From NCBI GenBank assembly GCA_027019175.1, contig JALUXB010000050.1:1-43795 (forward strand): DNA of 43,795 nucleotides, given 5' to 3'. The translations under genes and the position numbers were made by a program. This document shows positions 1 to 43,795 of the stretch, one piece after another; position 1 is the first letter of the stretch; the number at the start of each line of letters is the position of its first letter. Under the pieces are notes generated by a model. That model did not search any database and was not told the DNA's origin. It saw nothing but the letters and a program-made list of their open reading frames with translations. Origin of the DNA: Sulfurovum sp. (GTDB lineage: Bacteria > Campylobacterota > Campylobacteria > Campylobacterales > Sulfurovaceae).

Positions 1-1
1 C

Positions 2-100
2 GATAGAATACGCCTCATGATCACCGAAGTCAACATCCCCCAGGCCGTCATCATGGCAGAACTGGTACAAAAGCTCGAAAAAGAGATCACCGACCTATGA
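2..100 (+). CDS. rnr: C-terminal end of probable ribonuclease R (partial)
   Basis: An open frame enters from the left edge and ends with TGA at 98-100. The last 32 residues (DRIRLMITEVNIPQAVIMAE then LVQKLEKEITDL) look like the final strand and tail of an S1 RNA-binding domain. The assignment to RNase R (3'-5' exoribonuclease) rests mainly on gene order: in Helicobacter pylori rnr (vacB) precedes holA, rpsF, ssb and rpsR, the same order as here. The catalytic RNB domain lies outside the window, so the identity cannot be proved from these residues alone. Confidence 0.5.
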   Translation, partial: DRIRLMITEVNIPQAVIMAELVQKLEKEITDL

Positions 101-104
101 ACAA

Positions 105-170
105 AATGCTAAAAGTCGCTGCTATGCAGCGCATACCTCAACTCCCCACTTCAAAAATCGGAGATTTTTG
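105..170 (+). repeat. Hairpin plus short heptamer-like tract before holA
   Basis: A perfect hairpin CGCTGC-TAT-GCAGCG (117-131) is followed by CATACC (132-137) and about two 7-bp units, ACTCCCC (141-147) and ACTTCAA (148-154). A second perfect hairpin follows, CAAAAATC-GGA-GATTTTTG (152-170). The hairpin/ATACC/heptamer order matches the modules at 5851, 14769 and 22844. The only Shine-Dalgarno candidate for holA, GGAG at 160-163, sits in the loop and stem edge of the second hairpin. Confidence 0.55.
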
Positions 171-172
171 AT

Positions 173-1150
173 ATGTACCAACGCGAATTCGACCAGCGCC
201 TTGCTTCCGGACTCCCAAAAGCAGTTCTCTTTTTCGGCGACAACGACTTTATGATAGACCACTACATCGAGCGCTACAAAACGCAGCTGAATGCAAAAGA
301 GGAGGCGCTGGCGCTTTACTTTGACGAGTGGAACTATGAACAGGCAAAAGGGTACCTCTCCCAAAGCTCCCTCTTTGGCGGTACCAACCTGCTGATCGTC
401 AAGCATGACAAGAAGATCCCCAAAAAGGAGCTCGATACCCTCATCGCACTGGCCAACAGCAATGCCGACAACTACTTCCTCTACGCCTATGCGGGAGATG
501 CCAAAAACGCCAAGAGCCTGCAGAGCAGCTACACTGACAAAAAAGGGGGCGTCTGGGTACGCTTTTTCGAACCCAACATCCGTGACGGCATCCCCCTTCT
601 GCAGCACAAAGCACAGCAGATCGGACTGGACATCGACCACTACGCGCTGCAGCACCTGATGCAGCTTCTGAACAATAATCTGGGACTCTGTATGAACGAG
701 CTGGACAAACTGGCCATTCTGCAAACCAAAGTAACCAGCAAAGACATTGACAACCTCGTCTACTCCACCGCACCGCTTGCCATCGAACAGCTGCTCATCG
801 AGCTCTTCAACAAACGTCCTATCACCAACATCATTACCAAACTGCTCGAACTGGGCTACGACGAGTCGGAGATTTTGCGTGCGACACAGTACTTCGTCAA
901 CGAGATCTTTCTCATCAATGCCTACATCAAAATCCATGGCACGCCCGATTTCAAAGAGATCTTCGGTTTCCTTCCGCCCCCGCAGGTGCGCGAGCGCAAA
1001 CAGCAGCTTGCCCTGCGTGTCAAGTCCGCTGCCCTACTGAAAATATTCGAACATCTGCTCGAGAGCGAGATTGAGATGAAACAGGCACCGGCTACGCAGA
1101 GAGAGGTGCTGCTTTACAGTATGCTCATCAAGATTCAGCAGTACTTGTAG
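173..1150 (+). CDS. holA: DNA polymerase III subunit delta
   Basis: This 325-residue protein is the delta subunit of the clamp loader, which opens the beta sliding clamp and helps load it on primed DNA. The N-terminus (LPKAVLFFGDNDFMIDHYIE) is the typical start of the HolA AAA+-like fold, with an adenine-pocket-like segment but no functional Walker A, as usual for delta. The central and C-terminal helical parts (around residues 150-325, including AIEQLLIELFNKRP and ILRATQYFVNEI) fit the collar domain. Length is normal for Campylobacterota. The ATG at 173 follows a GGAG held in a hairpin. It lies downstream of the probable rnr and upstream of rpsF, as in Helicobacter. Confidence 0.88.
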   Translation: MYQREFDQRLASGLPKAVLFFGDNDFMIDHYIERYKTQLNAKEEALALYFDEWNYEQAKGYLSQSSLFGGTNLLIVKHDKKIPKKELDTLIALANSNADNYFLYAYAGDAKNAKSLQSSYTDKKGGVWVRFFEPNIRDGIPLLQHKAQQIGLDIDHYALQHLMQLLNNNLGLCMNELDKLAILQTKVTSKDIDNLVYSTAPLAIEQLLIELFNKRPITNIITKLLELGYDESEILRATQYFVNEIFLINAYIKIHGTPDFKEIFGFLPPPQVRERKQQLALRVKSAALLKIFEHLLESEIEMKQAPATQREVLLYSMLIKIQQYL

Positions 1151-1312
1151 AATTAGGAATTTTATGGGTTTTTTTTGATTGGCACCTTAATCGTCTGTTT
1201 AATATCCAAATAAGTTATATTACGATAAAATATTGCTTCCAAAAATTCCTGCTCGTTTTTTTGGACGGATTTTCCGCATTTTGAAACGGGCTATTAAACC
1301 AAAAGGAAACAC
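1151..1312 (+). promoter_or_regulatory. Leader and probable promoter of rpsF-ssb-rpsR
   Basis: This 162-base gap begins right after the holA stop with GAATTAGGAATTTTATGG, which resembles one or two units of the heptamer family, followed by a run of eight T (1169-1176). Further on is an AT-rich stretch with a possible -10 (TAAAAT, 1226-1231). A leader of roughly 75 nt follows, containing a small CGG/CCG stem (1266-1276). An S6:S18 autoregulatory leader is known upstream of rpsF in many bacteria and uses a bulged CCG. Whether this one folds that way is not established here. The Shine-Dalgarno is AAAAGGAAAC before ATG 1313. Confidence 0.35.
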
Positions 1313-1702
1313 ATGACTTCTTATGAAACACTGTTCGTAATTAAACCTACGCTGACAGAAGAAGAGATCAACGCACAGATCGAAAAAATGAAGGAAGTTC
1401 TTGCAAAAGTTGATGCAGAACTTCTCGCAACAGATGATATGGGTATGAGAAAACTCGCTTACCCTGTAGAGAAAAACGAGAGAGGCTACTACACTGTACT
1501 TTACTACAAAGCCAACGGTGATGCTATCGCTGAGATCGAAAGAAACCTCAGAATCAACGAAGAAGTGCTGAAGTTCCTGACCGTGAAATATACCAACGGA
1601 AAAGAGATTGCACAATTCGAGAAGCTTGTTGCAGCAGCGGGTAAAAGCGCTGAGCCTAAAGCTGAAGAAGCACCGGCAGAAGCTGAAGCTCAAGAAGCGT
1701 AA
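1313..1702 (+). CDS. rpsF: 30S ribosomal protein S6
   Basis: S6 binds S18 and the central domain of 16S rRNA during 30S assembly. The sequence shows the classic start [20 protein letters not shown], followed by [20 protein letters not shown] and the C-terminal beta strand with KFLTVKY. The last 20 or so residues form an acidic Ala/Glu tail ([14 protein letters not shown]), longer than the core fold needs and typical of S6 in this phylum. The start ATG has a good AAAAGGAAAC ribosome site. It is first gene of rpsF-ssb-rpsR, a universal grouping. Confidence 0.96.
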
Positions 1703-1728
1703 TTAGCGACAATTAGAGGAGCAACCCT

Positions 1729-2250
1729 ATGTACAACAAAGTGATTTTGGTAGGAAACCTGACCAGAGATGTGGAGGTGCGATACACCCCAGGCGGTACA
1801 GCCATCGGTAACACCGGGATAGCTGTCAACCGCAAGTTCAAAGCTGCGACAGGTGAACAGAAAGACGAAACGATGTTCATTGACATCACTTTCTTCGGAA
1901 GAACTGCCGAAATTGCCAACCAGTACCTCAGAAAGGGTAGCAAAGTTTTAGTAGACGGAAGACTCAAGCTTGACCAGTGGACGGCACAGGACGGCAGTAA
2001 ACGGAGCAAACACAGCGTGACTGTGGAAAACCTTCAGATGCTCGGCAGCAGAGACGAAAATGCCCAAATGGGCGGCAACAGCTACGGCGGCGGACAGCCT
2101 CAGCAGCAGGGAGCATCCAACTACGGTGCCCCCGCTCAGGAGAGCTACAGCCAGCCAAGCCAGAGCGCGCCTGCTGCACCGCAGTCCCAGCCGGATCCTA
2201 CGCCAAGCATTCCGGAAATAGACATCAGCGAAGATGAAATACCGTTTTAG
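1729..2250 (+). CDS. ssb: Single-stranded DNA-binding protein
   Basis: SSB coats single-stranded DNA in replication, repair and recombination and recruits partners through its C-terminal tip. The N-terminal OB fold is clear ([20 protein letters not shown], residues 1-20, then [21 protein letters not shown] and [13 protein letters not shown]). Residues from about 110 are a Gly/Gln/Ser/Pro-rich linker, and the protein ends in the acidic tip DISEDEIPF, which matches the consensus DDDIPF. Length is 173 residues, normal. It lies between rpsF and rpsR with short gaps, with AGAGGAG as ribosome site. Confidence 0.97.
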
Positions 2251-2261
2251 GAGAAACACCC

Positions 2262-2525
2262 ATGGCAGAAAGAAGAAAATTTAAAAAAAGATACTGTAAA
2301 TACTGTGAGCAGAAAGTCGACTTCATCGACTACAAAGACCTCAACGCGCTGAAGTTCAGCCTCAGCGAAAGATTCAAAATCATGCCTCGTCGTCTGACAG
2401 GCAACTGTAAACGCCACCAGGAGATGGTCACTGTCGCAATCAAAAGAGCGAGACAGACGGCACTCATTCCTTACATCGTTGACAGAAAGAACGTTGTAGA
2501 AAACCCGTTCGAGATCATCAAATAG
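2262..2525 (+). CDS. rpsR: 30S ribosomal protein S18
   Basis: S18 forms a heterodimer with S6 on the 30S platform. The 87-residue protein has the basic N-terminus ([20 protein letters not shown]) with a CxxC pair, the conserved segment [20 protein letters not shown], and [22 protein letters not shown]. It is the last gene of the operon. AGGAG lies 11 bases before the ATG. Confidence 0.97.
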
Positions 2526-2715
2526 ATCTCTTTTTCCCGCACTTTGCGGGTATCATCCCATATATTTCCACTCTCTTTTTGCACTTCTTTGTTATAGAAA
2601 CATAAATATCAATACAATCATCTCAAACTGTTTCATATGCCTTTGCTCTCAACATAGAAAATACATATGAAAGAGTTTGAAGAGAACCGGCTTTTAACCA
2701 GCCGGTACCCTCCTC
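2526..2715. terminator. Intergenic region with two hairpins between rpsR and the lipoprotein gene
   Basis: A hairpin CCCGCA-CTT-TGCGGG lies just after rpsR (2535-2549). Its T-run precedes it on the + strand, so it is not a textbook terminator for rpsR. Nearer the convergent gene, ACCGGCT (2686-2692) pairs with AGCCGGT (2700-2706). Read on the minus strand this hairpin is followed by TTCTCTTC and is the likely terminator of the lipoprotein gene ending at 2716. The rest is AT-rich and shows nothing else recognisable. Confidence 0.5.
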
Positions 2716-4236
2716 TTACCCATCTATCAAATCGATAAACATATCATCCATATTATCATAGGTTTCACTCTCTCCACCAACAGTAATGGTACCGTTCGTT
2801 TCATTGTTTTCATTATGTTGGAATGAGACAACGGCACTATTTGTACCCGTAAAGATAGTTCTACCTTCATCAGGCATTGTCATATGTTGCAGGTCAAAAA
2901 TGTCTCTTACGTAACTATTGTTAGAAAAACCTGCGCTCTCATCTAAAGACCATTTCCATGGAGTTGTAGTATCAAGCTGTGCACTCCCGCCAACCAAAGA
3001 TGATCCAACAGTACCATTTAAACTCACAGTCGAAACATCTGACTCATCGCCATCATTACTTCTACTTCTTATCCATGCTCCGTCATACACATATTGGTTG
3101 GCATAGGTATCTGCAAAGAAGTTTTCATCACTTGAACGCAATGCAATATATCCGTTATTTTCAATATGCCATGTATGGGAATTATTATATTCTTCACTAT
3201 CTGAATCACCCTCAGAATTATAATGCGTACGCTCTATATTGTGATCTGCCTCTCTTGTCTCTACCGCATAACATAACGCTTGCATCTCACTTGAATGGTT
3301 GTCGTCATAGTCATGCAGTTTTTCATCCATATCCATGGACAGATGTATTGACAGTGTATCTTTATTATCCCATATTTCAGTATAGGATGTATTATCATCG
3401 GAATCATATATTTTATTGTACCTATGTTCACTATGATTATTTGCTTGCATATCTAAAGTACCATTTCCTTGATACTCGAATAATTTTTCTCCATTCCCTC
3501 GTGCGTATTCAAGCGAGAGATTCTCTTTGTCTATATGAAGTGACCGTGTTCTGTTGCTATCCTCAGCATCCATTTCATTCGACTCTGAAGTTTTATGGAA
3601 ACTCATTGTAAATTTACCATTGAACAGTGATGTATTTTCAGTTGTCTCACTAAGGTCTTCCAGTCTCACCAAAGGACTGTTATATAGAATTAAATCCCAT
3701 AAATCTTCTATTTGGTCATCATCTGATTCATGCAAAAGGCAGTTCTTAAACTCAAGACTTAAGTCATATCCGTCATCTGAAGCAGTATATGTTGCATTAT
3801 AAAAACCCGTCTGGTTAACATCACTGTAATTATCACACTGAATATTGTTACCTGTTTCAATCGGTGCACCACTCTCCAACACAGACAACGCATTCTCCTG
3901 AACATTCTTAACTTTTTTGGCAATACGTCCCTCCAAAGAGTTATCTTCTTCAATATTGCTGAGAGCCAAATATTTTGTTTTCATGGTCAAAATGCTCAAA
4001 TAGAATCCCAAATTTATATTGATAATGGAAGTACTCAACACTCCCTTTACACTTTCAAAATCATTCTGAGCACTAAATGTAACCGGTTGCTTTGCACTAA
4101 TCGGTACAGGACAGGGATTTTCCGCTGTTCGAACCACCGTTTCCTGAGCTCCACTACTGCCTCCTCCAAAGCATCCTGCCAAACCAATACTTAAAACCGT
4201 AGCACCTGTAATCGCTACTATTCTACTTTGTCGCAT
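2716..4236 (-). CDS. Putative secreted lipoprotein of unknown function
   Basis: The start at ATG 4236 is preferred because AGAGGAGATAAAC precedes it. An upstream in-frame ATG lacks such a site and would put 13 hydrophilic residues before the signal. Residues 1-22 (MRQSRIVAITGATVLSIGLA) are a type II signal peptide with lipobox LAGC, then the Gly/Ser linker FGGGSSG, so the mature protein should be lipid-anchored. The remaining 480 or so residues are rich in Asn, Asp, Ser and Glu, with many short beta-prone blocks such as DGYDLSLEFKNCL, GKFTMSFHKT and GTLDMQANNHSEHRYN. No catalytic motif or known domain was recognised. The gene is visibly more AT-rich than its neighbours, stands alone between terminators and separates two conserved blocks, which suggests lineage-specific acquisition. 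Confidence 0.8.
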   Translation of the reverse strand: MRQSRIVAITGATVLSIGLAGCFGGGSSGAQETVVRTAENPCPVPISAKQPVTFSAQNDFESVKGVLSTSIININLGFYLSILTMKTKYLALSNIEEDNSLEGRIAKKVKNVQENALSVLESGAPIETGNNIQCDNYSDVNQTGFYNATYTASDDGYDLSLEFKNCLLHESDDDQIEDLWDLILYNSPLVRLEDLSETTENTSLFNGKFTMSFHKTSESNEMDAEDSNRTRSLHIDKENLSLEYARGNGEKLFEYQGNGTLDMQANNHSEHRYNKIYDSDDNTSYTEIWDNKDTLSIHLSMDMDEKLHDYDDNHSSEMQALCYAVETREADHNIERTHYNSEGDSDSEEYNNSHTWHIENNGYIALRSSDENFFADTYANQYVYDGAWIRSRSNDGDESDVSTVSLNGTVGSSLVGGSAQLDTTTPWKWSLDESAGFSNNSYVRDIFDLQHMTMPDEGRTIFTGTNSAVVSFQHNENNETNGTITVGGESETYDNMDDMFIDLIDG

Positions 4237-4458
4237 GTTTATCTCCTCTTTACTAACTTTAATTGACAGAATCATTTGAATCTGCCTCTACGGTTATTGT
4301 AATCAAAAGATGTGCCAAAAATGTGCTAATTCTGTTACTTTTAAAGACTCAAATAGAATAATGCATTGACAGTAAGGGCTTTAAGAAGAAATGTCATTTT
4401 TTTAAAAAACAACATTTTAGTGTAATTGGATAGGTATATATTATAAGAATGACGCGAA
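4237..4458. other. AT-rich spacer between the methyltransferase end and the lipoprotein start
   Basis: This spacer of 222 bases separates two minus-strand genes and is very AT-rich. It includes a T7A6 tract in TTTTTTTAAAAAA near 4400. It must hold the promoter of the lipoprotein gene and the end of the hisG operon, but no convincing -10/-35 pair or strong terminator stem was found. Confidence 0.3.
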
Positions 4459-5163
4459 TTATTGCTTTTTTAGTACCATAAACAGTTTGTCATGCTCCTC
4501 AAAACCGTAAAGAGAGAGAGGTTGTTTTGCAAGCAGTTTCATTTTAGACACGGAGGTGACTGTTTCGGGAGTATGGTAAAACTGTTCAATGGTCTGGCTG
4601 CTTCGCCCATAACATTCACCTTCTCTCTCAAAAAGGTCAAATTTTGCTTCGTAACGTCCCTGCTCAAAATCACTGTCGATGGCAAGAAAGCGTGTTTCAT
4701 CTTCAACAATGTACGCACCGACAGCCACATTCTCGAAACCGTAGCGGGTGTTGATATCAAACAAAAAGCAGCCGCCGTCATTGAGATGCTCGCGTATGCA
4801 GATGAAAAAGCCCTCAAGTGCCCGGGGAGAGAGATAGTTGACCATATCAAACACAGCGGTAATAACATCGAACTTTCCCTCAAGGTCGCACAGATCCACC
4901 GCTTCGGCATCGACCCCCTTCGCTCTGGCACGCTCTGCCATCACGGGGCTGAGGTCAATACCTTTTGCATTGACATCCGGGAAACGCTGTTGAAGTGCTG
5001 CAAGGTAAGCGCCGCTGCCGCATCCGACATCCAGCAGTGAACCGAAAGGGCATTGGGAAAGGGTTTCATAGTAGTAGTCGTAAAGTGACGTAATCACCTC
5101 TTCATTTTCAAGCAGATCCTCCACTTTGGCGTAGAGGTCAAGTGATGCGGTGCTGTTAGCCAT
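4459..5163 (-). CDS. SAM-dependent methyltransferase (class I)
   Basis: This 234-residue protein has the class I Rossmann methyltransferase signature: SLLDVGCGSGAYLAALQQRF (motif I, about residues 42-61), acidic residue in AKGIDLSPVMAERA (motif II), and FDVITAVFDMVNYLSP followed by LNDGGCFLFDINTRYG. These are features of the Methyltransf_25/UbiE-like small-molecule group. The substrate cannot be told. The start at 5163 makes an 8-base overlap with the hisG stop (ATGGCTAA), so the two are translationally coupled. It is the distal gene of the coaX-hisG run. No role in histidine synthesis is implied by the sequence. Confidence 0.82.
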   Translation of the reverse strand: MANSTASLDLYAKVEDLLENEEVITSLYDYYYETLSQCPFGSLLDVGCGSGAYLAALQQRFPDVNAKGIDLSPVMAERARAKGVDAEAVDLCDLEGKFDVITAVFDMVNYLSPRALEGFFICIREHLNDGGCFLFDINTRYGFENVAVGAYIVEDETRFLAIDSDFEQGRYEAKFDLFEREGECYGRSSQTIEQFYHTPETVTSVSKMKLLAKQPLSLYGFEEHDKLFMVLKKQ

Positions 5164-5776
5164 GCTTTTCAACGACGGCTTTGATCTGTTCATACAGTGA
5201 GAGTATCTCGCCTTTTTTAGCATAGAAGCTGTTTTTATTGGCAATGAGATGTGCTGAGGAGTCCATAATGTCTTCTGCTACCTTCAGGCCGTTTTCACGC
5301 ATAGTATTGCCCGTTTCGACAATGTCGACAATGGCATCGGCAAGTCCCACAAGCGGTGCCAGTTCAATGGAGCCGTAGAGTTTGACCACCTCGACACCTA
5401 CCGCTTTTTTCGCAAAGTAGTTTTTGGTAATATTGACCATTTTGGTTGCCACTTTAATGTTGGGACGTGACCAGTCGAGTTCATCTTCATTTTTAATGCC
5501 GATCGCAACTTTACACTTTCCAAGCTGCATATCGAGCAGCTGTATGATGTCAAGCTCTTTTTCCGTAATAACATCCAGTCCCACTACACCGATATCGGCT
5601 GCACCGTGTTCGACATAGGTGGGAACATCCTGGTTACGTACGTTGAGGAAACGGAATCCCTCTTTTTCCATAATGAGCTCACGCCCTTCAAAACAGAATT
5701 CTCCACCAAAAATCTCGCCAAAAATCTCCAGCGTCTGCTCCGCGATTCTTCCCTTGGGAAGTGCAACAGTCAGCAT
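5156..5776 (-). CDS. hisG: ATP phosphoribosyltransferase, short form
   Basis: HisG condenses ATP with PRPP, the first step of histidine synthesis. The 206-residue protein starts LTVALPKGRIAEQTLEIFGE and has the family blocks DVPTYVEHGAADIGVVGLDV, KVATKMVNITKNYF, the PRPP-loop region ADAIVDIVETGNTMRENGL, and VAEDIMDSSAHLIANK. It stops there and lacks the C-terminal ACT-like regulatory domain, so it is the HisGS type. In other bacteria HisGS works as a hetero-octamer with HisZ (a HisRS-like subunit), and no hisZ lies in this window. AAAGGAG precedes ATG 5776. The next gene overlaps its stop by 8 bases. Confidence 0.93.
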   Translation of the reverse strand: MLTVALPKGRIAEQTLEIFGEIFGGEFCFEGRELIMEKEGFRFLNVRNQDVPTYVEHGAADIGVVGLDVITEKELDIIQLLDMQLGKCKVAIGIKNEDELDWSRPNIKVATKMVNITKNYFAKKAVGVEVVKLYGSIELAPLVGLADAIVDIVETGNTMRENGLKVAEDIMDSSAHLIANKNSFYAKKGEILSLYEQIKAVVEKHG

Positions 5777-5850
5777 TGTCTACTCCTTTGGAGAAGAAGT
5801 GAGGACTACACTGTCTCTCATCTCTTTTACTCCATGTATATTAAATATAA

Positions 5851-5913
5851 AAGCTTTTCTGCAGAAAAGCATACCAAAATTCCTAATTCCCAATTCCTAA
5901 TTTCTCACTCCCC
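5851..5913. repeat. Hairpin-ATACC-heptamer module 1 (coaX end)
   Basis: A perfect palindrome GCTTTTCTGCAGAAAAGC (5853-5870) is followed by ATACC (5871-5875) and a 7-bp-period array: ATTCCTA (5879-5885), ATTCCCA (5886-5892), ATTCCTA (5893-5899), ATTTCTC (5900-5906), ACTCCCC (5907-5913). On the minus strand the array encodes the last residues of CoaX and contains its stop codon. The hairpin followed by TTTTATATTT then looks like a terminator. Confidence 0.75.
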
Positions 5914-6530
5914 TGCAGTGCATGCACCATTCCCTTGAAGACCAGTGTTTCATCATACACGGCATTGGCAAAGAAACCGGTAAGGGTTCTGCCGTCACCG
6001 CCTGTAACATAGAGCGGTTTTCTCTGAGAGAATGTTTCAATGAGGGTTTTGATAGGCGCGATTATACCATAGCTTATCTGCCCTTTGGTTGTGCGGGGAA
6101 GCTGTGTAAGTGAAATATCGCTATCAAGCGCTGTTTCAAGTACCGGAGAGATGCTGGTATAACTCTTCTGCAATGCCAAAAGCCCGGGGTAGATAAACCC
6201 GCCTTTGTAAATGCCCCGCTCCATCACATCCACCGTAATGGCAGACCCCGCATCGATAAAAACACCATTGTCATGGCTCAGACACAGCGCCCTTCGGTCT
6301 ACACCCATTGTGTCATATTCACCGGGAATGTGTATCTTGTTGGAGATGTTCTCCCACACAGTTTCCGTCTTTAAGCGTGATTCCAGATGGTGATTGACTG
6401 AAATATAGTACACTTTTTTCATACCATACTGCTCTATTGCTTCATCAGGCAACAGATGTACGACCTCTTTACCGTCGTAAAGATGGATACGGCTATTTCC
6501 CACATCGGCAAGAAGTGAACCATCCTCCAT
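5883..6530 (-). CDS. coaX: Type III pantothenate kinase
   Basis: CoaX phosphorylates pantothenate, the first step of coenzyme A synthesis; the type III enzyme is not feedback-inhibited by CoA. Motifs are the N-terminal phosphate loop LLADVGNSRIHLYDG, GVDRRALCLSHD (GxDR), DAGSAITVDVM (DAGTAxT-like) and GGFIYPGLLALQ, with a C-terminal ASKHA segment YVTGGDGRTLTGFF. ATG 6530 gives 215 residues and places DVGNSR near the N-terminus as in the family. In-frame ATGs at 6551 and further upstream would add only repeat-coded residues. Both ends are made of heptamer repeats: the start region by CATCNNC units, and the C-terminal KLGIGN by ATTCC(T/C)A units. It lies downstream of a small unknown gene and upstream of hisG. 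Confidence 0.9.
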   Translation of the reverse strand: MEDGSLLADVGNSRIHLYDGKEVVHLLPDEAIEQYGMKKVYYISVNHHLESRLKTETVWENISNKIHIPGEYDTMGVDRRALCLSHDNGVFIDAGSAITVDVMERGIYKGGFIYPGLLALQKSYTSISPVLETALDSDISLTQLPRTTKGQISYGIIAPIKTLIETFSQRKPLYVTGGDGRTLTGFFANAVYDETLVFKGMVHALQGSEKLGIGN

Positions 6531-6571
6531 CTTCCATCCCCCATCTTCCATCGTTTCATGAAACATGAAAC
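6521..6571. repeat. CATCNNC heptamer array with hairpin (coaX start)
   Basis: Five contiguous 7-bp units: CATCCTC (6521-6527), CATCTTC (6528-6534), CATCCCC (6535-6541), CATCTTC (6542-6548), CATCGTT (6549-6555). They run into the perfect hairpin GTTTCATG-AAA-CATGAAAC (6553-6571). On the minus strand the units are GATGGAA-like and carry several possible coaX start codons and GGGGG as Shine-Dalgarno. The hairpin contains the stop of the upstream gene. Confidence 0.75.
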
Positions 6572-6885
6572 ACCCTCCATCCATACTCCTCAAACAGTGC
6601 CTTGGCCTTGGAGCAGAGCGGTGCCTTGATGATGATATACTTCTTCCTGATCGCACTGCCGACATACTTCTCCAGTTTGTCATGCAGCGCCATCAGCTCC
6701 TGTGCCTCTTTGCGCAGTACCCTGCTCTTCTTCTCAAGCACCATCACATCGGCATAAAAGCCTTTGAGATCCACACCGACAAATATCTGTACTCTCTTAC
6801 GGCTGCCAAGCTCTTTGACAGAAACTTCTTTGAGGGATTTAAACACAAGGTTGTGCTGCTGTAAAAATTCGACGAGTTCTTTCAT
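6556..6885 (-). CDS. Conserved small protein of unknown function
   Basis: The 109-residue basic protein is mostly alpha/beta: EFLQQHNLVFKSLKEVSV, then a beta hairpin (RVQIFVGVDLKGFYADVMVL), a long Lys/Arg-rich helix (EKKSRVLRKEAQELMALHDK) and a final IIIKAPLCSKAKALFEEYGW. The order of Asp, Glu and Lys after the hairpin and the closing hydrophobic strand are loosely compatible with a PD-(D/E)xK-like fold, but this is only a guess and no family was identified. It follows xerD by 25 bases on the same strand, and its stop lies inside the hairpin of the CATCNNC module. Confidence 0.65.
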   Translation of the reverse strand: MKELVEFLQQHNLVFKSLKEVSVKELGSRKRVQIFVGVDLKGFYADVMVLEKKSRVLRKEAQELMALHDKLEKYVGSAIRKKYIIIKAPLCSKAKALFEEYGWRVFHVS

Positions 6886-6910
6886 AAGACAATCTTACCC
6901 TATTTATGGT

Positions 6911-7726
6911 TTAGCCAAGCGGATGGAAAGCACGCATCGTCTCCTGAAGATTCTGCTTCTGGATGTGGGTATATATCTGCGTGGTTTCGAGCGAACTGTG
7001 CCCAAGCAGCTCCTGTACCACACGCAGATCCGCTCCGCCGATGATGAGGGAGGAAGCAAAAGAGTGACGAAGTACATGGGGTGAGACGCCCAGATATTTT
7101 TTGACAATTTTGTAGGCACTGATACGGCTGAGCGGATCACCGCGGTAGTTGAGCCAGATGTAGCTGCTTGCCATTGTCTGCTTCTCCAGATAGGCATTGA
7201 GCGCCTCAAGCGCCACAGGTGCCAGAGGCACTACCCGCTCCTTCTCTCCTTTGGCAAAACGTATCTTCAGCCACCCCTCCAGAATGTCGCTGCGCTGAGC
7301 GCTGAGCGCTTCGGAAATGCGGCAGCCGCTGGCGTAGAGAAAGAGAATGAGCGCATAGTCACGCAGCCCCTGAAGTGTGCTGCGGTCTATCGTTGAGACC
7401 CCGGACATGATCTCTTCGGGGCTAAGATACTTTGGCAGGTTCCTCGGCACTTTGGCCATGGGGATCTTTATCTTTTCATGGGTGAAGTTCTGACGGTGGC
7501 AGAAGGCAAAAAAGGTATTGATAGAGGAGAGTTTTCGGTTGAGCGTACGTTTGTTCTCGAAGTTTGAGAGAAAAGCAAGTACATCGGTCGTTTCAAGTTT
7601 TGTAAGCGGCTTTTTGACCGCCTCTTCAAGCTGCCTAAGGTCACCAAGGTAAGAAGAGACTGTCAGTTCGTCCAGTGCTTTGGTGACACTGAGGTACTCC
7701 TCAAATGCCGCAAGCAGGTCGCTCAT
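6911..7726 (-). CDS. Tyrosine recombinase, XerD-like
   Basis: This 271-residue site-specific recombinase has a SAM-like N-terminal domain (LLAAFEEYLSVTKALDELTV) and a C-terminal catalytic domain. It holds all the catalytic residues: Arg in SGCRISEAL, Lys in AKGEKERVVPL, HVLRHSFAS (HxxR), His in LGHSS, and the nucleophile Tyr in TTQIYTH. It lies inside a conserved housekeeping run with no integrase-type context, so dimer resolution of the chromosome at a dif site is the likely job. Campylobacter and Helicobacter use a single longer XerH; this protein has the shorter XerC/D length. ATG 7726 is chosen for the MSDLL start with AAGG upstream, 7 bases after the upstream stop. Confidence 0.87.
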   Translation of the reverse strand: MSDLLAAFEEYLSVTKALDELTVSSYLGDLRQLEEAVKKPLTKLETTDVLAFLSNFENKRTLNRKLSSINTFFAFCHRQNFTHEKIKIPMAKVPRNLPKYLSPEEIMSGVSTIDRSTLQGLRDYALILFLYASGCRISEALSAQRSDILEGWLKIRFAKGEKERVVPLAPVALEALNAYLEKQTMASSYIWLNYRGDPLSRISAYKIVKKYLGVSPHVLRHSFASSLIIGGADLRVVQELLGHSSLETTQIYTHIQKQNLQETMRAFHPLG

Positions 7727-7733
7727 CGGTGCC

Positions 7734-8744
7734 TTAGTAGCCGAGTTTGTCAAGGTGGATGATTTCGCCGTCTTTATAGAGTTTGCCGTTGGCAACGAAT
7801 ACCGGAGATTCGACTTCCCCCACATCGTAGATTTTGTACTTGCCCAAGTCCGGACTCAGCACAATAAGTGAGCCCTGTTTGTCAAGTGCATAAACTTTGT
7901 TCTTATAAACGGTTGCCGCGACAAAATGCGCAAATTTGAATTTTTTGGCAGCCAGCGGCTCAAGTGCGATATCGAGTTTGATAATATCTCCCTCTTTGGT
8001 AAAGAGATAGATATAGTTTCCGCCGATGGCAACATCTGCAACATTTTTTTTGTACTCAAATTCTCCATCCGTACCAAGTGTCAGCAGTTTTTTCGGTGTG
8101 GCCGCAACCAGTGTGTCACCCATACGTTCGAGATAAATGACATTGTTAAATACCTTGTCGCTGCTAAGATAAACCACCTTCATCGCTTCGGGATCACGCG
8201 TATCGAAGATAACCAGTTTGCCGTCAAGCATCGGCATGACAACCAGTGTATCGATAAAGAGCGGGCTTGCTGCTCGTGCATCAATGGCAGAAGTACGCTC
8301 CGACCGGTTTTCGACAATCTTTTTACCCTCTTTGATACTGTAGAGCCCAAAGGCATTGTTCTCGAGGATGTAGGCTACCAGTCCGTTACGCACACTTGCG
8401 GAGACCACAGGCGGCTGCATTTTCACTTCTTTGATGACCTTGCCGCTGTTCTTGTCGATCAGACGAAACATCCCTTCTGCATTGCTTGCCAGAATGTATT
8501 TTCCGCTCTCACTGAGAAACCGGAATCCCTCTCCCAACGATGTATTATGTATACCGTTTTTATCGATATATCCACCATTTTCCAGCGTTGCCCCGTCACG
8601 GCTGACATCGACAATGGTACCGTTGAAACTGCTCTCGGCTCCCGAGGCAGAAAGGGTATTTTCCGGTTCAAAGTACTGTTTCGAGCTGCATCCGGAGAAG
8701 AGCAGTGCGCCGGCAGTCAAAGAGAGGAGAAGAAGCGTTTTCAT
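7734..8744 (-). CDS. BamB-like beta-propeller lipoprotein
   Basis: Residues 1-18 (MKTLLLLSLTAGALLFSG) plus Cys form a type II signal peptide with lipobox FSGC, so this is a periplasm-facing lipoprotein. The 336 residues contain repeated blade-like units such as GKYILASNAEGMFRLIDKNS, GLVAYILENNAFGLYSIKEG, DGKLVIFDTRDPEAMKVVYL and NYIYLFTKEGDIIKLDIALE, typical of PQQ/WD-type propellers. In gammaproteobacteria yfgM and bamB are adjacent. The gene directly upstream here encodes a YfgM-like membrane-anchored protein, separated by one base, so a BamB-type role in outer-membrane protein assembly is likely. The sequence is divergent, hence no symbol. Confidence 0.75.
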   Translation of the reverse strand: MKTLLLLSLTAGALLFSGCSSKQYFEPENTLSASGAESSFNGTIVDVSRDGATLENGGYIDKNGIHNTSLGEGFRFLSESGKYILASNAEGMFRLIDKNSGKVIKEVKMQPPVVSASVRNGLVAYILENNAFGLYSIKEGKKIVENRSERTSAIDARAASPLFIDTLVVMPMLDGKLVIFDTRDPEAMKVVYLSSDKVFNNVIYLERMGDTLVAATPKKLLTLGTDGEFEYKKNVADVAIGGNYIYLFTKEGDIIKLDIALEPLAAKKFKFAHFVAATVYKNKVYALDKQGSLIVLSPDLGKYKIYDVGEVESPVFVANGKLYKDGEIIHLDKLGY

Positions 8745-8745
8745 C

Positions 8746-9324
8746 TTACTCTGCCTTCAGTGTGGAGTGTTCAAGCAGTTTGGCAAATGCCGCAAGCGGT
8801 GATCTTGCATCAATCAGGGAGAGTCTCTCTTTGGCTTTCTCCATCTTTCCTGCTTTAATGTCAAGGTAGGCAGATTCAAGAATGGCAAGCTCTTTGTAAA
8901 GTGTTGAATCGACTGGCTTCTTTTCAATCGCTGCAACGGTATAACGGCTCATATCCGCCAAAATGTCATCTTTGCTCTTTTCAATAGGTGCAAGTGCTTT
9001 GACGTCCTGTGCCTTGGCTGCTTTGGAAAAAGTGTAAAGCTCATACAGCGCAGGGTTTTTCTCTTTGAGTACAGCAAGTGCAGCCTTGTCGTCAGGCTTT
9101 TGCTGCAGTGTCAAAAAGGCCTGGTTGGCCGCTTCGAGTCTGGACTGGTGTACTGCATCCATACCCATTGTAATAACGAAATAGAAGAGGATCGCCGCTG
9201 CCAGCCCCCAGATGGAGAGTTTGTTCTTTTTGTAGAAAGTTTCAAGCTTGAATACGCTTTCCAGTACCTTCTCATCGCCGCTCAGTTCCGTCTTGACATA
9301 ATTGACATCATCTTTAATGCTCAC
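8746..9324 (-). CDS. YfgM-like membrane-anchored TPR-type protein
   Basis: The 192-residue protein has a cytoplasmic start (about 35 residues, with LETFYKKNKLS), one membrane segment (about 38-58, IWGLAAAILFYFVITMGMDA), and a helical periplasmic part made of TPR-like pairs (KAAKAQDVKALAPI, YLDIKAGKMEKAKERLSLID). This matches the YfgM/TPR_21 layout, a periplasmic chaperone partner of the Sec translocon and BamB. The start codon is GTG at 9324 with GGGAG upstream. A promoter -10 (TATAAT) lies at 9355-9360, between it and mutS2. Confidence 0.72.
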   Translation of the reverse strand: MSIKDDVNYVKTELSGDEKVLESVFKLETFYKKNKLSIWGLAAAILFYFVITMGMDAVHQSRLEAANQAFLTLQQKPDDKAALAVLKEKNPALYELYTFSKAAKAQDVKALAPIEKSKDDILADMSRYTVAAIEKKPVDSTLYKELAILESAYLDIKAGKMEKAKERLSLIDARSPLAAFAKLLEHSTLKAE

Positions 9325-9354
9325 GCAGTGCTCCCTTGCATTTTACTTGACACT

Positions 9355-9360
9355 ATTATA
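9355..9360 (-). promoter_or_regulatory. -10 element upstream of the YfgM-like gene
   Basis: TATAAT on the minus strand, about 30 bases before the GTG start, in the 47-base gap after mutS2. No good -35 is visible, as is common for sigma-70 promoters in this phylum. Confidence 0.45.
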
Positions 9361-9371
9361 CCAATTTGCGA

Positions 9372-11585
9372 TTAAAGCTCCACGACGGTAATGCCGAGAT
9401 TTCCCGGCATCCGGTAGAACTTCTGTATCTTGGGGTGTTTTTTGAGATACTCCGTCACCAGTTTCGCCAGTACCCCGCTGCCTGTCCCGTGGATAATCTG
9501 CACTTCATTCAAACCGTTCACCAGAGCATCTGAGAGAAACTTGTCCACCGTGTCGATGGCTTCATCGGCATACATGCCCAAAAGTTTGACCGATACCGTC
9601 GCACCACCCTTCTCTACGTGATGTGTCGCCTTTTTGGGCTGTGTGGGCTGCTTTATCTTGGGTGTCTCCTGCCGTCGTTTGAGCTCTTTGAGCGGTACAC
9701 GCATCTTCAAGCCGTCTACGATGATGGTGGCGTTGTTGCCGCGAATGGAGAGGAGTTCGCCTTTGTGGGAGCGGTACTTGACCTTGTCACCCTCTTTGAG
9801 CGGCTCTCTGGGTGTAACCGCCGCCTCTTTGACCTCTACGCTTTTACGCTTGTGTGCTTCATTGAGCAGCCGTCTGCCCTCACTTGATTCTTTTGCTTTT
9901 AGGGCTTCCCGAGCCTTTTTGGTTGCGGCATTGTACCGATTTTCCAGTGTGGCGATAGCCTTTCGGTGCTGCTCTTTGAGCTTCTCTTCCTCTTCAGCGA
10001 GTCTCTGCTTCTGCCGCTCAAGCGCTTGAAGCTCACTCTCTACCTGTCCGATCTTTTTGCGCATCTCGCGCTCGAGCGAAGTAGACTTTTCTATCAGTTC
10101 ATTGAGGTTCTCCTTGTCCTCGCCGTACACCTTTTTGGCTTTATTGACAATGGCGGGCGGTACGCCATAGCGCTGCGCTGTTTCAAAAGCGTAACTCTTT
10201 CCAATACTTCCCTGCAAAAAGGTATAGGTTGGTACCCTGCGCTCTTCATCGTAAAGGGCTGCAACCAGTTCCACGTCATCATCGCTTGCCATCAGGGAAG
10301 CCAGACGCTTGTGATGGGTAGTGACAATGAAATGAATGCCCCTTTTTTTGAGTGCTTCGAGCATGACACGAAAGAGTGAAGCAGCCTCGTCACTGTCGGT
10401 ACCCAACTCAATTTCGTCCACCCCGACGATGGCGTCCTGCTTCTCGAAGAGTTTGGCGAACTCCTGCATCCGCCCGGCAAAGGTGGAAATGTCGTTCTTG
10501 ACCGACTGCGGATCGTCAATGACCGCTTCGATGCTCTTGTAGTGCCCCACCTTCGTACGCGCAGCGTCACACTTGAACGGCAGCAGATACTTGCTCATAT
10601 AGACCGCACTCAGCAAAGATTTGAGCAGCATCGTTTTACCCCCGGCATTCACCCCGGTAACAAGCAGGATCGGTTTGTGCATATCAAGCGTGACAGGTAC
10701 TGGGTTCTCAATGGCAGGATGGGCAAAATCGTGCAGTGTAATGCGCTTTTCTCTGCCCGGCAGAATGAACTCGTACTCTTTGGCACGCGCGAAACTCACC
10801 CGTGCCTGGTAGTGGTCGAAGCGGTCGTAGGCTTTGTTGACAAACGAGAGGAAGCGCTCCCATTTGAAAAAGCGTGCAGAGATCTCTTTACAGTAGCGCC
10901 AGATGAGTTCGGACCGGCTGCTCAGCAGTGCCGCTTCCTTCTCCTTGAGATGGGTCACACTTTGCGGGATGATGTAGAAAAAACCGCCGGAACTTCGTCC
11001 GACCACTGTCGCTTTAATGGCATTGTTAAAACCACCACGCACCAAAAGTGTCTCTTCCCCGCTGTGAAAATGGATCTGTGTATCGACCAGATAGTCACGC
11101 AGTTTGGCAGTATGGGTCAGCTTATAGAGGGTTTCTTTAATCTCTGAACGGTTACGCTTAATGGCACGCTCTATGCTGTGCAGTTCGGGGTCTCGCTCGG
11201 GGTTGATCTCACCCTCTTCGGTAAAATACCCCACTACCTCTGCAATCTCGTCAGGTATCTCGATCTCGCGTATCCAGCTGCCAAGCGGCTCGGGCAGAGA
11301 GAGCGCTTTAAGACGGTTGAAGTAGGAAACCATGGTGACAAAGGCGTAGATCTCCTCGAGACCCAGTACCCCCTGCTTTTTAATCAGATTCAACTCTCTC
11401 TCAAGGTTTGGTACAGGTTTTGGCGGAGGAAACTGTACTGAAGAGAGTGCGTTGATATAACGGTGGTGCTGATTGATATCGCCGGGCATTGCCACAGGCT
11501 TTTGGCGCGCAAGGAACTGTTTGAATTCCGCAATATAGCCGTCCAGGTCGAGTTTCTGAACAATCGATTTTTCTCTTCTTTCCAA
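9372..11585 (-). CDS. mutS2: MutS2 family ATPase/nuclease
   Basis: MutS2 lacks the mismatch-binding domain of MutS and limits recombination or rescues collided ribosomes, depending on species. The 737-residue protein has a clamp/lever N-terminal half and an ATPase with P-loop LLVTGVNAGGKTMLLKSLLS. The Walker B-like segment is VGVDEIELGTDSDEAASLF (Glu where many homologues have Gly/Ala), and the His switch is TTHHKRLASL. A long charged coiled coil follows (about residues 500-590), then a KOW-like segment (LKEGDKVKYRSHKGELLSIR) and a C-terminal Smr nuclease domain with HGTGSGVLAKLV. The start is TTG 11585 with GGGAG upstream. It heads the run down to the methyltransferase; in H. pylori it is likewise near murC. 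Confidence 0.92.
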   Translation of the reverse strand: MERREKSIVQKLDLDGYIAEFKQFLARQKPVAMPGDINQHHRYINALSSVQFPPPKPVPNLERELNLIKKQGVLGLEEIYAFVTMVSYFNRLKALSLPEPLGSWIREIEIPDEIAEVVGYFTEEGEINPERDPELHSIERAIKRNRSEIKETLYKLTHTAKLRDYLVDTQIHFHSGEETLLVRGGFNNAIKATVVGRSSGGFFYIIPQSVTHLKEKEAALLSSRSELIWRYCKEISARFFKWERFLSFVNKAYDRFDHYQARVSFARAKEYEFILPGREKRITLHDFAHPAIENPVPVTLDMHKPILLVTGVNAGGKTMLLKSLLSAVYMSKYLLPFKCDAARTKVGHYKSIEAVIDDPQSVKNDISTFAGRMQEFAKLFEKQDAIVGVDEIELGTDSDEAASLFRVMLEALKKRGIHFIVTTHHKRLASLMASDDDVELVAALYDEERRVPTYTFLQGSIGKSYAFETAQRYGVPPAIVNKAKKVYGEDKENLNELIEKSTSLEREMRKKIGQVESELQALERQKQRLAEEEEKLKEQHRKAIATLENRYNAATKKAREALKAKESSEGRRLLNEAHKRKSVEVKEAAVTPREPLKEGDKVKYRSHKGELLSIRGNNATIIVDGLKMRVPLKELKRRQETPKIKQPTQPKKATHHVEKGGATVSVKLLGMYADEAIDTVDKFLSDALVNGLNEVQIIHGTGSGVLAKLVTEYLKKHPKIQKFYRMPGNLGITVVEL

Positions 11586-11617
11586 AAAAGCACTCTCCCT
11601 CTCATAGATTTTGCCGA

Positions 11618-11642
11618 ATTATACTATAAAATTGGGTATAAT
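11618..11642. promoter_or_regulatory. Divergent -10 elements of mutS2 and the araC-type gene
   Basis: TATAAT on the minus strand (11618-11623) points to mutS2. TATAAT on the + strand (11637-11642) points to the AraC-type gene and lies only 7 bases before its ATG at 11650. Confidence 0.5.
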
Positions 11643-11649
11643 TGTCGAC

Positions 11650-12594
11650 ATGCAACAAGAAAACCGATTCATTAGCCAAACATTCAACAAAACCGATCTC
11701 ATGAAAAAAAGTTCACTAAACTGGGTGTATGAAGCAACCTACAAACTGCTTCCCAATGCATTTGAAGGCAGCAACAGCGTTATTCTGCTGCCGCATATCC
11801 AACTCTCATACGCCGCCCGTAACGGAGGCATTCTTTACGAAGTAGCTTCTCCAAAGGGAACACTCTCTGTGGGTGTGGTAGAAAAGTTGGAAGACAAGGC
11901 CTGCTTCGGACACACCAAACTCAAGGAGGGAAGGGTCGTCGTTTTCGATGACAAAAAACCCTACAGTCTGGTAACCAACGGCACTTTCAAAGCTGCTGTT
12001 GTCAGCTTTTCAAAAAAGGCATACAGGGAACTTGGCAAAGCACTCTCAAAACACAACCTTGAAGCAGTTGAAGACAGTGACAAACGCCTGCAATACGTAC
12101 TTGAAACCATTTTACAAAACGTTCAGAAAGATCCTTCCATACTTGATGACGAAACAAAAGTTGCTGCCATGGAAGAAGAAGTGATGCAAACGCTTGCTTC
12201 ACTGTTTGAAGCACAGACACCGGCACTGCCAAAACTGACCAAGGGAGAAAAGATTGCTCTGCAGATCCGTGACCGTATCTACAAGCGTTTAAGTAAAAAA
12301 GTCACCATTGCTTCACTTGCAGAAGAATACGACGTGAGTGAACAGACACTTCAAAATGCTTTCAAATCGCTTTTTGGCTTTACACCCAACAAATTTCTGC
12401 GGAATCTCAAACTTAACCATGTGAGGAAGGCACTTATCGAAGCCGATCCGGAGGAGAATGCCATTGTCCACATCGCCAAACGGTGGGGCTTTACCCATAT
12501 GGGTCACTTCTCACGCTACTTTACCGACCTCTTTGGCGAAAACCCTTCAGTCACACTCAAGAGAAAAGCGTGCAATGAAGAGGTGTCAGCATAA
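11650..12594 (+). CDS. AraC family transcriptional regulator
   Basis: The C-terminal 110 residues are an AraC-type double helix-turn-helix: IRDRIYKRLSKKVTIASLAE, YDVSEQTLQNAFKSLFGFTP, then VHIAKRWGFTHMGHFSRYFT with DLFGENPSVT. The N-terminal 200 residues fit an AraC-binding-like cupin region (SYAARNGGILYEVASPKGTL), ligand unknown. ATG 11650 lies only 7 bases after a TATAAT, so the mRNA could be leaderless. The ATG at 11701 (MKKSSLNW) is an alternative, also without a clear ribosome site. It is inserted in + orientation between mutS2 and murC, which are close together in Helicobacter. No target gene can be inferred. Confidence 0.83.
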   Translation: MQQENRFISQTFNKTDLMKKSSLNWVYEATYKLLPNAFEGSNSVILLPHIQLSYAARNGGILYEVASPKGTLSVGVVEKLEDKACFGHTKLKEGRVVVFDDKKPYSLVTNGTFKAAVVSFSKKAYRELGKALSKHNLEAVEDSDKRLQYVLETILQNVQKDPSILDDETKVAAMEEEVMQTLASLFEAQTPALPKLTKGEKIALQIRDRIYKRLSKKVTIASLAEEYDVSEQTLQNAFKSLFGFTPNKFLRNLKLNHVRKALIEADPEENAIVHIAKRWGFTHMGHFSRYFTDLFGENPSVTLKRKACNEEVSA

Positions 12595-12618
12595 AGTATG
12601 GGGCTAAAGCCTATACTT
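12594..12618. repeat. Hairpin between convergent araC-type gene and murC
   Basis: AAGTAT (12594-12599) pairs with ATACTT (12613-12618), and GGCT (12602-12605) with AGCC (12608-12611), giving a stem with one bulge and a tight loop. It overlaps the stop of the upstream gene and sits between convergent genes. It may be a terminator without a T-run or a REP-like element. Confidence 0.5.
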
Positions 12619-12640
12619 ACAATAACAGGTTTAGACAGGC

Positions 12641-13954
12641 TTACGCCTCGCCGCGTATCTGGTAAGTAATATCTCCCGCTCCGAAGGCTGTCACAAGTCC
12701 CTCCGCATATTCACGGATAACATGGCCGTCTTTGATCACTTTTACCACACTGTCCTCTTTGGTGACCGTATCCGCCATTAAAAGTTTGTAACGGCTGAAC
12801 GCCCCTTTGAGGTCAATATCCACTTCCAGCTCTCCCGCTGACCAGATGGGCAGAATGACAAGCTCGTCCACCCCGTCAAAACACTCTACAAAAGCAGGCA
12901 GATTGTCAATGGTTCTCGAATATTTGTGCGGCTGCCAAATGACATTGAGCTTCGTAAAGTTACGCAGTCTTTTGTAATGTTGCAGCGACTGCATCGTCAC
13001 ACGGATTTCGGTAGGGTGATGGCCGTAATCATCGATAACTACCATCCCCGGCTGATTCTGCACAATGTCAAAACGCTTTTTAATGCCTTTGTAGTGCTTG
13101 AGGTTTTCGCGAATATTCTCAATATTCTCCCCAAGTTCAAGTGCGGCAAGAATCGCCAGCGCGGCATCGAGTGCGATATGCTCCCCAAAACCGAATACAT
13201 CGAATGAACCGTAATCACGCAGGGTAAAACGTGTATGCGGCTCACCGTCAAGCAGGACGAAGTCAATATCGTGTATCTCTTTTGAGGGGTAGAGTTTGAT
13301 ACTCTCCATATCGAGTGCGGCAAGAAATGGATCTTCCGCATTGATAACACGCACTTTCGCCAGGGAGAGAAACTTGCGGTACGCGTTGTAGAAACGCTCT
13401 TCATCATATTCGTAATACTCCATATGCTCAGGCTCGACGTTGGTAACAATGGCAAGTGCAGGATTGGAATTCAGAAAGCTTTCATCACTCTCATCCGCTT
13501 CAAATACCACTTTGTTGTTGGGGTAGTTTCGCACGTTCGAGCCAAACTCCTTGCTGATGGCACCAATGAGCGCATTGGTTTCCGGCAGCAGCGATGCCAG
13601 CATCGCCGAAGTGGTACTCTTGCCGTGAGCACCACCGACAGCATATACCTCTTTTTCTCCCAAAATGAACTTCAATGCTTCTTTGCGTGAAAGCAGTTCA
13701 ATACCAAGCTCCTTCGCTCGCTGATATTCAGGATTGTTAGGACGTACCGCAGCAGAGTAAATGACCATATCGACACCTTCTACAGCATCTGGATGATGCG
13801 GAATAGTGATCTTGGCACCATAGTTTGTCGCCAGGTCGTTGGTAATTTCCGTCTGTTTTATATCCGATCCGGAGATGATATGTCCGTCATTATAGAGAAA
13901 TTTTGCCAGGGCAGACAGTCCTATACCGCCGATGCCGATGAAATGGATTTTCAT
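12641..13954 (-). CDS. murC: UDP-N-acetylmuramate--L-alanine ligase
   Basis: MurC adds L-alanine to UDP-MurNAc, the first amino acid of the peptidoglycan stem peptide. The 437-residue protein begins MKIHFIGIGGIGLSALAKFL (dinucleotide-type loop) and has the ATP loop VGGAHGKSTTSAMLASLL. The Mur ligase blocks VFEADESDESFLNSNP, AIVTNVEPEHMEYY, VVIDDYGHHPTEIRVTMQSL and VIWQPHKYSRT follow. GGAGG precedes ATG 13954. The upstream order (murC, an unknown, aminotransferase) and mutS2 downstream resemble H. pylori HP0621-HP0624. Confidence 0.95.
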   Translation of the reverse strand: MKIHFIGIGGIGLSALAKFLYNDGHIISGSDIKQTEITNDLATNYGAKITIPHHPDAVEGVDMVIYSAAVRPNNPEYQRAKELGIELLSRKEALKFILGEKEVYAVGGAHGKSTTSAMLASLLPETNALIGAISKEFGSNVRNYPNNKVVFEADESDESFLNSNPALAIVTNVEPEHMEYYEYDEERFYNAYRKFLSLAKVRVINAEDPFLAALDMESIKLYPSKEIHDIDFVLLDGEPHTRFTLRDYGSFDVFGFGEHIALDAALAILAALELGENIENIRENLKHYKGIKKRFDIVQNQPGMVVIDDYGHHPTEIRVTMQSLQHYKRLRNFTKLNVIWQPHKYSRTIDNLPAFVECFDGVDELVILPIWSAGELEVDIDLKGAFSRYKLLMADTVTKEDSVVKVIKDGHVIREYAEGLVTAFGAGDITYQIRGEA

Positions 13955-14025
13955 GATGCCTCCAGATTTTTTTATGCGATTTTAATTAATTGGAATACAA
14001 ACAACCATAATGAATATAGTTACAC

Positions 14026-14136
14026 CGTAGGGTGTTGTCCCCCGACAACACCATGAATGAAAAATGGTCTAATGCTCATTAATAACTGTTGTTTGTTATT
14101 TGGCATATTGGTGTTGTGAGGACACAACACCCTACG
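14026..14136. repeat. Inverted pair of REP-like elements (BIME-like)
   Basis: The left unit (14026-14052) is CGTAG followed by a hairpin GGTGTTGT/ACAACACC. The right unit (14110-14136) is the reverse: GGTGTTGT-GAGG-ACACAACACC ending in CTACG. Each has a terminal GTAG tetranucleotide next to an imperfect palindrome, the hallmark of REP sequences mobilised by RAYT (TnpA-REP) transposases. The right unit provides the TAG stop codon of the gene ending at 14132. No RAYT gene is in this window. A related pair lies at 34476-34565. Confidence 0.8.
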
Positions 14137-14740
14137 CATTTTTATCCTGCTCAAGTACTTTTAACATCTCTTTGCCCTCTTGCACATATTTTTTATACAT
14201 GGTAAGCAAAATATCGTTCGGCTGCACAAAGGTACGGATAAAAAATGCCAGAGGATCGTGAGGATCAACCTCATTGACATCCGCAAGATTCTCTACAAAA
14301 TCATCAAACGACATGCCTGCCATTACCGCACAGGCATGGATCATCATCGCTTCCTTGAGATCATCGTCATTCACAGTATGATGCAGCACCAGGAACATCT
14401 CTTTTGCCGCTTTTGTATCATTCTCGCTGTAACGCTGAATGGCATGTTCATAGATTGCTCTTGCAATCGCGCGTTCCTCTTCATTGCCAAGCACATCAAA
14501 TGATTTATGCTCGCTCAGATATTCAGCAAGACGGTCAAACGCAGTATTGACAATGAACGTAAAAATTTCGTTGATCTCATCTTCCGGCGCTTCGATCACC
14601 AACTGCGCATCAAGTAGCTGATACCCCTTGTGCACACTCTCCTGCTCTTTGCACTCTTTTTCCAAACGTGCTATATTGGCAAGAAACTCAGGATCTTTCT
14701 TGAGCTCCTCCACATGAATCTCAGGCATTTCTGGCTGCAT
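14132..14740 (-). CDS. Conserved protein of unknown function, acidic and helical
   Basis: The 202-residue protein is acidic and predicted mostly helical (DPEFLANIARLEKECKEQES, EINEIFTFIVNTAFDRLAEY, ERAIARAIYEHAIQRYSEND, LKEAMMIHACAVMAGMSFDD). It has no signal peptide or membrane segment and no recognised motif. The stop codon TAG is part of the adjacent REP unit, so the last residue or two may be repeat-derived. It lies between the DapC-like aminotransferase and murC on the same strand. Confidence 0.75.
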   Translation of the reverse strand: MQPEMPEIHVEELKKDPEFLANIARLEKECKEQESVHKGYQLLDAQLVIEAPEDEINEIFTFIVNTAFDRLAEYLSEHKSFDVLGNEEERAIARAIYEHAIQRYSENDTKAAKEMFLVLHHTVNDDDLKEAMMIHACAVMAGMSFDDFVENLADVNEVDPHDPLAFFIRTFVQPNDILLTMYKKYVQEGKEMLKVLEQDKNA

Positions 14741-14768
14741 ACTTTTCCTTTTTACAAATAATCAATAG

Positions 14769-14823
14769 AAGCGTTGCCAAGCAACGCAAACCACAATTCC
14801 TAATTCCTAATTCCTAATTCTTC
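14769..14823. repeat. Hairpin-AAACC-heptamer module 2 (dapC end)
   Basis: A perfect hairpin GCGTTGC-CAA-GCAACGC (14771-14787) is followed by AAACC (14788-14792) and units ATTCCTA (14796-14802), ATTCCTA (14803-14809), ATTCCTA (14810-14816), ATTCTTC (14817-14823). The array codes for the end of the aminotransferase (ELGIRN) and contains its TAG stop. On the minus strand the hairpin is followed by TTCTATT and could act as a terminator. Confidence 0.78.
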
Positions 14824-15939
14824 CATCAAGTTGGCAATACGTTGCAGCGCCTCTCTCGTCTTCTCCGCTTCATACACCAGTGCCAGCCGAACATATCCTT
14901 TGCCTTCTCCCTTGCGTCCGAGGAAAGAGCCGGGAATCACTTTGAGGTTGTAGCGTTCGTAGAGTTTAACGGTAAAGTCGATCTCGTCACCGACTTTTAT
15001 CCAGATGTAAAAGGTCGCTTCGGGAGGCTCCACATCCAATACCTCTTTGGCAATCTCAAAATTCTTTTTGTATTTCTCTCTAAAGCCGTCGACATGACTC
15101 TGATTCGCCCACGCTGCGGCAGCCGCATGCTGAAGCGGCAGAGGAGAAGCACAGCCCACATAGGTTCGGTAGGTCATATATTCACGCAGAATATCGGCAT
15201 CTCCGGCAATGAATCCCGAACGCAGCCCCGGCGCAGAAGAACGTTTGGAGATGGAGTTGATGACAAGCACGTTTTTAAAGGCCGGATTCCCCGCTTCAAC
15301 AGAAGCATTGAGCAGTGAGGGCACCGGCTCGTTCAGGTAGAGGTCGGCATAGCACTCGTCATTCATCAGCACAAAATCATATTTGAGCGCCAGTTTCACC
15401 CAGTGCTTCATCGCCTCAAGGCTCATCGTTGACGCGGTCGGGTTGTTGGGCGAATTGAGAATGACAAGGTTGGCCTCTGCCAGTACCGCCTCATCGGCTA
15501 CCGGCTGAAAGTTGTTGCTTTCATTGAGATTGAGATAGACCACCTCCGCACGGCTCGCCTTCGCCGCCCCCTCGTATATCTGGTAAAAAGGGTTTGGAAA
15601 GACCATCAGCGGTGCTTCGACATCGTGAAGCAGAAACTGTGGAAAATTGAAAAGCACTTCACGCGTTCCGAAAGTGGGAATGAGCTGGTGGAGTGAGAGC
15701 GTCAAACCAAAGCGGTTTTCAAGATAGGTCAGCATACCCTCACGTAAAACCGTTTCACCGGCGGTTTTCGGATATTTGTTGAAAAGAGGCAGGTTTGCCT
15801 CAAGTACATCGAGGATAAACTGCGGCGTCGCAAACTGCGGCTCGCCGATCGTCAAAGAGAGCGGCGCATAGTCGCTGTTTGGCAGCAGCCCGTCAAGTAA
15901 ATTGTTAAGTTTCTCGAACGGATAGGTTTCGAAATTCAT
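14800..15939 (-). CDS. dapC: Class I/II PLP aminotransferase, DapC-like
   Basis: This 379-residue fold-type I aminotransferase has ILNSPNNPTASTMSLEAMKH (substrate/PLP Asn-Pro motif), NDECYADLYL (PLP-binding Asp), the Schiff-base lysine in VINSISKRSSAPGLRSGF, and the C-terminal Arg region GYVRLALVYEAEKTREAL. It is most like the epsilonproteobacterial succinyldiaminopimelate aminotransferase group that feeds meso-diaminopimelate and lysine synthesis. The neighbouring murC and H. pylori synteny (HP0623-HP0624) fit cell wall precursor supply. Substrate specificity within class I is hard to settle by eye. The last six residues come from a heptamer array. Confidence 0.75.
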   Translation of the reverse strand: MNFETYPFEKLNNLLDGLLPNSDYAPLSLTIGEPQFATPQFILDVLEANLPLFNKYPKTAGETVLREGMLTYLENRFGLTLSLHQLIPTFGTREVLFNFPQFLLHDVEAPLMVFPNPFYQIYEGAAKASRAEVVYLNLNESNNFQPVADEAVLAEANLVILNSPNNPTASTMSLEAMKHWVKLALKYDFVLMNDECYADLYLNEPVPSLLNASVEAGNPAFKNVLVINSISKRSSAPGLRSGFIAGDADILREYMTYRTYVGCASPLPLQHAAAAAWANQSHVDGFREKYKKNFEIAKEVLDVEPPEATFYIWIKVGDEIDFTVKLYERYNLKVIPGSFLGRKGEGKGYVRLALVYEAEKTREALQRIANLMEELGIRN

Positions 15940-15960
15940 GATACCCCTGTTTTTTGTCAG

Positions 15961-15966
15961 ATTATA
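15961..15966 (-). promoter_or_regulatory. -10 element upstream of the DapC-like gene
   Basis: TATAAT on the minus strand in GCTATAATCTG, about 20 bases before ATG 15939, with AGGGG as a possible ribosome site. Confidence 0.45.
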
Positions 15967-16021
15967 GCAAAGATGGGGTTACAACTTATTAAGCGTTTGC
16001 AATGCTGGACTCAGGGAACCT

Positions 16022-17353
16022 CTAAAGACTCTTTCGAACAGCATCCCTGCCTGCTTTTTTTGCCAGATAAAGCGCTTTGTCAGCCCGTTCTATGACACTT
16101 CTGAGATCATCTTTTTCCCGAATCTCCGTCACCCCGATACTGACAGTCACAGATACTTTATTGTTTTTGAATGTGTGTTTTTTGATATTCTGACGTATCC
16201 GTTCTGCTGACCTGTATGCTTCGTCTATCGATGCCGCAGGCAGCAGTGCCACAAATTCCTCCCCACCCCACCGGCAGACAATATCGACACTGCGGAGTGT
16301 TTTTGTCAGCACTTCCGATACCTCTACAAGTACCTCATCACCTACATTATGCCCCCATGAGTCATTGACTGCTTTGAAATGATCAATATCCATCACCAAC
16401 AGGGAAAGATGGTTATCCCGTTGCACCATAATGTTATATTCTGCAACAAAGAGTTCAAGAAACTTCATCCGGTTATAGAGTCCGGTCAGAGGGTCAGTCT
16501 GGGCAGACTTCTCATATCTTCGGCTCTTTTTCTCCAGTCTTTCATTGATTTGGCGCAGTTCATTCTGATACGCTTCCATCATTTTTACCCAACGGGTATA
16601 TGCCATAGAGATCAACTCTTTCTGGGTAATAATGCCTACAAGATTTCCTTCCTCGTCAACTGTAACGATCCGCTTGAAATGCTTGTCCTGCATAAATGCA
16701 AGCGCTTCTTTCAGCGATGTATCATGGGGAAGGGTGATTACCGGTGTTGTCATATAATGCTTTACCGGCAGACTCAGATCCTTATGCTGTTTGAGCAGGT
16801 ACAGCATATCTTTTGCCGTAATAATACCCAGCGGCTTTCTCTCTTCCACGATCATTGTCGCATCATGGTTATAGGTTTCCATAAAACGAAAGATCTCTTC
16901 TGTCGACATCTCCTTATCGACCCATCGCGTTCGTTTTCGGATCTTCAGCAGATCCGAAATTTTGAAGACTTCCATCATGGTATCGGGATCGATGCTTGAA
17001 AGAATATCTGTCTGCGAGACAATACCGTAAAGCTCTCCCATATCATCCACTACTACAATATGCTCGTAATCATGGCGGACAAACTCGAGTGCATCAAAGA
17101 TATTTTTTTCCTTATGCAGCGTGGGAAGCGATGAAAGTGATATTTCACGCAATGGAAGCTGCTTGTCAATGTAGGTACGGGAAAGACGCAACACATCATA
17201 AATGCCTAAGCTGTAAAAATGATTTTTGTCGGTCACAACAATATGGCGGTGTTCGGACTGAAACATCAGTTCAATCGCTTCACAAAGCGAAGCATCTACA
17301 CTTACTTTACTGACTTCTGTCGTTGCGATCTCGTATATTTTTGGGAAATTCAT
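16022..17353 (-). CDS. Diguanylate cyclase with four CBS domains
   Basis: From the N-terminus there are two Bateman modules (four CBS repeats, about residues 1-255), with typical segments such as EAIELMFQSEHRHIVVTDKN, EYEHIVVVDDMGELYGIVSQ-like YEHIVVVDDMGELYGIVSQT, KPLGIITAKDML and KRIVTVDEEGNLVGIITQKE. A short coiled coil follows, then a GGDEF domain (about 280-443) with DIDHFKAVNDSWGHNVGDEV and an intact active site RWGGEEFVALLP. RSVD lies five residues before GGEEF, so the inhibitory I-site is present. It should make c-di-GMP under control of a nucleotide sensed by the CBS modules, in the cytosol; no membrane segment is seen. ATG 17353 lies 6 bases after a TATAAT (17360-17365), so the mRNA may be leaderless. 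Confidence 0.88.
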   Translation of the reverse strand: MNFPKIYEIATTEVSKVSVDASLCEAIELMFQSEHRHIVVTDKNHFYSLGIYDVLRLSRTYIDKQLPLREISLSSLPTLHKEKNIFDALEFVRHDYEHIVVVDDMGELYGIVSQTDILSSIDPDTMMEVFKISDLLKIRKRTRWVDKEMSTEEIFRFMETYNHDATMIVEERKPLGIITAKDMLYLLKQHKDLSLPVKHYMTTPVITLPHDTSLKEALAFMQDKHFKRIVTVDEEGNLVGIITQKELISMAYTRWVKMMEAYQNELRQINERLEKKSRRYEKSAQTDPLTGLYNRMKFLELFVAEYNIMVQRDNHLSLLVMDIDHFKAVNDSWGHNVGDEVLVEVSEVLTKTLRSVDIVCRWGGEEFVALLPAASIDEAYRSAERIRQNIKKHTFKNNKVSVTVSIGVTEIREKDDLRSVIERADKALYLAKKAGRDAVRKSL

Positions 17354-17359
17354 ATCCAA

Positions 17360-17365
17360 ATTATA
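17360..17365 (-). promoter_or_regulatory. -10 element directly before the CBS-GGDEF gene
   Basis: TATAAT on the minus strand with only six bases before the ATG and no Shine-Dalgarno, a leaderless arrangement. Confidence 0.45.
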
Positions 17366-17449
17366 CACATTAAATATAAATTGGCATAACCAAAACACAA
17401 ACCTTTATCAAAACACTTGTTTTCTGAAATGTTTTATGGATGAGACAGA

Positions 17450-19174
17450 TTAGTTGAAAACCGATACCGAATGACGGGTCAGAAAAGCACCCCGGTTAAC
17501 GTGCTTGCGGATTGTACCGAGTGTGTTCCGCGCTTCAGTTTCCGTAGCGTAGGGGCCAACGAGTACTTTATAGTTCACGTCATGCATTACACTGTAGGTA
17601 AATCCCATTTCACGTAACGTACGTAAATAAAAATCGGTAGGCTTCTGACTGAACGAACCGGTCTGTATGTAGTAGGCTTCTTTCGCAGTATCTGTGGACA
17701 CATGCGGCGTTACGGTGTTTGTGTTGATCTTTTTACTGGAATCGGATACAGACTTTGGTGTAGAGATATGGCTGCTCCCGCCACGGTAGGTCACCATCCA
17801 TTTGATAATATCGTTTTCCAACGCTGCCGCACGCCAGTTACCCCTGCGGGTATTGACAAGAATGACAACCGTGTAGTATCTGCCGTTTCTGCTTTTGACA
17901 TAACCGGCAATATTCTTCGCATGTTTAAGGGTTCCTGTTTTCATCCAGGCCCGGTTTCGGACAATGGTACCTCGAAAACGGCGTTTGATGGTACCGTCCA
18001 CTCCCGCAATAGAGAGGGTTTTCATCCAACGCATGCCATAACGCTCATACGCATCATCGAGCACATCTGCCAATACCCGTGCCGTAAGCCTCGACTCACG
18101 TGAAAGCCCGCAACCGTTGTCTATGTGCGGAATCACGTGTTTTAAAACGCCTCGCGCCTTGAGAATGACACGTACCGCACGCCGTCCTTTTTCTATTGTT
18201 GCAGGCGCACCGTACATTTTCGCTCCCAACAGCAGCAGCAGGTGCCGCGCATAAAGGTTGTTTGATTTCTTTGCCGTAACAGAAACAATGTTCTCCAACG
18301 GTTCAGAGTAATGCGTAAAGAGTATGTTTGCACCTTTGGGTACCTGCCGTAACCGCAGTGTACCGGTTACGGGCACACCCGCATTCTCCAGAGCTGCCCT
18401 CAGCGCATAGTAAAAACTCTTATAGGGCTTGGTAAGCACCTGACAGATATTCCGTTTGCCGCAATGTTTTGAAATTTTCCCCTTGAGCCAAACTTCAGGA
18501 ACAGCTTTGGAATCGTCTATCTTTACACGCGGCCAGGAATAACGCCCCCGGCACGGCCTGTTGACACGCTGCAGCTGATTATGCACTACATAGCTGCTGT
18601 CGGGTACCTTTTTGGTAACACTGTTCTGGTTGGGAACGACACAGATCGTACTGACCCGTTCATTGAACATCATTGCATCGGGCATTGCATTGTAGGGACT
18701 GTGAGGATGGTTGTCAAACCCGGAGGTGTTGCGGCTGCCAACCTTGAAGTAGCTGCGGTCAATGACAATATTGCCATGAATACTTCCAATACCGGCAGCT
18801 TTGATGCGGGAAACAATACCGGGAAGATCCTCATCACTGAGCGTGGGATCACCGTACCCCTTGACAACAAGGTCACCATACAGTACCCCATGTTTAATTT
18901 TCCCCGTGGTATAGAACCGGGTGGGCCACCGGTAATCAAATCCGAGTTTCAATATGGCCGCATAGATCGTCAATACCTTAATGACAGATGCAGGGGTACG
19001 CATTTTATTCTCATGCAGTGCAGCGATCACATGACCTCTTTTACCCGCTTCTTTGATGTAAATCGAAATGTCGTTTTGGGGAATATGGGATTTGGCAATG
19101 GCATTTTCAATGCCTGTCGGCAATGCCCATACCATGGTACTCAGCAGGAGTGCCAACACGATACTCTTTTTCAT
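17450..19174 (-). CDS. dacB: Class C penicillin-binding protein (PBP4/DacB family) with SPOR domain
   Basis: A D-alanyl-D-alanine carboxypeptidase/endopeptidase that trims or cuts peptidoglycan peptides in the periplasm. Residues 1-20 or so (MKKSIVLALLLSTMVWALPT) are a signal peptide. The three active-site motifs are present: SVIK in RTPASVIKVLT (SxxK), SNN in TAKKSNNLYARHL, and KTG in RAWMKTGTLKHAKN. A Ser/Thr-rich linker leads to a C-terminal SPOR-type domain (YYIQTGSFSQKPTDFYLRTL, then YKVLVGPYATETEARNTL), which in other proteins binds denuded septal glycan. The fusion suggests a division-site role. ATG 19174 overlaps the ovoB stop (ATGA), with AAGGAAAGAGG upstream. Confidence 0.88.
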   Translation of the reverse strand: MKKSIVLALLLSTMVWALPTGIENAIAKSHIPQNDISIYIKEAGKRGHVIAALHENKMRTPASVIKVLTIYAAILKLGFDYRWPTRFYTTGKIKHGVLYGDLVVKGYGDPTLSDEDLPGIVSRIKAAGIGSIHGNIVIDRSYFKVGSRNTSGFDNHPHSPYNAMPDAMMFNERVSTICVVPNQNSVTKKVPDSSYVVHNQLQRVNRPCRGRYSWPRVKIDDSKAVPEVWLKGKISKHCGKRNICQVLTKPYKSFYYALRAALENAGVPVTGTLRLRQVPKGANILFTHYSEPLENIVSVTAKKSNNLYARHLLLLLGAKMYGAPATIEKGRRAVRVILKARGVLKHVIPHIDNGCGLSRESRLTARVLADVLDDAYERYGMRWMKTLSIAGVDGTIKRRFRGTIVRNRAWMKTGTLKHAKNIAGYVKSRNGRYYTVVILVNTRRGNWRAAALENDIIKWMVTYRGGSSHISTPKSVSDSSKKINTNTVTPHVSTDTAKEAYYIQTGSFSQKPTDFYLRTLREMGFTYSVMHDVNYKVLVGPYATETEARNTLGTIRKHVNRGAFLTRHSVSVFN

Positions 19175-20334
19175 CCTCTTTCCTTCCACGCCCGGGACAG
19201 ACGCGACATTGCCTGCTCAAGCACTTTTCTCGATGTGCCGACATTGAGCCGCATGAATCCTCTGCCGTTTGCACCAAAACTCACACCGTCATTGAGCCCC
19301 AGTTTTGCTTTGTATACGAAGAAGTCTACCAGAGCTTTCTGAGAAAGCCCCATGTGAGAACAGTCAAGCCACATCAGGAAAGTCGCTTCACTCTCGACAG
19401 GTACAATGGGCAGATTATGCGCCTTCAAGTACGCTCTGACAAATGCTATGTTGCCAGAGAGATGAACTTTAAGCGCCTCCAGCCATGCATCACCTGCTTC
19501 ATAGGCCGCCATCAGTGCTTCGATACCAAAAGGGTTACCGTTGGTAATACCGGAGCGGTTTTGCTCCAGACGGTAGGCTCTGCGTATGCTATCGTTGGGG
19601 ATGATGGCAAAAGAGGTATTGAGTCCTGCAACATTAAAAGTCTTGGACGGAGCATGCAGCACCACACAGTGCTGTGCTGCCGCTTCAAAACTGCCTACAC
19701 TACGGTGTATTTTTTCATAAACAGTATCGGCATGAATCTCGTCAGCAATAATGAGCACACTGTTTTTGACACAAAGGGTAACGAGCTGCTCCAGCTCTGT
19801 GTCACTCCATGCACGTCCTGTAGGGTTGTGCGGCGAGCAGAGAAGAAAAAGGTTTGCTTCCTTGGCCTTTGTTTCAAAGTCGCCAAAGTCTATCTCATAA
19901 TGGCCATCTTTGTATAGCAGTGCATTCTCCAGCACCTTGCGTTTTCGATGTTTCACCGAAGAGATGAAAGGCGGATAGATGGGTGTCTGCACAATGATGC
20001 CGTCACCCTCTTTACTGAATGCTTCAATAGCGAAGTTCATCGAAGGCACTACCCCGTAACAGGGAACGATCCACTCTTTTTCTATCTGCCATCTGTAGCG
20101 TCTGGCATACCATGATACAATCGCTTCATAATAACGTTCAGGATAGACGGTATACCCATACACAGGATGAACAGCACGCTTTTGCAGCGCCTCCTGCACA
20201 CAGGGCGGGGAGGCAATGTCCATATCGGCCACCCACAGCGGCAGCAGGTCGTCAGTACCGAACTTCAGCACCGCATCGTCATACTTGGTCGTATAGGTTC
20301 CGCTGCGATCCACTGCTTCAAAGTCAAACGTCAT
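19171..20334 (-). CDS. ovoB: PLP-dependent C-S lyase, OvoB (MalY/PatB-like)
   Basis: The 387-residue fold-type I PLP enzyme is of the MalY/PatB group: PLWVADMDIASPPCVQEALQ, GVVPSMNFAIEAFSKEGDGI, LCSPHNPTGRAWSDTELEQL, IIADEIHADTVY, Schiff-base Lys in HAPSKTFNVAGLNTSFAI, and C-terminal Arg in GRGFMRLNVGTSR. These enzymes cleave C-S bonds of cysteine conjugates. Its start overlaps the ovoA stop by four bases (ATGA), so it very likely performs the OvoB step, releasing 5-thiohistidine from the 5-histidylcysteine sulfoxide made by OvoA. Cystathionine beta-lyase is the alternative from sequence alone. ATG 20334 has GGGAG upstream; an earlier ATG at 20346 does not. Confidence 0.82.
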   Translation of the reverse strand: MTFDFEAVDRSGTYTTKYDDAVLKFGTDDLLPLWVADMDIASPPCVQEALQKRAVHPVYGYTVYPERYYEAIVSWYARRYRWQIEKEWIVPCYGVVPSMNFAIEAFSKEGDGIIVQTPIYPPFISSVKHRKRKVLENALLYKDGHYEIDFGDFETKAKEANLFLLCSPHNPTGRAWSDTELEQLVTLCVKNSVLIIADEIHADTVYEKIHRSVGSFEAAAQHCVVLHAPSKTFNVAGLNTSFAIIPNDSIRRAYRLEQNRSGITNGNPFGIEALMAAYEAGDAWLEALKVHLSGNIAFVRAYLKAHNLPIVPVESEATFLMWLDCSHMGLSQKALVDFFVYKAKLGLNDGVSFGANGRGFMRLNVGTSRKVLEQAMSRLSRAWKERG

Positions 20335-22418
20335 TGTCTCTCCCATACGCTCATCTGTGCAATCGTATGCTGATGCTTGCGCGCCGTCTCCTGAATGACA
20401 AAAGGCACATCACGGGTATCAAGCAGTCTGAAATCACCGTCCAAAATTTCCTCAAGCCCCTGCAGGGTCGTCACATTCTCTCCGTCACGTTTGTAGCCGC
20501 CGATCCACTTCTCTTTGGGTGTAGACTCCTCCTGCCAGGTGTAGGGGGATGTCAGAATCAGTAAGCCACCTTGGTTGATGCGCGGCGCCATCGACTCCAG
20601 GAATTTGCGCGGGTCGTAAAGACGGTCAATGAGGTTGCCGGCAAAGACAAGATCGAAGCCGGTAAATATCGGCTTGAGGTTGCATGCGTCCGCCTGCCAG
20701 AAGTTCACCTTCTTCGAGGCGTGCTCCAGACCGAACTTGTTGAGCCGCACCTCGTGGAACGACTCTATCTCCCCTTCTTCAGGCATAGCGTAACGCAGCA
20801 CACCGCTCTCTTTGAGCCGCAACGCCTCCTGAATGAAGCGTGCGGAGAAGTCTACCCCTATCACCTCGTCGAACTCCCGTGCCAGCTCGAAGCTGCTGCG
20901 CCCGATGGCACACCCCACATCGAACGCTTTTGCTTTGGGACGCTCACCCATATACTCCAGTGCCAGTTTGGCACAGGTTGCCGGGTAGTTGGGTACTCCC
21001 AAACGGTTCTCTCCCCATCCGAAATGGCAATACTGTGCAATGATTGTGTCGGTGGTGTAGGCATTGGTCATCACTCTCTCCTCGTAGTTGCTCTGTATAT
21101 AACGAAATCCCGCGTGCTGATAGAAGTGGCGTCTAAAGGCGTAGCGGCTCTTTGGGTCGGCAAGGTTCCCGCAGCTTATCCACGAACCCCCTTTGATAAG
21201 ATTATGCTTACCGTCAAAGGTCGGTACGGTAAAGTCATCATATATCGGGTGTACTCCAAAGCCCTCAAAAGGGTACATAGGAGTGCGTGTCCACTGCCAG
21301 ACATTCCCTGCCACATCGTAAAAACCGTTATGTTCAAAATGTGTTACCGGCATGCAGGATGCGACCACTTTCAACGCAATGTTCGCTTCAAAGACCATTT
21401 CATCAATGCCGCTGTGTGCCCGTAGATGCATATACTCATCTTCTGTAGGAAGCACAATATTTTTCTGCTCTTTACAGCTCTTCCAGCGGCAAAACGCTTC
21501 GGCTTCCAGGCAGTTGACCTCTACAGGCCAGTCAAGCGGCAGTGGTATTGTTTCGGTCATGGTGCGTAAAAGATAACCGCCCTTCTGCAATTTCCAAAAA
21601 CGCGGCATCTGTGCCTTTTCATAGATACGCCATGCATTCCCCTCGCCATCCCAGTATGCTGCATTCTCGTAGCCGCCTTCTTCAACGAATTGCAAGAACT
21701 CGCCATTGCTGACAAGGTATTTCGACGCTTTGAAAGCGGGAATATCGGCAGTGTGCCGGCCATACTCGTTGTCCCACCCGTAACGTACATCGTCACGTGA
21801 TTTACCAAGCGTCACCCTGCCCGCAGGCACGTCAACCCACGTATTTTCCGGTTCGGTGCTGCTCTTTTTAAACGGCTCCCACTGTGGTGTCGTCTGTACC
21901 ATCTCTATCGGCAGCTGACGGATGAGTACCGAAGAAGTTTCAAGGTGAATGTTCTCATGCTCGATACCCATCAGGATGACCCACCATGGTGACTCCCACC
22001 CTATGGGCAGAGTTAGAGGCATTGTGTCTATGAGCTCCGAAACAATCCTGTAGACTCCATCTCGGTAAGACTGTGTCTGTTTCAGGCTTGGCCAGTCGTA
22101 GTGCGCCTCGTCAAGATCGTCCCAACACATCTCATCCACACCAACAGCAAAGATCGATTCAAGTTTTGCATCGACACGGCTGTCGATCAGTTTGGCAAGT
22201 TTAAGCTTGTTGATATAGAAAACGGCAGTATGACCGTAGTAAAAAATAAGCGGATGGCGTAGCGGATCAGCCTTTTGAAAGTAGGCACGCTCATCGGCGA
22301 TCGTCTCAAAGAGCGATTCGTAACGGCGCCAGCACCCCTGAAAGTATGCCATTATCTCACGGCGCTTCGCCTCGGCGTCGCTGCCGGTGAGTGTCGGGGC
22401 TTCTATGTAATACGGCAT
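20331..22418 (-). CDS. ovoA: 5-histidylcysteine sulfoxide synthase / 5-thiohistidine methyltransferase, OvoA
   Basis: OvoA joins cysteine and histidine with oxygen and iron(II), and its C-terminal domain later N-methylates 5-thiohistidine to ovothiol A. The 695 residues show the three expected parts. First is a DinB-like N-terminal domain (RREIMAYFQGCWRRYESLFE) with the iron-binding HX3HXE motif as HENIHLE, in GIEHENIHLETS. Second is an FGE-sulfatase/C-lectin domain (VDVPAGRVTLGKSRDDVRYG, FYDVAGNVWQWTRTPMYPFE, LIKGGSWISCG). Third is a SAM methyltransferase domain from about residue 470 (AFDVGCAIGRSSFELAREFD). Length matches known OvoA. It is 24 bases downstream of a small membrane protein and coupled to ovoB. 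Confidence 0.9.
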   Translation of the reverse strand: MPYYIEAPTLTGSDAEAKRREIMAYFQGCWRRYESLFETIADERAYFQKADPLRHPLIFYYGHTAVFYINKLKLAKLIDSRVDAKLESIFAVGVDEMCWDDLDEAHYDWPSLKQTQSYRDGVYRIVSELIDTMPLTLPIGWESPWWVILMGIEHENIHLETSSVLIRQLPIEMVQTTPQWEPFKKSSTEPENTWVDVPAGRVTLGKSRDDVRYGWDNEYGRHTADIPAFKASKYLVSNGEFLQFVEEGGYENAAYWDGEGNAWRIYEKAQMPRFWKLQKGGYLLRTMTETIPLPLDWPVEVNCLEAEAFCRWKSCKEQKNIVLPTEDEYMHLRAHSGIDEMVFEANIALKVVASCMPVTHFEHNGFYDVAGNVWQWTRTPMYPFEGFGVHPIYDDFTVPTFDGKHNLIKGGSWISCGNLADPKSRYAFRRHFYQHAGFRYIQSNYEERVMTNAYTTDTIIAQYCHFGWGENRLGVPNYPATCAKLALEYMGERPKAKAFDVGCAIGRSSFELAREFDEVIGVDFSARFIQEALRLKESGVLRYAMPEEGEIESFHEVRLNKFGLEHASKKVNFWQADACNLKPIFTGFDLVFAGNLIDRLYDPRKFLESMAPRINQGGLLILTSPYTWQEESTPKEKWIGGYKRDGENVTTLQGLEEILDGDFRLLDTRDVPFVIQETARKHQHTIAQMSVWERQ

Positions 22419-22442
22419 GCTGCCTGTGAACCTCGCGATACG

Positions 22443-22784
22443 CTAAAAGTCCACTTTCTCTTTCGTACTCTCGATCATTGAAATGACAAGGGTATAGACG
22501 TTGGCAATGACCGCACCAATGACCAGTCCTACTGCCAGCGTATGATTTTCCGGATAGAACTTCATCACAAAAAATGCCGGAATAAGGTGCAAGTCGGCAA
22601 CAAGCGAACCGGCCAGCAGTTCCGCAGAAAGCAGGTTACGCACCCCGATCTTGAGAATGGTCGAAATGACATTGACCGAACCGGCGATGAATAGTGCCAC
22701 CAGCGCCTCATCATACAAAAACGCTGCCGATGTCGTCAGTGACATCAACGTAAAAAAGATATAAAAAACCTTACCCCACTGCAT
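22443..22784 (-). CDS. Small integral membrane protein of unknown function
   Basis: The 113-residue protein has four probable membrane segments (GKVFYIFFTLMSLTTSAAFL, ALVALFIAGSVNVISTILKI, LLAGSLVADLHLIPAFFVMK, AVGLVIGAVIANVYTLVISM) and a short charged tail STKEKVDF. It is the positional counterpart of the small membrane protein gene next to secF in Helicobacter (HP1548, recalled). AAGGAGCAGGT precedes ATG 22784. The function is unknown. Confidence 0.75.
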   Translation of the reverse strand: MQWGKVFYIFFTLMSLTTSAAFLYDEALVALFIAGSVNVISTILKIGVRNLLSAELLAGSLVADLHLIPAFFVMKFYPENHTLAVGLVIGAVIANVYTLVISMIESTKEKVDF

Positions 22785-22843
22785 ACCTGCTCCTTCTTGT
22801 TAATGCTTTTTACTCAAAAGAAGTTGTTCTTTTCAATAAAAAG

Positions 22844-22905
22844 CTTTTTCCATAGGAAAAGAATACCAAAACTCTTCACTCTTAATTCTTAACTCTTCAC
22901 TCCTA
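22844..22905. repeat. Hairpin-ATACC-heptamer module 3 (between secF and the small membrane protein)
   Basis: A hairpin CTTTT-CC/GG-AAAAG with a bulge (22844-22861) is followed by ATACC (22863-22867) and units ACTCTTC (22871-22877), ACTCTTA (22878-22884), ATTCTTA (22885-22891), ACTCTTC (22892-22898), ACTCCTA (22899-22905). Just upstream lies another hairpin, AAAAGAA-GTTG-TTCTTTT (22815-22832). On the minus strand the first hairpin ends in CTTTTTATTG and may terminate secF transcripts. Confidence 0.75.
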
Positions 22906-22924
22906 AAAGCGGGTTACCGCTTTT
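22905..22924 (-). terminator. Terminator after the duplicated secF tail
   Basis: A symmetrical stem AAAAGCGG-GTTA-CCGCTTTT. On the minus strand it follows directly on the TAA of the duplicated secF tail. It may work in both directions. Confidence 0.6.
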
Positions 22925-23056
22925 AGACCGTCCCCTGTTCGTACATGGCACGCATCTGTTCTATTTTCCTTCTCCTTTGCAAGAGGCAAAGCCCCTTGCA
23001 AATTCCTCTCACTAAAGCTTCGCCTTCGGCTCAGAAGAGAAGATGCGTAAATGCTA
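22923..23056 (-). repeat. Duplicated secF 3' tail flanking an inserted hairpin
   Basis: On the minus strand, 22923-22955 encodes MRAMYEQGTV plus TAA, the same last ten residues as the live secF end (23057-23089). The copies share 22 identical bases (22936-22957 and 23070-23091). Between them is a long hairpin, TTTGCAAG (22976-22983) with CTTGCAAA (22995-23002) and an inner GGC/GCC, followed by ATTCCTCTCACTA. This looks like an insertion that duplicated or regenerated the gene end. Confidence 0.75.
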
Positions 23057-24028
23057 TTATACTGTACCTTGTTCGTACATGGCACGCATCTTCTCTTTCT
23101 CTTTTTCGCGTTTGAGCTTTTCAGCCTCTTTTTCGCGGAAGTCTTTGACAGAGAAGCCCAGCCACATCAGAATAGGTGAGGCAACAAAGATAGACGAATA
23201 GGTACCGACAATAATACCTACAAGCAGTGTAAAGCTGAACCCGCGAATGATCTCTCCGCCAAAAAGGAAGAGGGTCAAGACCACAAAGAAAGTGGTCAGC
23301 GAGGTCAGTGTCGTACGTGAAAGGGTCTGGGTCACAGACTCATCAATAATATCGCTGAGTACTACATTTTTGCTGCTTTTGATCCCCTCACGGATACGGT
23401 CGAAGACGATGATTGTATCGTTCAGTGAATACCCGAGAATGGTCAGCAGGGCTGCGAGTGTATCGAGGTTGACCTCAACATTGAAAAGTACCACCGCACC
23501 CATGGCAATGGTCACATCGTGAATCAGCGCCATAACCGAAGCGACGGCAAAACGCCACTCGAACCGGAAAGAGACATAAATAAGAATACCGAGAATTGCC
23601 AGCACCAGTGCCATCAGACCCTTCTCTCTCAGCTCCGAACCGACTTTTGCACCGACCATGTCTACCCTTCGCACTTCGAAGTTGCCCGTACCCTTGAGCA
23701 GTTCACGCATCGTGTCACCCATATCTTTACCCAGCGATTTGGAGCTTGTCTTGGTACGAATGATCACTTCATTGTCATTACCGAAATATGTTACGGTTGC
23801 ATCTTCGTAATTTTTGTCTGCGGTGATCGCTTTTCTGATCTTGTCAATAGGTGCTTTTTTCTCATAGTGTACCTGTACCAGTGTACCGCCGGCAAAGTCA
23901 AGACCATAGTTGAAGCCCTTTGTAAAGATCAGTGCCAGAGAGATCAATACCAGCGTTACAGAAAGAATGCCGAAACGCTTGGCTTTGCTCATCAACGGAA
24001 TCGGTTTGTCATACTTGAAAATTTCCAT
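23057..24028 (-). CDS. secF: Protein translocase subunit SecF
   Basis: With SecD and YajC it forms the accessory complex that uses proton motive force to complete protein export through SecYEG. The 323-residue protein has a first membrane segment (FGILSVTLVLISLALIFTKG), the signature LDFAGGTLVQVHYEKK, a periplasmic P1-like domain, and five further membrane segments. The SecF blocks LTILGYSLNDTIIVFDRIRE and SRTTLTSLTTFFVVLTLFLF are clear. The C-terminus is a charged helix EKEAEKLKREKEKEKMRAMY. It starts one base into the secD stop (TAATG). Its last ten codons are duplicated downstream. Confidence 0.96.
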   Translation of the reverse strand: MEIFKYDKPIPLMSKAKRFGILSVTLVLISLALIFTKGFNYGLDFAGGTLVQVHYEKKAPIDKIRKAITADKNYEDATVTYFGNDNEVIIRTKTSSKSLGKDMGDTMRELLKGTGNFEVRRVDMVGAKVGSELREKGLMALVLAILGILIYVSFRFEWRFAVASVMALIHDVTIAMGAVVLFNVEVNLDTLAALLTILGYSLNDTIIVFDRIREGIKSSKNVVLSDIIDESVTQTLSRTTLTSLTTFFVVLTLFLFGGEIIRGFSFTLLVGIIVGTYSSIFVASPILMWLGFSVKDFREKEAEKLKREKEKEKMRAMYEQGTV

Positions 24029-25611
24029 TACTTTTTCCCCTCCGTTTTAATACCGAACCAGAAGCCAAGCCTCTTTTTGTCGATTTTTGGCATCAGCCAC
24101 TGGTAGATACCGTGTGTTCCGACAATCGCTGTCAGCATCGAAGCGAGGATACCGATACCCATTGTCAGCGCGAAACCTTTGAGCGGCCCTGTACCGTACG
24201 CCCACAGTACCACTGCGGCGATCAGCGTCGTTACGTTGGCATCGAGAATGGCTGTAAAGGCTTTGTCATAGCCCTCTTCGATCGACTTGGCCACAGACTT
24301 GCCCTCATGCAGCAGTTCCCGTATTCGCTCGTTGATAATGACGTTGGCATCGACCGCCATACCGACAGTAAGAACAATACCCGCCATACCCGGCAGTGTT
24401 AGCGTCGCACCAAAGAGTGACATGATCGCCAAAATGAGGAACAGGTTGCCTACCAGTGCCACATCGGCAATAACACCCGCCATACCGTAATAGAGCACCA
24501 TAAAGAGTACGACCAGAATGAAGCCCAGCGCCAGTGCCAGTGAACTCGCCTTGATGTTGTCTGCTCCGAGGCTTGGCCCTACAGAACGTTTTTCCATCAC
24601 GTACACAGGCGCAAGCAGTGCTCCCGAACGCAGTGCAATGGCAAGGTCATGCGCCTCTTCAAGCTTGAAGTTCCCCGAAATCTGTACACGTCCGCCGCCG
24701 ATGCGTTCACGAATGACCGGTGCAGAGTAGACTTTGTTGTCAAGCACAACCGCCATACGCTTTCCGACTGCTTTGGCAGTAAAGTCACCAAAGATCTTTG
24801 CACCCTGTCCGTTAAGTGTAAAGTTGATCACCGGCTCGTTATTCTTGTCAAATCCGACTTTTGCATCGGTAAGCATGGAGCCGTCAAGTACCGGAATGGC
24901 ACGCAACAGGTATTTGTGCGCCTCATTGTAGACATCCGGCAGAATAACATCTCCGTAACTTCTTGCTTCATTGGGGCTCATTGTACCTACACGTGCCGCA
25001 CGGTCTTCATCGACCGCCATCAGCTGCAGGTGTGCCGCACGGGCAATCAGTTCACGGATACGCTGTTCATCCGCCTGTGTCTTGATGCCCGGTACCTCGA
25101 CAAGGATCTTGTCTTCACCCTGTCTTGCAACAGTCGGCTCTGCCAGTCCGAATTCATTCAGACGGTTACGGATCGTATCGACCGCCTGCTTGATGGCATC
25201 TTTTTTGGTACGGACAATCTCTTCAGGTGTCATTTTCAGTGTAAATTTCAACCCGTTGTGTGTCAGTACTGTTCCCGGAATCTCTTTGCGCAGCAGTGCC
25301 GTCGCTTTGGCAACATCATCTTTGTCGAGCAGTTCGAAAGTAACCACACCTTCGCCGGCAATACGCAGGTCGTCATAAATGATATCGGCATCGTCAAAAA
25401 GATACTTTACACTTGCGGCAATCGACTTGGTGCGTGACTCAATGGCCACATCGCTCTTGACACCGAGCAGCATATGCAGTCCGCCCTGAAGATCCAGCCC
25501 CAGGGTGATCTTTTTCCCACTCTCGCTCTGTGTCAGTGACGGAATGGAGAAGACCACCCCGAAAATGAGTGCAAAGAGAAAGAGTACCAGTCTGAAATTA
25601 AGCGTTTTCAT
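24028..25611 (-). CDS. secD: Protein translocase subunit SecD
   Basis: SecD is the large RND-like partner of SecF. The 527-residue protein has a first membrane helix (FRLVLFLFALIFGVVFSIPS), LGLDLQGGLHMLLGVKSD (LDLxGG signature), a large periplasmic domain with VPGIKTQADEQRIRELIARA, and a C-terminal block of five membrane helices including GMAGIVLTVGMAVDANVIIN with ERIREL. ATG 25611 lies inside the end of yajC (14-base overlap), which gives MKTLNFRLVLF as N-terminus. The next gene, secF, overlaps its stop by one base. Confidence 0.96.
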   Translation of the reverse strand: MKTLNFRLVLFLFALIFGVVFSIPSLTQSESGKKITLGLDLQGGLHMLLGVKSDVAIESRTKSIAASVKYLFDDADIIYDDLRIAGEGVVTFELLDKDDVAKATALLRKEIPGTVLTHNGLKFTLKMTPEEIVRTKKDAIKQAVDTIRNRLNEFGLAEPTVARQGEDKILVEVPGIKTQADEQRIRELIARAAHLQLMAVDEDRAARVGTMSPNEARSYGDVILPDVYNEAHKYLLRAIPVLDGSMLTDAKVGFDKNNEPVINFTLNGQGAKIFGDFTAKAVGKRMAVVLDNKVYSAPVIRERIGGGRVQISGNFKLEEAHDLAIALRSGALLAPVYVMEKRSVGPSLGADNIKASSLALALGFILVVLFMVLYYGMAGVIADVALVGNLFLILAIMSLFGATLTLPGMAGIVLTVGMAVDANVIINERIRELLHEGKSVAKSIEEGYDKAFTAILDANVTTLIAAVVLWAYGTGPLKGFALTMGIGILASMLTAIVGTHGIYQWLMPKIDKKRLGFWFGIKTEGKK

Positions 25612-25885
25612 TGCCTGTTTCGACCTTTCTGGCAACAAACGCTCTGTCAAGCTTTACAATCGTCTCATCGTTGAGTTTGATTTTCAGGAAATCCTCTTCG
25701 GGCTTGACAATCGTTGCGATCAAACCGCCGTTGGTAACGATTTTGTCACCTTTTTGAAGTGATTTGAGCATCTCTTCATGCGCTTTACGCTGCTTGTTCT
25801 GCGGTCTGATGATAAGAAAATAGAAAATGGCAAAGAGGATCAGTAGCGGTACGAATGATCCCAGTAAACCTGCTTGTTGTTCCAT
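25598..25885 (-). CDS. yajC: Preprotein translocase subunit YajC
   Basis: The 95-residue single-span protein has the usual N-terminal membrane segment (LGSFVPLLILFAIFYFLIIR) followed by RPQNKQRKAHEEMLKSLQKG and the small cytosolic domain DKIVTNGGLIATIVKPEEDF. ATG 25885 has AAGGATTCCTA upstream and starts the yajC-secD-secF operon. Only 12 bases separate it from the divergent lnt start. Confidence 0.95.
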   Translation of the reverse strand: MEQQAGLLGSFVPLLILFAIFYFLIIRPQNKQRKAHEEMLKSLQKGDKIVTNGGLIATIVKPEEDFLKIKLNDETIVKLDRAFVARKVETGNENA

Positions 25886-25897
25886 TAGGAATCCTTT
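25886..25897. promoter_or_regulatory. Shared palindromic ribosome site between yajC and lnt starts
   Basis: The 12-base gap TAGGAATCCTTT contains the near-palindrome AGGAATCCT, so AGGA appears on both strands at a proper distance from the two ATGs (25885 minus, 25898 plus). No promoter can fit in between, so each gene's promoter must lie within the other gene's 5' region or further away. Confidence 0.5.
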
Positions 25898-27244
25898 ATG
25901 AATAAAATGAGACAATATTTTAGCAGTAATATATTAACAGGAGCCTTTTTGAAATACCTACCTGCTTTATGCGGCAACCCTGCCAAAAAAGCCGACTTTT
26001 TCTGTGGCATCGCTATTGCACTCACCGGGTCGGCATTTCTCTACCTTTCCCATATCGGCATTGTCCTGCCGTGGCTCAACACCCTGCTTGGCCTGCTCTT
26101 TTTTTACCTTTTGCTGCCGGCCAATGCACGTACATGGTTCTTTGCCGGCGCTTTTCTTTCCCTGTTCTGGTTTTGGTGGATCGCACTCAGTTTCCTTCAC
26201 TACCGCATGGCATGGGCTATCCCCCTCGTACTTCTCTTCATCGCCCTTGTCTACGGCACCCTCTTCTGGCTCATCGCCAAAACCGCTTTCCTCATAGAAG
26301 GCAACATCATCCATCATTCATCATCCATCATCCATCTCTCTTTAAAAGCTCTCGGCCTTTTAGGCTTAAGCTACATTCACCCCTTCACCTTCGACTGGTT
26401 CAAGCCTGAACTGATGTTTACACAGAGCGATCTGGGGATCCAAAAATGGCAGTTTGCCCTCATACTCATGGCACTTGTTCTGACACATTGGCGTAAAAAT
26501 CCGCTTTTCCTTTTGCTGATACTGCTTGCCTGGCAGCCTCAGCCTCATAGTGTTGACAGGCACCATACAGATATTAGCCTCATAACGACCCATACCCCCG
26601 TGGAAGCCAAGTGGGACAAAACAAAACATCCCACACAGTTTCAGAAGCTCTTGTCCCGTATTGACAGTGCCATCGATGCCAACAAAACGCTTGTTGTACT
26701 TCCCGAGTCGGTTTTCCCTGTTTATCTCAACCGAAACCAGAAACTCTTTGATGCACTGCATGAGCGTGCCAAACACATCAATATTGTGACCGGTGCACTC
26801 TACTGGGACGGCAAAACTCCCCGAAATGCCACTTACATTTTTACCAAAGACGGCAAAGTACGTGTAGCAAACAAGGTTATTCTTGTCCCCTTTGGAGAAG
26901 CCAACCCCCTGCCCGACTTTCTCAGCGACTGGGTCAACAGGGTTTTTTATGACAATGCGGTGGACTACAAGGCAGATGCTGTTATCTCCGACTACACCGT
27001 CGAGGGTAAAACCTACCGTAACGCGATCTGCTTTGAAGCAACCAGCGAACCGCTTTACCAAGGAGATCCCAAACAGATGATCGTCCTGAGCAACAATGGC
27101 TGGTTCACCCCCTCCATCGAACCGACCCTCCAGCGGATTTTGCTACAATACTATTCCAGAAAGTACGGTACAACCATCTACCATGCCGTCAACATGGCAC
27201 CCTCATATATCATCCGAAAGGGAAAGGTTTTCTACCACCCATGA
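25898..27244 (+). CDS. lnt: Apolipoprotein N-acyltransferase
   Basis: Lnt transfers the third acyl chain to the N-terminal Cys of lipoproteins in the inner membrane. The N-terminal half has six or so membrane segments (GIAIALTGSAFLYLSHIGIV, LLGLLFFYLLLPANA, FFAGAFLSLFWFWWIALSFL, AIPLVLLFIALVYGTLFWLI). The C-terminal half is a nitrilase-like domain with the catalytic triad Glu in VVLPESVFP, Lys in VANKVILVPFGE, and Cys in NAICFEATSEPLY. Residues about 137-150 (NIIHHSSSIIHLSL) are coded by a 7-bp repeat array. ATG 25898 is used; a TTG at 25949 with AGGAG five bases upstream is a strong alternative. Its TGA overlaps the yidD ATG (ATGA). It matches the place of Cj1095 next to yajC in Campylobacter (recalled). 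Confidence 0.9.
   Translation: MNKMRQYFSSNILTGAFLKYLPALCGNPAKKADFFCGIAIALTGSAFLYLSHIGIVLPWLNTLLGLLFFYLLLPANARTWFFAGAFLSLFWFWWIALSFLHYRMAWAIPLVLLFIALVYGTLFWLIAKTAFLIEGNIIHHSSSIIHLSLKALGLLGLSYIHPFTFDWFKPELMFTQSDLGIQKWQFALILMALVLTHWRKNPLFLLLILLAWQPQPHSVDRHHTDISLITTHTPVEAKWDKTKHPTQFQKLLSRIDSAIDANKTLVVLPESVFPVYLNRNQKLFDALHERAKHINIVTGALYWDGKTPRNATYIFTKDGKVRVANKVILVPFGEANPLPDFLSDWVNRVFYDNAVDYKADAVISDYTVEGKTYRNAICFEATSEPLYQGDPKQMIVLSNNGWFTPSIEPTLQRILLQYYSRKYGTTIYHAVNMAPSYIIRKGKVFYHP
26306..26340. repeat. ATCATCC heptamer array inside lnt
   Basis: Five contiguous 7-bp units: ATCATCC (26306-26312), ATCATTC (26313-26319), ATCATCC (26320-26326), ATCATCC (26327-26333), ATCTCTC (26334-26340). The array adds about 12 His/Ser/Ile-rich residues to a loop between membrane segments of Lnt. 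A small hairpin GGCCT-TTT-AGGCT follows about 15 bases later. Confidence 0.75.
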
Positions 27245-27621
27245 AATTCAAACAGTTCTTCATCGCTCCTATCCGCGGCTACCAGTACATCTCCAAAATG
27301 CTGCCGGCCAACTGCCGCTACTATCCGACATGCTCGGAATACGCTGCCTGGCAGTTTGCATTCAATGCACCGCATAAGGCGCTCGCGGCAAGTACCCTGC
27401 GTATTTTACGATGTAACCAGCTTTTCCCCGGAGGCATAGACTACCCGGTGGTAACATTCAGCCCGCCAAATAACACAAAATCACTCGATATTAATGGTTT
27501 TTGTGGCAAAATCAACATAGACTACTGGCTTGTTCCCAAAGAGGGAAGCCATAACCAATTTTACGTCATAAAGGATTTCGATGCTCTATCCCGACACGAT
27601 CACTCTGACAAACCCGCTTGA
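27241..27621 (+). CDS. yidD: Membrane protein insertion efficiency factor YidD
   Basis: YidD is a small amphipathic membrane-associated protein that helps YidC insert proteins. The core is clear: [40 protein letters not shown], and [17 protein letters not shown], with the conserved Cys residues. The family core ends around residue 75. Here there are about 50 more residues ([15 protein letters not shown] onward), the last 13 codons of which overlap the start of pyrC in another frame. It is coupled to lnt by ATGA. Confidence 0.9.
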
Positions 27622-28609
27622 TATGCATTTGCATCTGCGTGACGGCGAGATGCTGCAGCAAATTGCCCGTGAAAGTGCCAAAAGCTTTTCAGGGGCGATC
27701 ATTATGCCAAACCTTGTACCGCCGGTTACATCCAAAGAGGAAGTTCAGGCGTACCGGAAACGTATAGTTGAGGCTATCGGAGACGAAACGTTCACCCCCT
27801 ACATGACACTTTTTTTCAAGCCGACGTATGACAAAACATTTCTGGAAAGTGTCAAAAAAGATATTGCCGCCATCAAACTGTATCCTGCCGGCATCACTAC
27901 CAACAGTGAAGGCGGTGTAAGCGGATTCGATATTGATGAGCTGCGCCCCGCACTCGAAGCGATGGAGGAACTGGATATTCCGCTGTGTATCCATGGAGAA
28001 ACCAACGGGTTTGTCATGGACAGGGAAGCGGAGTTCGTACCCATCTACGAAAAGCTTGCCGCTGCCTTTCCAAAACTCAAGATCATTATGGAACATATTA
28101 CCACCAAGGAGAGTGTTGCCGCACTGGAGCGTTTTAAGAACCTCTATGCCACCATTACCGTACATCACCTCTACATTACCCTCGATGATGTCGCCGGAGG
28201 TATGCTAAATCCGCATCTTTTCTGCAAACCTATTGCAAAACGTCCCGAAGACAGGGAGGCACTGCTGAAAGCAGCCCTTGAAGCACACCCCAAAGTCATG
28301 TTCGGTTCCGACTCCGCACCGCATCCGCGTCATGCCAAAGAGAGCTGCGGCTGTGCAGCAGGTGTCTTCACTGCGCCTGTAGCACTGCAGCTGCTGGCTC
28401 AGCTTTTTGAGCATCATGGTGTACCTCTTGAACATTTACAACAATTCGTTTCCGGCACAGCCCAAAAGATTTACGGTATTACGCCGCCGTCAAAAAACGT
28501 TATACTTGAAAAAAAACCATACACGGTCAAAGAAACCTACGGAGGTGTCGTGCCGATGTATGCAGGTGAAACCATCGACTTCAGTATCAGGGAGATACAG
28601 CATGGATAA
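27581..28609 (+). CDS. pyrC: Dihydroorotase
   Basis: PyrC cyclises carbamoyl-aspartate to dihydroorotate in pyrimidine synthesis. The 342-residue class II enzyme shows the metal-binding HxH as [12 protein letters not shown], the carboxylated Lys in [12 protein letters not shown], His ligands in [10 protein letters not shown] and [10 protein letters not shown], and the catalytic Asp in [16 protein letters not shown] lies 7 bases before ATG 27581, inside yidD. Its stop overlaps the carbonic anhydrase start by eight bases (ATGGATAA). Confidence 0.96.
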
Positions 28610-29246
28610 CAGGCTCAAAGATTTCGAAACCGGCCACGAGAACTTTAAAAAAATAAAATTCAACAAAAACAAAGACCGTTTTCAGTCACTGGTTCAAAAG
28701 GGGCAGCAGCCCAAAGCACTCTTCATTGGATGCAGCGACTCACGCGTGATGCCTGCATTGATCACCGGCAGCAAAGCAGGAGATCTTTTCATTGTCCGGA
28801 ATATCGGTAATTTCGTCGCACCTTTTCGTCCTGATGCCGACTATCATGCCACAGCATCGGCTGTAGAATACGCTGTCAGCGTTCTGGGCATCTCCGACAT
28901 TATTGTTTGCGGACACTCCCACTGCGGCGCCATTGCGGCACTCTACAAAAATATTGAAGCAACACCGGAAAACATTCATACGATCAAGTGGCTCGAACTG
29001 GGACATGCCGCCAAAAAAGTTGCCCTGCTCTCACATAAAGACAAACCACAGGAAGAACTGCTGCGCTATACCGAGAAAATTTCGGTCATTCACCAGCTTG
29101 ACAACCTGCTGACGTATCCCGCTGTAAAACGGCGTGTAGACGAGGGGACACTCTTCCTGCACGGCTGGCATTATGACATTGAAACTGGCGATATCGAGTA
29201 TTACGATGATGACGATTATGAATTTAAGCCGCTTAGTCAAAAGTAA
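28602..29246 (+). CDS. Beta-class carbonic anhydrase
   Basis: This 214-residue cytosolic zinc enzyme interconverts CO2 and bicarbonate. Motifs are [14 protein letters not shown] (Cys ligand and the Asp/Arg dyad) and [15 protein letters not shown] (His and Cys ligands), plus [20 protein letters not shown]. The internal ATG 28602 is chosen over upstream in-frame ATGs because it gives the normal N-terminus and an 8-base overlap with pyrC, so the two are co-translated. Bicarbonate supply for carbamoyl phosphate and for carbon fixation in chemolithotrophs makes the pairing with pyrC sensible, as an inference. Confidence 0.93.
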
Positions 29247-29252
29247 TATTGA

Positions 29253-29260
29253 TGTATAAT
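29253..29260 (+). promoter_or_regulatory. Extended -10 upstream of cysK
   Basis: TGTATAAT at 29253-29260, leaving a leader of about 43 bases before ATG 29310, with GAAGGA as ribosome site. No -35 consensus is visible in front. Confidence 0.5.
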
Positions 29261-29309
29261 AACAAAAATACTTATTAAATAATTAAAACTTTTATTAGAA
29301 GGACATATC

Positions 29310-30230
29310 ATGATCGCCAAAAATGTTGAAGCCCTTGTCGGAAATACGCCGATGGTACAGATCAATTCTCTTTCCGGGGAGACAGGAACCACCATCCTTG
29401 GGAAATGTGAATTTATGAACCCGACCTCCTCAGTCAAAGATCGTATCGCCTACAATATGATCAATGAAGCAATGAAGCGCGGAGAAATCACCAAAAACAC
29501 CACCATTATAGAACCTACCAGCGGCAATACCGGTATTGCACTGGCTGCAATCTGTGCAGCGGAAGGGCTAAAACTCATTTTGACTATGCCTGAGTCAATG
29601 AGTATGGAACGACGGAAACTGCTTAGCCATCTTGGAGCAAAACTGGTCCTGACACCTGCAGCGGAAGGGATGAACGGTGCCATTGAAAAAGCAGCGTCAC
29701 TGGTTGAAGAGCTTGAAGACGCTGTTGTCCTCCAGCAGTTCAATAACCCGGACAACCCTGAAATCCATAGAACAACCACTGCTGTCGAAATTTTAAACGA
29801 TACCCAAAATAATGTCGACATTTTTGTTGCCGCTGTCGGTACAGGCGGCACCCTGACTGGTACGGCAGAAGTACTTAAAGAGCACATACCCAGTGTCAAG
29901 GTGATTGCAGTTGAGCCGGAAACCTCTGCTGTATTGGAAGGCAAACCCGCAGGCCCGCATAAAATTCAGGGGATTGGCGCAGGATTCATTCCCGAAATTC
30001 TCAATACTGATATTTATGATGAGGTCATGGCTGTCTCCAATGAAGATGCTTTCGGCATGGCAGCAAAAATAGCCAAAGAAGAGGGACTGCTTATCGGCAT
30101 TTCGGCAGGAGCCAACCTTGAAGCTGCCTACCGGGCTGCAAAGCGTCCTGAGAACAGGGGCAAGACCATCGTCACCATCCTCTGTGACACGGCCGAGCGT
30201 TACCTCTCTACCGAACTTTTCGACAGCTGA
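29310..30230 (+). CDS. cysK: Cysteine synthase A (O-acetylserine sulfhydrylase)
   Basis: CysK makes L-cysteine from O-acetylserine and sulfide using PLP. The 306-residue fold-type II enzyme has the Schiff-base Lys in NPTSSVKDRIAYNMI, the Asn/Thr substrate loop TSGNTGIALAAICA, the phosphate-binding glycine loop VAAVGTGGTLTGTAEVLK, and LIGISAGANLEAA. It has its own promoter-like -10 and is followed after 4 bases by a class IV PLP enzyme gene. Cysteine synthase B or cystathionine synthase are less likely by length and motif. Confidence 0.94.
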   Translation: MIAKNVEALVGNTPMVQINSLSGETGTTILGKCEFMNPTSSVKDRIAYNMINEAMKRGEITKNTTIIEPTSGNTGIALAAICAAEGLKLILTMPESMSMERRKLLSHLGAKLVLTPAAEGMNGAIEKAASLVEELEDAVVLQQFNNPDNPEIHRTTTAVEILNDTQNNVDIFVAAVGTGGTLTGTAEVLKEHIPSVKVIAVEPETSAVLEGKPAGPHKIQGIGAGFIPEILNTDIYDEVMAVSNEDAFGMAAKIAKEEGLLIGISAGANLEAAYRAAKRPENRGKTIVTILCDTAERYLSTELFDS

Positions 30231-30234
30231 ATTG

Positions 30235-30816
30235 ATGGCTGCTGCACTGCTTGAAACCATTCGCATCGAGGAAGGGAAGGCCCAAAACCTTCCCTACCAT
30301 CAGGCACGTTTCGATAGAAGCCGAAAAGCACTTTTTAACACAACAAGCCCTCTTACGCTGCTAAAGCATATCGATCCGCCTCAAAACGGCCTCTACCGAT
30401 GCCGCATCCTTTACACGGACACTATCGAATCTGTCGAGTATCTTCTCTACACGCCCAAAACAATCAACACACTGAAAGTAGTTACGGACAATACCCTTGA
30501 GTATTGCTACAAATATGCTGACCGCACACTGCTCAATACCCTTCTTTCTGCCCATCCCAATGCCGATGAGATTATCATTGAACAAAACGGGCTCCTGACC
30601 GACACCACCATTGCCAACATTGCCTTTTACAACGGCAGCACATGGCTCACTCCTGCAACACCCCTGCTTGAAGGTACCATGCGTGCACATCTGCTTGACA
30701 AAGGCATGCTCCAGACCGCAGATATTCGAAAGTCAGACCTTCATCGCTACACACACGTAGCTTTAATGAATGCTATGTTAGGATTTAAAATTCTAAAAGA
30801 AGTCACCATCATATGA
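30235..30816 (+). CDS. Class IV PLP enzyme, PabC-like
   Basis: The 193-residue protein is of the fold-type IV family (branched-chain aminotransferase, D-amino acid aminotransferase, aminodeoxychorismate lyase). Recognisable parts are the probable PLP Lys in YCYKYADRTLLNTLL, Glu in ADEIIIEQNGLLTDTTIANI, and PLLEGTMRAHLLDKGM near the end. It is short for an aminotransferase and resembles compact 4-amino-4-deoxychorismate lyases (folate synthesis), but the substrate is not proven. ATG 30235 starts 4 bases after cysK; upstream in-frame ATGs lie inside cysK. Confidence 0.75.
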   Translation: MAAALLETIRIEEGKAQNLPYHQARFDRSRKALFNTTSPLTLLKHIDPPQNGLYRCRILYTDTIESVEYLLYTPKTINTLKVVTDNTLEYCYKYADRTLLNTLLSAHPNADEIIIEQNGLLTDTTIANIAFYNGSTWLTPATPLLEGTMRAHLLDKGMLQTADIRKSDLHRYTHVALMNAMLGFKILKEVTII

Positions 30817-30847
30817 CACTTCCCATCCAAACAAAAGGTAGGCTACT

Positions 30848-31294
30848 ATGACCATTAACCTCTTTCAGACCAAAGAGTACAAGGCGCTAATGCAAGAGCA
30901 TATCAGCAAAACCATTGCTTACCTTTTCAGCAAAAACCAGGACTTTGCGGTAGCATGTGAAATAGAATTTATTGACTTCAATCCGCCGTTACCCGAATCG
31001 ATTCTGGAAAACTTCAATGATATAGTACTCTTTGTCCTCAGCGGCTATACCTATGAAACAGCTACACTTGAAAAAGATTATTTGATATTTGAAGCGGGGT
31101 TTGGGGAGGAGAATTTCGGATCGACAGTGACAATACCGCTGCTTGCGATCAAACAGGTGATTGTCGGAGAACATCCTATTGTGCTTAACCTGGCAAAGCC
31201 GTCACCAAAACAGGAACGTTCTACACAAAACTCTATGGAAGCCCTGTTGAACAACCCTGAAAATAAGCGGTTGCTGAAAAAGAAGAAGCGCTAA
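30848..31294 (+). CDS. Small conserved protein, SspB-like by pattern
   Basis: The 148-residue soluble protein is not a recognised family member. Its pattern resembles ClpXP adaptor SspB. An N-terminal helix (YKALMQEHISKTIAYLFSKN) precedes a strand, then FNDIVLFVLSGYTYETATLE, then DYLIFEAGFGEENFGSTVTI and PLLAIKQVIVGEHPIVLNLA. These correspond to SspB's 'G.IVLNI', 'F.A.FGG...V.VPL.AV..I'. A flexible polar tail (SPKQERSTQNSMEALL) ends in a basic NKRLLKKKKR, where SspB has its ClpX-binding tip. The resemblance is by eye only. It is the last gene of the + run, convergent with a lysR gene. Confidence 0.7.
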   Translation: MTINLFQTKEYKALMQEHISKTIAYLFSKNQDFAVACEIEFIDFNPPLPESILENFNDIVLFVLSGYTYETATLEKDYLIFEAGFGEENFGSTVTIPLLAIKQVIVGEHPIVLNLAKPSPKQERSTQNSMEALLNNPENKRLLKKKKR

Positions 31295-31308
31295 GCCGTA
31301 AGCTTAGC
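31290..31308. terminator. Hairpin between convergent genes
   Basis: GCTAAGC (31290-31296) pairs with GCTTAGC (31302-31308) around a 5-base loop. It overlaps the stop codon of the SspB-like gene and the end of the lysR gene. There is no clear T-run on either side. Confidence 0.5.
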
Positions 31309-32206
31309 ACTGACCTGCAAGAATATAGTCGACAACATTGTCAACGTAGGCATTGTGTTTATTCTCTTTGGTATACACAATGTAGAACTTGCGCTTCATC
31401 GTATAACCGCGCAGCCTTGCTTCATACAGTTCCCCTTTTGCAACCTCGTCGGCAATAGCATGTTTGGAAATGATGGAAACAACCGGATGTTCTGTGTCTT
31501 TTTTCGCTCTTTTGATTGTTTGCAGTACTGCTGTCGTATTGCCGACTTCAGAGAGTACATTGAAACTTTTACACGAAACGCCAAGCTCTTCAAAAACTTC
31601 AGCGACAACACGTCTGGTATGAGAACCCTCTTCACGGCAGATCCACTGGAATTCGTAAAGTTCTTCTGTCTTGACGACTTTTGGCAGCGGTGTACTGCTG
31701 ACCAGAACCAGTTCATCTTCAAGCCATTCACGGTAGATAAGGTCACTGTCCATTACCGGTGATTCAATGAGCCCAACGTCGAGTTTGCGGTCTTTCAGCT
31801 TGGCAACGATGTTGTCACTTGTGTCGATACTGAGGTTGATATCGTTATTGATCGCTCTTCCCATTGTGTTAAGACATTCACCGGGAATAATATAGGTGCC
31901 AATGGTAAACGATGCGCCGAGTCTGAATGTCATCTCTTTGTTGATGATTTTAAGCACATCTTTTTCCGCTGCATGGATCTCTTTTTCCAGACGCGTAGCG
32001 ATCTTATAGAGTTCTTCTCCTTCGGCAGTCAGTTTGATACCGTTCTTTTTTCTCTCGATAATCTTGACACCGAGATACTTTTCGATAAATTTGATCTGCT
32101 GTGTTACCGCCGGCTGGGAGATGCCCAGTTTGGCAGACGCTTTGGAAAAACTTCTTTCTCTTGCTACAGTTAGAAAGGTTTCCAGCTTGACAAAATCTTT
32201 TAACAT
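31304..32206 (-). CDS. LysR family transcriptional regulator
   Basis: The 300-residue protein has an N-terminal winged helix (LETFLTVARERSFSKASAKL, GISQPAVTQQIKFIEKYLGV, FERKKNGIKLTAEG-like IIERKKNGIKLTAEGEELYK) and a periplasmic-binding-like effector domain (FRLGASFTIGTYIIPGECLN, LDVGLIESPVMDSDLIYREW, YIVYTKENKHNAYVDNVVDY). The effector is unknown. ATG 32206 with AAAGGAAAC is preferred to the ATG at 32227. It diverges from uvrD, and an ATAAG-N5-CTTAT box lies at about -40 of its own promoter, so it probably autoregulates. Confidence 0.9.
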   Translation of the reverse strand: MLKDFVKLETFLTVARERSFSKASAKLGISQPAVTQQIKFIEKYLGVKIIERKKNGIKLTAEGEELYKIATRLEKEIHAAEKDVLKIINKEMTFRLGASFTIGTYIIPGECLNTMGRAINNDINLSIDTSDNIVAKLKDRKLDVGLIESPVMDSDLIYREWLEDELVLVSSTPLPKVVKTEELYEFQWICREEGSHTRRVVAEVFEELGVSCKSFNVLSEVGNTTAVLQTIKRAKKDTEHPVVSIISKHAIADEVAKGELYEARLRGYTMKRKFYIVYTKENKHNAYVDNVVDYILAGQC

Positions 32207-32251
32207 TATGTTTCCTTTGTAGTACATGCATAGCCATGTTTAATTAACCGC

Positions 32252-32293
32252 ATTATATCTGATTATACTTAATTTTGCATAAGGGTTGCTTAT
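32252..32293 (-). promoter_or_regulatory. Promoter and LysR-type operator of the lysR gene
   Basis: On the minus strand there are two TATAAT elements (32252-32257 and 32262-32267). Upstream of them is ATAAG-GGTTG-CTTAT (32279-32293), a dyad that contains the T-N11-A LysR box. Confidence 0.55.
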
Positions 32294-32347
32294 TGAATTC
32301 AATTCAATTCATTTTTTCTTATGCGGTATAAATCGGGCGCAATTATG

Positions 32348-32380
32348 CCATATATGGTTTAACCAAGAGTTAGCTATAAT
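32348..32380 (+). promoter_or_regulatory. uvrD promoter with overlapping palindrome
   Basis: TATAAT at 32375-32380 is 27 bases before ATG 32408, with AGGAG in between. The perfect palindrome CCATATATGG (32348-32357) covers the expected -35 position and could be an operator or simply AT-rich promoter DNA. Confidence 0.45.
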
Positions 32381-32407
32381 CATAATACTATAGGAGCAAC
32401 AGAACAT

Positions 32408-34474
32408 ATGGAAGCAATACTCAATACTCTCAACCCTGCGCAACGCGAAGCTGTCGAACACATTGACGGCGCAATGCTCATTCTTGCAGGTGCGGGAAGC
32501 GGAAAAACGAAAACGCTGACCACACGTTTGGCGTATCTCATCGGTGAAGTGGGTATTGACCCCGCAAGTACACTGACCCTGACTTTTACCAACAAAGCTG
32601 CCGCAGAAATGCGTGAGCGTGCACTCAAGCTGATGCCAAACCGGGTCTCCTACCCTCCGTTACTGTGTACCTTCCACAAATTTGGTCTGCTTTTTCTCAA
32701 ATTTCACATTGAAAAACTTGGCCGAAGCAACAACTTCGTGATCATCGACAGCGATGACAAAAAACGTCTGCTCAGAAGCATTGCCAAAGAGCTCAAGGTC
32801 GATCTGAACCTCTCCTTTATTGCTTCAGAAATTTCCAAATACAAAAATACACTGCTTACCCCTGAAGTGGTCATTCAGAAAGCGGAGCTGCCTGACTATA
32901 AAAAAGTTGCGCGCATTTACGAAGCCTACCAGTCCAATATTGTCGAAAACAATCTGGTGGACTTTGATGACCTGTTGATGCTGACCTATCAGATACTTGA
33001 AAGCAACGACGATCTCAGACGGGAAACGAGTGAACGCTACAAGTATATTATGGTCGATGAGTATCAGGATACCAATGAATTACAGTACCGCCTGCTTGAA
33101 CTGCTCGCCAGTGAGCATGAGAACCTATGTGTGGTGGGTGATGATGACCAGAGTATCTACGGCTGGCGGGGGGCAAACATACGAAACATTCTTGAGTTTG
33201 CCGACAGCTTTAAAAACTGCAAAACCGTCAAGCTTGAAACCAACTACCGCTCTACCGAGCCCATCCTCAAAGCAGCCAATGCACTTATTGAACACAACTC
33301 CACACGCCTTGGCAAAACACTCACTTCCCACAAAGGCGAAGGACCGGATGTAAAACTGCTCCATTCGCTTGACGAATCCATGGAAGCCAAAGCGATCGCA
33401 CACCAGATACACGATCTCATTGACCAGGGTGTTGACCCTGATGAAATTGCTGTGCTCTATCGCATCAACGCCCTTTCACGATCGCTGGAAGAAGGCTTCA
33501 GCAAAGAGGGACTCAATTTCAAACTCATCGGCGGTATGCGCTTTTATGAGCGTGCCGAAATCAAAGACATCATCTCCTATTTCAGAGTTTTTGCAAACCC
33601 TACCGATGACTTTTCTCTGCTGCGTATCATCAACAAACCCAAACGCGGCATCGGCAAAGCTTCCATTGAAAAACTGCAAAAGGCAGCCTTTGATGCCCAA
33701 TTGCCGCTCTTTGTCTACATCAAAGAGAGTCTTGAAGGCAGACAACCGCTTGTCATCAGCAAAAAAGTTGCCGGAGCCCTGGCAAAACTTGTCGAAGATA
33801 TCGAAGTACTCCGGGTAGAAATAGAAGAGAACCTTGAAAACTTCATCACCCTGTTTGAAGAACGCATCAAGCTCAAAGACCACTATGCCGGTATGGTTGA
33901 CGGATTCGACCGTATCCTCAATATTGATGAATTTTACGGATACTTCCGTGATGCTGTCAGCAAGAATCCGGATCTTACCCTCGATGAATTCCTCAACGAC
34001 ATTTCACTGCAAAGCGATCAGGATCAAATCGAAGAGAATGCGGTTACGATCATGAGTATCCATGCTGCAAAAGGACTGGAGTTCGAACACCTTTTTGTCA
34101 TTGGAATGGAAGAGGAGTTCTTCCCTCTGCTTGGTGAGGGGTGTAACATGGAAGAGGAACGCCGTCTTGGGTATGTGGCCATTACCCGTGCCAAAAGTGA
34201 CCTCACCCTCTGCTATGTCGACAGCCGTTTCTACAAAGGCCGCAGAAAAATGCTTGATAAAAGCCGCTTTCTGGGCGAAGCCGGCCTTATTCAGGATGCC
34301 TCGCTGAAAATCACCAAACAGGCTGCATTCAAAAAAGGCGATCTGGTCAAACACAAAATATTCGGTATCGGTCGTGTTCAGGCGGCCAACAAATCCGGTA
34401 AAGAGTACAAACTGCTCATCAACTTCGGTGGAAACAAGAAAGAGATTCTCAGCTCGTTTGTACAGGCAGTTTAG
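32408..34474 (+). CDS. uvrD: UvrD/Rep family DNA helicase
   Basis: A superfamily 1A 3'-5' helicase for repair and replication restart. The 688 residues carry all motifs: Q-motif LNPAQREAVEH, I LAGAGSGKTKTLTTRLAYLI, Ia TFTNKAAAEMRERAL, II VDEYQDTNELQYRL, III VGDDDQSIYGWRGANI, IV LETNYRSTEPILKAAN, V MSIHAAKGLEFEHLFVIGME, and VI EEERRLGYVAITRAKSDLTL. The C-terminus has a UvrD/PcrA-type tail ending in a small domain (GDLVKHKIFGIGRVQAANKS) like the PcrA Tudor domain. It starts the uvrD-truB-ispE run. A REP pair follows its stop immediately. Confidence 0.95.
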   Translation: MEAILNTLNPAQREAVEHIDGAMLILAGAGSGKTKTLTTRLAYLIGEVGIDPASTLTLTFTNKAAAEMRERALKLMPNRVSYPPLLCTFHKFGLLFLKFHIEKLGRSNNFVIIDSDDKKRLLRSIAKELKVDLNLSFIASEISKYKNTLLTPEVVIQKAELPDYKKVARIYEAYQSNIVENNLVDFDDLLMLTYQILESNDDLRRETSERYKYIMVDEYQDTNELQYRLLELLASEHENLCVVGDDDQSIYGWRGANIRNILEFADSFKNCKTVKLETNYRSTEPILKAANALIEHNSTRLGKTLTSHKGEGPDVKLLHSLDESMEAKAIAHQIHDLIDQGVDPDEIAVLYRINALSRSLEEGFSKEGLNFKLIGGMRFYERAEIKDIISYFRVFANPTDDFSLLRIINKPKRGIGKASIEKLQKAAFDAQLPLFVYIKESLEGRQPLVISKKVAGALAKLVEDIEVLRVEIEENLENFITLFEERIKLKDHYAGMVDGFDRILNIDEFYGYFRDAVSKNPDLTLDEFLNDISLQSDQDQIEENAVTIMSIHAAKGLEFEHLFVIGMEEEFFPLLGEGCNMEEERRLGYVAITRAKSDLTLCYVDSRFYKGRRKMLDKSRFLGEAGLIQDASLKITKQAAFKKGDLVKHKIFGIGRVQAANKSGKEYKLLINFGGNKKEILSSFVQAV

Positions 34475-34475
34475 C

Positions 34476-34565
34476 CGTAGGGTGCGTAAACACGCACCAA
34501 ATGAATCATAATAGATCCATAACATTATGCCAATTTAACAAAAGGTGCGTGACTGCGCACCCTAC
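34476..34565. repeat. Inverted pair of REP-like elements between uvrD and truB
   Basis: The left unit (34476-34498) is CGTAG then the hairpin GGTGCGT-AAAC-ACGCACC. The right unit (34544-34565) is GGTGCGT-GACT-GCGCACC ending in CTAC. The two face each other across 45 AT-rich bases. The terminal GTAG and overall design match the 14026 pair, while the hairpin bases differ (GCGT against TTGT), so two subfamilies are present. It lies in the only sizeable gap of the uvrD-truB run. Confidence 0.8.
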
Positions 34566-34576
34566 ACGGGAGAAAT

Positions 34577-35407
34577 ATGAACCGTCTTTTCGTCGTCAAC
34601 AAACCCATCTTCGTCAGCTCCAACCGCTATATGGGGTATGTCAAGCGCAAGTATAATACCAAAAAAGTAGGCTTCTCAGGTACCCTTGACCCCTTTGCCA
34701 CAGGGTGTCTCATTGTCGCAACGGGGCAGTACACCAAGCTCTTTCAATACCTCGACAAAACACCCAAAACTTACAGAGCAACCCTCTGGCTTGGGGCAAA
34801 CTCTCCGAGTCTTGACATTGAAAATGTCGACAGTATCAAAGCAGTTACGCCTTTTTCTGAAGCGAAAATCCTCTCTGTACTCTCCTCGCTTAAAGGAGAG
34901 CTTACCTACTATCCGCCCAAATTCTGTGCCAAAAAGATAGACGGAAGGCGTGCCTACGAACTCATGAGAGAAGGCAAGGAGGTAACACTCAAAACCATTA
35001 CTTCTACCATTTACGACATCAAACTCCTCAACTACAATCATCCCTTCATCCATTTTGAAGCCACGGTGAGCGAAGGTACGTATATCCGGAGTCTTGGTGC
35101 ACTGATTGCAGACGCGCTCGATACAGATGCGACACTCAGCTCCCTGCACCGCGTACGGGAGGGAAAATTCCATTATGAAGACGAAAAGGCGCTCAATCCG
35201 TTCAAATACCTCTCCATTCCAACAATACAATACACCGGAGATGACGAATATCTCGAACTGGGGAAAAAACTTTCACCCGAATATTTCGAAACCAAAGAGG
35301 ATGGTATTTATCTTGTAGAAACCAATAATTTTTTCAGCATCATTGAAATAAAAGATACCGCTATCCACTACAAACTCAACCGCCTCGAAAAACCCAAGGA
35401 ATCATAA
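34577..35407 (+). CDS. truB: tRNA pseudouridine(55) synthase
   Basis: TruB makes pseudouridine 55 in the T arm of tRNAs. The 276-residue protein begins RLFVVNKPIFVSSNRYMGYV and has the catalytic Asp in VGFSGTLDPFATGCLIVATG, followed by the RNA-binding blocks KTYRATLWLGANSPSLD, YYPPKFCAKKIDGRRAYELM and EATVSEGTYIRSLGALIADA. GGGAG in the border of the REP element is its ribosome site. In Campylobacter csrA lies between truB and ispE; here only 13 bases separate them. Confidence 0.95.
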   Translation: MNRLFVVNKPIFVSSNRYMGYVKRKYNTKKVGFSGTLDPFATGCLIVATGQYTKLFQYLDKTPKTYRATLWLGANSPSLDIENVDSIKAVTPFSEAKILSVLSSLKGELTYYPPKFCAKKIDGRRAYELMREGKEVTLKTITSTIYDIKLLNYNHPFIHFEATVSEGTYIRSLGALIADALDTDATLSSLHRVREGKFHYEDEKALNPFKYLSIPTIQYTGDDEYLELGKKLSPEYFETKEDGIYLVETNNFFSIIEIKDTAIHYKLNRLEKPKES

Positions 35408-35420
35408 AGGAAACCCTCCA

Positions 35421-36191
35421 ATGAAAATCAATGCCCATGCCAAAGTCAATATTTTTTTGAAAATCACCGGTCATGAAAACGGCTATCATACCCTCCTCTC
35501 ACGCTTTATGCGGGTAGAGACACTTTACGATACGATCACACTGGTGCCCCAACACTGCGAAAGCTTCACTATTGAGGGCTGCAACGGCATACCTACCGCC
35601 TCCAACACGGTTTACAAAGCCTATGAAGTGCTGAGAGACTATACCGGCTCCGAAACACTTGGAAGATTTTTCAAAACACATAAGGTGACAGTGACAAAAC
35701 GTATCCCCTCTCAGGCAGGACTTGGCGGGGGGAGTTCCGATGCGGCTGCATTCATGAGACTTGTCAACAAAGTATGTGAACTGAAACTCTCTGTGGAAAC
35801 ACTGGCCAAACTTGGAAGCCAGATCGGCGCGGATCTGCCCTTTTTCATTTACAACTATCCTTCGGCAAATGTATCGGGCTTTGGTGAGATTGTCGAACCG
35901 TTCGATGAAACGCCTCTGAAGTTGGAACTTCATACACCTAATATCGGCTGCAACACTGCCGTTGTCTATAAAACATTCAAAGAAAACTTTCTTAACGATA
36001 TCACACCCTGCACGTTTATGGGCTGGGAGAAGCACAAAAGCACCAACCTTCTTGAGCTCATCGGCGATCCGGTGATGCTCAATGACCTTTATGCTGCTGC
36101 GCGCATAGCCTATCCTGAACTTAAAACTGTCGCACCACAGGGCTGGTTCTTCTCAGGCAGCGGCAGTACCTTTTTCAAACCAAAAACTTAG
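35421..36191 (+). CDS. ispE: 4-diphosphocytidyl-2-C-methyl-D-erythritol kinase
   Basis: IspE phosphorylates CDP-methylerythritol in the MEP pathway of isoprenoid synthesis. The 256-residue GHMP kinase shows AHAKVNIFLKITGHENGYHT, the ATP loop IPSQAGLGGGSSDAAAFMRL, IGADLPFFIYNYPSANVSGF and C-terminal GWFFSGSGSTFF. AAAGGAAACC precedes the ATG. Its stop overlaps the stop of the convergent membrane protein gene by four bases. Confidence 0.95.
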   Translation: MKINAHAKVNIFLKITGHENGYHTLLSRFMRVETLYDTITLVPQHCESFTIEGCNGIPTASNTVYKAYEVLRDYTGSETLGRFFKTHKVTVTKRIPSQAGLGGGSSDAAAFMRLVNKVCELKLSVETLAKLGSQIGADLPFFIYNYPSANVSGFGEIVEPFDETPLKLELHTPNIGCNTAVVYKTFKENFLNDITPCTFMGWEKHKSTNLLELIGDPVMLNDLYAAARIAYPELKTVAPQGWFFSGSGSTFFKPKT

Positions 36192-36769
36192 TGCTCCGCG
36201 GCATTCGCCATAATCTGTTTTCGTATCTTTGCCGGGCTGATATCACTCTGTTCATCCAGTTCACCGATAAGATCTTTACGAATAAATACAGTCAGCTTCG
36301 CCAGTGCTTCAATGAGGAGATCTTCATCCGCATCGCTGACATGCTTGTCTTTTGCTACTTTTTGATGAAAAACTTTTAGAAAATTGTGATACTCCTCAAG
36401 TACGGCTGGTGAAGCAACAATCGCCAAACGGTGGGTATGAAACTGCAACTGTGTCAGTTCATCCTGGGTAATATCACGGTGCAGTACGATCGATTCAATC
36501 CGATCTATAAGATCACGGTAGGTTTCGGTTTTCAGCTCTATAAACTTGATACTCTGTTCTTTTTCCAGTTCAACAGAGGTTTGTTTGTTCAGAAGCATTG
36601 CAGTAATGAGAATAGTCGCCAACGTTCCCAAAATAATGAGAATAATTTCCTGGGTAAAGGGCATTTTGTCGGACATATGGTAGGCTAAACGCAGAAAAAA
36701 GTAGCCCCCCACAAATAGAATGATACTCAACAGCATCATCAGCAGATTGTTCTTGACAGCCTTGTTCAT
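36188..36769 (-). CDS. Two-helix membrane protein of unknown function
   Basis: The 193-residue protein has two N-terminal membrane segments (LLMMLLSIILFVGGYFFLRL and IILIILGTLATILITAMLLN), then a cytosolic helical domain with EKEQSIKFIELKTETYRDLI and QFHTHRLAIVASPAVLEEYH, and a C-terminus EQSDISPAKIRKQIMANAAE. No family was recognised. It is the last gene of the minus-strand stress block and converges on ispE. Confidence 0.75.
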   Translation of the reverse strand: MNKAVKNNLLMMLLSIILFVGGYFFLRLAYHMSDKMPFTQEIILIILGTLATILITAMLLNKQTSVELEKEQSIKFIELKTETYRDLIDRIESIVLHRDITQDELTQLQFHTHRLAIVASPAVLEEYHNFLKVFHQKVAKDKHVSDADEDLLIEALAKLTVFIRKDLIGELDEQSDISPAKIRKQIMANAAEH

Positions 36770-36849
36770 AGATAGCCTTTAGGGATTGATAAAATATTTG
36801 CAGATAGTAACACAGGGAAGGTCAGATACGGGTAAAACCCGTATCTGAT

Positions 36850-37275
36850 TTATTTGACAGAGATGCTTTTGGCTTTGCGTGCTTCTTCTTTCTCCAGGGA
36901 AATATAGAGTCTTCCATCTTCATATTTGGCATTGATTTTATCTTTGTCAATGCCTTCAGGAAGCATAAAACTTCGGGAAATCAAACCAAAGCTGCTCTCC
37001 ATCAGATAGTAATCGTCTTTATTGACTTCATTTTTCATTTTTCGTACCGCTTTGACGGTTAGAATGTTATCTTCAACTTGTAATTCGATGTCCTCTTTCT
37101 TGACACCGGGAAGATCGATCTCGATTTCGAAACCGTCACTCCCTTTTTTGGCAAGGTTGGCAAGAGGAAGGTGGCTTGCAACATTGGCAAAGGTCTCTTT
37201 GGCAACTTCAAGCCCCTTCTCAACCTTCTCTTCAACAGTGTTTGCAACCTCTTTTGCAGTTTTTGCTACATCCAT
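36850..37275 (-). CDS. Hsp20/alpha-crystallin family small heat-shock protein (copy B)
   Basis: The 141-residue protein is an ATP-independent holdase for unfolding proteins. The alpha-crystallin domain covers about residues 45-135: DGFEIEIDLPGVKKEDIELQ, NILTVKAVRKMKNE, SSFGLISRSFMLPEGIDKDK, AKYEDGRLYISLEKEEARKA. The N-terminal arm is unusual: an amphipathic helix rich in Val, Glu and Lys (AKTAKEVANTVEEKVEKGLE). The common C-terminal IxI/V anchor may be the ISVK end. AGGAGG precedes the ATG. It lies 23 bases after copy A and is clearly a diverged paralogue of it. Confidence 0.92.
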   Translation of the reverse strand: MDVAKTAKEVANTVEEKVEKGLEVAKETFANVASHLPLANLAKKGSDGFEIEIDLPGVKKEDIELQVEDNILTVKAVRKMKNEVNKDDYYLMESSFGLISRSFMLPEGIDKDKINAKYEDGRLYISLEKEEARKAKSISVK

Positions 37276-37298
37276 CTTACACCTCCTTCATATCATTG

Positions 37299-37745
37299 TT
37301 ATTTAATTTCAATTTTTCGAGGCTTTTTCTCTTCCTCTTTCACTTTTGGAATAACCACTTCAAGCACGCCGTCTTTGCTTTCTGCCTGAATATGTTCTAC
37401 ATCTACCTTCTCAGGCAGCGTAAAGCTTCGGCTGAATTTGCCGTAGCGGCTCTCAACTTTATAGTAGTCATCTTCTTTGACTTCATCTTTGTACTTTCTC
37501 TCTCCGGAAATCGTCAAAATATTATCTTCTGTTGTAATTTCAATATCTTCTTTTTTAATACCGGGAAGATCTACTTCGATATAATAGGCATCATCACTCT
37601 CTCTTGTATTCACAGAAGGAACAAAAGAGACGATATTGCTCTCCTCTTTGACAGCAGGATCAAACTGATTCATCAAAGAGTGGAGCACTTCAAATCCTTT
37701 TCTGATATCCATGTCACTGTAAGGGTTGTATCTTGTCACTAACAT
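37299..37745 (-). CDS. Hsp20/alpha-crystallin family small heat-shock protein (copy A)
   Basis: The 148-residue holdase has an N-terminal arm MLVTRYNPYSDMDIRKGFEV and an alpha-crystallin domain from about residue 45: DAYYIEVDLPGIKKEDIEIT, NILTISGERKYKDEVKEDDY, ESRYGKFSRSFTLPEKVDVE, AESKDGVLEVVIPKVKEEEK. It ends with KIEIK, the IxI-type anchor for oligomers. ATG 37745 with AAGGAG is used; an earlier in-frame start at 37802 lies upstream of the -10. The pair probably forms one transcript from the promoter at 37774-37802. Confidence 0.94.
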   Translation of the reverse strand: MLVTRYNPYSDMDIRKGFEVLHSLMNQFDPAVKEESNIVSFVPSVNTRESDDAYYIEVDLPGIKKEDIEITTEDNILTISGERKYKDEVKEDDYYKVESRYGKFSRSFTLPEKVDVEHIQAESKDGVLEVVIPKVKEEEKKPRKIEIK

Positions 37746-37773
37746 TGTTAACTCCTTTTTCTCTTTTTGTACT

Positions 37774-37802
37774 ATTATACATGCAGCAATGCCATTTGGC
37801 AT
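37774..37802 (-). promoter_or_regulatory. Promoter of the hsp20 pair with palindrome at -35
   Basis: TATAAT on the minus strand (37774-37779) is about 29 bases before ATG 37745. A perfect 14-base palindrome ATGCCA-TT-TGGCAT (37789-37802) occupies the spacer and -35 position. It is neither the CIRCE nor the HspR/HAIR consensus. Confidence 0.5.
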
Positions 37803-37817
37803 GCTACTTTGGTTGCA

Positions 37818-38711
37818 TTATCTGCTTTTTCCGGAAGAAACAATTTTAGACTTGAACTCTTTGAGTTTGGCAGCCAACTCTTCGAAGAGTTTTTCTGCTT
37901 TATTCTTGCCCTTAATTTCTTTTTCTACCGCTTTGATCTGATCATGCAGCATTTTATATGTTGTTGTACTTTCACTGACATATCCCAGCTTTTCTGCAAC
38001 ATCAAGTGCATCGGAAGCCGCTTCAAGGTATTTCAGGGCTTTTGTTTTGTCCTCTTTGGCGACACGTGACGCAGCCGCGATCAGGTCGGCACTCTCAAGC
38101 AGAGGAATAGGCACTACTTCAGTCACTTCGGTAAAGGTACTCAAGGCAATATAGAGTACTTCTTTTGCTTTTTCAAGCTTACCGTCATGTACATATGATG
38201 CTGCAAGCTTCAGCGCATCAGGATAGGAAGCAAGCGGCAGATTTACGACTGTAATATCGATTTCGCTTGCCAACGGTGCAATAAGTGCTCTGGCTTCCTG
38301 CACTTTACCGGCATCAAGCAGGTCTTTGACCATTTTGACACTTTTTTCCACATCTTTTGCTGTTCCGACAAACTCCTGAACCCTGATGACATTATTGATA
38401 GGCAACAGTTTCGGCGCATTTTTAGCCGCCATGATCACTTCGAGTTTTCCAATGGCTTTTTCAAGGTTTTCAGTCGCTGCTTTTTTATCTTTATGTTCAA
38501 GTGCAATCACTGCATTTTGTGCAAATTTTAATGATTCAATCGCTTCTTTTACCAGCTTAGTCTCATGGCTTCTGGCATCCTCTTTGGCATTGCTTATGGC
38601 AATTTTGTTTACCTCTTTAACCGTAGCATTTTTCCCTGCCTGTTCTTTGGCAATACCTGCTGTGCTCAGCAGCAGTGATGCGGTAATCGCTGAAAGTAGT
38701 ACTTTTTTCAT
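37818..38711 (-). CDS. YfdX family periplasmic protein
   Basis: The 297-residue protein starts with a signal peptide (MKKVLLSAITASLLLSTAGI, cleaved near AKEQA). The mature part is nearly all helical, with EAIESLKFAQNAVIALEHKD, KAATENLEKAIGKLEVIMAA, VPIPLLESADLIAAASRVAK and DALDVAEKLGYVSESTTTYK, the pattern of the YfdX family. YfdX proteins in enterobacteria are acid-response or host-stress linked, with possible chaperone activity. It lies between a Crp/Fnr regulator and two Hsp20 genes, consistent with envelope stress. AAGGAG precedes the ATG. Confidence 0.82.
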   Translation of the reverse strand: MKKVLLSAITASLLLSTAGIAKEQAGKNATVKEVNKIAISNAKEDARSHETKLVKEAIESLKFAQNAVIALEHKDKKAATENLEKAIGKLEVIMAAKNAPKLLPINNVIRVQEFVGTAKDVEKSVKMVKDLLDAGKVQEARALIAPLASEIDITVVNLPLASYPDALKLAASYVHDGKLEKAKEVLYIALSTFTEVTEVVPIPLLESADLIAAASRVAKEDKTKALKYLEAASDALDVAEKLGYVSESTTTYKMLHDQIKAVEKEIKGKNKAEKLFEELAAKLKEFKSKIVSSGKSR

Positions 38712-38743
38712 GGTTGACTCCTTGTGTCATATATTTGGTATGT

Positions 38744-38758
38744 GAACGTTTACGTTGG
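38744..38758 (-). promoter_or_regulatory. Possible operator upstream of yfdX-type gene
   Basis: An inverted repeat AACGT-TT-ACGTT lies within GTGAACGTTTACGTTGGTAC, some 30-45 bases before ATG 38711. It is a candidate site for the Crp/Fnr protein encoded next door. It is not the classical FNR or CRP consensus. Confidence 0.35.
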
Positions 38759-38789
38759 TACAATGATAAGGAGATAAGAGAAACAAACG

Positions 38790-38811
38790 ATGCAACCGAA
38801 GTTGCATTTTT
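38790..38811 (-). terminator. UUCG-loop hairpin after the crp-type gene
   Basis: On the minus strand ATGCAAC and GTTGCAT pair around TTCG, giving the extra-stable C(UUCG)G loop, followed by a T-rich stretch (CGTTTGTTTC). It lies 12 bases after the regulator gene, a good place for a terminator. The + strand reading also has TTTTT after it, so it may be bidirectional. Confidence 0.6.
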
Positions 38812-38822
38812 CAAAAAAAGGG

Positions 38823-39491
38823 TTAAAAGAGGTTAATTTTTTCCAGAAGTCTGTTCGCATCAAGAATCTGAATATCCTTGTTCTTGGTTGCGATGGTTCC
38901 ATCCGCTTTAAGTGCTTTGAGGTGGCGCTCGACCACATGCCGTACCGTACCGATGAGTTTGGCGATCTCCGTGTTGGAAAGCCCCTGAATAAGTTTGTAC
39001 TTCAGACGGTTGTTAGGGTCGAGGTTCTGCAGCAGCAGTTTGATGAGACGCTCTGAGGTAGAGTAGAGCGAAAGGTCGGTGGCAAGCTCCTCTACATGCC
39101 GCATCTGCTGGGCAAGATAAGGGAAGAACATCCGGTTGAAGGACTCGTTGGTACGCAACAGGTGTCGCACCTCCTCAATGGGAAGCTGCAACAACTCGGA
39201 ATCTTCCAGTGCTTCATACATGACATCGTGCGGCTGACCGTCAAGCAAGACGATCGTATCGAACATATCACCTTCACGATAGACAAAGATCGTTTGCTCC
39301 TTGCCGTTGTCAAAGTTGAGCTGATAAGTCTTGATCTTCCCGCTGATTACAATGTAAAAGTAACGCAGAAGTTCATCACCGCCAAAGAGAGTCTCTCCCT
39401 TCTTGACAGAAAGGCGTTGGGTAAAGCGTGTGATCTCACTCTGCGCATTGGTATCAAGATTGTAAAACGGTACGACAGTATCGGGCAGCAC
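38823..39491 (-). CDS. Crp/Fnr family transcriptional regulator
   Basis: The 222-residue protein has an N-terminal cyclic-nucleotide-binding-like barrel (KKGETLFGGDELLRYFYIVI, SGKIKTYQLNFDNGKEQTIF, REGDMFDTIVLLDGQPHDVM), a dimer helix, and a C-terminal winged helix (QGLSNTEIAKLIGTVRHVVE with RHLKALKADG). It contains no Cys, so it is not an iron-sulfur FNR. GTG 39491 is preferred to the TTG at 39512 because AAGGAG stands five bases upstream of the GTG. It heads the stress block (yfdX-type, two hsp20) and diverges from smpB. Confidence 0.88.
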   Translation of the reverse strand: MLPDTVVPFYNLDTNAQSEITRFTQRLSVKKGETLFGGDELLRYFYIVISGKIKTYQLNFDNGKEQTIFVYREGDMFDTIVLLDGQPHDVMYEALEDSELLQLPIEEVRHLLRTNESFNRMFFPYLAQQMRHVEELATDLSLYSTSERLIKLLLQNLDPNNRLKYKLIQGLSNTEIAKLIGTVRHVVERHLKALKADGTIATKNKDIQILDANRLLEKINLF

Positions 39492-39576
39492 GTCACTCCT
39501 TTTGGTTTTCAATATGTTATTCTATCGCATCGATGCCAAAACAGTGCTTCACTTCATGCAATCTTTCTATATATGC

Positions 39577-39582
39577 TATAAT
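39577..39582 (+). promoter_or_regulatory. -10 element of smpB
   Basis: TATAAT in TATATATGCTATAATGCC, 20 bases before the GTG start of smpB, with AAAAGGAA as ribosome site. Confidence 0.5.
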
Positions 39583-39602
39583 GCCGAGAAAAAAGGAATG
39601 GT

Positions 39603-40064
39603 GTGGCCATCAATATCGTAGCACAGAACAAAAAAGCCAGACACGATTATGAGATACTTGAAAAGCTTGAAGCCGGTATTGTGCTGCAGGGCAGCGAAGT
39701 CAAAGCACTCCGTGCAAAACGCGCCAACCTGAGTGATGCCTACTGCCGGTTCATTCAGGGGGAACTGTACCTGATGAATGCGCACATTGCGGAACTTGAA
39801 ACCACCAACCGCCACTTTGCACGTGACAGCCGTACACCACGCAAACTGCTGCTGCATAAAAAAGAGCTTCTCAAGCTGCATAACAAAGTGCACAAAGACG
39901 GCTTGACCATCGTACCGTTGATGATCTACTTCAATGAACGTAACATTGCCAAAGTAAGCATTGCTGTAGCCAAAGGGAAAAAGCTGCATGACAAACGTGC
40001 CGACCTGAAAGCAAAAACGCTCGACAGGGAAGCCCGCGCAGCCATGAAAAACCGCTCTTACTGA
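39603..40064 (+). CDS. smpB: SsrA-binding protein SmpB
   Basis: SmpB carries tmRNA to stalled ribosomes. The 153-residue protein has the family blocks AQNKKARHDYEILEKLEAGI, VLQGSEVKALRAKRANLSDA, ETTNRHFARDSRTPRKLLLH, IVPLMIYFNERNIAKVSIAV, and the basic tail KKLHDKRADLKAKTLDREAR. The start codon is GTG 39603. In Campylobacter and Helicobacter smpB follows ispE directly; here 3.4 kb of stress genes lie between. Its stop overlaps that of the convergent membrane gene by seven bases. Confidence 0.96.
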   Translation: MAINIVAQNKKARHDYEILEKLEAGIVLQGSEVKALRAKRANLSDAYCRFIQGELYLMNAHIAELETTNRHFARDSRTPRKLLLHKKELLKLHNKVHKDGLTIVPLMIYFNERNIAKVSIAVAKGKKLHDKRADLKAKTLDREARAAMKNRSY

Positions 40065-40978
40065 GTTCGCTTCTCTCTCCACGTTTCATAAAAAGAGCGC
40101 CTTTTCTGTACCCTTTGCACCTTTCGCACCCCACGTTTCTGAAGCAGCTTTTGGTGCACATTTGGCTGAAAACGTCTCAGTTCCTTTAACTGATAATAAG
40201 CAGAAACCGGTTTATAGCCGATAAATCGGTAGATCATCCTTCGTGTCCATGCCACAAGCCAGCGAAAACCTCGCCGGAGGGGAATATGCAGCAGCCTTTC
40301 CATAACCCAGTCGAACCAGTTTGCCGCCCAGAGAAACTGCCGGTAAACCCAACGGATACCGGAAGTTAAAAAAGGAATTTTTTCAAGCCATGCAAGCAGC
40401 CACGAAAATATCACCACTTCAACAATAGGTCCAAGCCAGCTGCCCCACAGATAATCGGTAAAAAAATAGACGATGGCACTTCCTGTTTTCAGGGAAAGTG
40501 CCAGCAGGAAACTCCACATTTTTGCCAGAAAAATCTTGAATGCCAGCATCACTCCCATAAATTTGCTGACATACCCAAGTGAACCGAGAAAGGCAAATGC
40601 AGCAATGAGCTTCTTGCTCAGCGGAAACCGCATAAAGTTTTTTTTGATATGTTCCAGTAACAGTTTGACATCTTTGGCAACATGGTCGAGAAAGTGTACT
40701 TTGAGATGATGGGTAAAAACCTTTTCGATCAGGTAGCGCTTGCTCAGCCCGGTTGCAGAAAGCAGTACTATCTTTTTGAGGAAAAGTTTAAGAATAAACT
40801 TTCCTTTGACCAGAAAAAAGGCCGTAAACAAGGCAACAGAATACTCTTTTACAAAAGCGGCACCATCACTGATCCAGTGTTGCAGCAGGCGTCGCACAGG
40901 TTCCACCGCAACAGAAAGCAACAGCAAAAAAAGAAAAATTCCGTTAAATATCCAGAACCACTTAGGATGCTTACCCAT
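40058..40978 (-). CDS. Basic multi-span membrane protein, unknown (second of a pair)
   Basis: The 306-residue protein has an N-terminal membrane segment (WFWIFNGIFLFLLLLSVAVE), further hydrophobic helices (FVKEYSVALFTAFFLVKGKF, KLIAAFAFLGSLGYVSKFMG, WLGPIVEVVIFSWLLAWLEK) and a strongly basic C-terminal third (RRFQPNVHQKLLQKRGVRKV, QKRRSFYETWREKRT). Lys/Arg and aromatic residues are abundant throughout. No family was recognised. It overlaps the upstream membrane gene by one base (TGATG), so the two are coupled. Confidence 0.72.
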   Translation of the reverse strand: MGKHPKWFWIFNGIFLFLLLLSVAVEPVRRLLQHWISDGAAFVKEYSVALFTAFFLVKGKFILKLFLKKIVLLSATGLSKRYLIEKVFTHHLKVHFLDHVAKDVKLLLEHIKKNFMRFPLSKKLIAAFAFLGSLGYVSKFMGVMLAFKIFLAKMWSFLLALSLKTGSAIVYFFTDYLWGSWLGPIVEVVIFSWLLAWLEKIPFLTSGIRWVYRQFLWAANWFDWVMERLLHIPLRRGFRWLVAWTRRMIYRFIGYKPVSAYYQLKELRRFQPNVHQKLLQKRGVRKVQRVQKRRSFYETWREKRTQ

Positions 40979-41556
40979 CAGCCCCTCTTCAATGCCGCTT
41001 TTATCGTCCTGTATAACCTCTTCAGACGTTGCACAAAGGGGGACTCTTTGGAGAAATAGCGTATCTTCACCGCCCTGAAAAAGGCTTTTGTCCGCTGCTT
41101 CAGTGCCTTAAGACGCTTCATTGTCTTCTGGTATATCTCCAGGGCTTTGAGCCAGTCTATGAATGCCATGATCTTCCCATAGAGCCACCGGAACCATCCA
41201 AAACGCATAAGCTTGCTCTCCGTTACACGGAACATCCAGAAGGTAAAGGCGGCAATGGGGATCTTCGAGAGATAGAGCGCAAGCCCTGTAAGCACGTGGC
41301 CGCTTACGAACATATATCCGGCATAGAGCCCGAAGGCCTCCACGAATACCAGCATCACCATAAAGATGACCAGAATCACATACCGGTTTACCGCCTGCAG
41401 CTTCGCCTCCACCCTCTGCAGGATCTTAAGCGAATGGACATACCTGTAGACAGGATAGGCAACCCCCTCCCATATCACCTCTTCAAAGAGAATGAAGATG
41501 ATAACCAGTAGAAGCTGCAGCAGGGTAAGAAGTTTGTGCTTGATAGCGGTAAGCAT
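40978..41556 (-). CDS. Basic multi-span membrane protein, unknown (first of a pair)
   Basis: The 192-residue protein has three likely membrane segments (LLTLLQLLLVIIFILFEEVI, VILVIFMVMLVFVEAFGLYA, VLTGLALYLSKIPIAAFTFW) and a very basic, amphipathic C-terminal half (KTMKRLKALKQRTKAFFRAV, FVQRLKRLYRTIKAALKRG). The EEVIWEGVAYPVYRYV segment after the first helix is distinctive. It shares general composition with the next gene and may form a complex with it. The promoter -10 lies at 41588-41593, directly next to a heptamer array. Confidence 0.72.
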   Translation of the reverse strand: MLTAIKHKLLTLLQLLLVIIFILFEEVIWEGVAYPVYRYVHSLKILQRVEAKLQAVNRYVILVIFMVMLVFVEAFGLYAGYMFVSGHVLTGLALYLSKIPIAAFTFWMFRVTESKLMRFGWFRWLYGKIMAFIDWLKALEIYQKTMKRLKALKQRTKAFFRAVKIRYFSKESPFVQRLKRLYRTIKAALKRG

Positions 41557-41587
41557 TGGTATTGACCTTTGGTGATTTTAAAGTGTT

Positions 41588-41649
41588 ATTATAGCGGCAA
41601 AGGGTTAAGGGTTAAGGGTTAAGGGTTAAGGGTTAAGGGTTAAGGGTAT
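41588..41649. repeat. AGGGTTA heptamer array abutting a promoter
   Basis: Six perfect AGGGTTA units (41601-41642) and a degenerate AGGGTAT (41643-41649). On the minus strand the array reads (TTAACCC)n and ends 8 bases before TATAAT (41588-41593), the -10 of the membrane protein pair. The -35 position therefore falls inside the array (TTAACC, 16-base spacing). Confidence 0.85.
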
Positions 41650-41871
41650 TTTTGTATAGGTTTGTTGAAGTAAAACTTAAATGTCTATTTATGGATTATT
41701 TTGTTTGAGTTGTACTTAGATTTTTGGGTTTTGGTAAAGGAGCTTACAATACACAGAGAGTAAAGATCTCTTTTTGATTTTCTGTAGGTTTGTGGGTTAT
41801 TATGAAGGAGCTTACGGATTAGTAAGTGACTGAATAATTCCCGCAAAGATGCAGGAAAGCAGAAAGAGAGA
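41650..41871. other. AT-rich gap downstream of rplS
   Basis: Together with the array this makes a gene-free stretch of 315 bases. It contains two imperfect direct repeats around AAGGAGCTTAC, near 41738 and 41803, about 65 bases apart, each preceded by a GGGTT-containing tract. No gene, tRNA or clear terminator stem for rplS is visible. Confidence 0.45.
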
Positions 41872-42231
41872 TTACTTTCTGCGGAGTTCTTTGATACGTG
41901 CAGCCTTACCCTTGAGCTCTCTAAGGTAGAAGAGTTTTGCACGTCTGACTCTACCGCGTCTAAGTACTTCAATACTTTCGATAGACTCAGAGTAAAGTGG
42001 GAAGATTCTTTCAACACCTACAGAGTTGGCACCGATCTTTCTGACGATGAAAGTTCTGCCTGTTCCTTCACCTCTGATAGCGATACAGAGACCCTCATAG
42101 TTCTGAACTCTTGTCTTGTCACCTTCTTTAATTCTTACCGCTACTCTGACAGTGTCACCGGCTCTGAATTCAGGAATGTTTTTACCTTCCAACTGTGCTT
42201 TTTCAAAGCTTTCAATGTATTTATTTCTCAT
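41872..42231 (-). CDS. rplS: 50S ribosomal protein L19
   Basis: L19 lies at the 30S-50S interface. The 119-residue protein has the family blocks [60 protein letters not shown] and [20 protein letters not shown]. Its start overlaps the trmD end by 11 bases. It is the last gene of the rpsP-khpA-rimM-trmD-rplS operon. Confidence 0.97.
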
Positions 42232-42916
42232 GTGTTATACCTTTTTTGTATAAGTCTGGCCGGAAATACTTCGTTTTGCACAAAGCCAACCCTCTTTTTA
42301 AGTCCGTGATTTTACTATGATTACCCTTTAAGAACTCTGAAACAACAGCATTTTCTTCATAGACAACAGGTTTTGTAAATGAAGGCGCCTCAAGAAGGGG
42401 TTCTTCGAAGCTTTCTACCTGCAGTGACTCACTGTTTCCAAGCACCCCGTCCACATTGCGGCTTATGGCATCACAAAGCACCATGCTTGCCAGCTCCCCG
42501 CCTGTCAGAATGTAGTCACCGATGGAAAATACCTCATCCGCCTGCGCCTCGATGACCCGTTCGTCAATCCCCTCGTAACGGCCGCTGACCAATACGACAT
42601 GGGTCTTTTGGGCAAGACGCTTCGCGTCGTTTTGGGTAAAGCGTTTGGCTACAGGAGTAAGAAAGACGATATGTGCATCCGGAGAAGTTGCCTTGAGCGT
42701 ATCGAGCGTATCCATCAGCGGCTGTGGTGTCATCAACATACCGGCACCCCCGCCTATCATTGGGGCATCGACACGATTGAATTTATCTTTGGTATAGTCG
42801 CGCGGATTTCGAAAATCGATGGAAAGTTTTTCTTCCTCAATCGCACGCCTCAGAATGCTTGCAGAGAAATAGCCTTCGATAAGCTGTGGGAAAAGAGTCA
42901 CAAACGTAAAATGCAT
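42221..42916 (-). CDS. trmD: tRNA (guanine(37)-N1)-methyltransferase
   Basis: TrmD methylates G37 next to the anticodon and prevents frameshifting. The 231-residue SPOUT enzyme begins [20 protein letters not shown] and shows [37 protein letters not shown], and the trefoil-knot SAM site [20 protein letters not shown] with [14 protein letters not shown]. It starts four bases after rimM. Confidence 0.96.
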
Positions 42917-42920
42917 CTGC

Positions 42921-43448
42921 CTAACTGGCCTCTAATACATCTTTGGCATCTTTGGTATCAATGCGCCTGGCCTGTGTATCTGCATCTATAATATAACGGT
43001 CAATATAGGGAAGCAGAAACTGCTTTGGCATCCCTGCTTTGACCAGTGTTTCATCCGTATCGATGGCAAGATAATCCACATCGGCCATGCGCTGAATATC
43101 TGTCACACGGCCAAGTTTTTCACCCTTTTCCATCACTTCACAGCCGATAATATCAAACCAGAAATGCTGACCTTCATTCAGTTCACAATTGGCTTTTGTC
43201 TGCGCCTCATCGGCATAAAGCTTCACATTGGTGAGTTTTTTCGCTTCATCTATATTTTCGTAACCGTTAAAACGGATGATACCGCGTTTGGCATTTACAG
43301 AGGCTATCGTCAATGGGCCGCGTGAACTCTGAAAGGTACTTCCTTTTTTAAACTGTTCCGGGAAATCGGTATGAAGGTGAAGTTTAAGGTCGCCGTGAAG
43401 GCCAACCGTACGCCCTATCTGGGCAATGAAGAATTTTTCGCCAGGCAT
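42921..43448 (-). CDS. rimM: Ribosome maturation factor RimM
   Basis: RimM binds S19 and helps mature the 30S head. The 175-residue protein has the RimM N-terminal barrel (KFFIAQIGRTVGLHGDLKLH) and a C-terminal PRC barrel (HFWFDIIGCEVMEKGEKLGR and VTDIQRMADVDYLAIDTDET). It lies between khpA and trmD with 5- and 4-base gaps. Confidence 0.95.
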   Translation of the reverse strand: MPGEKFFIAQIGRTVGLHGDLKLHLHTDFPEQFKKGSTFQSSRGPLTIASVNAKRGIIRFNGYENIDEAKKLTNVKLYADEAQTKANCELNEGQHFWFDIIGCEVMEKGEKLGRVTDIQRMADVDYLAIDTDETLVKAGMPKQFLLPYIDRYIIDADTQARRIDTKDAKDVLEAS

Positions 43449-43453
43449 TTGTA

Positions 43454-43696
43454 TTAGTTTACCGCTTTGACGTTGACACGGTAGTTCTTGCCACCTTTGG
43501 CTTTGCAGCCCGAGATGACCGTTTTGATCGCATTGATCATTTTGCCCTCTTTCCCGATGAGTTTCCCCATATCTTCGCTGTTTGCAAAAATAGTGATCTC
43601 ATCGAATCCCTCATCCATCTCTACAATCTCTACAGAGATATCATCAGGATGGTTCACCAAAAGTGTGGCGTAGGCATAGAGGAAGTCTTTGACCAT
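43454..43696 (-). CDS. khpA: KH-domain RNA-binding protein KhpA
   Basis: The 80-residue protein is a single type II KH domain with the GxxG loop in NSEDMGKLIGKEGKMINAIK, a structure-guided RNA binder. It always sits between rpsP and rimM in this operon type, which supports the name. ATG 43696 follows the rpsP stop by five bases. Confidence 0.93.
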   Translation of the reverse strand: MVKDFLYAYATLLVNHPDDISVEIVEMDEGFDEITIFANSEDMGKLIGKEGKMINAIKTVISGCKAKGGKNYRVNVKAVN

Positions 43697-43701
43697 TCGG
43701 C

Positions 43702-43795
43702 TTATTTTTTACCTGCAAGTCTTTTAACAGTCGGGCTCATTTGTGCACCGACACTGACCCAGTAGTTGAGTCTCTCTTCATCGATTTTAAGATCT
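43702..43795 (-). CDS. rpsP: 30S ribosomal protein S16 (C-terminal part, runs off the window)
   Basis: The last 30 codons are visible on the minus strand, reading DLKIDEERLNYWVSVGAQMS then PTVKRLAGKK and TAA. The segment LNYWVSVGAQMSPTVKRL is diagnostic of S16. The start lies beyond the right edge. It is the first gene of the rpsP-khpA-rimM-trmD-rplS operon. Confidence 0.95.
   Translation of the reverse strand, partial: DLKIDEERLNYWVSVGAQMSPTVKRLAGKK

Follow-up and report, generated by a model that had tools for sequence, protein, structure and literature searches.

The window analysed here, the whole 43,795 nt stretch that makes up contig C50 of a 2.2 Mb Sulfurovum assembly in 87 contigs, carries four dispersed copies of a composite module. 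All four had been predicted from the nucleotide sequence, and each is present at, or a few bases from, the predicted position. Read on the minus strand, the module consists of a heptamer array, a base N, the tag GGT(A/T)T, a 7 bp stem with a loop of 3–4 nt, and a T-rich stretch. This order had been anticipated for three of the four copies; the order itself is right, and it holds for all four. Two copies are further accompanied by a palindrome outside the array (positions 151–171 and 22903–22926), a component that the original prediction had missed. The features of the window are as follows.

116..138, minus strand: hairpin 1, A type; stem TCGCTGC (116–122) and GCAGCGC (126–132), loop 123–125, tag ATACC (that is, GGTAT) 133–137, N 138
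139..150, minus strand: array 1, a shortened array of 12 bp, 21 less than the full 33
151..171, no strand: palindrome TCAAAAATC-GGA-GATTTTTGA, locus-specific, abutting array 1
5853..5876, minus strand: hairpin 2, B type; GCTTTTC-TGCA-GAAAAGC (5853–5870), tag ATACC 5871–5875, N 5876
5877..5909, minus strand: array 2, a 33 bp heptamer array
14771..14793, minus strand: hairpin 3, A type; GCGTTGC-CAA-GCAACGC (14771–14787), tag AAACC 14788–14792, N 14793
14794..14826, minus strand: array 3, a 33 bp heptamer array
22844..22868, minus strand: hairpin 4, B type with one bulged T; CTTTTTCC-ATA-GGAAAAG, tag ATACC 22863–22867, N 22868
22869..22901, minus strand: array 4, a 33 bp heptamer array
22903..22926, no strand: palindrome by array 4, CTAAAAGCGG-GTTA-CCGCTTTTAG, locus-specific, read directly from the sequence

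The palindrome at 151–171, which is missing from relatives without the element, directly precedes a start codon at 173 and holds a Shine-Dalgarno-like GGAG in its loop and arm. Array 2 provides the stop codon of a pantothenate-kinase-like ORF (5883–6683, minus strand), array 3 codes for both the C-terminus and the stop of an aminotransferase ORF (14800–15939, minus strand), and the palindrome at 22903–22926, which abuts array 4, is on the side towards the 3' end of the SecF gene. That 3' end (TTCGTACATGGCACGCATCT) occurs as a direct repeat at 22934–22970 and 23066–23100; the two repeat copies lie about 130 bp from each other and enclose several short palindromes, and the arrangement looks like an insertion-caused duplication.

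A covariance model was built from eight hairpins, each taken with its tag and T tail but without the array. This model recovers the window copies at 110–138, 5847–5876, 14765–14793 and 22837–22868 (the last a weak match, E 2.0); a scan of the window with Rfam 15 gave no match to any known RNA family. Further copies were found beyond the window: counting matches at E≤1, and analysing the stretches around them in its own genome, the Sulfurovum genome of the window (G000) holds 32 hairpins. Three congeners (G001, G002 and G009) hold 45, 75 and 87 respectively, and most other Sulfurovum relatives 0–3, a burst in copy number. An order-wide scan, run with the stricter filters of large searches that may miss weak copies, found matches in 13 of 299 genomes, 12 of which belong to the same family. 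A second genus is among them, and there too the array recurs beside the hairpin (g10). On present data, the hairpin element is specific to the Sulfurovaceae.

Among 155 copies the stem has 27 distinct 5' arms, and, as predicted, pairing is kept while the bases differ. At position 3 the pair is A-T in 63 copies, T-A in 54, G-C in 33 and C-G in three; at position 6 it is G-C in 97, T-A in 46, and A-T and C-G in four each. Hairpins lie less than 200 bp apart as inward-facing (head-to-head) pairs 21 times, and as outward-facing pairs never. Each of the 19 direct pairs has one A-like stem (..TTGC; GCATTGC, GCGTTGC and similar) and one B-like stem (..TTTTC/T; GCTTTTC, GCTTTTT and similar), never two of the same type, while the other two inward pairs are the outer hairpins of triple arrays. 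At two loci (L306, 480–640; L217) a copy lies inside the hairpin of another copy, together with a palindrome of its own, an apparent nested insertion. At least four of the six bases following the stem are T in 143 of the 155 copies, and the median hairpin energy is −8.4 kcal/mol. The predicted resemblance to a terminator is borne out to this extent: by its sequence the hairpin is terminator-like, combining the stable hairpin and T-run of an intrinsic terminator.

Among short periods of 2 to 12, only period 7 is strongly over-represented in the window: 125 windows of 28 bp reach at least 18 matches at this period, and at most 21 do so at any other. That hairpin and array are associated beyond chance was examined using hits outside the covariance model seeds, the criterion being that the tag-side 33 bp reach a period-7 identity of 0.6 or more, with stretches 117–150 bp away as controls. 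In other genomes, 85 of 98 copies carry the period on the tag side, compared with 0 of 98 controls (Fisher 1e-41) and with seven of 98 on the side opposite the tag (Fisher 4e-32 versus the tag side). The same measure with periods 5, 6, 8 and 9 picks out 0, 0, 1 and 0 copies. In the own genome, minus seeds, nine of 21 copies have a tag-side array, versus 0 of 21 controls.

The full array measures 33 bp, or four heptamers plus 5. Where a palindrome marks the outer edge, 34 sites have this edge at exactly 33 bp and 50 have it at 32–37 bp; shortened arrays end at 26 bp in three sites and at 12 bp in three, in each case 33 minus whole heptamers. By a measure of extent that tends to end a few bases too early, one of 126 arrays exceeds 36 bp (reaching 42) and none exceeds 43. 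Since array length is bounded in this way, and short arrays are 33 minus 7k, the proposal that the arrays grow by open-ended slippage is rejected.

The heptamer varies from locus to locus (AGTGAAT, AGTGAAG, AATGAGG, ATTGAGG, AGGTAGG, GGGTAGC and others; at least 14 different majority heptamers among 125 arrays), and within one locus it is often identical four times over. In 20 orthologous in-register pairs the arrays are mostly conserved, with a mean identity of 0.86, which rejects array replacement at every locus as a general rule. In a minority of these pairs every copy of the unit has changed while the array length has stayed constant. The palindrome is kept in three such cases: AGTGAAT ×4 versus AGTGAAG ×4 (L126/L146), AGCGGGT versus AGTGAAT (L129/L140), and AGGTAGG versus AATGAGG (L210/L244). 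A further pair (L206/L228) shows the same wholesale change. Array 1 has a full-length allele, (AGTGAAG)4AGTTT, on contig C74 (L055); the two holA-like loci on C50 and C74 are 99% identical and differ in array length, which points to a slight mixture of strains in the assembly.

Period-7 tracts are also found elsewhere. In the window, six to seven perfect (GGGTTAA) units stand in tandem at 41603–41647, G-rich on the plus strand and with no adjoining hairpin, and two tracts lie away from GGTAT hairpins (6515–6557, CCATCTT-like; 26296–26346, CATCATC-like). A separate (TTAGAAA)n class, with neither hairpin nor palindrome, begins a few bases after the stops of unrelated genes (near position 1500 of L012, L022 and L029, and near 877 in L030).

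At 61 of 155 sites (about 40%) an inverted repeat abuts the outer edge of the array, versus 0 of 455 control bins; about 60% of sites are without a clear palindrome. The arms are 7–20 bp long, 55 of the 61 are free of mismatches, and the loop is 3 nt in 37. The palindrome differs in sequence at each locus and takes in host gene sequence: the start and first codons of the activase gene (L032, L125), the ITLFGY codons of murD (L054), stop codons (L123, L135) or a Shine-Dalgarno-like GGAG (L131, L140). Codon 3 of the activase gene is GCG in G000 and TCG in G009, and the upstream arm mirrors the difference. One array with palindrome (L164, at the murD start in G010) surrounds a different core, in a genome almost without GGTAT hairpins; the flanks are accordingly more general than this hairpin.

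Comparison with relatives reveals empty sites. The holA-like gene (the label is our own; the protein has no Pfam match) carries the element in G000 and G009; in G001, G003, G004, G005 and G008 it overlaps the upstream gene (TAATG), with no array and no palindrome. The activase start is native, without the element, in G001, G003, G006, G010 and G012, as is murD in G003, G005, G006, G011 and G012. Element-side arms are absent or imperfect in the empty sites. At rpe, where the own genome lacks a module of the family, it has an imperfect inverted repeat, TCAAAGAGGCGATTGCTTCATTGA, paired at 8 of 10 positions; in G009 and G002, where the element is present, the element-side arm is made perfect by two changes, both synonymous. 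In murD of G002 and G009, in-frame insertions lie beside a native inverted repeat (AAACCG-TTCA-CGGTTT), which is lengthened by TATCC on the element side. The arm next to the element is thus the derived one. The conversion of imperfect palindromes into perfect ones by template switching is an established type of mutation (PMC3820800). Some sites have unrelated palindromes at the same place, for example the holA-like site of G000 and G009, which makes repeated insertion at a single junction likely.

The original prediction described a gene-end cassette. This stands for the 59 of 125 sites at which a gene runs into the array, but not for the 32 of 125 at which a gene starts from it; these 32 genes lie on the outward strand, with starts 29–111 bp away from the tag. 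All three inward reading frames are closed by 87 of 125 arrays, and 35 of the 59 entering genes end inside the array. Shuffles that keep composition and period give 66.9 fully closed arrays (sd 4.6) against 80 observed, so that the stop bias is real but modest. The enrichment is largely explained by the near absence of C from the arrays, and strong selection for stop codons in the heptamers is rejected, the excess over the composition-preserving null being only modest. Nearly every heptamer holds a TGA, TAG or TAA on the inward strand that could stop translation, and, 7 not being a multiple of 3, the array would act as a three-frame stop. Translation would be halted in the array, after which the hairpin and T-run could terminate transcription; with both in place, insertion at gene ends would be tolerated. 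Open frames abound on the outward strand, and genes may restart from the array or read through it.

We consider that the module is probably a non-autonomous mobile element of REP/REPIN type, with stop-array arms and a terminator-like hairpin, which enters native hairpins with fold-back copying. A full copy runs from host DNA through a host-derived palindrome, a 33 bp array, the A hairpin, a spacer, the inverted B hairpin, an inverted 33 bp array and a second host-derived palindrome back to host DNA. Half copies, made up of a single hairpin and a single array, also exist. The element may move as single-stranded DNA and enter at native stem-loops, where the broken host strand would fold back and copy its own end, giving a perfect palindrome that is then joined to the array. 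More tentatively, self-copying of the host strand at the break (a palindrome on each side), copying of the heptamer about 4.7 times to a set length, and joining to the hairpin tag could together constitute a transposition or repair route that has not previously been described.

How such an element is mobilised bears on one of the alternatives, namely that the hairpins are a REP/TIR family moved by the Y1 (TIRYT-like) transposase of the genome, a single type of enzyme making both kinds of array. In the own genome there is a single Y1 transposase gene (L031), with ends GGGGTCAGGTGATAAT of the kind described for TIRYTs, whose GGGGWSAS end motif is on record (PMC3733652), and G000, G002 and G009 have a 270-codon frame in common. 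Directly outside the GGGGTCAGGTGATAAT ends of TIRYT-like elements (L314, L312, L315, L104 and L031) lie locus-specific tandems of 7–9 bp, among them (AGCTTAG)n, (GAAGTCTA)3 and (GATTTAGG)n; their excess, at 11 of 34 versus 4 of 34, is not significant (p 0.08). Against a shared enzyme, tag and hairpin sequences differ (GGTATGC versus GTCAGGTGATAAT), G001 has 45 copies but no such 270-codon frame, and the transposase gene is found in copy-poor genomes too. On balance we regard this explanation as conceivable but doubtful. No GGTAT hairpin lies within 1.5 kb of a Y1 transposase at any of 30 loci from the own and 20 related genomes, and a link by proximity is rejected. A long autonomous copy bounded by widely spaced inward hairpins is rejected as well: such hairpins, 1.6 kb apart in G164, enclose only ordinary genes and a nested insertion. 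GTAG-tagged REPs (GTAGGGTGCGTAATYACGCACC) occur in the own genome as well (L019, L020, L056, L057 and L061), and some of them abut heptamer arrays or adjoin a GGTAT hairpin.

Two further explanations were weighed. The module could be a vertically inherited, non-mobile cis-regulatory or insulating unit kept by selection, in which stop array and terminator act in RNA, the palindrome is an RNA hairpin (sequestering the Shine-Dalgarno sequence or protecting the 3' end), and covariation reflects RNA pairing. The GGAG paired with CTCC in many 5' palindromes, the co-varying arms at orthologous loci and the fact that five of the seven palindrome mismatches are G·T, fitting selection at the RNA level, all speak for it. 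It is nonetheless unlikely, given the very uneven copy numbers among congeners, the inward A/B pairs, the insertion inside murD codons, the copy nested in another copy's hairpin, the empty sites, and the occurrence of one and the same module at gene starts and gene ends. Alternatively, the arrays could be older intergenic simple repeats of LSSR or STRR kind beside which REP hairpins insert, the palindromes being ordinary terminators. Hairpin-free period-7 arrays, such as (TTAGAAA)n after stops and (GGGTTAA)n at 41603–41647 of the window, fit this explanation, but the constant 33 bp spacing and phase from palindrome to tag, the lack of growth beyond about 43 bp, and the lack of the array in the empty sites of the genes checked make it distinctly improbable.

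Seen as a REP/REPIN-type mobile element, the module can be compared with known systems. Its nearest parallels had been sought in STRR and TAACTGA repeats; closer are REP/REPIN sequences and the TIR-type elements of Y1 tyrosine transposases. With REP, REPIN and BIME elements it has in common a short hairpin with a constant unpaired tag at the base of the stem, compensatory changes within the stem, many dispersed copies, inward-facing pairs 60–95 bp apart and a patchy distribution among close relatives. It differs in its tag (GGT(A/T)T, not GTAG or CGTC), in pairing two hairpins of different type, in its flanks (a 33 bp heptamer array and a locus-specific host palindrome) and in that no linked RAYT gene was found at the 30 Y1 loci examined. 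REP/REPIN is thus the closest system, yet the element falls outside it by its tag and its want of a linked transposase. CGTC REPs likewise have no linked RAYT transposase, and REPs that supply stop codons or lie inside target palindromes are on record (PMC3733652). The target palindromes of REPs follow a family consensus (PMC3733652), whereas those of the Sulfurovum element are host-specific. TIRYT elements (TIRtrons; L031 in the same genome) resemble it in that their ends adjoin 7–9 bp tandems with stop codons, but they have a different end sequence and shorter arrays of no fixed length, and encode a transposase.

Cyanobacterial STRRs are heptanucleotide tandem units in intergenic DNA. Long simple sequence repeats (LSSRs), as cited in PMC4679880, are likewise heptanucleotide tandems in intergenic DNA. 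Neither is known to be tied to a hairpin element or to have a fixed length; the Sulfurovum arrays have both. The TAACTGA repeats of Beggiatoaceae (PMC4679880) are similar in period, in closing three frames on one strand and leaving the other open, and in lying mostly at gene starts and ends. However, they consist of one fixed heptamer in 2–6 or more copies, whereas the Sulfurovum element has no genome-wide unit. No hairpin partner or flanking palindrome is described for them there: a word search of that paper returned no 'palindrom' and two mentions of hairpins. The in-frame insertions into murD in G002 and G009 recall the palindromic elements of Rickettsia. These likewise insert in-frame into coding sequence, are unrelated in sequence to the present element and, to our knowledge, have no heptamer arrays. 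For the combination of hairpin, fixed-length heptamer array and host palindrome in one element, no description was found in the literature searched.

How REP-like elements move is still unclear, and the insertion scars described here matter for this reason. They are locus-specific and readable: the host target is present as a perfect inverted copy, and the array is uniform and of fixed length, so that the insertion mechanism can be tested by sequence comparison alone. Our results suggest a selfish element that brings along a three-frame stop and a terminator of its own. This would explain why gene boundaries tolerate hundreds of insertions, even in operons of essential genes such as murD. The element may likewise lie behind the unexplained heptamer arrays seen in other sulfur bacteria.
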